This document shows, one piece after another, positions 1-64,000 of a stretch of 64,000 nucleotides of DNA. This DNA comes from Heterorhizobium halophytocola (GTDB lineage: Bacteria > Pseudomonadota > Alphaproteobacteria > Rhizobiales > Rhizobiaceae), in the NCBI RefSeq assembly GCF_017873095.1, contig NZ_JAGGJU010000007.1:186001-250000 (forward strand), in the 5' to 3' direction. Numbering within the stretch: position 1 is the first letter of the stretch; each line of letters opens with the position of its first letter. The translations under genes were made by a program, and so were the position numbers. The notes beneath the pieces were generated by a model. The model made no database searches, was not told where the DNA came from, and saw only the letters and a program-made list of their open reading frames with translations.

Positions 1-1
1 G

Positions 2-625
2 CGCGAGCAGGCGGCCGACGCCCTGTCGAACGACATCGGCATATCGACCCCGTTGAGGCCGGACGCGGCCGGCGATTGCACCGAGGCGCAGGTGCGCTGC
101 CGCGCCATGCCTGACGGCGTGCAGCCGCGGCTCGGTCCCGTCGAGGCGCCGGATCCGGTGCTTGGCCTGCTTGCCGCCTATACCGAGAGCCTGGCAGTGC
201 CGATGCGCCGCAATGTGTCGGATGCCCGGGTGCTGGCGGGCAAGGCGACCTTCTACAAGGCCGGCTGTGCTGCCTGCCATGTCCCGAAATTCGTCACCAG
301 CCGCAAGGCCGCCAGTCCTGCCTTCCGCTTTCAGCTGATCTGGCCCTATTCCGACTTCCTGCTGCACGACATGGGCGAGGATCTGGCCGACGGGCAGGGT
401 GTGGGCGCGGCTTCGGGCCGGGAGTGGCGCACGCCGCCGCTTTGGGGTATCGGTTTGACCGACATCATCAACGGCCACAGCTTCTACCTGCATGATGGGC
501 GTGCGCGCACGCTGACCGAAGCCATTCTCTGGCATGGCGGGGAAGCGACGGCTGCCCGCAATGCCTTTGCCGCGATGGATGCCGACCGGCGCGCGGCCCT
601 GATCACCTTCCTGGAGTCCCTTTGA
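2..625 (+). CDS. Di-haem oxidoreductase (DUF1111 family), 5'-truncated by window edge
   Basis: The frame is open from the left edge, so the N-terminus lies outside the window and 207 residues are visible. A c-type haem motif CAACH sits at visible residues 89-93, and the C-terminal stretch PPLWGIGL followed by HDGRARTL and WHGGEA is typical of the DUF1111 di-haem family related to MauG/cytochrome c peroxidases. The protein would act in the periplasm. Its TGA overlaps the ATG of the imelysin gene (TGATG), so the two are translationally coupled. In other proteobacteria this family is found with imelysins and a DUF1513 protein, exactly as here, and is linked to iron acquisition; the reaction itself is not known. 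Confidence 0.88.
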   Translation, partial: REQAADALSNDIGISTPLRPDAAGDCTEAQVRCRAMPDGVQPRLGPVEAPDPVLGLLAAYTESLAVPMRRNVSDARVLAGKATFYKAGCAACHVPKFVTSRKAASPAFRFQLIWPYSDFLLHDMGEDLADGQGVGAASGREWRTPPLWGIGLTDIINGHSFYLHDGRARTLTEAILWHGGEATAARNAFAAMDADRRAALITFLESL

Positions 626-1737
626 TGCGTTTTATCCTCGCTTTGGCCGCAGCCGGCCTGTTTGCCGGCGCAAGTCTCGCCCAGGATGCCAACCTGCCGC
701 CGCCGGAACTGAACACGCAAGCGGTGCCGGGCGTCATGGCCAGGGCTGTCGATGATGTCATCCGCCCCGGCTACCACGCCTTCGAGGACGCAAGCGGCCG
801 ACTGGCCAACGATATGGGCGTGCTTTGCGCCGAGCCGTTTCCAAAAAATGTCGATGCCGCGCGCCACGCCTTTGCCGCCACCGTCGAGGCCTGGTCGAAG
901 ATCGAGATCGTCCGCGTCGGCCCGGTGCTCGAGGACAACCGCTTCGAGCGGATCCTGTTTTATCCCGACCGCAAGAGCACCGGGCTGAAGCAGGTGCAGG
1001 CGGCTCTCGTCAAGAAGGACGAGACGGCGACCGACATGCAGACGCTGAAGGACAAGAGCGTCGCCATGCAGGGGCTCGGCGCGCTGGAATTCATTCTCTA
1101 CGGCACCGGCAGCGAAGACCTGACGGGTGAACGCGACAGCTATCGCTGCCGCTACGGCATGGCGGTTGCCGAGAACCTCAAGTGGCTTTCCGGTGAACTG
1201 GTGCGGGCCTGGGACGATCCGAACGGCATCCAGAAGGCCTGGAAGACGCCGGGACCCGACAATCCGCTCTTTCGCGACGAGCGGGAGGCCGTCGGCGAAT
1301 TGCTGGGCGTGCTTGTCCATGCGGCCGAGAGCGTTCGCGACCAGAGGCTGGAAACCTTCTACAAGGGAGAGGGTGCGCGTGCCTTTCCCAAGCAGGCGAT
1401 CTATCGCCGCTCCGGCCTGACCTTCACCTCCATCGAGGACAACCTGAAAGGCATCGGCCTGTTGTTGAAACGGTCCGACATGGCTGAACTGCTGGACCCG
1501 GAAGTGCGCTCGATCGTCTCCTCGATCGAATTCCTGCTGAAGTCGGTGGAGCGAAAGGCGGGCGAGCTCGACCGAGACGTGAAGTCCGATGTCGAACTCT
1601 CGGTCAAGGACAACGAGGCGCGGGCCAAGCTCGATTATATCCTGCTGAACGCCAAGGACCTGATCCTGCGGCTGAACGACCAGTATGGCGGTGCGATCGG
1701 CCTCAGCGCCGGATTTTCCTTTTCCGACGGAGACTGA
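625..1737 (+). CDS. Imelysin family (peptidase M75-like) periplasmic protein
   Basis: 370 residues. Residues 1-20 form a signal peptide (MRFILALAAAGLFAGASLAQ), so the product is exported. The segment QGLGALEFILYG near residue 155 corresponds to the GxHxxE-type motif of imelysins, here with ALE in place of the usual HxxE pattern, so the proposed metal-binding His is not obvious. Imelysins bind or help import iron; the peptidase label is historical. The ATG at 625 overlaps the stop of the haem protein upstream, and I prefer it to the TTG one codon earlier. A Tat-exported DUF1513 gene follows after 4 nt. Operon membership and fold are well supported; substrate is inferred. Confidence 0.88.
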   Translation: MRFILALAAAGLFAGASLAQDANLPPPELNTQAVPGVMARAVDDVIRPGYHAFEDASGRLANDMGVLCAEPFPKNVDAARHAFAATVEAWSKIEIVRVGPVLEDNRFERILFYPDRKSTGLKQVQAALVKKDETATDMQTLKDKSVAMQGLGALEFILYGTGSEDLTGERDSYRCRYGMAVAENLKWLSGELVRAWDDPNGIQKAWKTPGPDNPLFRDEREAVGELLGVLVHAAESVRDQRLETFYKGEGARAFPKQAIYRRSGLTFTSIEDNLKGIGLLLKRSDMAELLDPEVRSIVSSIEFLLKSVERKAGELDRDVKSDVELSVKDNEARAKLDYILLNAKDLILRLNDQYGGAIGLSAGFSFSDGD

Positions 1738-1741
1738 CGGC

Positions 1742-2833
1742 ATGAAGGCGAGCAGCGGGCTCATCGACCGGCGCGCCTTTCTGGCGGCAGCCGGTGCCGG
1801 CTTTCTTTCAGGCCTGACGTCACGCTCAGCCTTTGCGCTGACGCGGGCCGATGCCGTCTATGCCACCGGCTATCGCGACGCCGACCGACGCTTCGGCCTG
1901 GCACTGATGAGCGAGCGCGGCGATTTCATCGACAGGATCGACCTGCCCGATCGGATGCACGGTCTCTGCCACAGTCCGGCAACCGGCAGGGTGGTTGCCT
2001 TTGCCCGGCGCCCCGGCACCTTTGCCATGATCCTCGATACGCGCGGGCACTCCGAACCGATCGTGATCCATGCGGCCGAGAACAGGCATTTCTTCGGCCA
2101 TGGTCATTTCTCGCCCGATGGCCGCATTCTCTATGCCAGCGAGAATGATTTCGAAGCCGGACGCGGCGTCATCGGTCTCTACGACGGGGCCCGCGGCTTT
2201 GCCCGGATCGGCGAATTTCCCGCCCATGGCATCGGCACCCACGACATGACGGTCAGCGATGACGGGGCGCTGCTGATCATCGCCAATGGCGGAATCGAGA
2301 CCCATCCCGATTTCGGCCGCACCAAGCTCAATCTGGATGCCATGCAGCCATCGCTCGTGATTGCCGATGCGCGCGACGGTCGGTTGATCGAAAAGCACCT
2401 TATGCCGAACGGGCTGGAGCAGCTGTCGACCCGGCATCTCGCGGTGATGGATCGAGGCGAAATCTGGTTTGCCTGCCAATACGAGGGCGCACGCAACGAT
2501 CTGCCGCCGCTAGTCGGCCGTTTCGGGCAGGGCGTCGATCTCCGCTTTGCCGAACTCCCGGAAGACACGACGACGGCGCTTGCCAATTATGTCGGCGCGA
2601 TCGCCGTCCATCGCACAGACCGTCTGGTGGGCCTTGCTTCACCCAAGGGCGGCGTGGCCGTCACGCTTTCCGCGACAAGCGGCAAGGTCGTGGCAACCCA
2701 GACGATCCCGGACGCGGCGGGCATTGCCCCGGCCCGCCACGGCTTTGCCGTTTCAAGCTATCGCGGCGATTTCGACAAGGCGAGGCAGCCGGTCGCCTTC
2801 GATCAGCATATCGTGAGGACGACGGCGGCCTGA
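1742..2833 (+). CDS. DUF1513 domain protein, Tat-exported
   Basis: 363 residues starting at the ATG 4 nt after the imelysin stop. The N-terminus has a twin-arginine-type signal: DRRAFLAAAGAGFLSG at about residues 9-24 followed by a likely cleavage at AFA. The mature part resembles a beta-propeller-like DUF1513 domain (repeated GHxxFSPDGR, HGIGTHDM-type segments). Function is unknown; it is the usual last gene of imelysin/di-haem oxidoreductase operons and may be needed for the same iron-related periplasmic process. Folded export through Tat suggests a bound cofactor or rapid folding, which is inference. Confidence 0.87.
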   Translation: MKASSGLIDRRAFLAAAGAGFLSGLTSRSAFALTRADAVYATGYRDADRRFGLALMSERGDFIDRIDLPDRMHGLCHSPATGRVVAFARRPGTFAMILDTRGHSEPIVIHAAENRHFFGHGHFSPDGRILYASENDFEAGRGVIGLYDGARGFARIGEFPAHGIGTHDMTVSDDGALLIIANGGIETHPDFGRTKLNLDAMQPSLVIADARDGRLIEKHLMPNGLEQLSTRHLAVMDRGEIWFACQYEGARNDLPPLVGRFGQGVDLRFAELPEDTTTALANYVGAIAVHRTDRLVGLASPKGGVAVTLSATSGKVVATQTIPDAAGIAPARHGFAVSSYRGDFDKARQPVAFDQHIVRTTAA

Positions 2834-2884
2834 TCGACGGCCGGCGACCTTGGCCGGGCGGCTCGCCTGCGCTATCTGTCCGAT

Positions 2885-3337
2885 ATGAAGAAGTTTCTTG
2901 TTCCCGCCGCCTTCGTTGTCGTCGTGGTCGCGCTCGGCATCGCCTCCGGTCTCTCCAATGCGCCGGGAGGCTGGTATGAAGGACTGGCAAAGCCGGCCTT
3001 CAATCCGCCCGCCTTCCTGTTTCCGCCGGTCTGGACCTTGCTGTACGTGCTGATCGGGCTTGCAGGCGCGCGGATTTGGCTGCGGGCGCCGAAGTCTGCC
3101 GCCATGCAGTTCTGGTTCGGGCAGTTGCTGCTGAACCTTTTGTGGACACCGGCCTTCTTCGGGCTGCACAGTCTTGTGCTCGGGCTCGTTGTCATTGTCT
3201 GCCTGTTGCTGTCGATCTTCGCCTTCATCGGCCTTGCGCGACCGATCGACCGGGTGGCCAGCCTGCTGTTCCTGCCCTATGCCGCCTGGGTCGCCTTTGC
3301 CACGCTGCTCAACCTGTCGATCCTGATCCTCAACTGA
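2885..3337 (+). CDS. tspO: TspO/MBR family tryptophan-rich sensory protein
   Basis: 150 residues, the normal length for bacterial TspO, with five hydrophobic segments. The conserved loop WYEGLAKPAFNPPAF at about residues 31-45, followed by PPVWTLLYVLIG, is the family hallmark. TspO proteins are inner- or outer-membrane proteins that bind porphyrins and cholesterol-like ligands and affect tetrapyrrole and stress responses. No strong Shine-Dalgarno sequence is seen before the ATG. It lies 51 nt after the iron operon in the same direction; co-transcription is possible but not shown. Confidence 0.9.
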   Translation: MKKFLVPAAFVVVVVALGIASGLSNAPGGWYEGLAKPAFNPPAFLFPPVWTLLYVLIGLAGARIWLRAPKSAAMQFWFGQLLLNLLWTPAFFGLHSLVLGLVVIVCLLLSIFAFIGLARPIDRVASLLFLPYAAWVAFATLLNLSILILN

Positions 3338-3402
3338 ATGCCGTCACCATCTTGCAGTGCAGCATGGCCCGTGCAACCTTTGTCGCGAGACAGGGGATGA
3401 TC

Positions 3403-3852
3403 ATGACAGTCGCCGGCCATGCCGATTTCGAGGAACGGATACGTAACAGTTTCGCCCGTCAGGGGGCGATGGAAACCTTGGGCGCGGAATTGACGCGGAT
3501 CAGCCAGGGCGTGGTGGAGATCGAGCTGCCCTTCGACCTGAAGCTCACCCAGCAGCACGGCATCCTGCATGCGGGCGTGATCTCGGCTGCGCTTGACAGC
3601 GCCTGCAGCTATGCGGCCTATACCCAGATAGAGCCGGAGGTCTCGCTCCTGACGATCGAGTTCAAGGTAAACCTGATGTCGCCGGGGCGGGGAGAGCGCT
3701 TCCTGTTTCGCGGCGAGGTCACCAAGCCCGGCTCCAACATCATCGTCGCCGACGGTCGCGGCTATGCGCTGAGCGACGGTCCCGCCAAACTGATCGCCTC
3801 GATGACCAGCACGCTGATGGTGGTCCGCGGGCGCGAAGGAATTAGTGAATGA
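3403..3852 (+). CDS. PaaI-family hotdog-fold thioesterase
   Basis: 149 residues with the hotdog thioesterase pattern: QQHGILHAGVISAALDSACSY places the HGG-like motif (HAGV) before the long central helix, with Asp as the likely catalytic acid, and a following LTIEFKVNLMSPG strand. Such enzymes hydrolyse acyl-CoA or aryl-CoA esters in the cytoplasm; the substrate cannot be read from sequence. I start at the ATG at 3403 because AGGGG lies six bases upstream; an in-frame ATG at 3397 sits directly on that motif. The stop overlaps the next gene by four bases (ATGA). Confidence 0.85.
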   Translation: MTVAGHADFEERIRNSFARQGAMETLGAELTRISQGVVEIELPFDLKLTQQHGILHAGVISAALDSACSYAAYTQIEPEVSLLTIEFKVNLMSPGRGERFLFRGEVTKPGSNIIVADGRGYALSDGPAKLIASMTSTLMVVRGREGISE

Positions 3853-4487
3853 CATACGAACTGAAGCGCGTTGCGGGCAAGGACGTCCTGTTCGTCATGG
3901 CGGTGGATGCCGAATACGGCCCCTTCCTGCGCTCCCGCTTCCTGCCGCTGATGACCGGGGTCGGTCCGGTGGAAGCCGCGGTCAGCCTGACGAAGGTTCT
4001 GACGGAGCTTGAGGCGAAGGATCGCCGTCCGAGCCTTATCGTGTCGCTCGGGTCAGCCGGATCGGCCAAGCTGGAACAGACCGAGGTCTATCAGGTCGCA
4101 TCGCTCGCCTATCGCGACATGGATGCCTCGCCGCTCGGTTTCGAGAAGGGGGCTACGCCGTTTCTCGAATTGCCGGCGGTGGTCGAACTGCCGCTGCGCA
4201 TCCCCGGTGTTCCGGCCGCCACCCTGTCGACCGGCGGCAACATCATCTCGGGCGCGGCCTATCAGGATATCGCCGCCGACATGGTCGACATGGAAAGCTT
4301 CGCCATCCTGCGCGCCGCCCAGGCCTTCGATGTGCCGCTGATCGGCCTCAGGGGCATTTCCGACGGCAAGGCCGACCTGACCCATGTCGACGACTGGAAG
4401 GAATATCTGCATGTCGTCGACAAGAAGCTCGCCATCGTCGTCGACATTCTGCTGTCCTCGATGGAGCGCGGTGTCTTCTGGTTCTGA
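3849..4487 (+). CDS. mtnN: 5'-methylthioadenosine/S-adenosylhomocysteine nucleosidase-like protein
   Basis: 212 residues of the phosphorylase/nucleosidase superfamily. AVDAEYG near residue 20 supplies the first conserved Glu, DMVDMESFA near residue 140 contains the purine/ribose-binding Met-Glu pair, and GISDGKAD near residue 165 supplies the catalytic Asp. The protein should cleave adenine from methylthioadenosine or S-adenosylhomocysteine, salvaging by-products of SAM use. It is somewhat diverged from enterobacterial MtnN, so specificity is inferred. Its ATG overlaps the thioesterase stop. guaA follows after 75 nt, placing two purine-related genes together. Confidence 0.82.
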   Translation: MTYELKRVAGKDVLFVMAVDAEYGPFLRSRFLPLMTGVGPVEAAVSLTKVLTELEAKDRRPSLIVSLGSAGSAKLEQTEVYQVASLAYRDMDASPLGFEKGATPFLELPAVVELPLRIPGVPAATLSTGGNIISGAAYQDIAADMVDMESFAILRAAQAFDVPLIGLRGISDGKADLTHVDDWKEYLHVVDKKLAIVVDILLSSMERGVFWF

Positions 4488-4562
4488 AGCTGCCCCGTGT
4501 TTCAGGACAATCGCGACAATTCTCCGATTGAAACGGACCGCGCTTTTCATTAAAGGCTCGAC

Positions 4563-6125
<1,563 letters not shown>

Positions 6126-6136
6126 CCGCGTTGGCC

Positions 6137-6479
6137 TCCCAAGCGGACTTTTGTGTCATGTTGACGCACTGACTGGCACCAGCCAGCAGGCTAAACAGAC
6201 GTTTTCATGGGACACAGGATGGCATTCTTTTGCTTGGATGCCATGAAGGCCAGATAACACGCCTTATGATATTGGATTGCCGTAAGGCATTGACACCAAA
6301 AAGAATAGCCTATGAAAATCCCGCTGTGCATAATGTTGATTTTGAGGCTGAGATAGGCCTCGTCATGCCTTTCTCAACTGCCCCCATTCTGACCGGACAG
6401 TTGGCATAGGCGGATGTCCATCGTAGGCGTTGGACGACTAAGCAGAACTGACGATAATCGAGCAGAGTTTCCAAGGCCA
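6137..6479. other. Island left part without recognisable gene
   Basis: AT-richer sequence with no coding frame I can support. It may hold one end of the decayed insertion sequence that follows; I see no clear terminal inverted repeat. Confidence 0.5.
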
Positions 6480-6790
6480 ATCTGTCATCAAGGTCTCTGG
6501 CGCATCCGTTCTTACGGTGCGTAATTGGCTCGCCCGAGCCAGGGCGCGCCTGTCTGAGCAGGCGCGAGCGTCTTGATCCGCCCGAACCCGTGCGTCGTAA
6601 TCAACGCAAGCGGCCGCGGTGGCTGATTTATCCGGATATCAAGAAGTTAGGGCGGTTAAACCGTCCAGAACATTGCATCACTGGAGCGCAACCCGGATGC
6701 CGCGACAAAGCAGCCGACGGGGACTTTGTGCATGCCTCAATCGATGACGAGCCCAGCCTTATGCTTCGCCGTCCACCGTTTGATGCTGTC
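6480..6790 (+). pseudogene. Decayed IS481-family transposase fragment
   Basis: Two pieces of an IS481-type DDE transposase can be read in different frames. At about 6493-6570 the frame gives VSGASVLTVRNWLARARARL, like the helix-turn-helix region of these enzymes. At about 6590-6760 another frame gives LIYPDIKKLGRL and, further on, GDFVHASIDDEPSL, matching the LIHIDIKKLGR and WEFVHVAIDD segments around the first catalytic Asp. The pieces are joined by a frameshift and stops, and the rest of the catalytic domain is absent, so the gene is dead. Confidence 0.72.
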
Positions 6791-6873
6791 TTCCACCGTC
6801 ATACTCATTGCTATGTTCTCCCTTGTAACAGGCGCAGGAATTGCGGGGGGCGGCACACGTTCTCCTTCGACGG

Positions 6874-8985
6874 TCAGGGCAGTTGGTGGACCGCCGCGCC
6901 GATTCTCTTCTCGCCGCGGCTCCGAGCTGCGGCGCGGATGAAGTCGAGGAACCTGCTTCGGGTAGCCAGCTGGTACAGGTAGTAAACACTACCTGCCTCA
7001 TTCAGGTGATTATCGTCCATATATAGAATCTCTCCGGTCTGGGGCGCATTGGTCACGCAGGAGCCGTCCTGGCACATCATCTCACGTGAATTGATCACCA
7101 AGACGCCCGGACGCCGCTTGTAGTCGGCCAGCAGATTGTCGGAGAATGCTTCGCGTTGTGCGACTTCGGCCTCGGTGAGCTGCAGGCACCGCCCCCCCTT
7201 CGTGGCGCGCAGCCAGGGGAACGGCGACTGGCACTGATTCAGGTCGGTTCCCGTCGGCGGTACCTGCCCCATGAGAATGACCGGTTTGCCGGTTGCTAGG
7301 ATAGCGTTGACGGTCTTCTCTATGGCCTTTGAGAACAGCGCCCGGGTTTTTTCCATGCCGAGCTCTGGCTTTCTGTCACCGATCTGCACGTAGTCGATAT
7401 GACGTAGCCGCTGGCCGGGCATGTCACGGCGCCCAACTGCCAGCCCCCAGCGAGAAGTCAAGACCACCGCATCGTAATCTTGGCTGCGTGCCAAGAGCTT
7501 GAGCGTCTCGTTAGCTGCAGTGCAGCCCTGGTCCGGTGCTTTATCGGTTTCTCGCTGGATGGTAATGTCAAAGAGCGGTGGACAACCGGAAATGCGCGCT
7601 AGGTCGACGTCGATCCCATTCGGGGCAATCACCCGCTGCAGGCCTTCGCGCAGGTGTTCGCCGTGGCTGTCGCCCAGCACCAAAAGCTTCGGCGCATCCG
7701 GTAGGCCGGTCTCGTAGCGGAAAATCTCATAGACTGGATGATCCTCGGGATAGCTTACTTTTGTTAGATGGATCGCTTGCCCCTGGGGCGGAACACTCAG
7801 CTCGGCGATCAGTCGCGGTTGCTGCTTGGGGTCGACAAGCCTGTGGTAGGCACTTGGGGCCACCAGAAGACATGCCACGAGCACGGTCGCGGCCGCGAAG
7901 GGTCTGTTGCCCCATCGATTTTCCTTTGATGCGGGCTGCCGGAAGGGCTGCTCGATGAGGTAGTAACTGGCCGTCGCAAGCATAATCGAGATCGGGAACA
8001 TCGCCATGCGCAGCGGCAACGAGGGCATGTCGAGCAGGCGATAGGAGATGTAGACGAAAACCGGCCAATGCACGAGGTAGAGCGAATAGCTGATCAGGCC
8101 GATCCAGACCACCGGCCGCCACGTCAGCAACTGGCCTACCGGGCCATGGGCCCCATAGGCGATGACCAGCGCGGTACCGATGCAAGCTAGCAGACTGAGC
8201 GGACCGGGCAGCGGGCTGGTCTTAGAGAACAGAAAATAGCAGCCCAAGACCAGCGCCATGCCCAACCCCGCTAGTAGCGCCATACGCCATTCGGACAGGG
8301 TCTGGATGTTGCGGTAGTCGGGCGACTGCTCGGCCATCACAGTCGCCAAGGCAGCTCCGACCATAAGTTCGAAGCTGCGGAATGGTAGCAGATAGTAGGC
8401 GGCACTAAAGTTGAGCGGGCGGATGATCGCTGCCCCCGTGACGCTGATTACCAGCAGGATCAGACTGACCGGCAGCAGCCAGCGGCCGAAGCGCATCAGG
8501 AGTAGCAGCAGAGTAGGCCAGATCAGGTAGAACTGCTCCTCGACCGCCAAGGACCAAGTGTGCAGCAGTGGCTTGAATTTTGCGGCGCTGTCGAAGTATC
8601 CGACCTCGCGGTAGAAGTTGAGGTTCGCTAGGGAGAAGACCACGAAGGGTACCGAGCGCAGGAAGCTCGACAGATCTTTCGCCCCGAAAATTGGGTAGAA
8701 CGCCGCGATCGACAGGGCGATTACGGCGAGCGCCGCTGGCATCAGGCGTCGGATGCGGCGTAGGTAGAAGTTGCGATAGCTGAATTGTCCAGTACGGCCG
8801 CGCTCTTGTATAATCAGCCGGGTGATAAGGAAGCCAGAGACGACGAAGAAGACGTCCACCCCGAGGAAACCGCCGGGGAACCCTGGAATGTTGAAATGTG
8901 AAAGAAGGACCCCGATCACAGCGATCGCGCGCAACCCGTCGACATGCGGGTAATAGGGCTTGGGGGAGGAGGAAATCTGCGACAT
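6874..8985 (-). CDS. Membrane acyltransferase, OafA/YrhL type with C-terminal SGNH domain
   Basis: 703 residues from the preferred ATG at 8985 (an upstream in-frame ATG at 9030 would add 15). The N-terminal half is an acyltransferase-3 domain with about ten membrane segments: YYPHVDGLRAIAVIGVLLSH carries the conserved DGLRA-H, and FFVVSGFLIT and HTWSLAVEEQFYLIWP follow. The C-terminal half is a periplasmic SGNH hydrolase-like domain with LGDSHGEHL and a late DDNHLN block. Such proteins O-acylate O-antigen, peptidoglycan or exopolysaccharide. It is the only intact gene between the guaA-end repeats, and its codon use differs from the neighbours, so surface modification acquired by transfer is the likely role. 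Confidence 0.9.
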   Translation of the reverse strand: MSQISSSPKPYYPHVDGLRAIAVIGVLLSHFNIPGFPGGFLGVDVFFVVSGFLITRLIIQERGRTGQFSYRNFYLRRIRRLMPAALAVIALSIAAFYPIFGAKDLSSFLRSVPFVVFSLANLNFYREVGYFDSAAKFKPLLHTWSLAVEEQFYLIWPTLLLLLMRFGRWLLPVSLILLVISVTGAAIIRPLNFSAAYYLLPFRSFELMVGAALATVMAEQSPDYRNIQTLSEWRMALLAGLGMALVLGCYFLFSKTSPLPGPLSLLACIGTALVIAYGAHGPVGQLLTWRPVVWIGLISYSLYLVHWPVFVYISYRLLDMPSLPLRMAMFPISIMLATASYYLIEQPFRQPASKENRWGNRPFAAATVLVACLLVAPSAYHRLVDPKQQPRLIAELSVPPQGQAIHLTKVSYPEDHPVYEIFRYETGLPDAPKLLVLGDSHGEHLREGLQRVIAPNGIDVDLARISGCPPLFDITIQRETDKAPDQGCTAANETLKLLARSQDYDAVVLTSRWGLAVGRRDMPGQRLRHIDYVQIGDRKPELGMEKTRALFSKAIEKTVNAILATGKPVILMGQVPPTGTDLNQCQSPFPWLRATKGGRCLQLTEAEVAQREAFSDNLLADYKRRPGVLVINSREMMCQDGSCVTNAPQTGEILYMDDNHLNEAGSVYYLYQLATRSRFLDFIRAAARSRGEKRIGAAVHQLP

Positions 8986-9030
8986 GAAAAAGATGCTCGG
9001 CAATGCTGGGGCCGTGGCGTCACGGAACAT

Positions 9031-9411
9031 AACAATGGCTCGATGCTACGTGATTTTTGCAATGCGCGAAAGCGGCCGCCGGAGCGCCAAAGCGACCGGG
9101 CCCTCGGCACATCAGAAGACGGCAAAAGATGCAGTTCTTTCTTCCTAGGCTCTCAGAGCAGGCAGGGAGGTGCTGCACTAGTCCCCCAACGTTAGACTGC
9201 CAGAATCTGGATTTTAACGGCTATCTAATAAACGCGGCGACTGTCAGCTACCGTTCAGAACGGCCGCTTCGCGGTGTCGCAGCTACGCTGCCTCTTGCTC
9301 CGTTTAGCTCATGGCAATGTCAAATTGGCTGATGATGGCATAAGTCATGGTGGTGAAGGAGCTGCGCCGTAGGAACGATTTCGGTAAGTACGCTTACTTA
9401 ATCTATCAACA
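9031..9411. other. Island right part without recognisable gene
   Basis: No reading frame here has a credible product. It separates the acyltransferase from the right direct repeat and probably contains that gene's promoter plus decayed island sequence. Confidence 0.5.
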
Positions 9412-9439
9412 ATCGAGTGGGAATGACACCGCGTTGGCC
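9412..9439 (+). repeat. Right direct repeat (attR-like) of the guaA 3' end
   Basis: ATCGAGTGGGAATGAC followed by AC and CGCGTTGGCC. It repeats the guaA terminus 3301 bases downstream of the genuine one, without any preceding guaA codons beyond the repeat. This is what an integrative element leaves at its distal junction. Confidence 0.75.
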
Positions 9440-9462
9440 CCTTATAGTGGGGATTGAGCAGC

Positions 9463-9503
9463 ATACGAACGGCAGATAGGATCTGCCGATCGCCGGATCG
9501 TAT
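9463..9503. repeat. Nested inverted repeat upstream of the monooxygenase-like gene
   Basis: CGGCAGAT (9470-9477), AGG, ATCTGCCG (9481-9488) is a perfect 8-base inverted repeat. An outer pair ATACGA (9463-9468) and TCGTAT (9498-9503) surrounds it. It sits about 65 bases before the probable start at 9568 and could be an operator or an mRNA hairpin. Confidence 0.5.
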
Positions 9504-9567
9504 CCTAAGTGCCTATGCATCGGCGATGGATTTGCTGTGCCTCGGGCGGACAGGAGACATCATCCCG

Positions 9568-9918
9568 ATGACCGACAGAACGACGATTGCCGAGTCCTTG
9601 CCAGACACTGCCGTGGTCCGTGTCTCGCGCGCCAGCTTCGAGCCCGGTCAATTCGCCGCGGTCGACGCGGCGAGCAAGAAGACCGCAGAATACATAATTC
9701 CGGCCATCCGGCGTTTGCCGGGACTGCTTCACTTTTATGCGGGTGTCTCGCCGAAGGGCTCGATCGTCCAGGTCAGCATCTGGGATACGGATGAGCATGC
9801 GGCACAGCTGGACCATCTGAAGGAGATGGTGGTCGATGGCCGCAGGGACATGGAAGCGGCCGGCGTCACCTTTACCCCGGTTGTCAACCACCCGATCGAC
9901 TGGACCTGGACCGTCTGA
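9568..9918 (+). CDS. Small dimeric alpha/beta-barrel protein, antibiotic biosynthesis monooxygenase-like
   Basis: 116 residues from ATG 9568, which has AGGAGA about ten bases upstream; an in-frame ATG at 9523 is possible but lacks such a site. The pattern VVRVSRASFEPG, then AAIRRLPGLLHFYAGV-like helix and strand, then SIVQVSIWDTDEHAAQLDHL, fits the ferredoxin-like ABM/YgiN fold used by small quinone monooxygenases and haem-degrading proteins. No catalytic residues can be assigned. It is the first gene after the island and precedes a convergent group of redox genes. Confidence 0.62.
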   Translation: MTDRTTIAESLPDTAVVRVSRASFEPGQFAAVDAASKKTAEYIIPAIRRLPGLLHFYAGVSPKGSIVQVSIWDTDEHAAQLDHLKEMVVDGRRDMEAAGVTFTPVVNHPIDWTWTV

Positions 9919-10076
9919 CAGTGCGTGCAGGGCGGTAACGGCTTTGTCGGTTCATGACCGTCTCGAGAGCGATGCTGATGCCCGACCAGCCTCGTCGCGC
10001 CGACGGGACTACCCGGTTTCCTCGACGGACACGCTTGCATCCGTCGAAGATGCCGACACTTCCGGCGCCGGAACGC

Positions 10077-10709
10077 TCAGGGTTTTACGAACCGATAGAC
10101 GAAGCGGTCTGTCTTGCCCTTGATCGCGGGATCGAAGACCTTGGTCGCGTGCGTGTCCGTGCTGTTGGCGAGCATGGCGCTTTCTGCCTCCAGCACGAAG
10201 CCGGCGGCCTCCACTTCCTGGCGAACCGCTGCGGGTTCGATCCGGTGCAGCGAGTGGGCGTCGTGGGTGCCGCTTCCCGACGCGGCCGCGTGGTCGACGA
10301 TGATGTAGCGTCCGCCGGGTTTCAGCCGCTGGTAGGCGGCCTGGTTGAAACGGGCCGCCGTTGCACCCCGGGCCTGGATCAGCGCGGTGTGCAGGTCATG
10401 GTAGAACAGGTGCATCCAGACCACATCTGCCGCCGGGGTGGCCTCGTCCAGGGCCACCACGTCGGCTGACACGGCCTGGACGTTTTCGCGGCCGGGCTCG
10501 CCGGCGAGGGTCTGCATGCGCCCGACCGGATCGGTCTGGAAATGCGCGACCTCGGCCGGCACGAAACTGATCACCTGTCCGTCAGGCCCGACGATGTCGG
10601 AGAAGCGACGGGTCCATTCGCCATCGCCGGGATAAACGTCGATGACGGTGGAGCCGGGGTCGATGCGGGCGAAGCGGATCAGGTCGGTGAGCGTGGATGG
10701 ATCATACAT
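10077..10709 (-). CDS. Class I SAM-dependent methyltransferase (COG4798-type)
   Basis: 210 residues. STVIDVYPGDGEWTRRFSD near residue 20 is SAM-binding motif I in the form seen in COG4798 predicted methyltransferases, and RLKPGGRYIIVDHAA near residue 130 is the post-motif strand. Unusually for a methyltransferase, these proteins often carry weakly conserved motif I. A strong GAGGAGG site precedes the ATG. It is the last of three minus-strand genes (after SDR and F420-reductase-like proteins), separated by 64 nt from the previous one. Substrate unknown. Confidence 0.83.
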   Translation of the reverse strand: MYDPSTLTDLIRFARIDPGSTVIDVYPGDGEWTRRFSDIVGPDGQVISFVPAEVAHFQTDPVGRMQTLAGEPGRENVQAVSADVVALDEATPAADVVWMHLFYHDLHTALIQARGATAARFNQAAYQRLKPGGRYIIVDHAAASGSGTHDAHSLHRIEPAAVRQEVEAAGFVLEAESAMLANSTDTHATKVFDPAIKGKTDRFVYRFVKP

Positions 10710-10773
10710 GAGGGCCTCCTCTAGGGTTGGCTATCTGGTTGGTGGGCGGGTGCCGGCGTGCGGCACGTCGCCG

Positions 10774-11376
10774 TCATTTGTCGAAGCGGACGAGGTCCTT
10801 GAAGATCAGCGGACCCCAGCTGTTGCCGCGCGCCTGCACGAGCAGGCCGCCTTGCGATAGCCCGCCGAGCCTGATCGCCGCGAAGCCGAGATTGTCCGCA
10901 AGATCGGCGACATCCGCCGCGGCATCCTCTTCGTCGCTTGCCAGGAACACGACCCGCCTGCCGCCGTTCACGGCCGGATCCCCGGCGAGCACGGCAGCAG
11001 CCAGATGGTTGAAGCCCTTGACCACACGGGCGCCGGAGAAAGCCTTGGCAATAGCCGCGGATGACGGCAGTCCGCCCAAGGTCTCCGGCGAGACGCCGTA
11101 GGCATTGGTGACGTCGATGACGGTCTTGCCCGTCCAGTCCGCCAATGCCCCGGCGACATCGCGATGCTGTTCGAACCGGACGGCGAGAAAGAGGACGTCC
11201 GCGTTTACGGCCTCGGCCAAGGTGCAGGGCTTGACGGTTGACCCGATCGCGGCGGCCTCAGCTGCAAAGCTTGCCGGATCGCGCGTGGTTGCAACGGATA
11301 CGTCAATGCCCTTGCGGGCGAAGGCCCGGGACAGGGCCTGGCCGATGCTGCCGAAGCCGATGATGGCGTAATGCAT
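10774..11376 (-). CDS. NAD(P)-binding oxidoreductase, F420-dependent NADP reductase-like
   Basis: 200 residues starting at ATG 11376 with AAGGAG in good position. MHYAIIGFGSIGQALSRAF is a Rossmann GxGxxG dinucleotide-binding motif at residues 7-12; VFLAVRFEQ and TVIDVTNAYG are typical of the COG2085 family related to F420:NADP oxidoreductases and to the N-terminal domain of 6-phosphogluconate-type dehydrogenases. Rhizobia do not usually make F420, so NADPH with another acceptor is more likely. It lies 34 nt after the SDR gene and is probably co-transcribed with it. Confidence 0.82.
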   Translation of the reverse strand: MHYAIIGFGSIGQALSRAFARKGIDVSVATTRDPASFAAEAAAIGSTVKPCTLAEAVNADVLFLAVRFEQHRDVAGALADWTGKTVIDVTNAYGVSPETLGGLPSSAAIAKAFSGARVVKGFNHLAAAVLAGDPAVNGGRRVVFLASDEEDAAADVADLADNLGFAAIRLGGLSQGGLLVQARGNSWGPLIFKDLVRFDK

Positions 11377-11410
11377 GATACACTCCTTGGGATCTGTGGG
11401 GGGCTGGGCG

Positions 11411-12145
11411 TCAGAGCTGGGCCAGGCCGCCGTCGACGGCAACTTCGCTGGCGGTCATGAAGCTGCTGTCGGACGAGGCGAGGAAGGCGGCCGCTGCCCC
11501 GATCTCCGACGGCTCGGCCATGCGCTGCAGCGGCGTCATCGCGGCGAAGGCCCTCTGGCCCTCTTCGCCCAGCGCGTCCTTGGCAAGGTCGGTCGCCGTC
11601 GCGCCGGGCGAGAGGACATTGACCCGGATGCCGGTACCCTTCAGGTCTTCCGCCCAGGTCCGTGCGAGATTGCGCACCGCAGCCTTGCTCGCACTATAGG
11701 CACTCATGCCCGGCGCACCCGTCGTGCCGGCACTCGATCCGGTCAGGATGATCGAACCACCGCTGCCCATCAGCGGCAGCGCCGCCTGCACCGTGAAGAT
11801 CGTGCCCTTCACATTGGTGTCGAAGGTCTCGTCGATGTGCGCCCCGGTGATCTTTCCGAGCGCAAGCTGGCTGCCGGCTCCGGCATTGGCGAAGAGGATG
11901 TCGAGCGTCCCGCGCTCGGCCTTTACCGCGGTAAAGAGCCGTTCGAGGTCGGCGGGATCGGAGACCGACCCCGTGACCGCGCGGGCATTGGCGCCGAGTT
12001 CGGCAACGGCCGCGTCGAGCGCCGCTTGGCGGCGGCCGTAGATGAAGACGAAGGCGCCTTCCTCGACGAAGCGTTTTGCCGCAGCCAGCCCGATGCCGGT
12101 CGCGCCACCGGTGATTACCGCTGTCTTTCCATTCAGTCTTGTCAT
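11411..12145 (-). CDS. SDR family oxidoreductase
   Basis: 244 residues, a classical short-chain dehydrogenase. TGGATGIG at residues 12-19 is the cofactor-binding TGxxxGxG, NAGAG follows near residue 88, the catalytic Ser is in TGSSAGT, and YSASK provides the Tyr/Lys pair near residue 150. The Arg in IYGRR after the second strand favours NADP(H). It is divergent from the LysR gene at 12474 across 328 bases, the usual setting for LysR control. Substrate cannot be assigned. Confidence 0.9.
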   Translation of the reverse strand: MTRLNGKTAVITGGATGIGLAAAKRFVEEGAFVFIYGRRQAALDAAVAELGANARAVTGSVSDPADLERLFTAVKAERGTLDILFANAGAGSQLALGKITGAHIDETFDTNVKGTIFTVQAALPLMGSGGSIILTGSSAGTTGAPGMSAYSASKAAVRNLARTWAEDLKGTGIRVNVLSPGATATDLAKDALGEEGQRAFAAMTPLQRMAEPSEIGAAAAFLASSDSSFMTASEVAVDGGLAQL

Positions 12146-12473
12146 GGCTTGTATCCTTCAATGCCGTGGGAGGGAGCTGTCACCAGCCCGACCGCTGGCT
12201 GCTCTTGCCACGGCCTGCATCCGGTCATTCGGTCAGCTCCCCGGGACCTCGAATTGGGGTCGTCGACTGTCGTTGTGGAGTGCGCAGGCACGCACATCGG
12301 TGGTGCAAAAATGAACCGGATCAAGGCAGATTGTTGGAAGGGATGCATGGGGCCTGCCGCGGGAAATGCCCTGTGGTGTTGGCCATGGACTGGAACGGTC
12401 GGCGGAATTGCTATAGCGTAGGCGTACGATACAGGCCTTTGTAATGCGCACCCGCGTGGTGCCGGACTGCACC
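12146..12473. other. Intergenic region between divergent SDR and LysR genes
   Basis: 328 bases with no coding frame of its own. It should hold both divergent promoters and the LysR operator, but I see no perfect palindrome of the usual T-N11-A form that stands out. Confidence 0.5.
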
Positions 12474-13370
12474 ATGATCGACTGGGACGACATTCGCTAT
12501 TTTCTCGCCGTGGCGCGTGCGGGCTCGGTGCGCGCCGCCGCCGAAGGCCTCGGCGTCAATCATTCGACCGTGCTGCGCCGCATTGCCCAGCTCGAGGAGC
12601 GGCTGGGCGCGCATATGTTCGAAAAGCTGCCGTCAGGCTACCGGCTGACGACGGCAGGCGAGGAAGTGCTCGAGCTGGCAAGCCAGATGGAAGCGTCGTC
12701 GCATCAGCTCGAGAGCCGCGTGCTCGGTCGTGACCAGGGTGTGCGCGGGCTTCTGCGGGTGACCCTGGCGCCGACCCTTGTCACGCATCTGCTGATGCCG
12801 GACCTTGCCGCGTTTGCACGGCTGCACCCGGACATCGAGATGGAAATCCTCTCATCCGGCGAGCTCGCCAACCTGACCAACCGGGAGGCGGATGTTGCCG
12901 TCCGTGTAGTCTATGACCGCAAGACCCTGCCGCTCAATCTCCACGGCCTGAAGGGCCCGGAGATCTCGGGTGGCGTCTATATCGCTCGCGATCGGCTGGC
13001 GGCTTGGCGGGCGGGCGCACCCGATCCGATCCGGTGGATCGTCATCAGCATGCATGGCCTGCCGGACTGGGCGGGCGAAGGGGAGGTGCGCACCGCAGGG
13101 GTGCCTTTCCGGACGACGGACGGAGAGGCGCAGCTTGCTGCGGTGCGCCAGGGGCTCGGGATCACGACGCTGCCCTGCTTCGTCGGCGATGCGGATCCGC
13201 TGCTCTCGCGGGTGCCGGGCACCGACCTGCATCTGCACGGAACCCTCTGGCTTCTGACGCAGGGGGAGACGCGCAAGACGAAGCGCGTCCGGCTTTTTAC
13301 CGAATTCCTGTCCCGCAGGCTCGCAGCCCATGCGCCGCTTCTCGCAGGATTATCGCCATCGGGCGATTGA
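12474..13370 (+). CDS. LysR family transcriptional regulator
   Basis: 298 residues from ATG 12474 (MIDWDDIRYFLAV); an in-frame ATG at 12444 would add ten residues not typical of the family. The N-terminal winged helix has the pattern GSVRAAAEGLGVNHSTVLRR with recognition helix at about residues 30-40. The effector domain is present in full. Start and length fit the LysR group whose members begin with WDD. It is divergent from the SDR gene and probably controls the SDR, F420-reductase-like and methyltransferase genes. Confidence 0.9.
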   Translation: MIDWDDIRYFLAVARAGSVRAAAEGLGVNHSTVLRRIAQLEERLGAHMFEKLPSGYRLTTAGEEVLELASQMEASSHQLESRVLGRDQGVRGLLRVTLAPTLVTHLLMPDLAAFARLHPDIEMEILSSGELANLTNREADVAVRVVYDRKTLPLNLHGLKGPEISGGVYIARDRLAAWRAGAPDPIRWIVISMHGLPDWAGEGEVRTAGVPFRTTDGEAQLAAVRQGLGITTLPCFVGDADPLLSRVPGTDLHLHGTLWLLTQGETRKTKRVRLFTEFLSRRLAAHAPLLAGLSPSGD

Positions 13371-13469
13371 TGTTCGACGGGAGCAGACTTCAGCGTCTGG
13401 ACGTCGCCACCAGGGCGGAGCCTCTGTTCCGCCGAACTGAACTGCCTGGCGGGATTTCCAGGGGAGACC

Positions 13470-13522
13470 GGCCCGGGCTTCCACCCGGGCCAGCCACGCT
13501 TCCCCATCCGGCTTTGCCGGAA
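13470..13522. repeat. Two adjacent inverted repeats downstream of lysR
   Basis: GGCCCGGG and CCCGGGCC are separated by CTTCCA, then after 16 bases TCCGGC and GCCGGA are separated by TTT. Both would form stable stem-loops; neither is followed by a run of T. Confidence 0.6.
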
Positions 13523-13770
13523 GGCTGGTGGTGACAGAGGTCATCACGGCCTTACTGTTTCGAGCAGGATCGCGAGGCCGCTGGAGAACGTTTATCTGCG
13601 CCTCAGAGGTCAGACAGAAGGCGCCATAAAGACAGCCGCATAACGAAGGGTGCTGTTACAGAAATCCCTGGGCATCTGCGCCTGTGTTGAAGCCCAGCTG
13701 CCCAATATGCCGACAGATTGCGTCGCAGAGGGCGCATTATCCATGATCGTTTTGCGTACGCGTTACCACT

Positions 13771-13800
13771 TTTCGACGGGTGCGCCGGCGCCCGTCGAAA
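13771..13800. repeat. Inverted repeat with 10-base arms downstream of NmrA-like gene
   Basis: TTTCGACGGG (13771-13780) and CCCGTCGAAA (13791-13800) pair perfectly across a ten-base GC-rich loop. Lying 37 bases beyond the stop of the minus-strand gene, it may act as a transcription stop or an mRNA 3' stabiliser, though no T run follows on either strand. Confidence 0.6.
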
Positions 13801-13836
13801 TGGTTGATCATGCGGGACGGCCTCGTCCGGCACTTC

Positions 13837-14727
13837 TCACGTGCCGTCAGACGCGCCGGTCTGCTGGGCTGCGAGCGCTAGGGCGGTCTCGCGGTAGCTG
13901 TGCAGGGGGCGGCCCAGCATGAGGGCCAGGCGCTCGACATCCCCGACCTGCGGGATCATGCCGTCGCTGACATAGCGCTCGGCCATCAGGCGCATCTCAT
14001 AGGCCGTCCATTTCGGCATGAAACTGGCCATGGTCTGCTCGAAGCCGCTAGGATCGTCGCCGCCATAGACGACGGGCCGGCCGAGAACGTCCGACCAGAT
14101 CGCGGCGACCGACGTACCGGTCAGCGTGTCGGGGCCGACCAGATTGATCGTCTCGATCGGCAGCTTGCCCGGCGCCTGGTCGCGGCGGATAAGCTCGATT
14201 GCGGCGATCTCGGCGATGTCGCGCGCATCGACCATGGCAACGCCCTTCTCGCCGATCGGCATCGGGTAGACGCCGTGGTCGAGCACGACGTCCTTGATCA
14301 TCGCTTCATTGTCGATGAAATAGGTCGGGCGCAGGATCGTGGCGCTGAAGCCCATGTCGGTCAGCATGCGCTCGCCGCCGGCCTTGACCGCGAAATGCGG
14401 CACATTGACCGACTGGTCGGCGTTGAAGACGGAGAGGTAGACGACGCGCTCGACGCCGGCCTCGCGGGCGATGTTGAGCGTGATGATCGCCTGGGTGAAT
14501 TCGTCGCCGGTGACGGCGTTCAGCAGGAAGAGGGTGCTGACGCCGTCGAAGGCGAGGCGCAGCGCATCGATGTCGAGCAGGTCGCCCTTGGCGACCTCGA
14601 CGTCGGCCGGAAAATTGGCGGTCGCGGGATCACGGGTCAGAACGCGCACCTTGGCGTCACGCTGGATGAGCTGGTCAACGACATGGCGGCCGACGCGCCC
14701 GGTGGCGCCGATTACGAGGATGGTCAT
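13837..14727 (-). CDS. NmrA-like NAD(P)-binding protein
   Basis: 296 residues beginning MTILVIGATGRVGRHVV, an atypical-SDR Rossmann motif GATGxxG at residues 7-13. FLLNAV, LSVFNADQSVNVPHF and ILRPTYFIDN fit NmrA/HSCARG-type redox sensors and NAD(P)H:quinone oxidoreductases (QOR2). GGAG lies upstream of the ATG at 14727. The gene is divergent from a LysR regulator 107 bases away, its probable controller. Whether it is a sensor or an enzyme cannot be told from the sequence. Confidence 0.87.
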   Translation of the reverse strand: MTILVIGATGRVGRHVVDQLIQRDAKVRVLTRDPATANFPADVEVAKGDLLDIDALRLAFDGVSTLFLLNAVTGDEFTQAIITLNIAREAGVERVVYLSVFNADQSVNVPHFAVKAGGERMLTDMGFSATILRPTYFIDNEAMIKDVVLDHGVYPMPIGEKGVAMVDARDIAEIAAIELIRRDQAPGKLPIETINLVGPDTLTGTSVAAIWSDVLGRPVVYGGDDPSGFEQTMASFMPKWTAYEMRLMAERYVSDGMIPQVGDVERLALMLGRPLHSYRETALALAAQQTGASDGT

Positions 14728-14834
14728 GGGGTCACTCCGTTTGGGTTGGGTCACTTGGACGACTCGTAAAATAGTGATCCACATTCTGCCCGATAGACGA
14801 TATATCTGGACGCCGCGTCTCACTGGTGGAACAC

Positions 14835-15728
14835 ATGGACCTACTCGCTCTTGCCGATTTCAACCTCGTTGCCCGCCATGGCGGTTTCGGGAAGGCGGCC
14901 CGCGCGTCCGCCCGGCCGAAGGCGACCCTGTCTCGGCGGGTGGCCGACCTGGAGGCAGCCCTCGGCGTGCGGCTGTTCGAACGTGGCGCGCGGGCGCTCA
15001 AGCTGACGGAAGAGGGGCGTGCGCTGTTTGAACGCACCGGTCTGCTGCTGACGGAACTCGAGGAGACGGCGACCGCGGTCGCATCCGGCGGGCAAAGCCC
15101 GCGCGGTCGGCTGCGGGTGAGTGCACCCCTGTTGTTTTCGCAGACGGCGATGGGCAAGCTCGCCGCCGGCTTTGCCCGAAAATATCCCGATGTAAGGCTC
15201 GAGGTTACGAGCGAGGACCGGGCCGTCGACATGATCGAGGAAGCCTATGACCTGGTGATCCGCGTCAATCCGGAGCCCGACGCAAGCCTGGTCGGGCGCG
15301 TCTTCTTGCGGGATCGTCTCGTCGTGGTGGCAAGTCCGGACTTGCGCTTTCCACCGGAGGAGAGACCTGTTCCGGCCGTTGTCCGCGGCCCGGTCACCCC
15401 TTCCGCCAGCTGGAAGATAACGACGCCGTCCGGCAAGCGCTGGCTTGCGGTCGATCCGGTGCTCGGACTGGCGTCGCTGGTCATGGTGCGAGACGCCGTG
15501 CGCATGGGTGTGGGCGCCGCCCGTCTGCCGCTCTCGCTGGTCAGCCCTGATCTCGCGGCCGGCCGGCTGGTATGCTGGGGCGAGGTGGAGGGGTTTGAAA
15601 CGGCCCTCTGGGCGCTTTATCCGACGCGGCGATTGCTCAGCGCCCGCGTTTCCGCCTTCCTCGATTTCCTGAAGGAATCTTTTCCGCATGGTAGCCCGGA
15701 CGAACTCGCGGCCTATGTAGAAGCATGA
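14835..15728 (+). CDS. LysR family transcriptional regulator
   Basis: 297 residues from ATG 14835 (MDLLALADFNLVARHGG); a GTG three codons upstream is less likely. The winged-helix region GFGKAARASARPKATLSRRV and the wing LFERGARALKLTEEGRAL are clear, followed by a complete effector-binding domain of the group often linked to quinone or aldehyde stress. It is divergent from the NmrA-like gene, so auto- and cross-regulation from the 107-base spacer is likely. Confidence 0.9.
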   Translation: MDLLALADFNLVARHGGFGKAARASARPKATLSRRVADLEAALGVRLFERGARALKLTEEGRALFERTGLLLTELEETATAVASGGQSPRGRLRVSAPLLFSQTAMGKLAAGFARKYPDVRLEVTSEDRAVDMIEEAYDLVIRVNPEPDASLVGRVFLRDRLVVVASPDLRFPPEERPVPAVVRGPVTPSASWKITTPSGKRWLAVDPVLGLASLVMVRDAVRMGVGAARLPLSLVSPDLAAGRLVCWGEVEGFETALWALYPTRRLLSARVSAFLDFLKESFPHGSPDELAAYVEA

Positions 15729-15876
15729 ATGCCCTGATGCCGTGACGCGTCGGCGATGTGCCGCGGTTTTCGATCGTCACCGACGTTCACGCACAGTCAC
15801 CAAATCGTGCATTGTGCTCTACCTATCAGAAGGTAGATATTCTCGTGGCAACTGTCCGATAATCAAAGGAAACACC

Positions 15877-16512
15877 ATGCTTAGAAATCTAGCGCCGGCC
15901 CTGTTTGCGGCTGCCTTGCTCGGCCTGCCCCTTAGCACGGCTCTTGGATCTGCGGCATTCGCCGAAAGCGCCAAGGGTGAGCCGATCCGGGTACGCGGCG
16001 AGATCGTCAGCTACGCGGGCGATACACTCAAGGTCAAGACGAGGGAGGGCAACACCGTCGATATCGGCCTTTCTGCAGACTGGATGGTGTCGAGCGTCGC
16101 CAAGGCCGACATTTCGGACATCAAGGCCGGCGACTATGTCGGCATTGCCTCACTGCCCAAGGAAGGCGGCGGCGACGGCGCCTTGGAAGTGCTGATCTTC
16201 CCGCCCGCGATGAAGGGGACCGGCGAAGGCAGCTACGGCTGGGATCTGAAGCCCGACAGCACGATGACCAACGCCACCGTGGCTGACGCGGTCAAGGGCG
16301 TCGATGGCCGGACCGTGACGGTCTCCTATCATGGCAACGAGAAGAAAATTAACGTGCCCGAAGGCACCCCGGTCGTCACTTTCGCCAAGGCGACCAAGGA
16401 TGACCTGAAGCCCGGCGCCGTCGTCTTCGTCCCGGGCGAGAAGGCAGCCGACGGTGCAATCTCGAGCAAGCGGGTCGTCGTCGGCACCAAGGGTGTCGTC
16501 CCGCCGATGTAA
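15877..16512 (+). CDS. Exported hypothetical protein with DUF5666-like repeats
   Basis: 211 residues from ATG 15877, with AAAGGA six bases upstream. Residues 1-32 are a signal peptide ending at SAAFAES. The mature part has two similar beta-rich blocks, each of the form VRGEIVSYAGDTLKVKTREG and VDGRTVTVSYHGNEKKINVPEG, with spacers KADISDIKAGDYVGIAS and KATKDDLKPGAVVFVPG. This duplicated OB-like pattern recalls DUF5666 proteins. Function unknown; location is periplasmic. A bidirectional terminator follows. Confidence 0.75.
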   Translation: MLRNLAPALFAAALLGLPLSTALGSAAFAESAKGEPIRVRGEIVSYAGDTLKVKTREGNTVDIGLSADWMVSSVAKADISDIKAGDYVGIASLPKEGGGDGALEVLIFPPAMKGTGEGSYGWDLKPDSTMTNATVADAVKGVDGRTVTVSYHGNEKKINVPEGTPVVTFAKATKDDLKPGAVVFVPGEKAADGAISSKRVVVGTKGVVPPM

Positions 16513-16596
16513 CGTCTGTTCCACCGGCCGGATCCCCGCCGGGAGCCGGCTGGTTGCGATCGTCTTTCTGACCATCGACGCGCCTGCACCATGCAT

Positions 16597-16633
16597 AAAA
16601 AAACCGCGCCGCCGTGAGGCGGTGCGGTTTTTT
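16597..16633. terminator. Bidirectional intrinsic terminator
   Basis: AAAAAAACCGCGCCGCC, GTGA, then GGCGGTGCGGTTTTTT form a stem with A and T runs on its two sides. It lies between the convergent exported-protein gene and csbD and can end both transcripts. Confidence 0.9.
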
Positions 16634-16655
16634 CGAGATTTAGGCGGCGTAGGCC

Positions 16656-16853
16656 TTAGTGGCGCGACGACCAGGTATCGATCTCGCGTTCGACTTCGTC
16701 CTTGCTCTTGCCGTACTGCTCCTGCAGCTTGCCGGCGAGCTTGTCGCGGTTGCCGTTGATCTGATCCAGATCATCGTCGGTGAGCTTGCCCCACTGGACC
16801 TTGGCTTCACCCTTGTACTGCTTCCACTTGCCTTCGATCTGATCCCAATTCAT
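16656..16853 (-). CDS. CsbD family stress protein
   Basis: 65 residues, MNWDQIEGKWKQYKGEAK at the N-terminus and KLAGKLQEQYG in the middle, which is the CsbD signature. The protein is small, charged and predicted helical. CsbD-like proteins are among the most strongly induced general-stress products, but their biochemical role is unknown. AAGGAG precedes the ATG by seven bases. An EcfG-type promoter lies about 40 bases upstream, so it should be part of the general stress regulon encoded next door. Confidence 0.93.
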   Translation of the reverse strand: MNWDQIEGKWKQYKGEAKVQWGKLTDDDLDQINGNRDKLAGKLQEQYGKSKDEVEREIDTWSSRH

Positions 16854-17154
16854 GGCGGATCTCCTTGGTTTTGTTTGTGACCTCCTTAAAACGCGCAAAG
16901 GCGCGTTCCGGTTCCGGCAAGTCCGAAGGTCGGGCGCGGTGATTCGTTTGCGGCGGACGCTGCAAAACCCGGTTGGGCGCAATATGTTTTGCCCGAAAAT
17001 TCAGCAAAATTAGGAGGTTGCAATGAAGCCTGCGGTTTCGAATGGGCGACGCGAGCCGGTTTTGCGAGGAATTTGACCCCGGCGCGCCCGGACCTGTCTT
17101 TTTTAAATGACGGTGGAGAGAATTTGGGGCGGGGTAGCGCCGAAGGAGCCCTCA
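16854..17154. other. Divergent promoter region between csbD and the receiver-like gene
   Basis: About 300 bases without a gene. The csbD side contains the EcfG promoter at 16890-16915. On the other strand no GGAAC/CGTT pair is found before the receiver-like gene. Confidence 0.6.
16890..16915 (-). promoter_or_regulatory. EcfG-type promoter of csbD
   Basis: On the minus strand GGAAC (16915-16911), 17 bases, then CGTT (16893-16890). This fits the known alphaproteobacterial EcfG consensus GGAAC-N16/17-CGTT. A second GGAAC lies immediately downstream of the first. Confidence 0.85.
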
Positions 17155-17541
17155 ATGACACCGACATCGCTGAAAATACTCGTGTTCGTGTCCGAGTATT
17201 TCATAGCCCTCGACATCCAGCGTGCGCTTGCCGAAATGCCGGAAAGCCATGTGGATATCGTCCAGCGTCACGACATTGCCGATGCGCTGGCCGCGCAGCC
17301 GTTCGATCTCGCGGTCATCGGCCTGTCGAAAGACCTGCAGGAGAACGCGAAAAATGCCGCCGCAGTCGAGCGGAGCGGCGGTGCCCTGGTCTTCACCTCG
17401 GGATTTTCTCCCGACAGCCTGCCCCTTGCTGGCTCTGCCCCATGGCCGATCGTCGAGATACCCTTTGTCGACGAGGCGCTGCATCATGCCGCTTCGCAGG
17501 CGCTGAAACTGCGCAGCCAGCTGAACGACAAAAAAGCCTGA
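17155..17541 (+). CDS. Receiver-like protein lacking the phospho-acceptor Asp
   Basis: 128 residues from ATG 17155 with AAGGAG six bases upstream. SLKILVFVSEYFIALDIQRAL aligns with the start of response-regulator receivers (usually VVEDEYLIALDI), but the acidic pair is reduced to Ser-Glu. The third strand reads FDLAVIGLSKD, so Gly stands where the phosphorylated Asp is expected. The protein therefore looks like a pseudo-receiver that signals by binding rather than phosphorylation. It lies between csbD and ecfG, next to a structured 3' UTR, and may take part in stress control; that is inference. Confidence 0.75.
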   Translation: MTPTSLKILVFVSEYFIALDIQRALAEMPESHVDIVQRHDIADALAAQPFDLAVIGLSKDLQENAKNAAAVERSGGALVFTSGFSPDSLPLAGSAPWPIVEIPFVDEALHHAASQALKLRSQLNDKKA

Positions 17542-17606
17542 GGCGCATCAGGATCCTTGAAGGGATCCGTGAGATGCGCATCAGGCTCCAAAAGCTGGAA
17601 ACCAGC
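17536..17606 (+). other. Two stem-loops in the 3' UTR, possible 3'-derived small RNA
   Basis: A long imperfect stem pairs 17536-17556 with 17563-17586 around GGATCC repeats; its left arm includes the stop codon of the receiver-like gene. A second stem GCTGG/CCAGC follows at 17594-17606. Together with the terminator immediately downstream they form three consecutive hairpins. Confidence 0.55.
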
Positions 17607-17642
17607 CTCCCGAAAACCGGATGCGGTCTTCGGGAGTTTTTT
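17607..17642 (+). terminator. Intrinsic terminator after receiver-like gene
   Basis: CTCCCGAA and TTCGGGAG form the ends of a stem with GC-rich interior and are followed directly by TTTTTT. It ends plus-strand transcription just before the convergent ecfG gene. Confidence 0.88.
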
Positions 17643-17646
17643 GATG

Positions 17647-18207
17647 TCAGCTGGCAAAAGCAGTCTTGGTTACGGCAGCCGACTGGCTGTCAGGGCCGTA
17701 TTCGTTTTCGTTGGTGATCTGCAGAAGATCCTGCAGGCGTCGACGTGCCCGGTTGACGCGGCTCTTGATCGTGCCGATCGCGCAGCCGCAGATCTCGGCG
17801 GCTTCCTCATAGGCAAAGCCGGAGGCGCCAACCAGAATGATCGCCTCGCGCTGGTCATCGGGCAGTTGGTCGAGCGCCTTCTTGAAGTCCTGCAGATCGA
17901 GCGCGCCGTACTGGCCCGGATGGGTTGCCATACGTTCCGTGAACAGGCCGTCGGTGTCCTGCACCTCGCGGCCGCGCTTGCGCATCTGGCTGTAGAATTC
18001 ATTGCGCAGGATGGTGAACAGCCAAGCCTTCAGGTTCGTGCCGGGCTGGAAGCTTTCCTGCTTCGCCCAGGCCTTCATGATGGTGTCCTGAAGAAGGTCG
18101 TCTGCCTTGTCGTGGCTTCCCGAGAGAGAAACGGCAAAGGCGCGAAGGCCCGGAAGTGCCGCAAGCATATCGCGCTTGAAAGTCCGATCGTCCGAATTGA
18201 TCGACAT
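17647..18207 (-). CDS. ecfG: General stress response sigma factor EcfG
   Basis: 186 residues with sigma-2 (DDLLQDTIMKAWAKQESF, then LKAWLFTILRNEFYSQ) and sigma-4 (LDQLPDDQREAIILV, helix-turn-helix YEEAAEICGCAIGTIKSRVNR) regions and no sigma-3, as in ECF15/EcfG factors. It directs RNA polymerase to GGAAC-N16/17-CGTT promoters. nepR lies 14 nt upstream in the same operon, and phyR and an HWE kinase are nearby, which identifies it as EcfG rather than a generic RpoE. The EcfG promoter before nepR implies positive autoregulation. Confidence 0.96.
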   Translation of the reverse strand: MSINSDDRTFKRDMLAALPGLRAFAVSLSGSHDKADDLLQDTIMKAWAKQESFQPGTNLKAWLFTILRNEFYSQMRKRGREVQDTDGLFTERMATHPGQYGALDLQDFKKALDQLPDDQREAIILVGASGFAYEEAAEICGCAIGTIKSRVNRARRRLQDLLQITNENEYGPDSQSAAVTKTAFAS

Positions 18208-18221
18208 ATGAGCTCCAACCC

Positions 18222-18428
18222 TTAACGTTCGCTTGAAGCGACTTGATTCTGCTCGGCGTCGCTGAGCTGCTCGAGAAGGCTCATGAGGCGATCAGGCAGC
18301 TGCTCCTCCTGCACCGCGTCATAAAATGAGCGTAACTGCCGGGAGATGGCGTCGCTGCCGCCTGTCGACTGCGGGGCGGGGAAGCCTTCTGCGGGCGACA
18401 TATAATCTGTCTTTTCATATTTGTTCAT
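18222..18428 (-). CDS. nepR: Anti-sigma factor NepR
   Basis: 68 residues. The core ISRQLRSFYDAVQEEQLPDR followed by LMSLLEQL is the NepR fold of two helices that sequester EcfG and are bound by phosphorylated PhyR. The gene is the first of the nepR-ecfG operon, 14 nt before ecfG. Its N-terminus is disordered as usual. The ribosome site before the ATG is weak, which may keep its level below that of the sigma factor; this is a guess. A second NepR-like protein is encoded at 22974. Confidence 0.94.
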   Translation of the reverse strand: MNKYEKTDYMSPAEGFPAPQSTGGSDAISRQLRSFYDAVQEEQLPDRLMSLLEQLSDAEQNQVASSER

Positions 18429-18469
18429 ATGGGACCGTCATTTCGTCGTTCCGAAGTGATGCTAACTTC

Positions 18470-19633
18470 TCAAACGCCGCTTAAGAAATTTTGTTCCCCG
18501 GCCGATTGCATATTCGTCGAATTGTCCTGAGTGGCGTTTTGGGCGAGCACCGGCGACGGCGTCCGGGTCACGTTCCACCTTTGGTGAATGAGCTGGTGGA
18601 TGAATTCGAGCTTCTGCGTGATCGCCGCCGACAGTACGAAGGGGTAGATGTCGTGCTGCCCCATCGAACGGTTGATGCTGTTGAGCGCGATCGTCACCGG
18701 CACCCAGCGATCGACCAGTTCGGTGGCGCTCGCAGCGGCATAGGGGTCGTAATTCGCCCCGGCCGGCTCCAGTCCGGCGGCAGCCAGGTGTCGGCTGTCG
18801 AACCTCAGGCCGAAGGACAGCGCGGTCTCCAGCCCGTCGGTCATGTGGATGTAATGTGCCCAGGTCTCGGCAAAGTCTTCCCAAGGGTGGGAGGTGGCAT
18901 AGGTGGAGACGTAATCGTTCTGCCAGCCGGCGGGCGCGCCGTTCTGATAATGCTCCTGCAGGGCCTCGCCGTAGTCGCGGCGCTCGTCGCCGAAGATTGC
19001 GCGGCAGGCATCGAGCTTGCCGCCGTCATCGACCAGCATGTCCCAGAAGAAATGCCCAAGCTCGTGGCGGAAATGGCCAACGAGGGTACGATAGGGCTCC
19101 CCCATGTTGAGCCGCATGCGCTCGCGCTCGGCATCGTCGGCCTCGGCAAGGTTGATGGTGATATTGCCCTGGTCGTGACCGGTCATCACCTTCTGCACTT
19201 CGCCGTCCGGAGCTTCGACGTCGGCGGCAAAGGTGAAGGCGAGCGAGCGTCCCTCCTCGGACGGCAAGGGAAGCGGCAGGTTCCATCGCAGCAGCGAATA
19301 GAAGGCGTAGCGCTTGGCGCGTTCCATCGCCGCCCAGTGCTCGATATTGCCATCGACAGAGAGGTTGGGGATCATGACATTGTGTCGGCACGCGCGGCAG
19401 AGCGTGCCCTCCCCATTGTCCTCGACCATCCAGTTGCACACGCCGTGCGAGACGTTGTCGCAAAAGAAGGCTGTCGGCGAAGCCGGTTCCTGGGTGATGA
19501 CCGCGCCATCGGCGCCGACGGCCGCCATGTCGTTGGCCCAGGGACGATAGCCGAGCCTGAAACTGCATTGCAGGCAGGTCTCGTTATCGAAATGGACGAG
19601 ATTGGTGCAGTTCGGACAATGGAAGGGCTTCAT
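18470..19633 (-). CDS. Zinc-binding metallopeptidase family protein (zinc ribbon plus HELGH)
   Basis: 387 residues. The N-terminus is a zinc ribbon (CPNC and CLQC at about residues 5-23), followed by a second cysteine cluster containing CRACRHN. The peptidase-like region has VGHFRHELGHFFWD, an HExxH zinc motif near residue 200, and a downstream ETWAHYIHMTDGLE that may give the third ligand. It belongs to the putative zinc-binding metallopeptidase family (Pfam Zn_peptidase_2-like); no substrate is known and no signal peptide is visible, so it is cytoplasmic. Its ATG overlaps the AI-2E transporter stop by four bases, and both are under an EcfG promoter. Confidence 0.88.
   Translation of the reverse strand: MKPFHCPNCTNLVHFDNETCLQCSFRLGYRPWANDMAAVGADGAVITQEPASPTAFFCDNVSHGVCNWMVEDNGEGTLCRACRHNVMIPNLSVDGNIEHWAAMERAKRYAFYSLLRWNLPLPLPSEEGRSLAFTFAADVEAPDGEVQKVMTGHDQGNITINLAEADDAERERMRLNMGEPYRTLVGHFRHELGHFFWDMLVDDGGKLDACRAIFGDERRDYGEALQEHYQNGAPAGWQNDYVSTYATSHPWEDFAETWAHYIHMTDGLETALSFGLRFDSRHLAAAGLEPAGANYDPYAAASATELVDRWVPVTIALNSINRSMGQHDIYPFVLSAAITQKLEFIHQLIHQRWNVTRTPSPVLAQNATQDNSTNMQSAGEQNFLSGV
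18473..18497 (-). promoter_or_regulatory. EcfG-type promoter of nepR-ecfG
   Basis: Minus-strand GGAAC (18497-18493), 16 bases, CGTT (18476-18473). It lies about 45 bases before nepR and overlaps the last codons of the metallopeptidase gene. It matches the EcfG consensus and implies autoregulation. Confidence 0.9.
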
Positions 19634-20730
19634 CGCGCTTTTCTCACTTTCCGCGGCAGCGGAGGGAAGGGAAGGAGGGTTCTGACCAGCGCCTGCAGGA
19701 TCAGCAACGAGGGCACGGCAATAAATCCGCCGATCGGTCCCCAGAGCCAGAGCCAGAAGGTGAGCGCCAGGAAGACGGCAAAGGGATTGATCGTCATGCT
19801 GACGCCCAGCACCTGATTGGTGACAAACTGGGATTCGATTAGATTGAAGAACAGGTAGACGCCGGGGGCGAGAAGGATGTCGCCGCCATGGCTGGTGGCG
19901 AGGCCAACGCCGAACAGCAGCAGCACCATGACGGCCGGTCCGACATAGACGACATAGTTCAGGACGGCGGCCAGGCCTCCCCACAACAGCGGCGAGGGGA
20001 CGCCGACCAGCCACAGACCGAGCGAGACGGACAGCCCGAGGCCGAGATTGATCACAGAGATCGTCAGCAGGTAACGGGCGATGAGGAATTCGACATCGCG
20101 GAAGAAGCGGGCGGTGCGCAGCCGCAGGCGTCGGGTCATGCAGAGCTTGAGCACGCCCAGCCGGAACTGGTCGCGGGTGGCCACAAAGAAGTAGAGGCTG
20201 ACAAAAAACAGCAGCATTTCGGCGACGATGGCCGGCGCGAGCGTCACCATGTTCTCGACCGCGTCGCCATTGGCAACCTTGACGGTCATCGCGCCGGTCT
20301 GGCCGACGACATCGGTGAACTGGCGCTGGACGGCGGCGACCGAACTCAGCAGGTCTTTCCAGCTGGCGATCTGCAATTGCAGGCTCTTCCAGATCTGCGG
20401 CGCCTGCGCCGCCCAGGCCGACAGCGGCACGGCAAAGGCAACGACCGCAGCCACCACCAGAAACAGGAAGAGCAGCACGATCAGGATGGATGACAGCCAT
20501 GACGGCAGGCCGAGCCGTTCCAGTCGGTCGGCGACAGGTGTCAGCATCAGGCCGATGACCACCCCGAGAAAGATCGGGGCCGCGATGATCTGGGCATAGT
20601 CCAGCGTGTAGATCAGGGCGAGAAGCGCCAGTGCGACCATGGCAACCTGACTCGAAATCGCGATGGTATTCTGCAATTCGAGACGTTTTACCGGGCGCGG
20701 CGGCTTGGAGCCCGTCTGGACATGAAACAT
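19630..20730 (-). CDS. AI-2E family transporter (PerM/TqsA-like membrane protein)
   Basis: 366 residues with about eight membrane segments arranged as in the AI-2E exporter/PerM family: two N-terminal pairs, a soluble central stretch (residues about 110-190), then PLLWGGLAAVLNYVVYVGPAVMVLLL and a C-terminal WGPIGGFIAVPSL. Members export autoinducer-2, act as Na+/H+ antiporters or have unknown cargo, so the name does not prove quorum-sensing export. It overlaps the downstream metallopeptidase gene by ATGA. A promoter matching EcfG lies 27-52 bases upstream, so the pair should be stress-induced. Confidence 0.9.
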   Translation of the reverse strand: MFHVQTGSKPPRPVKRLELQNTIAISSQVAMVALALLALIYTLDYAQIIAAPIFLGVVIGLMLTPVADRLERLGLPSWLSSILIVLLFLFLVVAAVVAFAVPLSAWAAQAPQIWKSLQLQIASWKDLLSSVAAVQRQFTDVVGQTGAMTVKVANGDAVENMVTLAPAIVAEMLLFFVSLYFFVATRDQFRLGVLKLCMTRRLRLRTARFFRDVEFLIARYLLTISVINLGLGLSVSLGLWLVGVPSPLLWGGLAAVLNYVVYVGPAVMVLLLFGVGLATSHGGDILLAPGVYLFFNLIESQFVTNQVLGVSMTINPFAVFLALTFWLWLWGPIGGFIAVPSLLILQALVRTLLPFPPLPRKVRKAR

Positions 20731-20756
20731 TAATTGGATCCCCGTTTAGCCGCCAC

Positions 20757-20782
20757 AACGCGGCACGTCAGGCTTATGTTCC
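20757..20782 (-). promoter_or_regulatory. EcfG-type promoter of the transporter/metallopeptidase operon
   Basis: Minus-strand GGAAC (20782-20778), 17 bases, CGTT (20760-20757). The spacing and both boxes match the EcfG consensus and the element lies just upstream of the ATG at 20730. Confidence 0.85.
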
Positions 20783-20918
20783 AGTCTTGCGAGGGTCTCA
20801 GCCCACTGGGACAGCGCTATTTTTTCATTTCAGCTTAAATATGGTCGGCCGGCCTTTGCCAGCTATTCCGCCAGGGCTCTATTCGTGCCGCGGCCGATGT
20901 CGAGCCCGGCATGCCCGG

Positions 20919-21914
20919 TCAGTTCGGTATGCCCTCGGGAAAGGAGAGATCATAGGTGATCTCGGTCTTGCCGATGGTGTAGCGCGCAATGCCGTTGACG
21001 GAGGCCGGAACGACGCGTTCGAGCACGGTGCTGCCGAAGGACGGCAGGCGCGCCTCGGTGTCGTCCGCAAGCGATTTCGACGAACGCGGCTCGAGCCAGC
21101 GGATGTCGAGCCAGGGTTCGCCGTCCTTCATCACCCGGCTGCAGGAAATCTCGACGGACTTGTTCGACGAGCCGAGATTGCCATGGCTGACCGCATTGAC
21201 GATCAGTTCGTGCAAGGCCAGCCCCAGATGCAGCGAGGCATTGGGAGACAGAAGCGGATTTTCGCCGGTGATGCGGATAAGTCGGCTGTTGTCGGCCAGA
21301 TATTTGTCCGTCTGGCCCTCGACCAGTTCGACGAAATAGGTGCCGCGCCAGCTGCTGTCGGTGATCAGATCCTGAGATTGCGACAGCGAATAGATGCGGC
21401 CGCGGAACTTGCCGAGGAAACTGTGCAGCGAGTCGGAATAGCGTGCCGTCTGGGCGGCGATGCTCTGAATGATCGCCAGCAGGTTCTTCGACCGGTGGCT
21501 CACTTCACGCAGCAGCGCACGCAACAACCGTTCGCGGCGCAGGTCCTCACTGCGGTCGAGAATGATCGTGGCCAGGTAGCGACTGCCGTCATTGGCGGTA
21601 AAGGTGTGGATGCGGAACTCGAACACCACGTCGGTGCCCAGGGTGATTTCCAGCTGATCCCGCTCGACAGTCTCCAGCAAAGTGTGTTTGAGCGCCCGGA
21701 GGCGCTCGCTGTTTTCTTCACCGAAGATATTGAGATCGGAGGGCGTGACGCCCGGCGGTAGCTGCCAGTAGTCGGGCAGGCCGGTCACACACAGATAGTT
21801 CAGGTTCAGGTCCTGCAGAATGAACGAGGCCTTCATCTCGAGAAGTGTCGAGATGAAAAACTCCAACAGCCTGTCTTCGGCTAAACCTTCCCTATGCCAT
21901 GCCAGCCGGTTCAC
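20919..21914 (-). CDS. HWE/HisKA_2 sensor histidine kinase, candidate PhyK
   Basis: 331 residues from a GTG at 21914 with GGAG seven bases upstream. The N-terminal 130 residues form a PAS-like sensor domain (ASFILQDLNLNYLCVTG). EVSHRSKNLLAIIQSIAAQT holds the phospho-acceptor His in the HRxxN arrangement used by general-stress kinases, and LALHELIVNAVSHG is the N box. No membrane segment is seen, so it is soluble. Its position beside phyR suggests it phosphorylates PhyR. It has no visible EcfG promoter of its own. Confidence 0.9.
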   Translation of the reverse strand: MNRLAWHREGLAEDRLLEFFISTLLEMKASFILQDLNLNYLCVTGLPDYWQLPPGVTPSDLNIFGEENSERLRALKHTLLETVERDQLEITLGTDVVFEFRIHTFTANDGSRYLATIILDRSEDLRRERLLRALLREVSHRSKNLLAIIQSIAAQTARYSDSLHSFLGKFRGRIYSLSQSQDLITDSSWRGTYFVELVEGQTDKYLADNSRLIRITGENPLLSPNASLHLGLALHELIVNAVSHGNLGSSNKSVEISCSRVMKDGEPWLDIRWLEPRSSKSLADDTEARLPSFGSTVLERVVPASVNGIARYTIGKTEITYDLSFPEGIPN

Positions 21915-22025
21915 ACCGATACTCCATTGCCCGTGCCCTGTTGTGCTGTGGTGTCCGCCGCAACGTTCCAGACGGCCGTCGCAGGACCGCCATCCTGCCG
22001 AGGTGACCGCTTCAAGGCGAACGCC

Positions 22026-22820
22026 CTATGCCGGCTTAAGTTCACTTTCGTTGAAAAAAAGTGCCTGGCTGATCAGCGCCTTCACCATGTCGGGGTTGAA
22101 GGGCTTGGTGACGAGGAAGGCCGGTTCGGGCCGTTCGCCGGTCAGCAGACGCTCAGGGAAGGCGGTGATGAAGATCACCGGTACGGACGAGACGCGCAGA
22201 ATGTCATTGACGGCGTCGACACCCGAGCTGCCATCGGCGAGCTGGATGTCGGCAAACACCATCTTTGGATTCGTGCGATTGAACAGGTCCACCGCTTCCT
22301 TGTGGGTACGTGCAATACCGGTAACGCTGTGACCGAGTTCGGTGACCATCTGTTCGATGTCGAGCGCGATCAGCGGCTCGTCCTCAATGATCATCACGTC
22401 GGTCGCAACCTGCCGCGAAATTTCCAGCGACGCTTCGGACAGCAGTTCGTTGATGCCGTTCAGGTCGACATCGAGCACTTCGGCGGCCTCTTCGCGGCTG
22501 AAGCCTTCGACGGCCACGAGCAGGAAGGCGTGGCGCGCCCGGGTCGGCACACTTGCCAGATTGGCAGCGGCGCGCTGTTCCCATGCAAACGGCGAGTCGA
22601 TCGGGCGAACCTCGACATCTGTCGTCTGAAAGATTTTCACGAAGAGCTTGTAGAGCGAGATCCGATCACTGGATGCTTCGGGGAAAACACCAAGGTCTGC
22701 GATCAGTGCCTCAAGGCAGGCGGCGACATAGGCGTCACCAGACGTCTGCGAACCCGTTACGGCGCGCGCATAACGACGCAGATACGGCAGGTGGGCCGCC
22801 ACGCGGGTAGTCAATGACAT
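22026..22820 (-). CDS. phyR: Anti-anti-sigma response regulator PhyR
   Basis: 264 residues: an N-terminal sigma-like domain (residues 1-135, with RYARAVTGSQTSGDAYV and a degenerate sigma-4 VEGFSREEAAEVLDV) fused to a receiver (VMIIEDEPLIALDIE, MVFADIQLADGSSG with the acceptor Asp, ITAFPE, and VTKPFNPDMV with the conserved Lys). On phosphorylation the sigma-like part binds NepR and releases EcfG. AAGGAG precedes the ATG. The gene is divergent from the second nepR-like gene, and a GGAAC/GTTCC palindrome lies between them. Confidence 0.96.
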   Translation of the reverse strand: MSLTTRVAAHLPYLRRYARAVTGSQTSGDAYVAACLEALIADLGVFPEASSDRISLYKLFVKIFQTTDVEVRPIDSPFAWEQRAAANLASVPTRARHAFLLVAVEGFSREEAAEVLDVDLNGINELLSEASLEISRQVATDVMIIEDEPLIALDIEQMVTELGHSVTGIARTHKEAVDLFNRTNPKMVFADIQLADGSSGVDAVNDILRVSSVPVIFITAFPERLLTGERPEPAFLVTKPFNPDMVKALISQALFFNESELKPA

Positions 22821-22881
22821 GAAAAAGTTCTCCTTAGGCCCGGCAAAAAAAGTCTTTACCCACTCGAAATGCTGAGACGGA

Positions 22882-22913
22882 AAAAAAGTTCCGACATCGT
22901 AAGGAACTTTTTT
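22882..22913. repeat. Inverted repeat with GGAAC boxes between phyR and second nepR
   Basis: AAAAAAGTTCC (22882-22892), ten bases, GGAACTTTTTT (22903-22913). The arms pair perfectly and have A/T runs like a bidirectional terminator, yet the element sits between divergent genes. Each arm also presents an outward-facing GGAAC, the EcfG -35 box, but no CGTT follows at the right distance on either side. Confidence 0.7.
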
Positions 22914-22973
22914 CCCCTCTCTGATTTAATCCAGACCTAGTATAGCAGACCGGGGAACGCAACGGGGTTGGGC

Positions 22974-23171
22974 ATGCCGCATAAGGAAGAACCGTCGACA
23001 GACAAGTCGGCAATCGTCGAACCGGGCAATGGCGACCAGATGATCGCCAGCACGCTGAAGCGTTTTTACGACGGCCTGGTAGACGAAGGCACGCCCGACG
23101 GACTGATGGATCTGTTGGAGCGGCTGGACGAGGCAGAGCGCAAGGCGTCGCCGAAAACGCCCGAAGCATAG
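22974..23171 (+). CDS. Second NepR-like anti-sigma factor
   Basis: 65 residues from ATG 22974 with GGGG six bases upstream. The core IASTLKRFYDGLVDEGTPDG followed by LMDLLERLDEAE aligns with NepR and with the genuine NepR at 18222, with PDG for PDR at the turn. It is divergent from phyR by about 150 bases. Sinorhizobium has two such anti-sigma factors (RsiA1 and RsiA2), so a paralogous system is plausible. No sigma factor gene is adjacent to this copy, so it may act on the EcfG encoded 5 kb away. Confidence 0.85.
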   Translation: MPHKEEPSTDKSAIVEPGNGDQMIASTLKRFYDGLVDEGTPDGLMDLLERLDEAERKASPKTPEA

Positions 23172-23265
23172 ATTCGATTTTGCTGGCGTAAGCGCAGATT
23201 TACAAAACAATCGCTGTCGACAACCCAGATCAAGAGGCGGCGAAAACTTCTCATGCCGCCTCTTT

Positions 23266-23676
23266 TCAGATCTTCGGTCCAAATCTTCCCGCGAGAAACG
23301 TGACCGCTGCCACGCCGAGCACGCCCATGATCGGATGCCGGCTCAGGAGGCCGTTGACGAGCAGCGTGCCCTGCTGCTGGACGGCGGCTTCCATGCGGAT
23401 GGCCGTCATCATGCGGCGCCTGCGCTCCATCCTGTCGCGGATCATCACAACGGCAAAGGCTATCAGTGCCAGCACGATGTTGAGCAGGCATATCACCCCG
23501 GCCGCCGTGGCGGCGCTGTAGGTTTCGGAAAGCTTGATTGCCAGCGACAGCATGCCGGCGATGTAGGCCACCAGCAGGAAGAAACCGGCAATTGCGCCCG
23601 CGATCAGCAGGCGCTTGGCGCGTCCGACGGCGAACGAGGCATCAGCTTTCAAGCCGTACAGAAGTGATCCTAGCAT
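23266..23676 (-). CDS. Holin-superfamily-III-like membrane protein
   Basis: 136 residues with three or four hydrophobic segments (about residues 22-45, 55-78 and 112-130) separated by a basic loop RDRMERRRRMM. This is the actinobacterial-holin-like superfamily III (YqjE-type) fold, common in stress loci and not a lysis protein. It follows the DUF883 gene by 17 nt, repeating the elaB/yqjD-yqjE pairing of enterobacteria. Expected to be co-expressed from the EcfG promoter upstream of the DUF883 gene. Confidence 0.82.
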   Translation of the reverse strand: MLGSLLYGLKADASFAVGRAKRLLIAGAIAGFFLLVAYIAGMLSLAIKLSETYSAATAAGVICLLNIVLALIAFAVVMIRDRMERRRRMMTAIRMEAAVQQQGTLLVNGLLSRHPIMGVLGVAAVTFLAGRFGPKI

Positions 23677-23693
23677 TGACCGCTCCTGCCCGT

Positions 23694-24029
23694 TCAGCGA
23701 CGGGACAGGAGGGCGGCGACGAATCCGACGCCGGCGGCGATGGCAACCGACTGCAGGGGATTGCGGCGAATACGGTTGGAAAGATCTTCTTCCATCTCCG
23801 AAATCTGGGTCTTGGCCGCTTCCTTGGCGTCTCCGGCAAATTCGGTTGCCTTGCGACGATAGCTTTCGGCCCGCTCCGCGCCGAAGGTTGCCACCAGGTC
23901 GGCAAGCGAAGAGATGTCGCTGCGAAGCTGCGACAGCTGTGCCTCGAGATCCTCGGTGGTGATGGAAGGGGCGTCGTTCAGGGTATCTGTCGAAGTTGCG
24001 GTGGTCTTCTCAGCCTTGGCAACGGCCAT
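23694..24029 (-). CDS. DUF883 (ElaB/YqjD-like) C-tail-anchored protein
   Basis: 111 residues: a Thr/Ser-rich N-terminus, a long amphipathic helix (EDLEAQLSQLRSDISSLADL and following), and a C-terminal membrane anchor with the family ending NPLQSVAIAAGVGFVAALLS then RR. ElaB/YqjD proteins bind ribosomes at the membrane in stationary phase. AAGGAG is seven bases before the ATG and an EcfG promoter lies about 55 bases upstream. It forms an operon with the holin-like gene. Confidence 0.9.
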   Translation of the reverse strand: MAVAKAEKTTATSTDTLNDAPSITTEDLEAQLSQLRSDISSLADLVATFGAERAESYRRKATEFAGDAKEAAKTQISEMEEDLSNRIRRNPLQSVAIAAGVGFVAALLSRR

Positions 24030-24083
24030 GAGCGCTCTCCTTAGTTGTCATGACGGCGCAATACTGCCGTCGGTCAAAACGCT

Positions 24084-24108
24084 AACGCCCGATGCGGATG
24101 TTGGTTCC
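24084..24108 (-). promoter_or_regulatory. EcfG-type promoter of the DUF883/holin operon
   Basis: Minus-strand GGAAC (24108-24104), 16 bases, CGTT (24087-24084). Both boxes and spacing match the EcfG consensus, the fourth such element in this 8-kb locus. Confidence 0.87.
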
Positions 24109-24189
24109 TTGCAGAAAGCAGAACAGCGCTTGGTTCCGACCGGTACTAAGGCTTGCAAATCACGTTGTTTGACGGATGTCCACTGCTGA

Positions 24190-24218
24190 TTGACGGCGGG
24201 GGACAGTCAGGCTAATAC
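24190..24218 (+). promoter_or_regulatory. Sigma-70-type promoter before soxR
   Basis: TTGACG (24190-24195), 17 bases, TAATAC (24213-24218). The predicted start of transcription near 24225 falls inside the SoxR box, which would make bound SoxR a repressor of its own gene. Confidence 0.55.
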
Positions 24219-24235
24219 CTCAATATTAGTTGAGG
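24218..24235. promoter_or_regulatory. SoxR box
   Basis: CCTCAATATTAGTTGAGG is an 18-base palindrome with the CCTCAA/TTGAGG arms known for SoxR operators. It lies immediately before the soxR coding frame. Confidence 0.85.
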
Positions 24236-24236
24236 T

Positions 24237-24710
24237 GTGGCGGCGTGTTGCGACGTGGCAGGGACAGTAAAGCGCATCAAGGATCTGAGCGTCGGCGAAC
24301 TTGCAGCGCGCGCCGGCGTGGCGGTGTCTGCCGTGCATTTCTACGAGGCCGAGGGGCTGATTTCCGGCTGGCGCACATCCGCCAACCATCGCCGTTACGG
24401 TCGTGATGTTCTGCGGCGCATTGCGATCATCAAGGTGGCTCAGCGGGCCGGCATTCCCCTGAAGGAAATCGCAGCAGCATTGGCGACCTTGCCGGAAGGG
24501 CGCACACCGACCGCCAAAGACTGGGCGAAGCTGGCGGCCGGCTGGAAGGATGATCTCGATAGGCGCATCCATCGGCTGACGCTTCTGCAGAGCCGGCTTG
24601 CCGGCTGCATCGGCTGCGGCTGCCTCTCGGTGGACGCCTGTCCGCTCTATAACCCTGATGACAAGGCCGGCGCCGAAGGCAGCGGCCCGCGGTTGCTCGA
24701 CCCAGACTGA
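24237..24710 (+). CDS. soxR: Redox-sensitive transcriptional regulator SoxR
   Basis: 157 residues from the first possible GTG; a GTG at 24255 is also possible, and the SoxR box ends only two bases before the first, so the true start is uncertain. MerR-type DNA-binding domain (LSVGELAARAGVAVSAVHFYE) is followed by a dimerisation helix and the [2Fe-2S] cluster site CIGCGCLSVDAC. SoxR senses redox-active compounds and superoxide. No SoxS is nearby. The box at its own start suggests autorepression; no divergent target gene adjoins, the DUF883 gene upstream having its own EcfG promoter. Confidence 0.92.
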   Translation: MAACCDVAGTVKRIKDLSVGELAARAGVAVSAVHFYEAEGLISGWRTSANHRRYGRDVLRRIAIIKVAQRAGIPLKEIAAALATLPEGRTPTAKDWAKLAAGWKDDLDRRIHRLTLLQSRLAGCIGCGCLSVDACPLYNPDDKAGAEGSGPRLLDPD

Positions 24711-24759
24711 GCTTCAGGACGTTACGGCTGCGGCACGTTCGATGCTTGCATGCCGGTCG

Positions 24760-25137
24760 TCAGTTGATGCGCGTCCATTGCTGGCTCTTGCACAGAATGC
24801 CGCCGAGCACGCATCCCTTGGTGGTCATCGCCTTCGCCGAGACGTCGATCGAAAGCTTGTAGGTCATGTTGCGCTGCGGGTCGAAGGCCTTGCCGGAGTA
24901 GCTGTTCTCGGAATCCTGGTCGATGGTCATGACCAGCTTGTCGCCGACCTTTTCCTTTTCATGCCCGGGCTTGATCCAGGTATTGACCGCGCAGACATCG
25001 CTGCCGCACGGCTTTATCACCACCTTGGCATTGCCGTCGCCGCGGGCCCAGTTGCCGTCCAGCGGTGCGCCGGCGGCCAGTGCCGGTCCGGCGACGACGG
25101 CTGCAAACAGGGCGGCTGCGATTGATAGACGCGTCAT
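24760..25137 (-). CDS. DUF2147 domain exported protein
   Basis: 125 residues with a signal peptide MTRLSIAAALFAAVVAGPAL cleaved near ALA-AGAP. The mature part matches the DUF2147 pattern: GNWARGDGNAKVVIKPCGS, VCAVNTWIKPG, and a C-terminal LGGILCKSQQWTRI. Four cysteines probably form disulfides in the periplasm. Members are beta-barrel lipocalin-like proteins of unknown role. Convergent with soxR. Confidence 0.85.
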   Translation of the reverse strand: MTRLSIAAALFAAVVAGPALAAGAPLDGNWARGDGNAKVVIKPCGSDVCAVNTWIKPGHEKEKVGDKLVMTIDQDSENSYSGKAFDPQRNMTYKLSIDVSAKAMTTKGCVLGGILCKSQQWTRIN

Positions 25138-25303
25138 GTCACTCTCCCCATGGATTGATCGTATTTCACTTAAATACGCGGTGAGCTGGCAAATGGTTTC
25201 ACCCAAAGGCAAAAAACAGTGCGCCTGCTTTTCCGTCCGGGGACGGCAATCCGACTGCCGCTTGCCGGCGTAATAGGATGGAAATGGAAACAGGAGCGCG
25301 TCC

Positions 25304-26140
25304 GTGAACCTTATCGGCCTTGTTGTCATCGCAGTCTGTCTCAGCATCGCCATGATGGTTGCATGGTGGGTGCAGCGCCGCACGGGCGCCAGCGGCTGGG
25401 TGGATGCCATCTGGTCCTTTGCCGTCGGTCTCGGTGGCCTTGCGGCCGTGCTGCTGGCCGATGGCGATTTCACCCTGCGCAAGGCGGCGCTGATCGTCCT
25501 GGTCGGCTTCTGGTCGCTGCGTCTGGGCGGCCATATCGCCACCCGCACGGCCAAGGGCGGCGACGATCCCCGCTACAAGCAATTGTCGGAGGAATGGGGC
25601 GAGGCGTTTCCGCGCCGGCTGTTCCTCTTCCTGCAGATTCAGGCGGTTGCCGGCCTTGCACTGGCCGTCTCCGTCCAGGCCGCGGCCTCCAATATGGCCG
25701 AATTTCCAGGTGTCTTGGACATGATCGCCGTGCTTGTCGCGATCATCGCGGTTGTAGGCGAAGGTATCGCCGACCGGCAATTGGCCCGGTTCAAGGCGCA
25801 GCCCCATGCCAAGGGCGCTATCTGCGAGAAGGGGCTGTGGGGCTGGTCGCGCCATCCGAACTATTTCTTCGAATGGCTGTTCTGGTGCGCCCTGCCTTTC
25901 CTCGCCGCCAGTCTTGCCGATGCGCGGCTTTCCAGCCTGCTGTCGCTGCTGGCACCGCTGATGATGTACTGGCTGCTCGTCCATGTCTCCGGCATACCGC
26001 CGCTGGAGGCGCATATGCAACGGTCGCGCGGTGCCGCATTCCGGGACCTGCAGCAGCGCGTCAACGCCTTCTTTCCCGGCCCGCCGAAGCGTGGTGCCGG
26101 ACACTCGTCCTCACAATCCGCCAGGGAAACCCGCCCATGA
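25304..26140 (+). CDS. DUF1295 membrane protein (steroid 5-alpha-reductase family)
   Basis: 278 residues from a GTG with AGGAG seven bases upstream. Seven or so membrane helices and the C-terminal GLWGWSRHPNYFFEWLFWCA, the NADPH-binding signature shared with ICMT and steroid reductases, mark a DUF1295 protein. In other alphaproteobacteria such genes accompany cyclopropane-synthase-like methyltransferases in lipid modification and singlet-oxygen response clusters. Here the stop overlaps the next gene by ATGA, so the two are tightly coupled. Confidence 0.88.
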   Translation: MNLIGLVVIAVCLSIAMMVAWWVQRRTGASGWVDAIWSFAVGLGGLAAVLLADGDFTLRKAALIVLVGFWSLRLGGHIATRTAKGGDDPRYKQLSEEWGEAFPRRLFLFLQIQAVAGLALAVSVQAAASNMAEFPGVLDMIAVLVAIIAVVGEGIADRQLARFKAQPHAKGAICEKGLWGWSRHPNYFFEWLFWCALPFLAASLADARLSSLLSLLAPLMMYWLLVHVSGIPPLEAHMQRSRGAAFRDLQQRVNAFFPGPPKRGAGHSSSQSARETRP

Positions 26141-27171
26141 ACCTGCACGCCATCGCCATCAACGCCGTCGAGAGAAATGCCATTCCCGACAGCATCACCC
26201 GCGCCGGGATAGAATATCTCGTCGGACGGACCAAGCGGCGCCTGGCAAAGCTGCCGGGCGACGAGGAGGTCGCCTTTGCACTCGACATGGGGCGGTTCCC
26301 GATCGCCACCCATACCGACGAGGCCAATCAGCAGCATTACGAGGTTCCGGCCGAATTCTTCGCCCGCGTGCTCGGCCCCCGGCGAAAATATTCGAGCTGT
26401 TTCTACCCCGACAAGGCAACGACGCTCGAGCAGGCGGAACTGCATGCGCTGGCCGAAACAGTGGCCCATGCGGGCATCGAAGATGGCCAGACCATTCTCG
26501 AACTCGGCTGCGGCTGGGGGTCGCTATCGCTCTACATGGCCGAAAGCTTTCCGCATGCGCGGATCACGTCGGTATCGAATTCGGCCTCGCAACGGCGCTA
26601 TATCGAGCAGCAGGCGGCCGACAAGGGGCTGACGAACCTCACCATCGTCACCGCCGACATGAATGATTTCTCGACCGATACCCGTCACGACCGTGTCGTT
26701 TCCGTCGAGATGTTCGAGCATATGTCGAACTGGCAGGAACTGCTGGTGCGCACCCGGTCCTGGCTGAAGCCGGAAGGGCGGCTTTTCCTCCACGTCTTCA
26801 CGCATCGCAACCGTTCCTACCGGTTCGACCACAATGATCCGGCCGACTGGATCGCCAACTACTTCTTCACCGGCGGCATCATGCCGGCCCACGACCTGCC
26901 GCACCGCTTCCCCGAGCTGTTTCATGTCGAGCAGGAATGGCGCTGGTCGGGCGAACACTATCGCCGCACAGCGCTGGACTGGCTTGCCAATTTCGACAGC
27001 CAGACAGTCGAGATCGACCGGATCCTCGAGGGGGTCTATGGCAAGGCGGATGCCGTGCTCTGGCGTCGCCGCTGGCGGCTGTTCTTCCTGGCAACCGCCG
27101 GCCTGTTCGGCCATGCCGGCGGGGATGTCTGGGGTGTCGGCCACTATCTGCTGGCGCCCAACGCGGGCTGA
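26137..27171 (+). CDS. Cyclopropane-fatty-acyl-phospholipid synthase-like methyltransferase
   Basis: 344 residues. QQHYEVPAEFFARVLGPRRKYSS is the acyl-chain-binding entry of the CFA synthase family and ILELGCGWGSLSLYMAE near residue 115 is SAM-binding motif I; VSVEMFEHMSNW and a late YRRTALDWL follow. The N-terminal domain is short compared with enterobacterial Cfa (382). Relatives such as UfaM of Rhodobacter methylate unsaturated fatty acids without making a cyclopropane, so methyl- or furan-fatty-acid formation is an alternative to ring formation. ATG overlaps the DUF1295 stop. Confidence 0.88.
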   Translation: MNLHAIAINAVERNAIPDSITRAGIEYLVGRTKRRLAKLPGDEEVAFALDMGRFPIATHTDEANQQHYEVPAEFFARVLGPRRKYSSCFYPDKATTLEQAELHALAETVAHAGIEDGQTILELGCGWGSLSLYMAESFPHARITSVSNSASQRRYIEQQAADKGLTNLTIVTADMNDFSTDTRHDRVVSVEMFEHMSNWQELLVRTRSWLKPEGRLFLHVFTHRNRSYRFDHNDPADWIANYFFTGGIMPAHDLPHRFPELFHVEQEWRWSGEHYRRTALDWLANFDSQTVEIDRILEGVYGKADAVLWRRRWRLFFLATAGLFGHAGGDVWGVGHYLLAPNAG

Positions 27172-27188
27172 CGGGACAGCGGCGGCTA

Positions 27189-28133
27189 TCAGCCAAAATC
27201 GACCGCATTGGTGTTGGCGCCGCAGACGAGAACCGCGACGCGCTCGTTTTCGTCAGGCACATAGCGGCCCGACAGCAAAGCTGCAAAGGCTGCGGCACCA
27301 CCCGGCTCGGTGGCGATGCGGGTTGTGTCCCACAGCGCTTTCTGTGCGGCCCGGATATCCTCGTCTGCGACCAGCACCGACTGCGCCACATGGTCTCTTG
27401 CTATCGCGAACATGAGGTCGCCGACCTGTTTCGGCGCCAGCGAATCAGCGGCAATGCCGCCTGCGGGAGACGGGACAGGCTTGCCGGCGGAAAGCGCATG
27501 ATTCAGCGTTGGCGCCTGTTCCGGCTCGACCGCGACGATCTTCACCCGACCTTCGTACCAGGCGGCAATGCCGCCGATCAGGCCGCCGCCACCGACCGCG
27601 ACGAGCAGCGTGGTGATCTCCGGCAGATCCTCCTCTATCTCCTGGCCTAGCGTGCCCTGGCCGAGCAGGGTCTCGACCTGGTCATAGGCGTGGATCTGGC
27701 GGGCGCCGGTCTTTTCCGCCAGTGCCTGGCTTGCGGCCAGTGCGTCGGCATAGAGGTCGCCGCCGATGACCAGGTCAGCGCCATAGGCGCGGATGCGATC
27801 GGTCTTCGATTTCGGGCTGACGGCGGGAACGAAGATGGAGGACTTCACCCCGAGCTTCATCGCGGCATAGGCGACGGCCGCGCCATGATTGCCGCCGGAC
27901 GCGGCGATCACGCCGGCATCCGGCACGCCCTGCGAGAGAAGGTTGTTGAAGGCGCCGCGCACCTTGAACGAGCCGGAATGCTGCAGGCATTCGAGTTTCA
28001 GGTCGACCGTCCGCGAGGGACGGCCGAAATCCGCCATGTCGACGCGCATTACCGGTGTGTGGCGGACATGATCGCGGATGCGCGGGGCGACGGCCGCTAT
28101 GCGTTCGCGCGTGATCTCTGCTACTTCGGCCAT
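27189..28133 (-). CDS. Threonine/serine dehydratase, PLP-dependent
   Basis: 314 residues of fold-type II PLP enzymes. HSGSFKVRGAFNNLL carries the Schiff-base Lys near residue 54, ASGGNHGAAVAYAA is the substrate loop, and VAVGGGGLIGG near residue 175 binds the phosphate. The length lacks the regulatory ACT domain of biosynthetic IlvA, so it is a catabolic threonine/serine ammonia-lyase or a related dehydratase. It is divergent from an ArsR-type regulator 62 bases away, which could control it. Confidence 0.86.
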   Translation of the reverse strand: MAEVAEITRERIAAVAPRIRDHVRHTPVMRVDMADFGRPSRTVDLKLECLQHSGSFKVRGAFNNLLSQGVPDAGVIAASGGNHGAAVAYAAMKLGVKSSIFVPAVSPKSKTDRIRAYGADLVIGGDLYADALAASQALAEKTGARQIHAYDQVETLLGQGTLGQEIEEDLPEITTLLVAVGGGGLIGGIAAWYEGRVKIVAVEPEQAPTLNHALSAGKPVPSPAGGIAADSLAPKQVGDLMFAIARDHVAQSVLVADEDIRAAQKALWDTTRIATEPGGAAAFAALLSGRYVPDENERVAVLVCGANTNAVDFG

Positions 28134-28195
28134 GTTATGCTCCCATCCTGCGGACCTGTCTTGACTGTCTCTTCGTTAATTCGCAAAATAACGAA

Positions 28196-28498
28196 ATGCA
28201 AGCTCTGACCGTCTACAAGGCCCTCGCCAGCGACAAGCGGCTAGCCATTCTCGAATGGCTGAAGGATCCGCGCGCGCATTTTCCCCCGCAGGCGGATGGC
28301 GATCTGGTGGAGGACGGCGTCTGTGCGCTGCTGATCGCCAACAAGCTGTCGATCAGCCCTGCGACGCTGAGCGAACATATGCGCGTTCTGCAGCAGGCGG
28401 GACTGGTGAGCGCCCGCAAGATCAAGCAATGGACCTTCTTCAAACGCGACGAGGATCAGATCGCGGCGTTGAAGTCCGGCAGTTTCGCCGAGCTTTGA
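28196..28498 (+). CDS. ArsR/SmtB-type winged-helix regulator
   Basis: 100 residues. ALASDKRLAILEWLKDP begins the winged helix, with recognition helix SISPATLSEHMRVLQQAGLV and wing RKIKQWTFFKR. One Cys (DGVCALLIANK) lies before the recognition helix, at the site used by some members for metal or thiol sensing. Its target is unknown; the divergent dehydratase is the obvious candidate. Confidence 0.87.
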   Translation: MQALTVYKALASDKRLAILEWLKDPRAHFPPQADGDLVEDGVCALLIANKLSISPATLSEHMRVLQQAGLVSARKIKQWTFFKRDEDQIAALKSGSFAEL

Positions 28499-28576
28499 AT
28501 GCTTGGCGCGGGGGTGGTGCACCCGGCGAAATTTGCGTGACAGCCTGGTCCGTTCCTGAAACACTGGCCGCTTGAG

Positions 28577-28655
28577 AGACAGGGGCGTCCGTCAAACCAG
28601 ACGGGCTGAGACGTACCCTTGGAACCTGAACCAGATCATGCTGGCGGAGGGAGTC
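28577..28655 (+). promoter_or_regulatory. TPP riboswitch (THI element)
   Basis: The segment contains the conserved TPP-aptamer pieces in order: ACAGGGGCG, GCTGAGA, ACCCTTGGAACCTGAACC, and CTGGCGGAGGGAG. It lies 73 bases before thiD and should lower thiD expression when thiamine pyrophosphate is plentiful. No clear intrinsic terminator follows, so control of translation is more likely. Confidence 0.93.
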
Positions 28656-28727
28656 GCTCGGGTCTGTGCCCCATGTCTTTCGGCACGCTTGCGGCCCGTA
28701 GACCCTGCCCCGCCGGAAAGGGCAAAG

Positions 28728-29570
28728 ATGACCGGCGAAAATCCCCACTGTTTACGACCGATCCGCAACCTGCTGTCGATTGCAGGCTCCGACCCGTCCG
28801 GCGGGGCCGGCATCCAGGCCGACCTGAAGAGCTTTTCCGCCCGCGGTGTCTTTGGCATGGCGGCGATGACCGCGTTGACCGCGCAGAACACCAGGGGCGT
28901 GACTGCCGTTCATCGGCTGCCGCCGGACTTCGTTCGTGCGCAGGTCGAAGCGGTCTTTGCCGATATACGGGTGGACGCGGTGAAGATCGGCATGCTGGCC
29001 GAGGCCGGTATCGTCGAGGCCGTGGCGTCGACCTTGCGGCGTCACCGCGAGGTGCCGGTCGTGCTTGATCCCGTGATGGTCGCCAAGGGTGGGACAAGTC
29101 TGCTGGACGCTGCGGCAGTCGTGGCCCTGAAGACGCAACTCGTGCCGCTGGCCCGCCTGATCACCCCCAATCTGCCCGAGGCCGCCGCCCTGCTGGGCCG
29201 AGCGGAGGCTAGAAGCCGGGAAGAGATGCTGGAACAGGCCCGGCGACTGCTGGCCCTGGGACCGGAAGCGGTGCTGGTCAAGGGAGGGCACCTGACAGGT
29301 GACGACAGTCCGGACCTGCTGGTGACGACAGGCGAGGCGCACTGGTTCGAAGGCGAGCGCATAGTTACTGCCAATACCCATGGCACCGGCTGCTCGCTCT
29401 CGAGCGCAATCGCCGCGGAGCTTGCCAAGGGTGCGCCCATGCGCGACGCCGTCGCGATTGCCAAGCATTGGCTCGTCGGCGCGATCGCTACGGCCGGGCA
29501 GCTCTCGGTCGGTGCGGGCCATGGCCCGGTGCATCACTTCCATGGACTTTGGCCAGAGGGGAATGCCTGA
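28728..29570 (+). CDS. thiD: Hydroxymethylpyrimidine/phosphomethylpyrimidine kinase
   Basis: 280 residues from ATG 28728 with GGAAAGG upstream. [20 protein letters not shown] at residues 13-32 is the ThiD signature, [11 protein letters not shown] follows, and [15 protein letters not shown] near residue 225 is the ribokinase-type anion hole and catalytic Asp region (GTGC in place of GTGD-like). It phosphorylates HMP and HMP-P in thiamine synthesis. The TPP riboswitch upstream supports the assignment. No other thi gene is adjacent. Confidence 0.94.
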
Positions 29571-29576
29571 CTGCGA

Positions 29577-30221
29577 TCAGCGGCCCAGAACGGGTTTCGG
29601 CGCAGCAAGGCTCATGGAAGAGCCGGCCGGCTCTTCCGCCGAGGCCAGCTGTTCGAAGCCGGTGGTGTTTTCGAACTTCTCCCAGCTCGCATCCATGGCA
29701 TAGGCCTGGGAGAGAAGCGGGATGCTGAAATGGCCGAAGTAAAGAGAAAGCTGGCCTTCCGCCTTGTCGTCGGGCACCCCGGCGATCTGGTGGAGATAGA
29801 TGACCGAGGCGAGCCCGGTTCGGTCGGCGCCGGACTTGCAATGGATCAGCAGCGGCTTGGGCGCCGTGCGCATCAATTCGGTCAGCTCGCGAATGCGCTG
29901 CGACGAGAGTTCGCGGCGCGCCGACATCCGGAAATCGAAGTGGCGGATGCCGCGGGCGTCGGCCGCCTTGATCTCGGTATCATACCAGGGGGAGCCATCG
30001 TTTTCGCCGCGCAGGTTGATGATCGATTTGATCCCGTATTCGCTGGCATATTCGTCGATCTGGGCGGCAGACGGCTGCGCCGATCTGTAGACCTGGCCCG
30101 GTATTACCGTGTGCAGATTGCCGTAATATTGCAGGTAGCCGCAATAGCCGCCGATGGCAGCGACGCTTACAAGCACGACCGCGCCGAACCGGCCGGCCTG
30201 TTTGAGGATTGCACGCAGCAT
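29577..30221 (-). CDS. Membrane-anchored dual-specificity/tyrosine phosphatase-like protein
   Basis: 214 residues. Residues 13-32 form a signal anchor, leaving the domain in the periplasm. LLIHCKSGADRTGLASVIYL gives the CX5R phosphatase loop (CKSGADR) near residue 127, and IINLRGEN with WYDTE upstream supplies the general-acid region. It resembles the DSP/PTEN-like bacterial phosphatases; substrates may be phosphoproteins, phosphoinositides or other phosphate esters. Convergent with thiD, six bases apart. Confidence 0.85.
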   Translation of the reverse strand: MLRAILKQAGRFGAVVLVSVAAIGGYCGYLQYYGNLHTVIPGQVYRSAQPSAAQIDEYASEYGIKSIINLRGENDGSPWYDTEIKAADARGIRHFDFRMSARRELSSQRIRELTELMRTAPKPLLIHCKSGADRTGLASVIYLHQIAGVPDDKAEGQLSLYFGHFSIPLLSQAYAMDASWEKFENTTGFEQLASAEEPAGSSMSLAAPKPVLGR

Positions 30222-30623
30222 GATGGCTCCCAGCGCTGTTCAATTCGCCGTGATGCTAGGCATGCTTGCTGACAGTCACCTGAAGTAAAAATGTCAATTC
30301 CGCGAAGTCTTCATGACGGAACAATGTTGGTCGGTCTCGGGGCAGGCCGGCGTCAGATGGCATTGTCCGGTGAGCTGCAGGGCATCCTTGGTTTCAGCCT
30401 GCCGCTCAGAAGGGATAGCGCCCATCCTCGCGGCATCGACCGTCAGGCGAACCAAAGCGAAATGCCCAATCAGTGGTCCCTTGTGCCATCTGCCCAAAAA
30501 ATGCTTGTCTTCGATCGCAAAACATCGCCATCAACACCCGAGCGTTAGGGATTCGCTAACCAAACAGGCGAAGACTGGACGCTTGACGCCGCACGCCGCG
30601 GCAAAGCCGGAGATTTCAACAGC
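30222..30623. other. 402-base intergenic region without a supported gene
   Basis: It lies between the divergent phosphatase and amidotransferase genes. No frame gives a recognisable protein. A small inverted repeat GTTAG/CTAAC around 30544-30560 is the only structure I see. Confidence 0.45.
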
Positions 30624-31427
30624 ATGTGCCGCTGGGCAGCCTATCGCGGAGAGCCTCTCTATCTGGAAGAACTGGTGTCTTCCCCCGCGCATTCCCTGAT
30701 CGAACAATCCCATTGTGCGACCAAGGCAAAGACCTCGACCAATGCCGACGGCTTCGGCCTTGCCTGGTATGGCGACCATCCCGAGCCCGGACGCTTCCGC
30801 GATGTCCTGCCGGCCTGGTCGGATTGCAATCTGAAAAGCCTGTCGCGGCATGTCCGCTCACCGCTGTTCCTGGCGCATGTGCGCGCGGCAACCCATGGCG
30901 CGACCCGTCGCGACAATTGCCATCCCTTCGTCAAGGACAGCTGGTCCTTCATGCATAACGGCCAGGTCGAGCATTTCGCCGATCTGCGCCGGCGGATCGA
31001 GTCCATGCTCGATGACGAGCATTTCAACGCCCGCACCGGCTCGACCGATTCCGAACTCCTGTTCCTGCTGGCGCTGCAGTTCGGCCTCGCCGAACGTCCG
31101 CTCGAGGCCATGGGCGAGGCGATCGGTTTCGTCGAGCATCTGAGCCGCGAGGTGAAGGGCATGGCGCAGATCAAGTTCACGGTTGCCTTTTCCAACGGCA
31201 AGAGCCTTTATGCGGTGCGCTATGCCAGCGAAGGCTATGCGCCGACGCTGTTTGCCGCACCGATGGGCCGCGACGGCGGCTATTGCCTGGTCTCCGAACC
31301 GCTCGACGACAACAAGGACACCTGGGCGGAAATCCCGCCGGGCAGTGCCGTGATCGTTGGCGAGGACGGGCTCGATGTCGCAGCCTTCACGCCGTTTTGG
31401 GATGCGGCGAAGGTCGCCGCGGAATAG
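30624..31427 (+). CDS. Class II glutamine amidotransferase (YafJ/EgtC-like)
   Basis: 267 residues beginning MCRWAAY, so Cys2 becomes the N-terminal nucleophile after Met removal. NADGFGLAWYGDHP, LAHVRAATHGATRRDNCHPF and FMHNGQVEHF are the Ntn-hydrolase amidotransferase blocks. YafJ and EgtC act on gamma-glutamyl compounds; no ergothioneine genes are present, so the YafJ label is preferred and the substrate is unknown. It stands alone. Confidence 0.9.
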   Translation: MCRWAAYRGEPLYLEELVSSPAHSLIEQSHCATKAKTSTNADGFGLAWYGDHPEPGRFRDVLPAWSDCNLKSLSRHVRSPLFLAHVRAATHGATRRDNCHPFVKDSWSFMHNGQVEHFADLRRRIESMLDDEHFNARTGSTDSELLFLLALQFGLAERPLEAMGEAIGFVEHLSREVKGMAQIKFTVAFSNGKSLYAVRYASEGYAPTLFAAPMGRDGGYCLVSEPLDDNKDTWAEIPPGSAVIVGEDGLDVAAFTPFWDAAKVAAE

Positions 31428-31464
31428 CCGTAGCCGCAAGCATGGCCGCCGTTTCGCAAGGCCC

Positions 31465-32400
31465 CTATACCGCCGGCGAGGCCTTGGCCTGCCGGCGCAC
31501 TTCATCGATGAAGGTCTTCAAGGCCCCCGCCGCCGGATCGCCGCGATAGGCGAGGGAAAGCGGTGCCTCCAGCGGGCTGGCCGCAAGGATCCGGCGGTAG
31601 GACACGCCTGAAGTTTCGAGCCGCGCCAGCGAGCGCGGAATGATGGTGAGCCCGAGGCCGGCGGCGACGAGACTGAGGGTCGAGACGAAACGCGGCGTTT
31701 CCTGACCGACGCGCGGACTGAAACCGGCCTCGTGACAGGCGGTGATGATCAGGTCATAAAGCCCTTGCGCCGACTGGCGCCTGTAAAGCACGAAGGTTTC
31801 TCCGGCGAGATCGGCGAGCGCCACACCGTGTCCCGCAGCTGAGGCCAAACCCTCGGCGCCCTGGGCAAGGCGGTGCGTGTCGGGAAGGGCGAGCACCATG
31901 TCCTCGCGCCACACGGGCTCGATCGTCAGCCGTGGATCGGGGCTTGCCGTCGATCGGACGAAGGCGGCATCCAGCCGTTCTGCCAGCAGGTCGCCGATCA
32001 GTTCCGCTGTCGATCCCTCTTCCAGCGTCAGCGACACATCGGGCGAGGCTGAGCCGTAGGCGCGCACGACCGAGGCGACCAGGGGGTGAAAGCCGGCCGA
32101 GCTGGTAAACCCGATCACGAGCTTGCCGGTTTCGCCACGCGCTGCCCGCCGCGCCGCATCGACCGCCCCCTCGACATCTGCGACCACCTGCCGGGCCCGC
32201 GCGATGAAGGCCTCGCCGGCCTCGGTCAAAGCCATGCCACGCGGCAGGCGGCGAAACAGCGGCGTGCCGATCCTATCCTCCAGTGCGCGGATCTGCTGGC
32301 TGAGCGGCGGCTGCTGCAGGCCCAGCCGCTCTGCTGCACGGGTCATGTGCCCCTCGTCGGCAACGACAATGGCATAGCGAAGATGACGCAGTTCGATCAT
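31465..32400 (-). CDS. LysR family regulator divergent to chromate transporter
   Basis: 311 residues. MIELRHLRYAIVVADEGHMTRAAERLGLQQPPLSQQIRALE is a full LysR winged-helix; the PPLSQQI recognition helix places it in the BenM/CbbR-like group. The effector domain is complete. It is divergent from the chromate-type transporter genes, with a palindrome in the 97-base spacer, so it probably controls them. Confidence 0.92.
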   Translation of the reverse strand: MIELRHLRYAIVVADEGHMTRAAERLGLQQPPLSQQIRALEDRIGTPLFRRLPRGMALTEAGEAFIARARQVVADVEGAVDAARRAARGETGKLVIGFTSSAGFHPLVASVVRAYGSASPDVSLTLEEGSTAELIGDLLAERLDAAFVRSTASPDPRLTIEPVWREDMVLALPDTHRLAQGAEGLASAAGHGVALADLAGETFVLYRRQSAQGLYDLIITACHEAGFSPRVGQETPRFVSTLSLVAAGLGLTIIPRSLARLETSGVSYRRILAASPLEAPLSLAYRGDPAAGALKTFIDEVRRQAKASPAV

Positions 32401-32414
32401 GTCATACCTGTAAC

Positions 32415-32438
32415 ATATGGAATTTCAGTTATCCATAT
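32415..32438. promoter_or_regulatory. Putative LysR operator between lysR and the chromate transporter
   Basis: ATATGGA (32415-32421), ten bases, TCCATAT (32432-32438) is a perfect inverted repeat in the divergent spacer, at the position and of the length expected for a LysR recognition site. Confidence 0.6.
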
Positions 32439-32497
32439 ATTGGACAAGAGGGCGAGTCGGTCGTATCCAAAGAAGACACTGGATTGGAGACGAATGC

Positions 32498-33070
32498 ATG
32501 AGTGCCGTAACCGAAAGCGCCGCAACCGATGCCGAAAGACCGGCGCCCGGGCTGCTCGAACTGTTCAGCGCCTTTCTGGAAATCGGTCTGATGGGCTTCG
32601 GCGGGGTCTTGCCGCTCGCCCGGCGGATGATCGTGGAGAAGCGCCGCTGGCTCACCGAGACGGAATTTACCGAAGTGCTCGGCCTGTGCCAGTTCCTGCC
32701 CGGCGGCAACATTCTCAACATGTCCGTGGCGCTCGGCATGAAATTCGGCGGCTGGCGTGGCGCACTCGCGGCCTTTACCGGCGTGATCGCGGCACCGACG
32801 GCGATCGTCATCTGTTTCGGCGTGATCTACAATCGCTACAGCGATAACCCGCAGGTCGAGCATGTCTTTGCGGGGCTTGCGGCCGCGGCTGCCGGCCTGC
32901 TGATCGGCATGGCCTGGAAGATCGCCCGGCCGGTTGCGGCCAAACCCTGGGCGGCAGCAATCGCCCTTGTCTGTTTCGTCGCGATTGCGGTGCTGCGCCT
33001 GCCCTTGTTCTGGACCCTGCTGGTCCTGGCCCCGATTTCCATATTGATCAGCTGGAGGCTTTCGCGATGA
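32498..33070 (+). CDS. chrA: Chromate transporter, N-terminal-half protein
   Basis: 190 residues from ATG 32498 with GGAG eight bases upstream. LFSAFLEIGLMGFGGVLPLAR, WLTETEFTEVLGLCQFLPGGN and a set of five to six membrane helices are CHR domain features. ChrA is usually one polypeptide with two CHR domains; here it is two short genes overlapping by ATGA, the SCHR pair arrangement. The pair may export chromate or another oxyanion; the LysR control suggests a physiological substrate other than chromate. Confidence 0.9.
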   Translation: MSAVTESAATDAERPAPGLLELFSAFLEIGLMGFGGVLPLARRMIVEKRRWLTETEFTEVLGLCQFLPGGNILNMSVALGMKFGGWRGALAAFTGVIAAPTAIVICFGVIYNRYSDNPQVEHVFAGLAAAAAGLLIGMAWKIARPVAAKPWAAAIALVCFVAIAVLRLPLFWTLLVLAPISILISWRLSR

Positions 33071-33585
33071 CCGCGCTGCTGGTGTCACTGGCGCTTCTGT
33101 TCGGCGAACTGTCGCTGCTGGCCTTCGGCGGGGGCAATGCGGTGCTGCCGGAAATGCAGCGGCAGGTCGTCGAGATCCATCACTGGATGTCGGCGCAGGA
33201 GTTTTCCTCGCTCTTCGCGCTGGCCCAGGCAGCGCCCGGGCCCAATCTGATGATCGTGCCGCTGATCGGCTGGCATCTGGCGGGGCTGCCGGGTCTGCTC
33301 GTCTCGTCGGCGGCCAAGTTCATCCCGTCGGGGCTGCTCGCCGCCTGTGCCTTCAGGCTCTGGGAGCGCCATAGCGATCGTCCCTGGCGCAAGGTGGTGC
33401 AGGGCGGTCTCGTTCCGATGACGGCGGGCCTGGTCTGTGCCAGTGCGGCCATCATCACCGAGGCGGTGGCGACCTCGCTCCCGCTGATCGCCATCACCAT
33501 CGTCTCCTCGGGCTTGATGGCCTTTACCCGGCTGCACCCGATCGTTCTTCTGGCCGGCGGCGCCCTGGTCGGGCTGGCGCTGTAG
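33067..33585 (+). CDS. chrA: Chromate transporter, C-terminal-half protein
   Basis: 172 residues, second CHR half. LLFGELSLLAFGGGNAVLPEMQ and FSSLFALAQAAPGPNLMIVPLIG are the GGG and PGP blocks of the CHR domain. Start ATG overlaps the stop of the first half, so equal expression as a heterodimer is expected. About five membrane helices. It ends 40 bases before a convergent acetyltransferase gene. Confidence 0.9.
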   Translation: MTALLVSLALLFGELSLLAFGGGNAVLPEMQRQVVEIHHWMSAQEFSSLFALAQAAPGPNLMIVPLIGWHLAGLPGLLVSSAAKFIPSGLLAACAFRLWERHSDRPWRKVVQGGLVPMTAGLVCASAAIITEAVATSLPLIAITIVSSGLMAFTRLHPIVLLAGGALVGLAL

Positions 33586-33624
33586 AAAGAAGATGCAAGG
33601 CTGTGCCCAAGGAGTGCGCCTCGC

Positions 33625-34182
33625 TCAACCGCGCAAAAGCCGCCGCATCGCGCAGCGGGTTGCCGGATCGAAACCCAACTGCGCTTCCGCCTGGAGCACG
33701 GCGATCAGGCGCGGACCGGCCGTCCTGTCGTCGACAATCGAAAAGCCGAGGCGCTCGTAGAACGGGCGGTTCCAGGCGACGTCGCGGAAGGTGGTCAGCG
33801 TGATGGCCGCGGCACCCGAGTGCATTGCCGCGGCGATGACGGCGTCCATCAAGGCGCGGCCATGTCCGTGGCCCTGCGCGGCGCGACCGACCGAAAGCTC
33901 GGCAATATGGATCGTATCGTCGTGACGCTCGATGGTGATGAAGCCGAGCGGTCTGCCGGAAGCATCTGTGCTGACCCAGGTCAGGCCCGCTGCGATCCGC
34001 GTGCGATGCAGATGCGCATCTGCGATCGGCATGCGGGCTATCCATGCCCGTCCGGGCAGTGTTTCGAACCGCCGGGCAGCGTCCGCCTCTATCGCGGGAA
34101 GGAGCGGGGCATCCGCTGCCGTGGCGGGCCGGACAGTGGGTCTCTCTGGCGTCAAAGTTTGGCGAGCTTGAGCGTGATCCAC
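33625..34182 (-). CDS. GNAT family N-acetyltransferase
   Basis: 185 residues from a GTG at 34182, which overlaps the coaBC end by 31 bases; a TTG at 34155 overlapping the coaBC stop is an alternative start. AELSVGRAAQGHGHGRALMDA around residue 100 is the acetyl-CoA pyrophosphate-binding loop (Q-G-H-G-x-G/A), followed by FYERLGF. Substrate unknown. Transcription with coaBC is likely. In many rhizobia dut follows coaBC; it is not seen here. Confidence 0.84.
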   Translation of the reverse strand: MDHAQARQTLTPERPTVRPATAADAPLLPAIEADAARRFETLPGRAWIARMPIADAHLHRTRIAAGLTWVSTDASGRPLGFITIERHDDTIHIAELSVGRAAQGHGHGRALMDAVIAAAMHSGAAAITLTTFRDVAWNRPFYERLGFSIVDDRTAGPRLIAVLQAEAQLGFDPATRCAMRRLLRG

Positions 34183-35363
34183 TCCGCCAGCCGGTCGGCG
34201 ACCTCTTCCTTCGGCAGGTCCGGCCAGGCTTCGACGCCGTCCTTGCTGATCAGCTTCACCTGGTTGTTGTCGCCCCCCATGACGCCGCTTTCGGCGGAGA
34301 CGTCGTTGGCAACGATCAGGTCGGCGCCCTTGCGTTCCAGCTTGGCGCGACCGTTGTCCTCGACGTTCTGGGTCTCGGCGGCAAAGCCGATGACGAGCTT
34401 GGGTCGCTTCTCGTGATGGCCGACGGTCTTCAGGATATCGGGATTTTCGGCAAGTTCGAGGGCAGGGGCGGCCTCGCCCGCCTGCTTCTTGATCTTCTGG
34501 TCGGCGGTGCCCGCCACCCGCCAGTCGGCGACGGCGGCGACCATGACGGCGATGTCGGCCGGCAGCGAGGAGATGACGGCGTCGCGCATTTCCTCGGCGC
34601 GCTCGACATGCACGGTCAGGACGCCGACGGGGTCGGGCAGGTTGACCGGGCCGGAGACGAGGATAACCTCGGCGCCGAGCCTGGAGAGCGCAGAGGCAAT
34701 CGCGTGGCCCTGGCGGCCGGACGAGCGGTTGGCGATGTAGCGCACGGGATCGATCGGCTCATGGGTCGGGCCGGAGGTGACGATGGCCCGGCGGCCGGCG
34801 AGCGGCCTTGGCTCTTCCTCCAGCAAGGTCTCGACCGACTCGACGATATCGGTCGGCTCGACCATGCGGCCGACGCCGGCCTCACCGCGCTCGGCCATTT
34901 CGCCGCTGCCCGGTCCGACGAGGAAGATGCCGTCATTCGTCAAGGTCTCGACATTGCGCTGGGTCGCGGCATGCATCCACATGACAGGGTTCATCGCAGG
35001 GGCGAGCAGCACGGGCTTGTCGGTTGCCAGCAGCACGGTGGAGGCAAGATCGTCGGCGATGCCGTTTGCCATCTTGGCCATCAGGTTGGCGGTGGCGGGC
35101 GCGACAAGCACCATGTCGCAATCGCGGGCAAGCCGGATATGGCCGACATCCTGCTCGTCCTCGCGCGAGAAGAGATCGGTATAGACATGCCCGCCGGCAA
35201 GCGCACCGGCCGCCAGTGGCGTGATGAATTCCTGCGCGGCGGCCGTCATGATGACGCGGACCTGGTAGCCGCGTTCCTTCAGTCGGCGAATGAGGTCCAG
35301 GCTCTTGTAGGCGGCAATGCCGCCGGAAATGATCAGAAGTACGCGCTTGCCTGCAAGGGTCAT
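34152..35363 (-). CDS. coaBC: Bifunctional phosphopantothenoylcysteine decarboxylase/synthase
   Basis: 403 residues. The CoaC flavoprotein domain (residues 1-180) has ISGGIAAYKSLDLIRRL, the catalytic His region and APAMNPVMW. The CoaB domain follows from VTSGPTHEPIDPVRYI and includes the Lys-rich KIKKQAGE segment. It makes 4'-phosphopantetheine for coenzyme A. In many rhizobia coaBC lies next to ubiB; here about 6.1 kb of transporter and signalling genes separate them. Confidence 0.96.
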   Translation of the reverse strand: MTLAGKRVLLIISGGIAAYKSLDLIRRLKERGYQVRVIMTAAAQEFITPLAAGALAGGHVYTDLFSREDEQDVGHIRLARDCDMVLVAPATANLMAKMANGIADDLASTVLLATDKPVLLAPAMNPVMWMHAATQRNVETLTNDGIFLVGPGSGEMAERGEAGVGRMVEPTDIVESVETLLEEEPRPLAGRRAIVTSGPTHEPIDPVRYIANRSSGRQGHAIASALSRLGAEVILVSGPVNLPDPVGVLTVHVERAEEMRDAVISSLPADIAVMVAAVADWRVAGTADQKIKKQAGEAAPALELAENPDILKTVGHHEKRPKLVIGFAAETQNVEDNGRAKLERKGADLIVANDVSAESGVMGGDNNQVKLISKDGVEAWPDLPKEEVADRLAEWITLKLAKL

Positions 35364-35447
35364 GAGATTATCCGGCTACTCGAAACGTCAGCGTCGGCGC
35401 GACATTATCGCAAACGTGCCGAACGGCAAACCGCCGCCGGCGCATGT

Positions 35448-36734
35448 TCACATGTGGGATGGCAAAAAGAGGACCAGGGCGGGAAAAAGGATGAGAAGGA
35501 CGATGCGCACGAAGTCGATCGCAATGAAGGGTGTCAGTCCAGAAAAGATCGTTTTCAGTCGGACATCGCGCACCACCGAGCGCAGCACGAAGGCGTTCAT
35601 GCCCACCGGCGGGGTGATGTAGCTGATCTCGGTGACGACGACGATGAAGACGCCGAACCAGATGAGGTCGAAACCGGCGCTTGCGACCACGGGGTAGAAG
35701 ATCGGCACCGTCAGCGTGATCATCGACAGGCTTTCGAGGAAGCAGCCGAGCACGAGATAGAGGCCGAGAATGATCAGGATCAGCGTCACCGGGCCGGTGC
35801 CGAAGGTGGCCAGGAGCGTCTGCAGGTCCGACGTCATGCCCGAGAGATTGACGTAATTGGTGAAGGTGAGTGCGCCGAACAGGATGAAGAACATCATCGC
35901 CGTGTTCTTGGCCGTATCGAACAGGGTGATCAGCGCGTCGTCTAAGGTAAAGCGGCCGGAAAACAGTGCCAGCAGCATGGCGCCGGCGGCCCCCATGCCG
36001 GCCGATTCCGTCGGTGTGAAGACGCCGAAATAGATGCCGCCCATGACGAAGACGAAAAGCAGCAGGGCGCCGGCCGTCCCCTTCAGCGCCAGCACGCGGT
36101 CCTTCAGCGGAAGTTTCGCCTCCGTCGGCAGGTCGAGACCGCGCCAGCGCACGGAAATCACCACGGCGGCCGAATAGCCGATCACGCCGATGATGCCCGG
36201 AACGATGCCGGCGAGGAACAGCTTGCCGATGTCCTGCTGGGTCATGATGCCGTAGAAGACGAGAATGACGGAGGGCGGGATCAGGATGCCGAGCGTGCCG
36301 CCGGCGGCAATAGAGGCGGTCGACAGGCTGTCGGGGTAGCCGAAGCGCCGCATCGAGGGCAAGGCGATCTTCGCCATGGTGGCGGCGGTCGCCATGGACG
36401 AGCCGCAGACCGAGGAAAAGCCGCCGCAGGCCAGCACGGTCGCGATCGCAAGGCCACCCTTGCGGTGGCGAAGCCAGGCATGCGCGGACTTGTACAGGTC
36501 TTCGGCGATGCCGGACTGCACGACGAAATTGCCCATCATCAGGAACAGCGGCAGCACCGAGAGGGAATAGTCCCGGCTGTTGTCGAAGAAGGTCTGGCCG
36601 AGCAGCGAAAGGGCAGGGCTCATGCCGATGATCGAGATGGTGCCGACCGTGCCGACCAGCGCCATGGCAAACGAGATCGGCATGCCGGAAAGCATCAGCA
36701 CCAGAAGCAGCAGGGTTCCAATCGGCCAGGTCAT
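35448..36734 (-). CDS. TRAP transporter large permease (DctM)
   Basis: 428 residues from ATG 36734; a run of 18 upstream residues looks non-coding. Twelve membrane segments, with FFDNSRDYSLSVLPLFLMMGNFV and GTLGILIPPSVILVFYGI, fit the DctM ion-coupled subunit. It works with the DctQ subunit 13 nt upstream and the DctP binding protein to import an organic acid using a sodium gradient. The substrate cannot be told from sequence. Confidence 0.94.
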   Translation of the reverse strand: MTWPIGTLLLLVLMLSGMPISFAMALVGTVGTISIIGMSPALSLLGQTFFDNSRDYSLSVLPLFLMMGNFVVQSGIAEDLYKSAHAWLRHRKGGLAIATVLACGGFSSVCGSSMATAATMAKIALPSMRRFGYPDSLSTASIAAGGTLGILIPPSVILVFYGIMTQQDIGKLFLAGIVPGIIGVIGYSAAVVISVRWRGLDLPTEAKLPLKDRVLALKGTAGALLLFVFVMGGIYFGVFTPTESAGMGAAGAMLLALFSGRFTLDDALITLFDTAKNTAMMFFILFGALTFTNYVNLSGMTSDLQTLLATFGTGPVTLILIILGLYLVLGCFLESLSMITLTVPIFYPVVASAGFDLIWFGVFIVVVTEISYITPPVGMNAFVLRSVVRDVRLKTIFSGLTPFIAIDFVRIVLLILFPALVLFLPSHM

Positions 36735-36747
36735 GTCAGAGGCTGCG

Positions 36748-37260
36748 TCATCGTGCCGGCGGTGCCGGGCGGGCAAAGATGGTTGCAAATGTCACGGCAG
36801 CAGCAATTGCGGTCATCGCCGCGCAGAACCAGGCGACAGGAGCGACCGGCAGGTGCAGGCTGACCGTCTGCTCGCCATAGCCGGCCATGGCCTGTCCCTG
36901 GACGAAGAGCCGCCAGGAAATCACCGCCAGCGCAGCCGCCGAGAGCAGCCGCACGAGCAGCAGGCGCGGACGCGCCAGCACCTCGGGCAGGCGATCGACC
37001 AGCAGATCGACGGTCACGTGTTCCTCGTCGAAGCAGACGGCCGGCAGTCCGACGAAGATCACCGCCGACAACAGCAGGCCGGTGAGTTCCGTGGCGCCGG
37101 GCAGCGGGCTGTTGAACAGGTAGCGCCCGACGACGTCGGCCACGGTGATCAGCATCATCGCGACCAGCAGCGCGGCGCAGAGCCAGGCAATGGCCCGCCG
37201 TCCCGGCGATGCGAGAAAGGCGGCACGCCGGTCATCGGCTTCGGCAGGCGCCAGGCTCAT
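36748..37260 (-). CDS. TRAP transporter small permease (DctQ)
   Basis: 170 residues with four membrane helices (about residues 25-45, 55-80, 98-120 and 140-163), the DctQ layout, including DVVGRYLFNSPLPGATEL. It bridges binding protein and large permease. Its ATG overlaps the stop of the dctP-type gene (ATGA), and 13 bases separate it from the large permease gene. Confidence 0.92.
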   Translation of the reverse strand: MSLAPAEADDRRAAFLASPGRRAIAWLCAALLVAMMLITVADVVGRYLFNSPLPGATELTGLLLSAVIFVGLPAVCFDEEHVTVDLLVDRLPEVLARPRLLLVRLLSAAALAVISWRLFVQGQAMAGYGEQTVSLHLPVAPVAWFCAAMTAIAAAVTFATIFARPAPPAR

Positions 37261-38288
37261 TCGCCCTTGGCCGCCTTTTCGACTTCCTCATGCATCGCTG
37301 CCCGGACCGCCTCGACGTCGATGCCGGCCTTGGCGGCTTCTGCCATCTGCGCATCGATCACCGGCTTGAGATCCGCCTTGATGCCTTCCATCTCCGTGTC
37401 CGATGCAGGCACGAGCTTGACCTTGCCCTCCATGGCGGCCTTGCCGGCAGCGTCAGCCGCATCCCACATCTTGCCGGCGCGGCGGGCGAGCGCCTCGCCC
37501 GAGACACCGTCGATCGCCTTCTTGTCCTCGTCGGAGAGCGCGTCCCACTTGGCCTTGTTCATCACCACGTAGAAGGAGGTGTTGAACAGGCCGCCCGGCA
37601 CGACGAGCGCGCTGTCGACCATCGGGATCAGCTTGAACGAGGCGACGCTTTCGAAGGGGAAGGTGATGCCGTCGGCAACACCGCTCGAGAGCAGTTCATA
37701 GGTCTTCGACGACGGGCCCTCGACCGGCACGGCACCGAGGCCCTTGACCAGATCGCCGACAATGCCGCCGCCGACGCGGATCTTGGCGCCCTTCACGCCG
37801 TCGAGCGTGGACAGATCGCGACCCTTGGTGAAGATCTGGCCGGGGCCATGAGTAAAGACGGCCAGTACATGCACCTTGTCGTATTCGCCGGCCTTGCGCA
37901 GCGTCTTGTCGAACACCCGCCAGTAGCCGACCGAATTGGCCTCGGCGCTGTCGCCGAGGAACGGCAGTTCGGCAAAGGCGGTGGTCTTGAAGCGGCCGGG
38001 ATTATAGCCCTGCACGCCGTAGGTGATGTCGGCGACGCCATTGACGGCGAAATCGAAATGCGCGGCCGGCGGCCCGAGCGGGGCCGGCAGCACGTTGACC
38101 GTGACGCGCCCGTCGGTCGCTTCCTTGATCGCCTCGGCATAGGGCACCATCACATCCTTCATCAGCGGATGGGCGGGTGGAAGCCAGTTTGCCATGTTGA
38201 GCGTGGTATCGGCCGAGGCACCGCCGACATTTGCAAGCAGGCTGCCAAGGGCGATTGCCATGGAGGCGATGAGCTTCGGAAACGGCAT
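37257..38288 (-). CDS. TRAP transporter substrate-binding protein (DctP)
   Basis: 343 residues from ATG 38288. Residues 1-28 are a signal peptide ending GGASA. LNMANWLPPAHPLMKDVMVPYAE begins the periplasmic domain; the conserved Arg for carboxylate binding is in GAKIRVGGGIV near residue 170. It belongs to the DctP group and feeds the DctQ/DctM permease downstream. No regulator is encoded next to it unless the phosphorelay genes upstream serve that role. Confidence 0.92.
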   Translation of the reverse strand: MPFPKLIASMAIALGSLLANVGGASADTTLNMANWLPPAHPLMKDVMVPYAEAIKEATDGRVTVNVLPAPLGPPAAHFDFAVNGVADITYGVQGYNPGRFKTTAFAELPFLGDSAEANSVGYWRVFDKTLRKAGEYDKVHVLAVFTHGPGQIFTKGRDLSTLDGVKGAKIRVGGGIVGDLVKGLGAVPVEGPSSKTYELLSSGVADGITFPFESVASFKLIPMVDSALVVPGGLFNTSFYVVMNKAKWDALSDEDKKAIDGVSGEALARRAGKMWDAADAAGKAAMEGKVKLVPASDTEMEGIKADLKPVIDAQMAEAAKAGIDVEAVRAAMHEEVEKAAKGE

Positions 38289-38434
38289 GACGATACTCCG
38301 GTCGGTCGATCGGGAAGGAAGGGTGGTCCAGCATTGAAGACCGGGGCTCGTTCGAATGCAAGAGGCGAGGCGGAAAGCGGCCTGCAAAAATAACGGCTTG
38401 GAGGGCGGAGATGCGGTACGCCGACTGTGGGCGA

Positions 38435-39496
38435 TCAGGTCTCGTTGGCCTGCCCGTCTTCCAGCGAGATGATCAGCGGCACCTCGGCCACGGTGCCCTT
38501 GTCAACGTCGAGATAGCGGATGCCGCTGCCCAGGTTGGTGGCCATCGACTTGACGATGCGGCTGCCGAGTCCGGTGCCCGTAGGCGCCTGTCCCTGGGTG
38601 AAGCCGATGCCGTCGTCCTCGACGCGCAACAGCGCCTCGTTGTCGCTTGTCCGGTACAGCGAGACACGGATCTCGCCGCTATCCGTCGCCGGATAGGCAT
38701 ATTTGAAGGCATTGGTCACGAGTTCGGTCAGTACCATGCCGACGGACACCGCCCTGTCCGACGTCATGACAATCGGATCGGCCTTGAAGGTCACGGGGAT
38801 ACGGTTGTCTGTCCGCTGTACCGAGCTTGCGATCTGGTCCATCAGCGTGCCGAGATAGCGATCCATTTCGACCCGGCGCACATCGTCGGTCGTGTAGAGG
38901 CTGCGATGCATGCCGGCGATCGCGGCGATGCGCGCCTGCGTATGCGACAGCTCGATCTTGGCTTCCTCGCTCTTGGTATTGGCCATTTGCAGGCGCAGAA
39001 GGCTGCCGACCAGGGCGAGCGAATTGGCGACGCGGTGATTGACCTCGCCGAGCAAGGATTCGGCATGATCCTTGGCCTGACGAATTTCCTCGTCGGAACG
39101 CAGTTTTTCCATGCGCAGGCGGGCGTTCTCGACGGATTGTTCTATGGCGCCGGTCAGCAGCGGCAGGAAATCGTCGCTGACGGTCTTGATCACATAGTCG
39201 GCGGCGCCCGCCTTCAACGCGTCGATGGCGATCTTCGCCTCGTTGGAACCGGTGACATAGACGACCGGCAGAAAGATACCGCTATCGCGCAACCGCTGGA
39301 GCACCTCGTGCCCGGTCATGTCGCGCAGGTAATGATCGAGCACGATGGCGTCGAATTCCTGCTCGGACTGAAGGTGACCGAGTGCCACGTCAAGATCCTC
39401 CGCATGAAGGACCTGATGTCCGAGGCGCCCGAGCGACTTTTGTACCAACCGTACAAAAGCCGCATCATCGTCCAGATAAAGGATGCGAACGCTCAT
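38435..39496 (-). CDS. Receiver-histidine kinase hybrid, HWE/HisKA_2 type
   Basis: 353 residues. A receiver (residues 1-120) has acceptor Asp in DAIVLDHYLRDM and Lys in YVIKTVS. The kinase core follows: LLGEVNHRVANSLALVGSLL has the HRxxN acceptor and MVLTELVTNAFKY the N box, then DDGIGF and GTGLGSRIV. The order receiver-then-kinase, with no membrane segment, means its kinase activity is probably set by phosphorylation from another kinase, such as the CHASE3 kinase of the same operon. Confidence 0.92.
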   Translation of the reverse strand: MSVRILYLDDDAAFVRLVQKSLGRLGHQVLHAEDLDVALGHLQSEQEFDAIVLDHYLRDMTGHEVLQRLRDSGIFLPVVYVTGSNEAKIAIDALKAGAADYVIKTVSDDFLPLLTGAIEQSVENARLRMEKLRSDEEIRQAKDHAESLLGEVNHRVANSLALVGSLLRLQMANTKSEEAKIELSHTQARIAAIAGMHRSLYTTDDVRRVEMDRYLGTLMDQIASSVQRTDNRIPVTFKADPIVMTSDRAVSVGMVLTELVTNAFKYAYPATDSGEIRVSLYRTSDNEALLRVEDDGIGFTQGQAPTGTGLGSRIVKSMATNLGSGIRYLDVDKGTVAEVPLIISLEDGQANET

Positions 39497-39511
39497 GCGC
39501 GTTTAATGACC

Positions 39512-39949
39512 TCAGGGAATCTGCATGACGGAGAAAAACAGGCCAAGCTGCCGGATCGCGTTTGCGAAATTGTCGTAGTCCACGGGTTTGGTGATGTAGA
39601 CATTGGCCCCAAGATCGTAACAGCGCTGGATTTCGCGTTCGTCGTCCGTCGTGGTAAGGATGACGACCGGGAGACGACGCGTATGCGGATTGCTCTTGAT
39701 CTTCTCGAGAATGTCGGTGCCCGACATGTCCGGCAGGTTCAGATCGAGAAGGATCAGCAGATAGCGGTCAGCCGAGACCTCACCGCTGCGGTCCTTGCCC
39801 AGAATGTGATCCAGAGCGTCGGTGCCATTGGTGAATGGCACGATTTCATTGCTGACACCAGCACGGCGGACGTTCTTCTCGATGAGACGAGCATGACCCT
39901 CGTCGTCTTCGACCATAACGATTGTGACTTCTTTACCCACGGCTTTCAT
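39512..39949 (-). CDS. Single-domain response regulator (Rcp1-like)
   Basis: 145 residues, a lone receiver. TIVMVEDDEGHARLIEKNV has the acidic pair, LLILLDLNLPDMSG the acceptor Asp near residue 68, and VYITKPVDY the conserved Lys. It resembles the receivers that partner phytochrome-type kinases. Its ATG overlaps the stop of the CHASE3 kinase upstream and its stop is 15 bases before the hybrid kinase, so it probably carries phosphate between them. Confidence 0.93.
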   Translation of the reverse strand: MKAVGKEVTIVMVEDDEGHARLIEKNVRRAGVSNEIVPFTNGTDALDHILGKDRSGEVSADRYLLILLDLNLPDMSGTDILEKIKSNPHTRRLPVVILTTTDDEREIQRCYDLGANVYITKPVDYDNFANAIRQLGLFFSVMQIP

Positions 39950-41439
39950 TATCCACTCCGCACTACTCTGGTCAAATCCGGTGGCAAGCGCAGGACGAAG
40001 GTGGACCCTTCATTCAATTGGGACCTAACGGTGATGTCACCGCCAAGGTTCCGGGCAAGGGACTGCACATGCGCCAATCCGATCCCTTCGCCTGTCTGAT
40101 CCTGCGTGCCGGATCGGCGGAAAAGTTCGAAAATGCGCTCGTGGTCCGCGTCTGCGATGCCACGGCCATTGTCTTCAACCTCGATGCGCATCATCCCCCT
40201 GCTGTCTGGCAGGGAGCGCACGGTCAGGTTCAGTGGCCGCTCAGGATGTTTGTACTTAACAGCATTATCGAAAAGGTTACCAAGTATCTGTTCGAGCGAA
40301 AAACGGTCGGTCACGATGGTCTTGACCTTGGCGTCTACGGAAATCTCGCCGCCGGCATCGGTAACCTGGTGGTACACCGACTCCGCCGTTCTCTCCATCA
40401 ACTCTGTAAGCCCTATATGCTCAGGCTTCAACTGCCGCTTGCCGTCGCGTGAGATCTTCAGGATCGCGTTGATCAGCCCGTCCATCTTCTTGGTCGACGA
40501 ACGGATGAAGGCGATGGCTTCCGGCAGGTCCTCGGACGCGGCGAGCCGGGCTTCCTTGATCTGCTCCACGCTCGGCTGGGTATCGTCGGCCAGCACATAG
40601 GCCTGCAGCGACTGCAGCGAGGTTTCAAGCTCTGCCGTGAAACCCATGACGTTGACCAGCGGCGCGCGCAGGTCATGGGTGACGATATAGGCGAAGCGCT
40701 GGATTTCCTGGTTGGCCTTGATCAGGTCTTCGGTGCGCTCGTTGACGCGTTCCTCAAGCCCCTCGTTCAAAGCCTCGACCTCGCGGCGGGCCTGGGAAAG
40801 GGCGCGCACATGCTGGGCGATGACGAAGATCGCGCCGCTCATGACGATGGCGATCGCCAGCGCGCTGCCAATGGTGATCCAACGCAGCAGGTCGTTGGAC
40901 TCCCGTTGCTGCCGGACACCCAGAGAGGCATTGCCCTCGGCACGGTCCTTGAAGGAATCGAGGATCTCGCGGATCTGATCCATCAACTGCCGGCCATATT
41001 CTGTCTTGATCACAGCGACGGCTTCATCGTCCTGACCGGTCTTTGCCAGGTTGAGCGTCTTGACGAGTTCGTTCAGTTTCTTGTCGACGAGATCGTTGAG
41101 CCGGGACATGCGACCTGCCAAGGCCGGATGCCCGTCCACCGATTTCGCAAGCTCCTCGCGGCTGCGGGCGATTTCCGCCTGCGCGTCCTCGTAAGGGGCG
41201 AGGAAGGAATCGTCCCTGGCAATGATGTAGCCGCGCTGACCGGTTTCGGCGTCGGTGAGCGTCTGGAGGAGATCGGCTGCCGACCGGCCGATCAGCCGTT
41301 CCGCCTCGATCTGGTCGAAGGTCGCGCCGTTGCGGTCCACGAGGTAGAGCGAGGACACGACGATGGCGAGCAGAAGCGCCGTCGCCATGGCCAGCATCAA
41401 CAGGGTGGAACGGACGAAGGTGGCGTTATTGGCTGACAT
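39949..41439 (-). CDS. CHASE3-domain membrane sensor histidine kinase
   Basis: 496 residues from ATG 41439; a TTG at 41496 is possible. Two membrane helices (about residues 9-30 and 185-207) flank a CHASE3 periplasmic domain with LLQTLTDAETGQRGYIIARD. A coiled coil leads to HisKA (FAYIVTHDLRAPLVNVMGF) and HATPase (NLFDNAVKYKHP, DNGRGI, GEGIGLAHVQS), the bacteriophytochrome-like core. It is the first gene of a three-gene operon with a lone receiver and a receiver-kinase hybrid. Signal unknown. Confidence 0.92.
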   Translation of the reverse strand: MSANNATFVRSTLLMLAMATALLLAIVVSSLYLVDRNGATFDQIEAERLIGRSAADLLQTLTDAETGQRGYIIARDDSFLAPYEDAQAEIARSREELAKSVDGHPALAGRMSRLNDLVDKKLNELVKTLNLAKTGQDDEAVAVIKTEYGRQLMDQIREILDSFKDRAEGNASLGVRQQRESNDLLRWITIGSALAIAIVMSGAIFVIAQHVRALSQARREVEALNEGLEERVNERTEDLIKANQEIQRFAYIVTHDLRAPLVNVMGFTAELETSLQSLQAYVLADDTQPSVEQIKEARLAASEDLPEAIAFIRSSTKKMDGLINAILKISRDGKRQLKPEHIGLTELMERTAESVYHQVTDAGGEISVDAKVKTIVTDRFSLEQILGNLFDNAVKYKHPERPLNLTVRSLPDSRGMMRIEVEDNGRGIADADHERIFELFRRSGTQDQTGEGIGLAHVQSLARNLGGDITVRSQLNEGSTFVLRLPPDLTRVVRSG

Positions 41440-41570
41440 GTCGTCTCTAGGAAGGCCGGTTGGGCGATGCGCCGGGGCATCGTCTGTCCGGCTCAAGTTT
41501 TGCTAAAGCAGGCGACTGGTTCAGTCGGAGCAGGTACGAAATTTCTCGTAGCCGGAAAATGGCCCTCAGA

Positions 41571-43145
41571 TCAACCGATTTGCAGGGCGATGGCCACCAA
41601 TGCAATGGCAATTACCCAAAGTGCCACACGACCCCATCGACCGTGACGGGCCTCTGCCTTGCCGATCGCCTCGGCCGTGGCGCCGTCGAAGCGCAGGCCG
41701 TGCTCGCTCATATGCATCAGTTCGGAATGAAATTTTTCCGTCTTTGCGGCGATCTCCGGGGCGGCTTCGGCCAATCGCAGCGCGGCCTTGAACCCGTCCC
41801 TCAGATCGACGGCGATACGCTTCGGGCCGAGATTGTCGCGGATCCAGCTGGAGACCACCGGCTCGGAAGCCTTCCACATGTTGAAGCGCGGATTGAGCAT
41901 GCGCGCCACGCCCTCGACCACGACCATGGTCTTCTGCAGCATGACCAGCTCCGGCCGGGTCTCCATGTCGAACAGTTCGGTGACTTCGAACAGCAGCGTC
42001 AGCAGGCGCCCCATGGAGATCGTCTCGGCCGGCTGGCCGTGGATCGGCTCGCCGATGGCCCGGATCGCCTGGGCAAAGCTTGCGACATCGTGGTGCGAGG
42101 GCACATAGCCCGCCTCGAAATGCACCTCGGCGACGCGCATGTAATCGCGCGTGATGAAGCCGAACAGGATCTCGGCGAGGAAACGGCGCTCCTTCTTGCC
42201 CAGCCGTCCGGAGATCCCCATGTCGACCGCGACGATCATGCCGGCCGGATCGACGAAAAGATTGCCCGGATGCATGTCGGCATGGAAGAAGCCGTCGCGC
42301 AGCGTATGGCGCAGGAAGCTCTGGATCAGGATATCGGCCAGATGGTTGAGGTCGTGGCCTGCCGCCCGCAAGGCCTCCACATCCGACATCTTGATGCCGT
42401 CGATCCATTCCATGGTAACGACGTCGCGGCCGGTGCGCTCCCAATCGACTTTCGGCACACGAAAGCCGGGATCGTCCTTGGTGTTTTCGGCGATTTCGGA
42501 AAGGGCTGCCGCCTCCAGACGCAGATCCATCTCGATCTTGGTGGTTTGCTCCAGCGCGCGGGTGACCTCGACCGGACGCAGCCGGCGCATATGCGGCACG
42601 AAGCGCTCCTGCAGGCTGGACACCAGATACATGGCTTCGAGATCATCGGCGAAGCGGCGGCGCACTCCCGGCCGCACGACCTTGACCGCAACCTTGCGCG
42701 GGCCTTCGGCGACGGTCACTTCGGCCGGGTGGACCTGGGCGATGGAAGCCGCGGCGATCGGCTCGTCAAAGCGGGTGTAGAGATCGCCGACGGTCCGCCC
42801 GAGCGAGCCCTCGATCGCCGCACGGGCCGCCTTGGGCGGAAAGAAGTCCATGCGGTCCTGGAGCCCCGCGAGATCCTGCGCCAGATCGGCGCCGACCACA
42901 TCGGGGCGGGTGGCGAGAAACTGTCCGACCTTGACATAGGACGGCCCAAGCCGCGCCACGGCCTTGGCCAGCCGGTCGGACCGGTCCTCATGGCGGGCAT
43001 GCGGGCGGGCAAACAGCCCGGTCAAGGATTTCATCGCCGCCACGGCCGGCGGCAGGCCTTCCGACGGCAGGGAAGCGATCACGCCTTCGCGCACCAGGAC
43101 CCAGCCGACCCGCGCCAGGCGGAAATATGCACCAAGCGTGCTCAT
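41571..43145 (-). CDS. ubiB: Ubiquinone biosynthesis protein UbiB (ADCK-like kinase)
   Basis: 524 residues. LGPSYVKVGQFLATRPDVVG is the KxGQ motif of the UbiB/ADCK family; EPIAAASIAQVH, KVVRPG and the ATP site FFHADMHPGNLFVD and VDMGISGRL follow. One or two C-terminal membrane helices anchor it. It supports coenzyme Q synthesis, perhaps as an ATPase. It lies five bases after ubiE, in the same operon. Confidence 0.96.
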   Translation of the reverse strand: MSTLGAYFRLARVGWVLVREGVIASLPSEGLPPAVAAMKSLTGLFARPHARHEDRSDRLAKAVARLGPSYVKVGQFLATRPDVVGADLAQDLAGLQDRMDFFPPKAARAAIEGSLGRTVGDLYTRFDEPIAAASIAQVHPAEVTVAEGPRKVAVKVVRPGVRRRFADDLEAMYLVSSLQERFVPHMRRLRPVEVTRALEQTTKIEMDLRLEAAALSEIAENTKDDPGFRVPKVDWERTGRDVVTMEWIDGIKMSDVEALRAAGHDLNHLADILIQSFLRHTLRDGFFHADMHPGNLFVDPAGMIVAVDMGISGRLGKKERRFLAEILFGFITRDYMRVAEVHFEAGYVPSHHDVASFAQAIRAIGEPIHGQPAETISMGRLLTLLFEVTELFDMETRPELVMLQKTMVVVEGVARMLNPRFNMWKASEPVVSSWIRDNLGPKRIAVDLRDGFKAALRLAEAAPEIAAKTEKFHSELMHMSEHGLRFDGATAEAIGKAEARHGRWGRVALWVIAIALVAIALQIG

Positions 43146-43150
43146 CAGGT

Positions 43151-43927
43151 TCAGATTTTCCAGCCGGAATGCAGGGCAGCGATACCGCCGGAATAATTGG
43201 TGTAGGTGACGCGGGAGAAGCCCGCTTCGGTAATCATCGCGGCGAAATCGCGCTGGTTGGGGAATTTGCGGATCGACTCCACCAGATACTGGTAGGGTTC
43301 GGCGTCACCGGTGATCATCTTGCCGAAGCGCGGGATCGCGTTGAACGACCAGCTGTCATAGAAGCGGTCGAGCAGCGGCATCTCGACTTCGGAAAATTCC
43401 AGCACCAGCAGCCGTCCGCCGCGCTTCAGAACGCGGTAGGCTTCCTTCAGTGCCACGTCGATATGCGGCACATTGCGGATGCCGAAGGCGATCGTATAGG
43501 CGTCGAAGCTTTTATCCTCGAACGGCAGGTCTTCGGCATTGGCCTCGACAAAGGTGAGATTGTCGGAGAGCCCCTTCTTCTCGGCGCGTTCGGCGCCGAC
43601 GGAAAGCATCGAGCCATTGATGTCGAGCACGGTGGCATGGGCGAGCCGCCGGGAGGCCTCGACGATGCGAAAGGCGATATCCCCGGTACCGCCGGCCACG
43701 TCGAGCACCTTGTAGGTCGGATCCTTGCGCGGGTGGAGGGCACCGATCATCGCGTCCTTCCAGACGCGGTGCAGGCCCGCCGACATCACGTCGTTCATGA
43801 TGTCGTAGCGTTTGGCGACCTTGTGGAAGACCTCGTTGACCATTCCCTGCTTTTCGGTTTCAGAGACATTGCGGAAACCGTAGGACGTTTCCATTCCGCC
43901 CTTCGAGGAAATGCGGGCCTTGCTCAT
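43151..43927 (-). CDS. ubiE: Ubiquinone/menaquinone methyltransferase UbiE
   Basis: 258 residues. [17 protein letters not shown] is SAM motif [26 protein letters not shown] and [20 protein letters not shown] are signature blocks. It C-methylates the quinone ring during ubiquinone synthesis. It is divergent from mutM by 137 bases and begins the ubiE-ubiB operon. Confidence 0.97.
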
Positions 43928-44064
43928 TCGCTTACTCCTTGCTCGATCCGGCGCATGTCCGGTAGCGAAAGCGTCAACTGCGAACTATCTGTTGCAGCCA
44001 TGGGGTCGCCTGTGGCGGTCTATAGCTTACGGTTCGCCAAGATTAAACAGAAAGATGGGTGCTG

Positions 44065-44955
44065 ATGCCCGAATTGCCAGAGGTGGAAACGGTCCGGCGC
44101 GGATTGGCGCCGGTGATGGAGGGCGCCATGCTCGAACGGCTGGAGCTTCGCCGGCCGGATCTGCGATTTCCGCTGCCGGAGCGGTTTTCCGAAAAGGTGG
44201 CCGGGCGCCGCATCGCCGGTCTCGGCCGGCGGGCGAAATACCTGCTGATCGATCTGGAAGGCGACCTGACGATCATCGCGCATCTCGGCATGTCGGGCTC
44301 GTTCCGCATCGAGATGGCGTCCGATCAGAGCATGCCCGGCGATTTTCACCTGCCACGCTCCAAGGACGGGAAGCACGACCACGTCGTCTTTCATCTGCGG
44401 TCCGACAAGGGCGAGGGGCGCGTCATCTATAACGACCCCCGCCGTTTCGGCTTCATGGACCTGATCGAGCGCAGCAGGCTCGACCTCTGGCCGGGGTTTG
44501 TCGGCCTCGGGCCGGAGCCGACCGGCAACAGTCTCGATACCGACTACCTGGCGAGGCGGTTTGCCGGCAAGGCGCAGCCGTTGAAATCGGCCCTGCTCGA
44601 CCAGAGGGTGATTGCCGGTCTCGGCAATATCTATGTCTGCGAGGCGCTCTGGCGCAGCCACCTGTCGCCGGCGCGCGCTGCGGCGACCCTTGTAACCCCG
44701 ACGGGCAAGCCGAAAAAGCAGCTGACGGCGCTGGTGGAAGCGATCCGCGCGGTGATCGCCGAGGCGATCGCCGCGGGTGGCTCCTCGCTGCGCGACCATA
44801 TCCAGACCGACGGATCGCTCGGCTACTTCCAGCACAGTTTCCGGGTCTATGACCGGGAGGGCGAGCCTTGCCAGTCGCCGGGCTGCGGCGGTACCGTGCA
44901 GCGCATCGTCCAGTCGGGCCGCTCGACATTCTTTTGCGCCGATTGCCAGAAATAG
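44065..44955 (+). CDS. mutM: Formamidopyrimidine-DNA glycosylase
   Basis: 296 residues starting [14 protein letters not shown]: Pro2 is the Schiff-base nucleophile and Glu3 the acid, so ATG 44065 must be the start. The C-terminal zinc finger is CQSPGCGG with CADCQK. It removes 8-oxoguanine and ring-opened purines. Lies between ubiE and echA, the usual rhizobial order. Confidence 0.97.
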
Positions 44956-44982
44956 AATGCAAAACACCCGGGAGAGAACCGC

Positions 44983-45762
44983 ATGGCCGAAAGCTACGAA
45001 ACCCTGCTGGTCGAGATCCGCGACGGCGTCGCCATCGTCACGCTCAACCGTCCAAAGGCACTCAACGCGCTGAACGCGACCGTGATGACCGAGCTGGTCG
45101 CGGCGCTGAAGGGCTTTCAGGCCGATGCGGCGATCGGTGCGGTACTGCTCACCGGGTCGGAGAAGGCCTTCGCCGCCGGTGCCGACATCAAGGAGATGCA
45201 GGGGCTCGATTTTGTCGATGCCTATCTCGGCGACTTCATTTCCGGCTGGGACGGCGTCGGTGCCTTCCGCAAGCCGCTGATCGCGGCCGTAGCCGGCTTC
45301 GCGCTCGGAGGCGGATGCGAGCTGGCAATGATGTGCGATTTCATCATTGCCGCCGACACGGCCAGGTTCGGCCAGCCGGAAATCACCCTCGGCATCATTC
45401 CCGGCATGGGCGGCACGCAGCGTCTGACCCGCGCGGTCGGCAAGGCCAAGGCGATGGATCTCTGCCTGACCGGGCGGATGATGGATGCGGCCGAGGCCGA
45501 GCGCTGTGGGCTCGTCGCGCGCGTTGTGCCCTATGAGAGGCTGCTCGACGAGGCCGTGGAGGCTGCGCACAAGATCGCCGGCTTCTCGCAGCCGGCCGTC
45601 GGCATGGCAAAGGAGGCCGTCGACAGGGCCTTCGAGCAGACGCTTTCGGAAGGCCTGCGCTTCGAGAGACGCCTGTTCCATTCGCTGTTTGCCACCGACG
45701 ACCAGAAGGAGGGCATGGCGGCCTTCATCGAAAAGCGCAGGGCCGTCTTCAAGAACCGCTGA
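44983..45762 (+). CDS. Enoyl-CoA hydratase
   Basis: 259 residues. [20 protein letters not shown] gives the first oxyanion-hole segment and [18 protein letters not shown] the second, with catalytic Glu in [18 protein letters not shown]. It hydrates trans-2-enoyl-CoA in fatty acid breakdown. GGGAG precedes the ATG. The position between mutM and rpsT is standard in rhizobia. Confidence 0.95.
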
Positions 45763-45981
45763 CGGCTGCGGCGTGCCAGGTTGCATCAGGGCCCGAAAGA
45801 GTCGGGTTTGCGGCGATTTCGATGAATTTGCGCGTTGACGCCTCTCCGCTTTAGGGTTATATGCCCGCCACACAAAGCGCAGAGCCCTTTTGCTCTCGCA
45901 ATGCTCCCCATGCTGGATCGGCTATACCGACAGCCCGACGCGGCGGTGGCGGAGTGGGTTTGAATTCGAAGAGAGGCAGTC

Positions 45982-46248
45982 ATGGCCAATACAGTTTCGG
46001 CGAAGAAGGCGACCCGCAAGATCGCGCGCCGCACGGATATCAACAAGGCTCGCCGTTCGCGGGTTCGCTCGTTCCTCCGCAAGGTCGAGGAAGCGCTCGC
46101 AGCGGGTGATGCCGGCGTTGCCAAGCAGGCCCTGCAGGCAGCCCAGCCGGAGCTGCACCGCGCAGCCTCCAAGGGTGTCATGCATGCCAACACGGTCTCG
46201 CGCAAGATCTCGCGTCTGGCGAGCCGCGTTAAGGCACTCAGCGCCTAA
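45982..46248 (+). CDS. rpsT: 30S ribosomal protein S20
   Basis: 88 residues, very basic, [20 protein letters not shown] then [15 protein letters not shown] and the C-terminal [18 protein letters not shown], the S20 pattern. It binds 16S rRNA in the small subunit. A GAGAGG site precedes the ATG, and a strong intrinsic terminator follows 30 bases after the stop. Confidence 0.98.
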
Positions 46249-46278
46249 TTACGGCCGTCTTTTAGACACATTTACTTT

Positions 46279-46305
46279 AGCCCGGTCTCGCGACCGGGCT
46301 TTTTG
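46279..46305 (+). terminator. Intrinsic terminator after rpsT
   Basis: AGCCCGGTC, TCGC, GACCGGGCT followed by TTTT. A clear stem with a T tract. Confidence 0.95.
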
Positions 46306-47004
46306 TGATTCCGCCTTATGCGGCGTTTGAACAGTCCGTGCGATGCCGCAATGGTGTCAGTTCGGTGACAACATTTTCTCAAATAAAACAAATACTTGCC
46401 GAAGGTTCGCCACGCTTTAACCATCTGACTTAAGGGCAGGCTGGCCGGAATCTGAGTCAAGCGAATTTTTATTTTTTTTGATTCCGAGGGGCTTTTCTAA
46501 CCGCCTTTTTTGAATCTCATTGATTCCACTGCGATTCTTTTTTGTACAGAATGTGGCAGTCAAAACCCGCCCTCAGAGTCAATGGCCGGCACTTAATTTT
46601 GGGTAAAATTCGCTGTTGATCTTGCCCCCTGATCCTGACTTAATAATTTCCACAGGCAGCGAGAAATGGACGGAAAATGAGGCGGGAGACCGCCGAACTT
46701 TCAAACCCATGGATGTCTGGGGACGAACCCTTAGGTTTCGTTTTTTCTAAAATTATTAAGGCTGAAACGGACGCTTGGGGAAGTGTCCGGGCAGAGGCTT
46801 ATTGCGACAATCAGGACAGGCCTGCCAAAGGGGTTTGGTGCGGGCCACGGATAGGGAAAGGTCAATTTCTGCGGCCAGTCGTTTTCGAGGACGAAGGGCC
46901 GCGACGCGGGGACAGAGGTCGTATCGACAGCGCAGATCTGCGGACGATTTCTTGGCCGCCGGCACAAGCCGGCGACATTCGACATTTGGAAGGCGGCAAT
47001 AACA
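46306..47004. other. dnaA upstream region, AT-rich and GANTC-dense
   Basis: Nearly 700 bases without a gene. The part from 46370 to 46660 is the most AT-rich stretch of the window's core region and contains seven GANTC sites. A weak DnaA-box-like TTTCCACA occurs near 46648. It should hold the dnaA promoters; I do not call it oriC because rhizobial oriC is usually at hemE. Confidence 0.6.
46448..46580. promoter_or_regulatory. Cluster of seven GANTC (CcrM) sites upstream of dnaA
   Basis: GANTC occurs at 46448, 46454, 46480, 46512, 46522, 46533 and 46576, far above the chance rate of about one per 256 bases. CcrM methylates this sequence in alphaproteobacteria, and GcrA reads it, so dnaA transcription is probably methylation-dependent. 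Confidence 0.7.
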
Positions 47005-48552
47005 ATGCAACTGAATTCATCGACTGGCGGCGCACGGCCGAACGAGGACCGTATGCGCGAAGCAACCGCGGCCGTTCGACGCGAAGCGCCGGGGGAAACT
47101 CCGCAAATGACCCATGATGCTCTGTTTGAGCGCTTCAGCACCCGTCTGAAGGCCCAGGTTGGTCCTGACGTATTTGCATCGTGGTTTGGTCGACTGAAGC
47201 TGCACTCGGCGTCGAAGAGCGTTGTCCGCCTGAGTGTTCCGACGACATTCCTGAAATCGTGGATCAACAACCGTTATCTCGATCTCATCACCCAGTTGAT
47301 CCAGGCCGAGGATGACAGCATCCTGAAGGTCGAGATCCTGGTGCGCAGCGCCAGCCGCAAGCCCCCGGTCGATGGCCAGGTTGCGGCCAGCGAGCAGCAG
47401 CCGGCCCTGGTCAGGAAGACCTCCGCCCAGCAACTCGGCCAGGCCGCCTCCTTGCCGCAGGCGCCGACCGCACGGGCACCGGCTGGAACCGGAGGTCCGC
47501 TTTTCGGATCGCCGCTCGACAGTCGCTTCACCTTCGACAGCTTCATCGAGGGCGCGCCTAACCGGGTGGCACTTGCTGCCGCCAAGACGATTGCCGAAGC
47601 CGGCGCCAGCGCCGTGCGCTTCAACCCGCTCTTCATTCATTCCTCGGTCGGGCTCGGCAAGACGCATCTCTTGCAGGCGATTGCCAATGCGGCGATCCAG
47701 GGCCCGCGGCCGACCCGCGTGGTCTATCTGACCGCCGAATACTTCATGTGGCGCTTCGCAACCGCGATCCGCGACAATGATGCGTTGACGCTGAAGGACA
47801 GCCTGCGCAATATCGATCTGCTGATCATCGACGACATGCAGTTCCTGCAGGGCAAAATGATCCAGAACGAGTTCTGCCATCTCCTGAACATGCTGCTCGA
47901 CAGCGCCAAGCAGGTCGTGGTGGCCGGTGACCGGGCGCCCTGGGAGCTGGAATCGCTCGACGCCCGGGTCCGTTCGCGCCTGCAGGGCGGTGTCGCCATC
48001 GAAATGGAAGCGCCGGACTTCGACATGCGCCTGTCAATGCTGCACAACCGCCTGGAGGCGGCCCGCAAGGATGACCATTCGCTGGAGATCCCCGAGGAGC
48101 TGCTGGCCCATGTCGCCCGCAATGTGACGAGCAGTGGCCGCGACCTGGAAGGTGCCTTCAACCAGCTGGTCTTCCGCCGCTCCTTCGAGCCGAACCTGAC
48201 GCTCGAACGCATCGACGAACTGCTGGTGCACCTTGTAGGCTCTGCCGAGCAGCGCCGCGTGCGCATCGAGGATATCCAGCGGGTGGTGTCGCGGCATTAC
48301 AACGTGTCGCGCCAGGAACTGGTGTCGAACCGCCGAACCCGGGTGATCGTCAAGCCGCGGCAGATTGCCATGTATCTGGCCAAGACGCTGACGCCGCGCT
48401 CGTTCCCGGAGATCGGGCGCCGGTTCGGCGGCCGCGATCATACGACCGTGCTGCATGCCGTGCGCAAGATCGAGGAGCTGCTCGGCAACGATAACAAGCT
48501 CAGCCAGGAAGTCGAGCTTCTGAAGCGGCTGATCAACGAGAACAACGCCTGA
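47005..48552 (+). CDS. dnaA: Chromosomal replication initiator DnaA
   Basis: 515 residues. Domain I begins near residue 35 ([18 protein letters not shown]); a Gln/Pro-rich linker follows; the AAA+ core has Walker A SVGLGKTH at about residue 214 and Walker [10 protein letters not shown] near 272; domain IV has the DnaA signature [16 protein letters not shown]. The long N-terminus ([17 protein letters not shown]) is typical of rhizobia and I keep the ATG at 47005. It binds DnaA boxes and opens oriC. Confidence 0.97.
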
Positions 48553-48597
48553 TCCGAGCGGCGGCCGAACATCGGCCGATCGGACAGCCAGGTCGAC

Positions 48598-48631
48598 AAG
48601 CTTCCGCGGGACTGCCCGCGGAAGCTTTTTT
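48598..48631 (+). terminator. Intrinsic terminator after dnaA
   Basis: AAGCTTCCGCGGG, ACTG, CCCGCGGAAGCTT, then TTTT. A 13-base stem with a T run. Confidence 0.95.
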
Positions 48632-48931
48632 GTGCAGGTTCACCGCATCGACACTGGGTGAAAATCCATGTGGCCCTTGCGGCGTTCCGGTGCTCGCTAT
48701 TCGTCAATATTCGCAAAAGGGGAGGGGTTTCGCTTTTCCGGTTGAATGTCGTATAGTCTGCACGCTGCCATCTTTGATGGACCGTAAAGTGAGGTAGGGC
48801 CGAAAGTCCCGGAGGCGGATCCTTTGGAAATGGCAGGTTCAGCATAGGCAATGTGTCGGCCCGAAGCCCTTGTGGCGGCGGCCGATCCGACGTCCACAGG
48901 TCGCAGGCATGCTCTTGGGAGGGGGCTTTTC
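48632..48931. other. Intergenic region between dnaA and the response regulator
   Basis: 300 bases with no supported gene. It must contain the promoter of the LuxR-type regulator; nothing else stands out. Confidence 0.5.
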
Positions 48932-49579
48932 ATGACGGCACTGACAATCATCATCGCGGATGATCATCCTCTGTTTCGCGGCGCGTTGCGCCAGGCGGTC
49001 GGTGATCTCGGAGACACCATAGAGATCGTCGAAGCGGGGGACTTCGAGGCCGCGCGCAACGTGGCCGGGCGCCATCTGGAAGCAGACGTCATGCTTCTCG
49101 ATCTGGCGATGCCCGGAGTCTCGGGTTTTTCTGGCCTGATGACGCTGCGGGCCGAATTTGCAAATCTGCCGATCATCATTGTCTCGGCGACCGATGACCC
49201 GCAGACGATCCGACGGGCAATCGACCTCGGCGCCTCCGGCTTCATTTCGAAATCCTCCGGCATCGAAGAGATCCGCGAGGCGGTTCGCGACGTGCTGATG
49301 GGCGAGATTGCCGTGCCCCGGAGCTTTGCCGGCGGGCCGGAGCCGGATGCCGGCATTGCCGACCTGTTGACGCGGGTCCGCACCCTGACGCCGCAGCAGG
49401 GCCGCGTGCTCTCGATGCTGGGGGAAGGTCTGCTCAACAAGCAGATAGCCTACGAACTGGGCGTCTCCGAGGCCACGATCAAGGCGCATGTTTCGGCAAT
49501 CCTGTTGAAGCTGAATGTCGACAGCCGCACCCAGGCGGTGATCCAGCTTTCCAGGCTGAACGTGCCGCTGGTGGCGTGA
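48932..49579 (+). CDS. NarL/LuxR-type response regulator
   Basis: 215 residues from ATG 48932, preceded by GGGAGGGGG. Receiver: IIIADDHPLFRGALRQAV with the acidic pair, VMLLDLAMPGVSG with the acceptor Asp near residue 57, ISKSSG with the Lys. A C-terminal LuxR helix-turn-helix (LTPQQGRVLSMLGEGLLNKQ, VSEATIKAHVSAILLKL) binds DNA. No partner kinase is adjacent, so it is an orphan. Target unknown. Confidence 0.92.
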   Translation: MTALTIIIADDHPLFRGALRQAVGDLGDTIEIVEAGDFEAARNVAGRHLEADVMLLDLAMPGVSGFSGLMTLRAEFANLPIIIVSATDDPQTIRRAIDLGASGFISKSSGIEEIREAVRDVLMGEIAVPRSFAGGPEPDAGIADLLTRVRTLTPQQGRVLSMLGEGLLNKQIAYELGVSEATIKAHVSAILLKLNVDSRTQAVIQLSRLNVPLVA

Positions 49580-49703
49580 AGACAGGCGTAGGAGCAGAAA
49601 GAGGATTTTATTCCTCGCTCTCTTTACTTGGGCGCATGCTTTCGCTAAGGTCAGGTCCCGCGGACGATGCCTGTGGCCGTCCTGGCTCGTGGACCCGACT
49701 TTA

Positions 49704-50363
49704 ATGTTTTCGCACGACACCGTATGGAGCGCTATCGACCGGCTTGCCGAAAGTTATCAGCTTTCGCCGTCGGGGCTTGCGCGCCGGGCGGGTCTTGATC
49801 CGACCTCGTTCAACAAGTCCAAGCGCATCGGTCCGGACGGGCGCATGCGCTGGCCGTCGACGGAATCGGTCGCCAAGGTGCTGGATGCGACGGGCGCCAG
49901 CATCGAGCAGTTCACCGCCCTCATCCGTGGCGACGCAGCCCCCTTGCCGGAAGGCGCCTTCGCCCCGCAAACCGGCTCCATTCCGCTGCTTGGCTTTGCC
50001 CAGGCGGGCGCCGGCGGTTTTTTCGACGATGGTGGTTTTCCGGCCGGTCAGGGCTGGGATCTGGTCGAATTTCCGGCATCTCCCGCCCGCAAGGCCGGCG
50101 TCTATGCGCTGGAAGTCCAGGGCGACAGCATGATGCCGCTCTACCGCGACGGCGATGTGCTGATCGTCGAGCCCGGCGCCCAGGTGCGTCGTTCGGACCG
50201 CGTCGTGGTCAAGACGTCGGAAGGGGAGGTCATGGCCAAGGTCCTGTCGCGCCAGACCGCCACGATGATCGAACTCGTCTCCCTCAACCCGGCCCATCCC
50301 AATCGACAGATCGAGACGAAGAATGTCGAATGGATCGCCAGGATCATCTGGGCCAGCCAATAG
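49704..50363 (+). CDS. LexA-like transcriptional regulator with S24 peptidase domain
   Basis: 219 residues from ATG 49704; a GTG 15 bases upstream is possible. N-terminal helix-turn-helix LSPSGLARRAGLDPTSFNKSKR, then an S24 domain with VQGDSMMPLYRDGD (nucleophile Ser) and GEVMAKVL (Lys). It resembles phage cI-type and HdiR-type repressors that self-cleave with RecA; the cleavage site Ala-Gly may be in FAQAGAGGFF. In rhizobia this gene is conserved next to dnaA, arguing for a housekeeping rather than phage role. Confidence 0.87.
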   Translation: MFSHDTVWSAIDRLAESYQLSPSGLARRAGLDPTSFNKSKRIGPDGRMRWPSTESVAKVLDATGASIEQFTALIRGDAAPLPEGAFAPQTGSIPLLGFAQAGAGGFFDDGGFPAGQGWDLVEFPASPARKAGVYALEVQGDSMMPLYRDGDVLIVEPGAQVRRSDRVVVKTSEGEVMAKVLSRQTATMIELVSLNPAHPNRQIETKNVEWIARIIWASQ

Positions 50364-50617
50364 GAATTGGCGCCTAGGGCGCTTTGCCGGAAAGGTAAAG
50401 AGCCGCTTTTTCGGCCTTCGCTGAGCATGACCGCGGATGATTTCGCAGCCCGATGGATTTTGCACCCAAAGCCATGCCTTTCACCCGGCAAGGGGTGCGC
50501 TGATCTTGCGGCGGGCGGGTGAAGGCTTATGTTCGGGCGGGCGTTTTACGAACGGTCGCGCGCGCCGGATTGACGGTCCGGCCAAGGCCCGCAACAGAGT
50601 GCAAGAGGAAGACGACG

Positions 50618-51031
50618 ATGAATGAACCTGTTTCCGCAGAGGACGCGCTGATCTTCGTGATGGTCATGGCCTCGGCTGTCGACAATGCGATGTCCGATCC
50701 GGAACTGCACCGTATCGGGCAGCTGATCGAAATCCTTCCGGTGTTCGACGCCTTCGACGAAGAGCGCCTGATCAAGGTTTCGCAGCGCTGTGCCGATGTG
50801 CTGGCAGGAGCGGAAGGCCTGGATATTGCGCTGGAGATCATTCGCGATGCCCTGCCGGAGCGGCTCTACGACACGGCCTATGCGCTGGCAGTCGAGGTGG
50901 CGGCCGTCGACATGCGGATCAACCCGGACGAGATCCGCCTGTTGCAGCTACTGCGAGACCGGCTGCGGCTCGACCGGCTGACCTGCGCCGCCCTCGAGCG
51001 GAGTGCCATTGCCCGGTGTCGCAAGATCTGA
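50618..51031 (+). CDS. TerB-like tellurite resistance family protein
   Basis: 137 residues from ATG 50618, with AGAGGA upstream. Helical, acidic; two similar helical pairs ALIFVMVMASAVDNAMSDPEL and YALAVEVAAVDMRINPDEIRLLQLL place conserved Asp residues in loops as in TerB/DjlA-N domains, which bind metal. No other ter genes are near, so tellurite resistance is not implied. Its 3' end overlaps the convergent solute-binding gene by 84 bases. Confidence 0.85.
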   Translation: MNEPVSAEDALIFVMVMASAVDNAMSDPELHRIGQLIEILPVFDAFDEERLIKVSQRCADVLAGAEGLDIALEIIRDALPERLYDTAYALAVEVAAVDMRINPDEIRLLQLLRDRLRLDRLTCAALERSAIARCRKI

Positions 51032-51973
51032 CGGGTCGGTGGCGATGCCACCGCGCAAGGCGGCCTCTGCCGCCTTTGGAATCGTCCGGCCGTAGAGATC
51101 GTAGGGGAAATACCGATCATAGATGTCCTGCAGCTGCCCATTCCGCGAGACGGCGGCAAGGGCACTGTCCAGCGCCGGCGCCAGGTCGGCATTCCCCTTG
51201 CCCGTCATGATCGTCAACCCTTCCCCCAGGAAATGCTCTGAGAAATAGGGACCGCCGAACAGGCTGCAGCAAGTCTTGGCCGCCTCGCTATGAGTCCAGA
51301 ACGACAATTGCAGTCCGTCGCCGAAGACTGCGTCTATGTCGCCCGATAGGAGCGCCGCGTCGCGCTTTTCGCGACTTTCGAACGGGACCGGTTTGACGTC
51401 GGGGAAAAAGGCCTTGAGCATGGCCTCGTGGCGCGTACCGGCGGTGACGCCGACACGCCGGCCGAAGAGATCGCTGATATCGGTGGCGACCGGCTTGGCT
51501 GCATCGCGCAAGGCGAAGCGGGCCGGCAACTGCATGAAGGGACGGCTGAAATCGAAGTCCTGCCGCAGGTCATCCGTCTGCGCGACGCCGGCGATCACCG
51601 CCTCTCCCTCGCCGGACTTCAATGCGGCCTCCAGGTCCGCATAGGGCAGGGCCTGGATCTGGCACTTTGCCGTCAGGTTCAACTCGGCGCAGAGCGCGCG
51701 CACGAGATCGACATGGAAGCCCGACAGGCGACCGGTCTGGTCGGTGAAATTGAACGGCGGAAAATCGGTCGAGGTGAGGAAACGCAGCCGCGGAAGGGTC
51801 GAGAGATCGGGCCGCGCAATGCGTTCACCCTTGTCGAACATCACCAGGAAATCGCGAGAGGTTTCCGCCGTATGACCAAGGTTCGGCACAGCCAGGACAG
51901 CGCATGCGACTATGGTTTGTAAAATCACCCCCCAGTAATCTGGGGATGTAACTTTTGCGCGTCTCATTATCAT
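50948..51973 (-). CDS. Periplasmic amino-acid-type substrate-binding protein (SBP family 3)
   Basis: 341 residues. A signal sequence covers about residues 14-36 (ending NLGHTAE). LRFLTSTDFPPFNFTDQTGRLSGFHVDLV begins the SBP-3 fold, and LFGRRVGVTAGTRHEAML the second lobe. No ABC permease or ATPase is adjacent, so it is an orphan binding protein or a domain used in sensing. The coding end overlaps the convergent terB-like gene by 84 bases. The gene is divergent from a glycosyltransferase by 13 bases. Confidence 0.88.
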   Translation of the reverse strand: MIMRRAKVTSPDYWGVILQTIVACAVLAVPNLGHTAETSRDFLVMFDKGERIARPDLSTLPRLRFLTSTDFPPFNFTDQTGRLSGFHVDLVRALCAELNLTAKCQIQALPYADLEAALKSGEGEAVIAGVAQTDDLRQDFDFSRPFMQLPARFALRDAAKPVATDISDLFGRRVGVTAGTRHEAMLKAFFPDVKPVPFESREKRDAALLSGDIDAVFGDGLQLSFWTHSEAAKTCCSLFGGPYFSEHFLGEGLTIMTGKGNADLAPALDSALAAVSRNGQLQDIYDRYFPYDLYGRTIPKAAEAALRGGIATDPSDLATPGNGTPLEGGAGQPVEPQPVSQ

Positions 51974-51986
51974 CCACCTCGGGGAA

Positions 51987-54086
51987 ATGCAGGGGGCGGC
52001 CGGTTCGGTGACACTTAACAGACAAGTGTGGCCAGGGGAATATAATCACGGGACGGAACGACAGCCGGGACAGGCTGTCGAGCCGCTATGGTCGTTTGGC
52101 CTGGAGCAGCCGGACCGCTGCGAACCCGAGAACGCGTCCGAGCCGGACCTGGATCGCGTTTCGCCGGCCCTGCGCGACGAAGTGCAGCTTCTCAAACGTC
52201 TCGGTTTCTCCAAGCCGGCTCTTGCCCGATGCGTTCGCAGGGCCGTGCAGAACGCCAGCACCGTGGAAGAGGAATTGCTCGCCAATGAGGGCGTCGAGCC
52301 TGAGGCCTATTATGCGGCGCTGGCACGCACGGCGGGTTTGCCCTTTTTCTCCGATATCGACCCCGCGGCGATCATCGGGGTCTCCGGCGACGAGACGCAG
52401 CTTGCCGAACCGAAGGTCGTTCGCCTTGTCGCCCGCGACCGCCAGGCGGTGACCGCGCTGGTGCCGACGGCTGCCATGATGGCGCGGCTGTGTGAGCGGC
52501 TGACCGTTCTGCCGGCGCTCTCCCGGCAACTGGTCATCACCACGCCGGCGGCGATCCGCCAGGCCATGTGGCGGCGCGGCCGCCAAGAGCGGGTGCAGGC
52601 CGCGACCAACGCGCTGTTCGATGCCAGGCCGCGGCTTTCGGCGCGCATCGTCGTGTCGGGCTCGCAGGGCTTCGTCCTCGGTGCCGGCGTCATGGCGCTC
52701 GTCGCAGCCTTCCTGGTGTCGCCGCTCGACATGCTGCTGCTGGCCCATATTGCCGGGTCTCTGTTCTTTGCGGCAGCCTTGATGCTGCGGGCAGCGGCTC
52801 TTTTTCGCTTCAAGCGGCGACGGCAGCGGAAATATCTGACAAGGCTCAGGGTAACGGACGACTGCGCACCGCCGATCTATACCGTGATGATCGCGCTCTA
52901 CCGCGAGCATGCGGTCGTTGCCCAGCTGCTGAAGGCGCTCGACGGCCTCGACTGGCCGAAATCGCGGCTGGACGTCAAACTGTTATGCGAGGAGGACGAT
53001 AGCGAGACGATCGATGCGATCCGCCGGCTGAGGCCGCCCGGATATGTCGACGTCGTGGAAGTGCCCGCGGCCGGTCCACGCACCAAGCCCAAGGCGCTGA
53101 ACTACGGGCTGACGGCGGCGCGCGGCACCTATCTTGTGATCTATGATGCGGAAGACAGGCCCGATCCCGGCCAGCTGCGCGAAGCCTGGGAGCGGTTCGA
53201 AAGCCGGGCCATGAACGTTGCCTGCCTGCAGGCGCCGCTGGTCATTTCCAATCCGCGAGGCTCCTGGATATCGGCGCTGTTCGCGCTCGAATATGCCGGC
53301 CTGTTCCGCTGTCTCCTGCCGATGCTCGCAGACCGCCGGCTGCCGCTGCCGCTTGGCGGAACTTCCAATCATTTTCGGATCGACGCGCTGCGGCAGGTCG
53401 GCGCCTGGGATCCGTTCAACGTGACGGAGGATGCGGATCTGGGGCTGCGCCTCTATCGCTCGGGCTTACGCGCCGAAGTGTTGACGACACCGACCTATGA
53501 AGAGGCGCCGCAGGCGGGCGGCATCTGGGTGAAACAGCGCACCCGCTGGTTCAAGGGATGGCTGCAGACCTGGCTGGTGACGTTGCGCAATGCGCCCGGC
53601 GCGATGGGCGAAATGGGGCCATGGCCATTTCTGGTCACCCAGTTGATGATCGGCGGCATGCTGGTTTCGGCGCTGTTGCATCCCGCGCTTCTGCTGTTCG
53701 TCGGCCTGACCGCCGTCAAGCTCCTTGCGCTGCCATCGGCATCGGTGGACTGGAGCCGGTTGGTGCTGTTCTGGATGGACCTCGTCAACATCTTCGGCGC
53801 CTATGCCTGTTTCCTGGCGATGGGCGGAAAGGCGATGGAGCGGATGGAGTGGGAGGCGGTGCGCCGCCGCGTGATAGCCATTCCTCTTTACTGGATGATG
53901 ATGACGGTCGCTGCCTGGCGTGCGGTCTTCGACCTCAGTCGCCGGCCGCATTTCTGGGAAAAGACGCCGCATGCGCCGCTGGAGCCGGACATGCCTGTCG
54001 AGAGCGAAGCCGAGATCACCTTGCGCCACCTGCGTGCGCTCAGGCAGGCCATTCTGCGACGGTCGGTAGAGATCTGGAGCGGGTGA
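51987..54086 (+). CDS. Large family 2 glycosyltransferase with N-terminal GspE-N-like domain
   Basis: 699 residues. Residues about 50-180 (LLKRLGFSKPALARCVRR to QAMWRRGRQ) resemble the MshEN/GspE N-terminal module that binds c-di-GMP in some proteins. Two membrane helices near 225-270 precede the GT2 domain: YTVMIALYREHAVV, DAEDRPDPGQL (catalytic Asp), VTEDADLGLRLY and QRTRWFKGW, the Q/RxxRW of processive synthases. Three or more membrane helices follow. It may make an exported polysaccharide. The start is uncertain; the stop lies inside the tRNA-Gly gene on the other strand. Confidence 0.87.
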   Translation: MQGAAGSVTLNRQVWPGEYNHGTERQPGQAVEPLWSFGLEQPDRCEPENASEPDLDRVSPALRDEVQLLKRLGFSKPALARCVRRAVQNASTVEEELLANEGVEPEAYYAALARTAGLPFFSDIDPAAIIGVSGDETQLAEPKVVRLVARDRQAVTALVPTAAMMARLCERLTVLPALSRQLVITTPAAIRQAMWRRGRQERVQAATNALFDARPRLSARIVVSGSQGFVLGAGVMALVAAFLVSPLDMLLLAHIAGSLFFAAALMLRAAALFRFKRRRQRKYLTRLRVTDDCAPPIYTVMIALYREHAVVAQLLKALDGLDWPKSRLDVKLLCEEDDSETIDAIRRLRPPGYVDVVEVPAAGPRTKPKALNYGLTAARGTYLVIYDAEDRPDPGQLREAWERFESRAMNVACLQAPLVISNPRGSWISALFALEYAGLFRCLLPMLADRRLPLPLGGTSNHFRIDALRQVGAWDPFNVTEDADLGLRLYRSGLRAEVLTTPTYEEAPQAGGIWVKQRTRWFKGWLQTWLVTLRNAPGAMGEMGPWPFLVTQLMIGGMLVSALLHPALLLFVGLTAVKLLALPSASVDWSRLVLFWMDLVNIFGAYACFLAMGGKAMERMEWEAVRRRVIAIPLYWMMMTVAAWRAVFDLSRRPHFWEKTPHAPLEPDMPVESEAEITLRHLRALRQAILRRSVEIWSG

Positions 54087-54148
54087 AGGGAATCGAACCC
54101 TCGTATTCAGCTTGGGAAGCTGCTGCTCTACCATTGAGCTACACCCGC
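54078..54148 (-). tRNA. tRNA-Gly (anticodon CCC)
   Basis: Minus strand: acceptor GCGGGTG/CACCCGC, D stem GCTC/GAGC with AATGGTA loop, anticodon loop TTCCCAA (anticodon CCC), T arm GAGGG-TTCGATT-CCCTT. 71 bases without CCA. Its last nine bases overlap the end of the glycosyltransferase gene. Confidence 0.95.
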
Positions 54149-54231
54149 ATCGCCAAGACTTGGTAATCGCGTCGGGGAAAAAGCGCAAGGGGGAAGGCGG
54201 GTAGCGCCGGGACACCCTTGGGGATGGAGGT

Positions 54232-55329
54232 TTATGGCGCGCGAAAATGCTTCGACAGCTTCAGCCCCTGGGCCTGGTAATTGGAGCCGAGGCCGCTGCC
54301 GTAGAGGCCTTCGGGTGGCTCCTGCATGTGTTCATAGACCAGACGACCGATGATCTGGCCGTGTTCGAGGATGAACGGCACCTCGTGGCTGCGCACTTCC
54401 AGCACCGCGCGGCTGCCGGTGCCGCCGGCGCCGGCATGGCCGAAGCCCGGATCGAAGAAGCCGGCATAATGCACGCGGAATTCGCCGACCAGTGGGTCGA
54501 AGGGCGTCATTTCGGCCGCATAGAGCGGCGGTACATGGACCGCCTCGTTGGAAACCAGAATATAGAATTCGTCCGGATCGAGGATCAGTTCGCCCTGACC
54601 GCGGGCATAGAGCGGTTCCCAGAAATCGAGCACGTCATGGGCAGCCTTCTGGTCGACGTCGACGACGGCGGTGTGGTGCTTGCCGCGATAGCCGATCAGG
54701 CCGTCGGGACCGGATCCCTTGAGGTCGATCGACAGCGCGATGCCGCCGCCCGAGACATTGGGCGCATCGCTGGCGACCAGGGTGTCCGCCGTGTGCAGTG
54801 CCAGCAGTTCCGGCTCGCTCAGCACCGCCTGGCCTGCGCGGAAACGGATCTGCGACAGGCGTGATCCGCGCCGGACGATGACGGGGAAGGTGCGCGGGCT
54901 GATCTCGAGATAGAGCGGACCGGCATAGCCGGCCGGCACCTTGTCGAATTCCTGGGCATGATCGACCATCACCCGGGTGAAGATGTCGAGACGGCCGGTC
55001 GAGCTTTTTGGATTGGCTGACGCGGAAATGCCGGGCGCCAGATCCATGCTCTCCATCAGCGGCACGATGTAGACGCAGCCGGTTTCGAGCACCGCGCCGT
55101 TTTCCAGATCGATCTCATGCAGCGTCAGCCGGTCGAGCTTTTCGGCCACCGTGCAGGCGGGGCCGGGCATGAAGCTCGCCCGTACGCGCAGCGCCTTGGA
55201 CCCAAGGCGCAGGTCGAGGCTCGCCGGCTGCACCTGGTCGGCGTCAAGGGCGGCTTCGCTTTTGAGCTGGCCTTCGGCAAACAGCGCCTTGATCGCGCGG
55301 TCGGCCAGAATACCCGATGTCCTCGTCAT
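54232..55329 (-). CDS. dcd: 2'-deoxycytidine 5'-triphosphate deaminase, double-length form
   Basis: 365 residues, about twice the usual 190. The N-terminal half has the Dcd/dUTPase jelly-roll segments PASLDLRLGSKALRVRA and SANPKSSTGRLDIFTRV; the second half repeats related strands (LIGYRGKHHTAVV and GFFDPGFGHAGAGGTGSRA), with HEVPFILEHGQIIGRLVYE near the end. This long form is normal in alphaproteobacteria. It converts dCTP to dUTP. I start at ATG 55329. Divergent from metZ. Confidence 0.9.
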   Translation of the reverse strand: MTRTSGILADRAIKALFAEGQLKSEAALDADQVQPASLDLRLGSKALRVRASFMPGPACTVAEKLDRLTLHEIDLENGAVLETGCVYIVPLMESMDLAPGISASANPKSSTGRLDIFTRVMVDHAQEFDKVPAGYAGPLYLEISPRTFPVIVRRGSRLSQIRFRAGQAVLSEPELLALHTADTLVASDAPNVSGGGIALSIDLKGSGPDGLIGYRGKHHTAVVDVDQKAAHDVLDFWEPLYARGQGELILDPDEFYILVSNEAVHVPPLYAAEMTPFDPLVGEFRVHYAGFFDPGFGHAGAGGTGSRAVLEVRSHEVPFILEHGQIIGRLVYEHMQEPPEGLYGSGLGSNYQAQGLKLSKHFRAP

Positions 55330-55410
55330 GTCGTCGTTCCTGTTTGGCGAGACAAAATCAAAACCGGAGAATTGACGCAAGTCCGCGATCGGCGTATTGG
55401 AGCCTTATCC

Positions 55411-55462
55411 CGTGGTGATTTGGCCGGTCGGCTTGCAGCCACGTTAAACAAGTGGCTAAAAA
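55411..55462 (+). promoter_or_regulatory. SAM-II riboswitch
   Basis: The conserved pieces are in order: GTGATTTGGCC, CGGCTTGCAGCC, ACGTTAAACAAGTGGCTAAA. This is the SAM-II (metA) aptamer known upstream of metA and metZ in alphaproteobacteria. It lies about 60 bases before metZ and binds S-adenosylmethionine to lower expression. Confidence 0.93.
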
Positions 55463-55474
55463 GACCGGGTACGA

Positions 55475-55501
55475 AACCGGTCCGCAATGACCGGTTTTTT
55501 T
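55475..55501 (+). terminator. Intrinsic terminator between SAM-II aptamer and metZ
   Basis: AACCGGTC, CGCAAT, GACCGGTT followed by TTTTT. An alternative pairing of GACCGG (55463-55468) with CCGGTC (55477-55482) would break it, so this may be the switch's expression platform. Confidence 0.85.
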
Positions 55502-55522
55502 GTATTCGAAAGGCATGACGGC

Positions 55523-56707
55523 ATGAGCAGCAACTGGCGTCCCGCAACCAAGCTCGTTCACGGTGGCACCCTCCGCTCGCAATATGGCGAGACGTCCGAG
55601 GCCATCTACCTCACCCAGGGTTTTGTCTATGACAGCGCGGAAGCGGCGGAAGCCCGCTTCAAGGGCGAGACCGACGGCTTCATCTATGCGCGTTACGGCA
55701 GCCCGACCAACGACATGTTCGAAAAGCGCATGTGCATGCTGGAAGGCGCGGAAGATGCGCGTGCCACCGCGTCCGGCATGGCTGCCGTCACTGCGGCGAT
55801 CATGTGCCAGCTGAAAGCCGGCGATCATGTGATCGGTGCGCGGGCGCTGTTCGGCTCCTGTCGCTGGGTCATCGAGACGCTGGCGCCGCGCTACGGTATC
55901 GAATTCACGCTGGTGGACGGCCGCGACATGACCAACTGGGAACAGGCGATCCGGCCCAATACCAAGGTCATGTTCCTCGAAAGCCCGACCAATCCGACGC
56001 TCGAAGTGGTCGATATCGCAGGCGTTGCCAAGCTCTGCAACCAGATCGGCGCCAAGCTTGTCGTCGACAACGTCTTTGCCACCCCGCTTTTTCAGAAGCC
56101 GCTGGAACTCGGCGCGCATGTCGTCGTCTACTCGGCCACCAAGCATATCGACGGCCAGGGCCGCTGCCTTGGCGGTGTCGTGCTGTCGTCGAAGGAATGG
56201 ATCGACGAGAACCTGCATGACTATTTCCGCCACAGCGGCCCGGCCATGTCGCCGTTCAACGCCTGGACCCTGTTGAAGGGCATCGAGACGCTGCCGTTGC
56301 GCGTTCGTCAGCAGACGGAGAATGCAGCCCGGGTCGCCGACTTTCTTGCGGAGCATCCGAAGATCGGCAAGGTGATTTATCCCGGTCGCGCCGACCATCC
56401 GCAGGCCGATCTGATCGCCCGGCAGATGACCGGTGGCTCCACCTTGGTCGCCTTCGAGATGAAGGGCGGCAAGGAAGCGGCCTTCGCCCTGCAGAACGCG
56501 CTGGAGATCGTCCGCATCTCCAACAATCTCGGCGATGCGAAGTCGCTGATCACCCATCCGGCGACCACCACGCACAAGAACCTTACCGACGAGGCACGGG
56601 CCGAACTGGGTATTTCCGTCGGCACGGTGCGTCTGTCCTGCGGCATCGAGGACGGCACCGACCTGATCGAGGATTTCGATCAGGCGCTGAAGCGCGCGGG
56701 CGTCTGA
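55523..56707 (+). CDS. metZ: O-succinylhomoserine sulfhydrylase
   Basis: 394 residues from ATG 55523. YARYGSPTNDMFEKRMCMLEG and the PLP Lys in VYSATKHIDGQGRCLGG near residue 208 identify the Cys/Met metabolism PLP family; the MetZ group has ARATASGMAAVTAAIM. It makes homocysteine from O-succinylhomoserine and sulfide. The SAM-II riboswitch and terminator upstream link it to the SAM level. apaG follows after 160 bases. Confidence 0.95.
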   Translation: MSSNWRPATKLVHGGTLRSQYGETSEAIYLTQGFVYDSAEAAEARFKGETDGFIYARYGSPTNDMFEKRMCMLEGAEDARATASGMAAVTAAIMCQLKAGDHVIGARALFGSCRWVIETLAPRYGIEFTLVDGRDMTNWEQAIRPNTKVMFLESPTNPTLEVVDIAGVAKLCNQIGAKLVVDNVFATPLFQKPLELGAHVVVYSATKHIDGQGRCLGGVVLSSKEWIDENLHDYFRHSGPAMSPFNAWTLLKGIETLPLRVRQQTENAARVADFLAEHPKIGKVIYPGRADHPQADLIARQMTGGSTLVAFEMKGGKEAAFALQNALEIVRISNNLGDAKSLITHPATTTHKNLTDEARAELGISVGTVRLSCGIEDGTDLIEDFDQALKRAGV

Positions 56708-56867
56708 GCTTTCAGGCGACGGCGGAAATCGGCATTCGAGGCGCATCGGGGCACCGGTTTGCCTCGTTTCCTGTTGCTGGCGGTGTGTATAGACGCCGCC
56801 GTTCGCTTGATTTTAAGCAGTTACTGTACAAAATGCATATTCGCTATGCAGTCGAGGTGCCTGCCGC

Positions 56868-57260
56868 ATGTATCGAGCCGTGACCCGGGATATCGAGGTT
56901 CGCGTTGAGCCGTTCTATCTGGAGGATCAGTCCGACCCGGAAGACGGCCGCTATGTCTGGGGCTACCGGATCGTCATTTCCAATCATTCCGACGAGACCG
57001 TCAAGCTGATGCAGCGCTATTGGCACATCACCGACGAAAACGGTCAGGTGGATGAGGTGAGGGGCCCGGGTGTCGTCGGCGAACAGCCGCGGCTCGGTCC
57101 CGGCGACACCTATGAATATTCCTCGGGCTGCCCGCTCGACACCCCCTCGGGCATGATGTTCGGCCATTATGAGATGGTGACCGATAGCGGCCGGCAGTTC
57201 GACGTCGCCATCCCGGCTTTCTCTCTCGACAGACCGGGACTGGCGCGCGTTCTCAACTGA
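56868..57260 (+). CDS. apaG: ApaG domain protein
   Basis: 130 residues. [29 protein letters not shown] and [25 protein letters not shown] are the ApaG/FNIII-like signatures. ApaG is linked to Co2+/Mg2+ handling but its biochemical role is unknown. GAGG precedes the ATG by ten bases. It ends nine bases before the convergent hslO. Confidence 0.94.
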
Positions 57261-57269
57261 AGCTGACAA

Positions 57270-58262
57270 TCAGCTCTCGGCGACTTCCGCCACGTCGTAG
57301 ACATAGGTCGTCGAGCAGAACTCGCAGGTGACCGAGATCTTGCCGTCATCGTCCTGGCTCGCCTCGATCTCCTCGGCGGAGAAACCGCCGAGCACGCCGC
57401 TGATCTTGTCCCGCGAACATTGGCAGCGATCATAGACGGTGTTCGGCTCGTAAACCCGCACGCCGCGCTCATGGAACAGGCGAAACAGCAGCCGTTCGGT
57501 TCCGACCAGCGGGTCGACCAGTTCGTCGGTGTCGATCGTCTCGACCAGCATGCGGGCCTCTTCCCAGCCATTGTCGACCACGAGATCCTGCGGCCGCTCA
57601 TCGCCGTCGCCGCCGTGCAGATCGGGCTGGCGCATACGCTCTGGCGCCTCGGGCAGGAACTGCGCGATCAGGCCGCCGGCACGCCATGTATGGCGCGGAT
57701 TGCCCTTTTCGTCGCGGTCGTAGAGCTCTGCGGCGCTGAGGCGAACCCGGGTCGGGATCTGCTCCGACTGGCGGAAATAGACGCCGGCGATTTCCTCGAG
57801 CGTCGAACCGTCGAGCGGCACGATTCCCTGATAGGGCTGGGTGTAGCCGCCCTGGTCGATGGTGAACGCGAGGATGCCGGTGCCGAGCAGCTGTTCCGGC
57901 GTCGCGGCATCCGCCGCCACGGCCTTGGCGAGCGCGTCCTCGTCGAAACGGGCATAGGCGCGCACGCCGTCCGGCGTGGTGAAATCGGCAACCAGCAGAT
58001 CGACGGGACCGTCGCTCTTGGTCTGCACGGTGAACTTGCCCTCGAATTTCAACGAGGTGCCGATCAGCACCGTCAGCACGATGGCTTCGGCCAGCAGCCG
58101 GGCAACTGCCGGCGGATACTGGTGGCGATCGAGGATGTCGGTCACCAGGGGCCCCAGCTGGACCGCCCGGCCACGCACGTCGAGACCTTCCACCTGGAAG
58201 GGGACAACCCTGTCGTCGCCGGCGAAACCAAATTCGCCGAGTTCGCTATTCTTGTCTGCCAT
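57270..58262 (-). CDS. hslO: Hsp33 redox-regulated chaperone
   Basis: 330 residues. The C-terminal zinc switch is DRCQCSRDK and, 30 or so residues later, VTCEFCSTTY: the CXC...CXXC set that releases zinc on oxidation. The N-terminal domain is standard, with LADFTTPDGVRAYARFD-like strands. It holds unfolded proteins under oxidative stress. In rhizobia it commonly neighbours argF, 164 bases upstream here in the same direction. Confidence 0.95.
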   Translation of the reverse strand: MADKNSELGEFGFAGDDRVVPFQVEGLDVRGRAVQLGPLVTDILDRHQYPPAVARLLAEAIVLTVLIGTSLKFEGKFTVQTKSDGPVDLLVADFTTPDGVRAYARFDEDALAKAVAADAATPEQLLGTGILAFTIDQGGYTQPYQGIVPLDGSTLEEIAGVYFRQSEQIPTRVRLSAAELYDRDEKGNPRHTWRAGGLIAQFLPEAPERMRQPDLHGGDGDERPQDLVVDNGWEEARMLVETIDTDELVDPLVGTERLLFRLFHERGVRVYEPNTVYDRCQCSRDKISGVLGGFSAEEIEASQDDDGKISVTCEFCSTTYVYDVAEVAES

Positions 58263-58426
58263 GATCTGAACTCCCGGCGCAGACGCGCCAAAAATGACGG
58301 GCCAGGCGCCCGTTGATGTCAGCCGCTCACATGGGGAATGTGGCCGGAAAGGTCAAGCATTCCGTAAATGGCGGATCTCTGGGAGAGGCCCGCCGATCAG
58401 GCCCGGCCTGGGGTGCCGCTTGCGCG

Positions 58427-59338
58427 TCAGAGCGCGCCGAGGCACCACGCCAGGATCGATTTCTGCGCATGCAGCCGGTTTTCGGCTTCGTCGAAGACGA
58501 CGGACTGCGGCCCGTCGATCACCTCGTTGGTCACCTCTTCGCCGCGATGGGCCGGCAGGCAGTGGAGGAAGAGGGCATCGTCATGTGCCTTCTTCATCAA
58601 CGCGCCGTTGACCTGGTAGGGCTGGAAGATGTTGTGACCGCGCGCCTTGTGCTCCTGGTTCATCGACACCCAGGTGTCGGTGATCACCGCATCGGCATCG
58701 GTGACGGCCCGGTCGGCATCGTGGCACAGCATGACATTGCCGCCATTGTCGCGCGCCCAGTTGAGGATCTTGTCGTCCGGTTCCGAACCCATCGGCACGG
58801 CCATGTTCATCCGGTAGCCGAAGCGGGCCGAGCCCTCGACCAGCGAATGCAGCACATTGTTGCCGTCGCCGGTCCAGGCCAGTGTCTTGCCGGCGATCGG
58901 GCCGCGGTGTTCCTCGAAGGTCATGATATCGGCCATGATCTGGCAGGGATGCGTCAGGTCCGTCAGGGCGTTGATCACTGGAACGGTTGCGTGCTCCGCC
59001 ATTTCCAGCAGGCGCGAATGCTCGGTGGTGCGGATCATGATCGCATCGACATAGCGCGACAGCACCTTGGCGGTGTCGCCGATCGTCTCCGCGCGGCCGA
59101 GCTGCATCTCGGTGCCCGACAGGAACAGTGTTTCGCCGCCGAGCTGGCGCATGCCGACGTCGAAGGAGACGCGGGTGCGGGTCGACGGCTTTTCGAAGAT
59201 CATCGCCAGCATCTTGCCGGCAAGCGGCTTTCCGGCGGTTCCGTCCTTGGTGGCCTTTTTCCGCGAGGCCGCGTCATTGAGGATCGTGCGAAGGTCGGTC
59301 GCCGACATGGCGGAGAGATCGAGAAAATGCTTGGCCAT
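58427..59338 (-). CDS. argF: Ornithine carbamoyltransferase
   Basis: 303 residues. [15 protein letters not shown] near residue 50 holds the STRTR carbamoyl-phosphate loop, [11 protein letters not shown] the second, and [12 protein letters not shown] the catalytic Cys. It makes citrulline from ornithine. The ATG follows the argD stop by 14 bases, giving an argD-argF operon. Confidence 0.97.
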
Positions 59339-59352
59339 TCCGTGAGTACCCG

Positions 59353-60558
59353 TCAGCCGTGAAGGCTCTTCTTTTCGTCTTCAATCATCAGGCTTTCGGC
59401 GGCCTGTTCGATGCGGTGGAGGGCTTCGCGCGCCTCTTCTGCTGTGGTCGTCAGCGGCGGCAGCAGCCGGATCACGTTCTCGCCCGCGCCGACCGCCAGC
59501 ATGTGCTGGTCACGCATGGCGCCGAGAAGGTCGGCAAAGGGCACCTTGGCCTTGATACCGAGCATCAGGCCCTGGCCGCGAATGTCCTCGATGATATCCG
59601 GAAAGCGGTCCTTCAGCGCTTCGAGACCCTGGCGCATGACCAGCGCCACGTCTTGAACATGCTGCAGAAAGCCGTCTTCGAGCACCACGTCGAGCACGGC
59701 ATTGCCGACCGCCATGCCGAGCGGGTTGCCGCCATAGGTCGAGCCGTGCGTGCCCTTGACCATGCCGGAGGCCGCCTCGTCGGTGGCAAGGCAGGCACCC
59801 AACGGATAGCCGCCGCCGATGCCCTTGGCGATCGCCATGATATCGGGCGTGATGCCCGACCATTCATGGGCGAAGAACTTGCCGGTGCGGCCGACGCCCG
59901 ACTGCACCTCGTCGAGGATCAGGAGCAGGCCGTTATCGTCGCAAAGCGTGCGCAGTTCGCGCATGATATCGGAGGGCACCAGGCGAATGCCGCCTTCACC
60001 CTGTACCGGTTCGATCAGGATGGCGGCCGTCGCATCGGTGATTGCGGCCTTCAGTGCGTCCATATCGCCGAGCGGGACCTGGTCGAAGCCGGGTGCCTTG
60101 GGGCCGAAGCCTTCGAGATATTTCTCCTGGCCGCCGGCGGCGATCGTCGCGATCGTGCGGCCGTGGAAGGCGCCCTCGAAGGTGATGATGTGGAATTTTT
60201 CCGGATGCCCCTTGGCAAACTGATAGCGACGCGCGGTCTTGATCGCGCATTCCAGTGCCTCGGCACCCGAGTTGGTGAAGAACACCTTGTCGGCGAAGGT
60301 CGCCGCGGTCAGCCGCGCGGCGAAGGTTTCCTGGCCGGGGATGTCATAGAGGTTCGACAGGTGCCAGAGCTTGTCGGCCTGGTCCTTCAATGCCGAGACC
60401 AGATGCGGGTGCGCGTGGCCGAGCGAGTTGACGGCGATGCCGGCTGCAAAGTCGAGATAGCGCTCGCCGCTTTCCGTGATCAGCCAGACCCCTTCACCTC
60501 GCTCGAAGCGCAGGGGAGCGCGAGCGTAAGTCTGATAGAGCGGCGATGCCTCGGCCAT
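59353..60558 (-). CDS. argD: Acetylornithine aminotransferase
   Basis: 401 residues from ATG 60558 with AAGGAG upstream. [14 protein letters not shown] is the cofactor loop, [18 protein letters not shown] the Asp-Glu pair, and [17 protein letters not shown] holds the PLP Lys. It makes N-acetylornithine for arginine synthesis and is the first gene of argD-argF. A terminator-like hairpin lies in its leader. Confidence 0.96.
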
Positions 60559-60633
60559 AGCGGTAAACTCCTTGCGGCAGGCTGATGAACTTCTGCAGGA
60601 TCTGGATCGGCAGGCGGCTTGCGACGCCCTGGA

Positions 60634-60659
60634 AATCAAAAATGCCGCCTTGCGGCGGC
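60634..60659 (-). terminator. Terminator-like hairpin in the argD leader
   Basis: On the minus strand GCCGCC (60659-60654), GCAA, GGCGGC (60649-60644), then ATTTTTG. It lies between any far-upstream argD promoter and the gene. Confidence 0.6.
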
Positions 60660-60807
60660 GTTCGCACTATCATCGTTTCCCGCTAACCTGTCAATAAACC
60701 TCGGGGTTTCGCCGATTTTTTTGGTTTTGAGCTGTTTCGCTCTGCCGCCGGCCGGAGCTTTTGCGCTTGACCTGGCGCGCCAGCAAGTTGGGGAAAACTC
60801 GCAATTC

Positions 60808-60957
60808 GATTCGCGATGATTCCACCGACTCTTGTCACGGAGTCAGCCCGGCACTAGGTTAATAACAGATTGCTAGACTGCATGCGGCGGAACTAGTCAC
60901 CGACAGTAACGAGGTAGTTTTTGCTTCGGAGTCTTCCGAGGCAACGGTGAGGGATTC
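60808..60957. promoter_or_regulatory. Cluster of six GANTC (CcrM) sites upstream of gcrA
   Basis: GANTC occurs at 60808, 60818, 60827, 60840, 60929 and 60953, four of them within 37 bases. In Caulobacter methylation of such sites affects gcrA and other cell-cycle promoters. Confidence 0.7.
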
Positions 60958-60990
60958 TGCCATAAGAAGCCTGAAAGGCGGAGAATTGGC

Positions 60991-61518
60991 ATGAATTGGA
61001 CAGATGAGCGCGTCGAAAGACTTACGAAATTATGGGCCGAAGGCCTGAGCGCAAGTCAGATTGCCGCCCAGCTCGGCGGCGTTAGTCGAAATGCCGTGAT
61101 CGGCAAGGTGCACCGGCTCAACCTGCCGGGACGCGTCAAGGCCGGCGGCAATGCGGCACCGGCGCGCACGCCCAAGCGCACCTCGACGGCACCGGCGCGT
61201 CCCGCCACCTTCGCGCCCCGCGCCCCGGCTCGCCCGGCGGCACGTCCGGTTGGCAGCGAGATGGTGAAGGAGAGCTCCGAAGTTCAGCCTTACGTCGAGC
61301 CGACCTACCGGCCCGGTCGTGACGTGGTCGTGCCGATCTCGCGCAAGCTTATCCTGACGGAACTGACCGAGCGCACCTGCAAGTGGCCGATCGGTGATCC
61401 GATCAAGGACGACTTCCATTTCTGCGGCTGCGAAGCCCAGGAAGCATCCCCCTATTGCTCCTATCATGCCAAGCTCGCCTATCAGCCGGTTTCCGATCGC
61501 CGCAAGACGGCACGCTGA
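60991..61518 (+). CDS. gcrA: Cell-cycle regulator GcrA
   Basis: 175 residues. MNWTDERVERLTKLWAEGLSASQIAAQLGG then VSRNAVIGKVHRLNLPGR is the GcrA N-terminal DNA-binding domain; an Ala/Pro-rich linker follows, and the C-terminal ERTCKWPIGDP then FHFCGCEAQ, YCSYHAKLAYQ binds sigma-70. GcrA recruits RNA polymerase to GANTC-methylated promoters. AAGGCGGAG precedes the ATG. Its own promoter region is rich in GANTC. Confidence 0.97.
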   Translation: MNWTDERVERLTKLWAEGLSASQIAAQLGGVSRNAVIGKVHRLNLPGRVKAGGNAAPARTPKRTSTAPARPATFAPRAPARPAARPVGSEMVKESSEVQPYVEPTYRPGRDVVVPISRKLILTELTERTCKWPIGDPIKDDFHFCGCEAQEASPYCSYHAKLAYQPVSDRRKTAR

Positions 61519-61548
61519 TCTGACGACACGCACAGGATGTATACGGGA

Positions 61549-61570
61549 ACGGGCCGCAGGGCCCGTTTTT
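61549..61570 (+). terminator. Intrinsic terminator after gcrA
   Basis: ACGGGCC, GCAG, GGCCCGT followed by TTTT. Confidence 0.92.
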
Positions 61571-61637
61571 GCGTTTCTGGCGCAGCTCGCCGGAGGTTTT
61601 GAGGCGCGCTGCCGGACATCGACAAGCGGGCAAACGC

Positions 61638-61668
61638 AAAAGGAGCCGGCTGTGGGACAGGCCGGCTC
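61638..61668 (-). terminator. Terminator after phoB
   Basis: GAGCCGGC and GCCGGCTC form an eight-base stem around ten bases. On the minus strand it is followed by CTTTTG, 43 bases beyond the phoB stop. Confidence 0.7.
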
Positions 61669-61710
61669 TTGTTCGATCGTGGTGTGGCCGGTGTCAGGAT
61701 TCCGCCGGTG

Positions 61711-62394
61711 TCAGGATTCCATCGAGTAGCCAGCACCGCGCACGGTGCGGATCACATCCTGCATGCTGGAAAAATTGAGCGCCTTCCTCAGGCGGCCGAC
61801 ATGCACGTCGACAGTGCGCTCGTCGACATAGATGTCGTGGCCCCAGACGCCATCGAGCAGCTGCGAGCGGGAAAACACCCGACCGGGCGACGCCATCAGG
61901 AATTCCAGCAACCGGAATTCGGTTGGCCCAAGACGCACTTCGCGGCTCTTGCGATGGACGCGATGGGTTTCCCGGTCGAGTTCGATGTCACCGCAGCGTA
62001 GCACCGAGGACAGCACCTCGGGACGTGCACGCCGCAGCATCGCCTTGACGCGTGCCATCAGTTCCGGCGTCGAGAACGGCTTGACGACATAGTCGTCGGC
62101 GCCGGTCGCAAGGCCGCGAACCCGCTCGCTTTCCTCGCCGCGGGCCGTCAGCATGATGATCGGCAACCGCTCGGTTTCCGAACGTGTCCGCAGCCGGCGG
62201 CACAGCTCGATGCCGGAGACGCCCGGCAGCATCCAGTCGAGGATCAGCAGATCGGGTACGCGTTCCTGCAAGCGAATTTCAGCCTCGTCGCCCCGCAGGA
62301 TCGTCTCGACTTCGTAGCCTTCGGCTTCCAGGTTGTAACGAAGCAGGACGCTGAGGGCCTCTTCGTCTTCAACCACTGCAATTTTGGGATGCAT
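61711..62394 (-). CDS. phoB: Phosphate regulon response regulator PhoB
   Basis: 227 residues from ATG 62394 (MHPKIAVVEDEEALSVLL); an upstream GTG-type start would add five. Receiver with LLILDWMLPGVSG (acceptor Asp near 53) and VVKPFSTPEL (Lys); OmpR-type winged helix with GVWGHDIYVDERTVDVHVGRLRK. It activates pho-box promoters when phosphate is low. It follows phoU by 34 bases in the pst-phoU-phoB order. Confidence 0.96.
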   Translation of the reverse strand: MHPKIAVVEDEEALSVLLRYNLEAEGYEVETILRGDEAEIRLQERVPDLLILDWMLPGVSGIELCRRLRTRSETERLPIIMLTARGEESERVRGLATGADDYVVKPFSTPELMARVKAMLRRARPEVLSSVLRCGDIELDRETHRVHRKSREVRLGPTEFRLLEFLMASPGRVFSRSQLLDGVWGHDIYVDERTVDVHVGRLRKALNFSSMQDVIRTVRGAGYSMES

Positions 62395-62428
62395 CGAACT
62401 TAAAACCACTTGTGGACGAACGGGATGC

Positions 62429-63139
62429 TTACTCTTCGGCGCCGAAACTCGACGTCAGGTCTTCCTTCGGACGCTCGCCTTCGGGCGGTGCGCCGGTGGT
62501 CATGTAATAGATCGTCTCGGCGATATTGGTGGCGTGGTCACCGACGCGCTCGATGTTTTTCGCGCAGAACAGCAGATGCGTGCATGTCGTGATATTGCGC
62601 GGATCTTCCATCATGTAGGTCAGCAGTTCGCGGAACAGCGAGGTATACATTGCGTCGATTTCCTCGTCGCGATCGCGGATCGACTTGGCCTTCTCGGCCG
62701 AACGGGTCGAGTAGACGTCGAGCACTTCCTTCAGCTGCAGAAGCGCCAGTTCCGAGAGGTGTTCCAGGCCGCGGGCGAGCTTGCGCGGGACGCCGGTGCC
62801 CTGCACAGCCATGACCCGCTTGGCGTTGTTCTTGCCCATGTCGCCGACGCGCTCGAGGTCGCTTGCGATACGAAGGGCGCCGATGATCTCGCGAAGGTCG
62901 GCGGCAACCGGCTGGCGGCGGGCGATCACGATCACCGCCTTTTCACCGATGTCGAGTTCCGCGGCATCCATGACCACATCGTCGGAGATCACCTTTTGAG
63001 CGAGTGCCGCATCGGTATTGACCAGCGCCTTGACGCTGTCCGCCACCATCTGCTCGGCCATGCCGCCCATCTCCGAAATGCGCCGCATCAGATATTGCAG
63101 CTCTTCATCGAATGCGGACAGGAGATGGGTTGAAGCCAT
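62429..63139 (-). CDS. phoU: Phosphate signalling protein PhoU
   Basis: 236 residues, two three-helix bundles. ISEMGGMAEQMVADSVKALV and ERVGDMGKNNAKRVM with a second ERVGDHATNIAETIYYM are the two metal-binding E/DxxxD motifs. It couples the Pst transporter to PhoR/PhoB signalling. 63 bases after pstB in the same operon. Confidence 0.97.
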   Translation of the reverse strand: MASTHLLSAFDEELQYLMRRISEMGGMAEQMVADSVKALVNTDAALAQKVISDDVVMDAAELDIGEKAVIVIARRQPVAADLREIIGALRIASDLERVGDMGKNNAKRVMAVQGTGVPRKLARGLEHLSELALLQLKEVLDVYSTRSAEKAKSIRDRDEEIDAMYTSLFRELLTYMMEDPRNITTCTHLLFCAKNIERVGDHATNIAETIYYMTTGAPPEGERPKEDLTSSFGAEE

Positions 63140-63202
63140 TGTCGTTCCTTCCAGATGTTTCTACCAGCCGGGTTGTCCGGCGTGCCAGGCCTCAAGCGAT
63201 CA

Positions 63203-63997
63203 TCAGCCGAAGCGGCCGGTCACATAGTCCTGGGTGCGCTTTTCCTTGGGCGAGGTGAAGATCTTGGCGGTCTCGTCGAATTCGACCAGTTCGCCCAGAT
63301 ACATGAAGGCAGTCTGGCGCGATACGCGGGCAGCCTGCTGCATGTTGTGCGTGACGATCACGATGGTGTAGTCGGCACGAAGCTCGTCGATCAGTTCCTC
63401 GATCTTGGCCGTCGACAGCGGGTCGAGCGCCGAGGCCGGCTCGTCGAGCAGGATGATCTCCGGCTTGACTGCCACGGTGCGGGCGATGCACAGGCGCTGC
63501 TGCTGGCCGCCGGACAGGCTGAGGCCGCTGGCATGCAGCTTGTCCTTGACCTCGCCCCAGAGCGCCGCACGGGTGAGCGCGGCTTCCACGCGGCCGTCCA
63601 TCTCGCTCTTGCTGAGTTTTTCATAGAGACGGACCCCGAAGGCGATGTTTTCATAGATCGACATCGGGAACGGTGTCGGCTTCTGGAACACCATGCCGAC
63701 CTTGGTGCGCAGCAGATTGAGGTCCTGCGAACGGTCGAGAATGTTCTGGCCGTCGACCAGCACTTCGCCCTCGGCGCGCTGCTTGGGGTACAGTTCGTAG
63801 ATGCGGTTCAGCACGCGCAGCAGGGTCGACTTGCCGCAGCCCGAGGGACCGATAAAGGCCGTGACGCTGCGCTCCGGCAGTTGAAGGCTGATGTCCTTCA
63901 GGGCCCGGGCGCCGCCATAGTAGAAGTTGAGATTCTTGATCTCGATCTTGGCTTTGTCCGCTGTCTTCTGCGGGGCGATTTTGTCAAGCGATACCAT
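63203..63997 (-). CDS. pstB: Phosphate ABC transporter ATP-binding protein PstB
   Basis: 264 residues, apparently complete with its ATG three bases from the window edge, though a start further upstream cannot be excluded. Walker A is GPSGCGKST near residue 53, the signature LSGGQQQR, and Walker [12 protein letters not shown]. It powers the PstSCAB phosphate importer. The rest of the pst operon should lie to the right of the window. Confidence 0.95.
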
Positions 63998-64000
63998 TTG

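Follow-up and report, generated by a model that had tools for sequence, protein, structure and literature searches.

How SAM acts on the methionine gene behind a putative SAM-II riboswitch in Heterorhizobium halophytocola, through the ribosome or through the polymerase, is the question raised by this locus. The window, by which we mean the whole 64,000-nucleotide stretch analysed (contig NZ_JAGGJU010000007.1, positions 186,001 to 250,000), carries the element on the + strand, where cmscan matches Rfam RF00521 (SAM_alpha) at 55402–55480 with 82.4 bits (E 4.7e-17) against a gathering score of 36 and spans model positions 1–79 of 79. The initial annotation had described a SAM-II switch followed by an intrinsic terminator; the aptamer match and a terminator at 55473–55501 bear this out, with the correction that the Rfam aptamer begins nine bases before the annotated left end at 55411. 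The covariance model is matched in both sequence and P1, whose 5′ strand at 55411–55416 pairs with 55438–55443 in the cmscan structure line, and a gene of methionine/SAM synthesis lies downstream. Furthermore, the loop segment CCGGTC at 55424–55429 (L1) is complementary to GACCGG at 55463–55468 (R), the two forming the 5′ and 3′ strands of an extended P2 pseudoknot. In the SAM-II class, the P2 pseudoknot is the part stabilised by SAM. Elsewhere in the window, a TPP riboswitch aptamer is found at 28571–28669 (+; RF00059, 63.5 bits, gathering score 54.3).

The gene behind the aptamer is metZ, encoding an O-succinylhomoserine sulfhydrylase of 394 aa (55523–56707, +; NCBIfam NF005696.0, 785.3 bits with a cut-off of 675; TIGR01325.1 also above its cut-off). 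Judged from the sequence, translation most likely starts at the ATG at 55523, preceded by a Shine-Dalgarno-like GAAAGG at 55508–55513. An in-frame ATG at 55487 was considered and rejected as the start, as it falls at the terminator loop and, of 173 distinct metZ elements, just 15 have an ATG there in any frame. A probable promoter at 55372–55400 (+) consists of TTGACG (55372–55377), a 17-nt spacer and TATTGG (55395–55400), and the transcript would be expected to start at about 55406–55408, a few bases ahead of P1. A consensus scan did not list 55372–55400. TTGAC occurs no more than 45 nt upstream in all 81 metZ leaders inspected (the window and 80 relatives), at the same distance in 77 of them, compared with 3 of 1205 control windows, a count that represents conservation and not independent evidence because the leaders are related sequences. 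The upstream neighbour is a divergent dCTP deaminase gene on the − strand; a + strand terminator ends no transcript from it, and we therefore rejected the possibility that the terminator belongs to the upstream gene. Beyond the dCTP deaminase gene lies a tRNA gene (54078–54148, −; RF00005, 70.7 bits), and at the Sinorhizobium meliloti locus in our set (L068) a tRNA match is similarly distant before the SAM-II match, which fits a shared gene order.

The intrinsic terminator stands between aptamer and gene. Its stem (55473–55498, +) has 10 bp and a 6-nt loop and runs into a T tract at 55495–55501; the core of its 5′ arm is CCGGTC at 55477–55482 (T5) and that of its 3′ arm GACCGG at 55489–55494 (T3). 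The segment 55470–55502 folds at −14.4 kcal/mol (z −4.19), a value equalled by none of 200 shuffles. R complements T5 as well as L1, and the resulting GACCGG/CCGGTC hairpin at 55460–55488 folds at −11.6 kcal/mol (z −3.02), again with 0 of 200 shuffles equal. The earlier observation that GACCGG at 55463 can pair with the CCGGTC arm of the terminator is thus exact in its position. Longer stretches stand out less from their shuffles, with 10 of 200 as good for 55460–55502 and 28 of 200 for 55440–55502, while for the whole of 55402–55503 a single shuffle in 200 was as good. A consensus scan over 2 kb returned one terminator-like match, not above the shuffle mean of 1.6.

Taken together with the comparison of relatives and the published results for the S. 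meliloti orthologue described below, this anatomy leads us to conclude, with a probability of roughly 0.9, that the SAM-II riboswitch represses metZ by transcription attenuation. The leader contains, in order, L1 (CCGGUC), R (GACCGG), T5 (CCGGUC) and T3 (GACCGG), with each segment able to pair with its neighbour. At high SAM, the aptamer would fold co-transcriptionally and SAM would fix the L1:R pseudoknot, sequestering R, so that the T5:T3 terminator forms and the polymerase halts at about 55501, leaving a leader RNA of about 95 nt. At low SAM, R would be free as T5 emerges; R:T5 would form first and delay T5:T3, and the polymerase would read into metZ. In the window copy, SAM would thus control termination, and R:T5 would probably serve as the operative antiterminator. 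Attenuation, with the end of the aptamer choosing between two hairpins, had been proposed for this locus before and remains the best reading, but the proposal had missed that GACCGG is itself a strand of the pseudoknot, the very property that would make the switch SAM-dependent.

Since the terminator (−14.4 kcal/mol) is more stable in isolation than R:T5 (−11.6 kcal/mol), antitermination would need either a kinetic advantage or some outside help. Transcription completes the T5 core 12 bases before the T3 core, so R:T5 could form first despite its lower stability in isolation. We folded growing transcripts at every third length, with neither pseudoknots nor ligand in the model, and obtained L1:R at lengths 65–80, R:T5 from length 83, once T5 is out, and in addition L1:T3 from about 92. 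The full window leader is predicted to be a mixed ensemble, in which the pseudoknot-free minimum free energy (MFE) fold of −38.1 kcal/mol has R:T5 and L1:T3, the read-through form, and the centroid has L1:R and the terminator. The predicted fold also contains a hairpin at 55437–55457 that competes with P1; its letters vary among several relatives. Unconstrained MFE folds of 174 elements gave the terminator in 115 and R:T5 in 50, with R:T5 and L1:T3 together in 34.

In order to place this arrangement in a wider context, we collected 281 loci, which with the window make 282 sequences, all matching the aptamer model. By tblastn, the downstream gene is metZ in 222, metA in 42 and neither in 18. 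Among the relatives of metZ, 80 of 292 were used, mostly from Rhizobium, Ensifer/Sinorhizobium, Neorhizobium, Shinella, Agrobacterium and their kin, as befits a host of the Rhizobiaceae, and the aptamer lies upstream of metZ in all 80. Removal of one locus (L241) and merging of identical leaders left 242 distinct elements, in which we called a terminator where a hairpin of −8 kcal/mol or better carried a T tract, with two dinucleotide shuffles of each leader as controls. By this measure, a terminator is present after 173 of the 186 distinct metZ elements (shuffles 149 of 372), 36 of 39 metA elements (31 of 78) and 11 of 17 others (9 of 34). A census across the order, covering 103 labelled loci (the window and 102 matches), included 86 metZ loci, 62 of which, from 30 of 39 families, have a terminator together with R:T5 at −8 kcal/mol or better; 11 have a terminator and a weaker R:T5, and 13 have no terminator. 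Both features are present at the sole metA locus of this census and at 10 of the 16 loci where neither gene was identified, the other 6 having no terminator.

Further copies came to light in the same genus. The genome of the window has two SAM-II copies, one before metZ and one before metA (L002 1501–1578, −), and the latter has a terminator-like hairpin of −17.1 kcal/mol between aptamer and gene. A third SAM-II copy (L270 121–199, +; 78 bits) in a same-genus genome has TTGAC upstream, a terminator and one changed R base, and neither metZ nor metA was found within about 1.3 kb downstream; it may be a leftover of rearrangement or a free-standing RNA. The locus set aside above, from another same-genus genome (L241 1201–1281, −; 40.5 bits), looks decayed: its 5′ half resembles the metZ copies, while its 3′ half does not and is without the GCTAAA core.

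If R acts on the terminator, R and T5 might be expected to vary together. We compared duplex energies with those of permuted partners in the 164 of 173 metZ elements whose hairpin begins at least 9 bases past the core, comprising 112 distinct R/T5 pairs. The mean R:T5 energy was −12.85, compared with −11.72 ± 0.18 after permutation, and 0 of 500 permutations were as good. Ten elements of the neither-gene class (9 pairs) gave −12.57 against −11.52 (12 of 500), and 36 metA elements (20 distinct pairs) showed no signal (−7.79 against −7.66; 142 of 500). Drawing one random metZ locus from each of 32 families, with 50 such draws and 200 permutations per draw, we again found that R:T5 beats permutation (z −3.23, 32 of 10000), as do the pseudoknot L1:R (z −3.23, 26 of 10000), the terminator T5:T3 (z −11.77, 0 of 10000) and L1:T3 (z −2.33, 194 of 10000); the controls R:T3 (6000 of 10000) and L1:T5 (4543 of 10000) gave no signal.

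These numbers must be weighed against chance, that is, against a GC-rich terminator sharing CCGG with the aptamer by accident. The segments are CCGG-based and near-palindromic, so pairing potential is cheap, and a reversed R also beats permutation against T5 (z −2.28, 289 of 10000), indicating that composition and palindromes explain part of the R:T5 signal. By the longest strict Watson–Crick run, R:T5 (526 of 5000) does not surpass the reversed control (507 of 5000), and the pairs that stand out are L1:R (5 of 5000) and L1:T3 (4 of 5000). Against an accident speak the shuffle z-scores of both hairpins, the restriction of the R:T5 relation to metZ when set beside metA, and the substitutions themselves. 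Where the second base of R is A (80 of 184 elements), its T5 partner is T in 76, C in 3 and unmatched in 1. Of the 99 elements with G instead, 53 have C and 34 have T as the partner and 12 have no match; the R motif is missing in the remaining 5. The rare A–C combinations all come from one family (f6), with R:T5 energies of −3.8 to −4.9. In addition, among 178 elements a joint change of L1, R and T5 from G/C/G to A/U/A is seen at one R position in 4 loci from 3 families and at the next position in 1 locus. An accidental match is on this evidence highly improbable, and we regard R:T5 pairing as supported but not proven by the comparison.

The behaviour of L1:T3 invites a more elaborate scheme, in which the aptamer loop L1 captures the second arm of the terminator in the absence of SAM. 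The four strands would then exchange partners as a set, with SAM favouring L1:R and T5:T3, and its absence favouring R:T5 and L1:T3, which would seal the read-through state. If true, this would be a compact design, as ligand response and terminator alike would be encoded by a single 6-base word and its complement. The MFE fold of the window leader is exactly the state expected without SAM, 34 of 174 elements fold likewise, and L1:T3 complementarity exceeds permutation across families. We consider such an exchange rather unlikely, and L1:T3 may be only a side effect of the other three pairings.

The absence of an R:T5 relation from the metA elements also bears on a different account of the locus, namely that the aptamer masks the ribosome site and so controls translation, next to a terminator that works constitutively, the arrangement suggested for S. 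meliloti metA. The Shine-Dalgarno motif is GGAGG, and no run in R (GACCGG) resembles it. The GAAAGG of metZ at 55508–55513 lies beyond the terminator, in neither L1 nor R. Such a translational switch has precedents, as the crystallised metX SAM-II aptamer has its ribosome site within the pseudoknot (PMC10907184) and, in the available sections of the S. meliloti study, the metA switch is read as translational, and for its terminator neither a riboswitch-driven antiterminator nor a response to SAM is predicted (PMC9373788). That reading of S. meliloti metA agrees with the contrast between metZ and metA in our census. With the Shine-Dalgarno-like site outside the switching helices, we reject a translational switch for metZ as very improbable. 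The general statement that accompanied the initial annotation, that SAM-II switches are mostly thought to block ribosome access, fits the crystallised metX aptamer and a review based on that structure, but the surveys, as far as their available text goes, tie alpha-proteobacterial SAM-II to terminators (PMC1273637, PMC2258182).

Attenuation of metZ also agrees with what is known of the S. meliloti orthologue, for which SAM-dependent termination was predicted (Scheuer et al. 2022, PMC9373788). In strain 2011, according to the sections of that paper at hand, an RNA of about 100 nt termed RZ goes up and metZ mRNA goes down as SAM rises, with medium and controlled metK expression as the means of variation, these being in vivo RNA levels that are also shaped by promoter activity and RNA stability (PMC9373788). 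One could accordingly place the main control at the promoter or in RNA stability and leave the riboswitch only to tune it, since at high SAM metZ promoter activity is lower and the stability of both RZ and metZ mRNA higher (same sections of PMC9373788). Control of this kind is compatible with attenuation and does not exclude it, but would leave the conserved terminator and the strand shared with the aptamer unexplained; that it is the main control is hardly probable. The metZ leader of S. meliloti 4H41 (L068) differs from that of the window at few aptamer positions, keeps all four segments in the same order and has a terminator before metZ; its R reads GGCCGG in place of GACCGG and the loops differ, and the published measurements were made in strain 2011 (PMC9373788).

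The literature searched contained no report on the window copy itself, and titles and abstract openings yielded none of SAM-dependent termination in vitro by any SAM-II element, which is not proof of absence. The window element adds one more example to a kind of switch already described and in part tested; the finding is sound, though not new. For the class, Corbino et al. (2005, PMC1273637; available text) described P1 and P2, placed a possible promoter immediately ahead of P1 and, in many members, a putative terminator between P2 and the gene, and suggested an OFF logic. Their metA motif and the window element share this layout of P1, P2 pseudoknot, possible promoter and putative terminator; SAM binding was tested on the RNA of Agrobacterium metA, whereas the window element precedes metZ. 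Barrick and Breaker (2007, PMC2258182; available text) found SAM-II most often with regulatory terminators in alpha- and beta-Proteobacteria, with the distal pseudoknot interfacing with the expression platform, a prediction that the window element fits, although the survey is class-wide and does not include this locus. A 2014 regulon study, in the part available, reports SAM_alpha ahead of a gene it calls metY in 26 of 30 genomes from two lineages of alpha-Proteobacteria, and ahead of metA in six genomes of Rhizobiales (PMC4239095). The translation-type metX RNA belongs to the same aptamer class as the window element and differs in having, as far as the available text describes it, a ribosome site inside the pseudoknot, where the window element has a terminator arm as the alternative partner (PMC10907184). 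At metZ, the usual form in the genomes compared has a terminator, which tempers the crystal-structure picture of SAM-II as a ribosome blocker. The metX RNA of that picture is presumably the Sargasso Sea element named by the S. meliloti study. An association with terminators is also what the 2005 and 2007 surveys, in their available sections, described for the SAM-II class (PMC1273637, PMC2258182).
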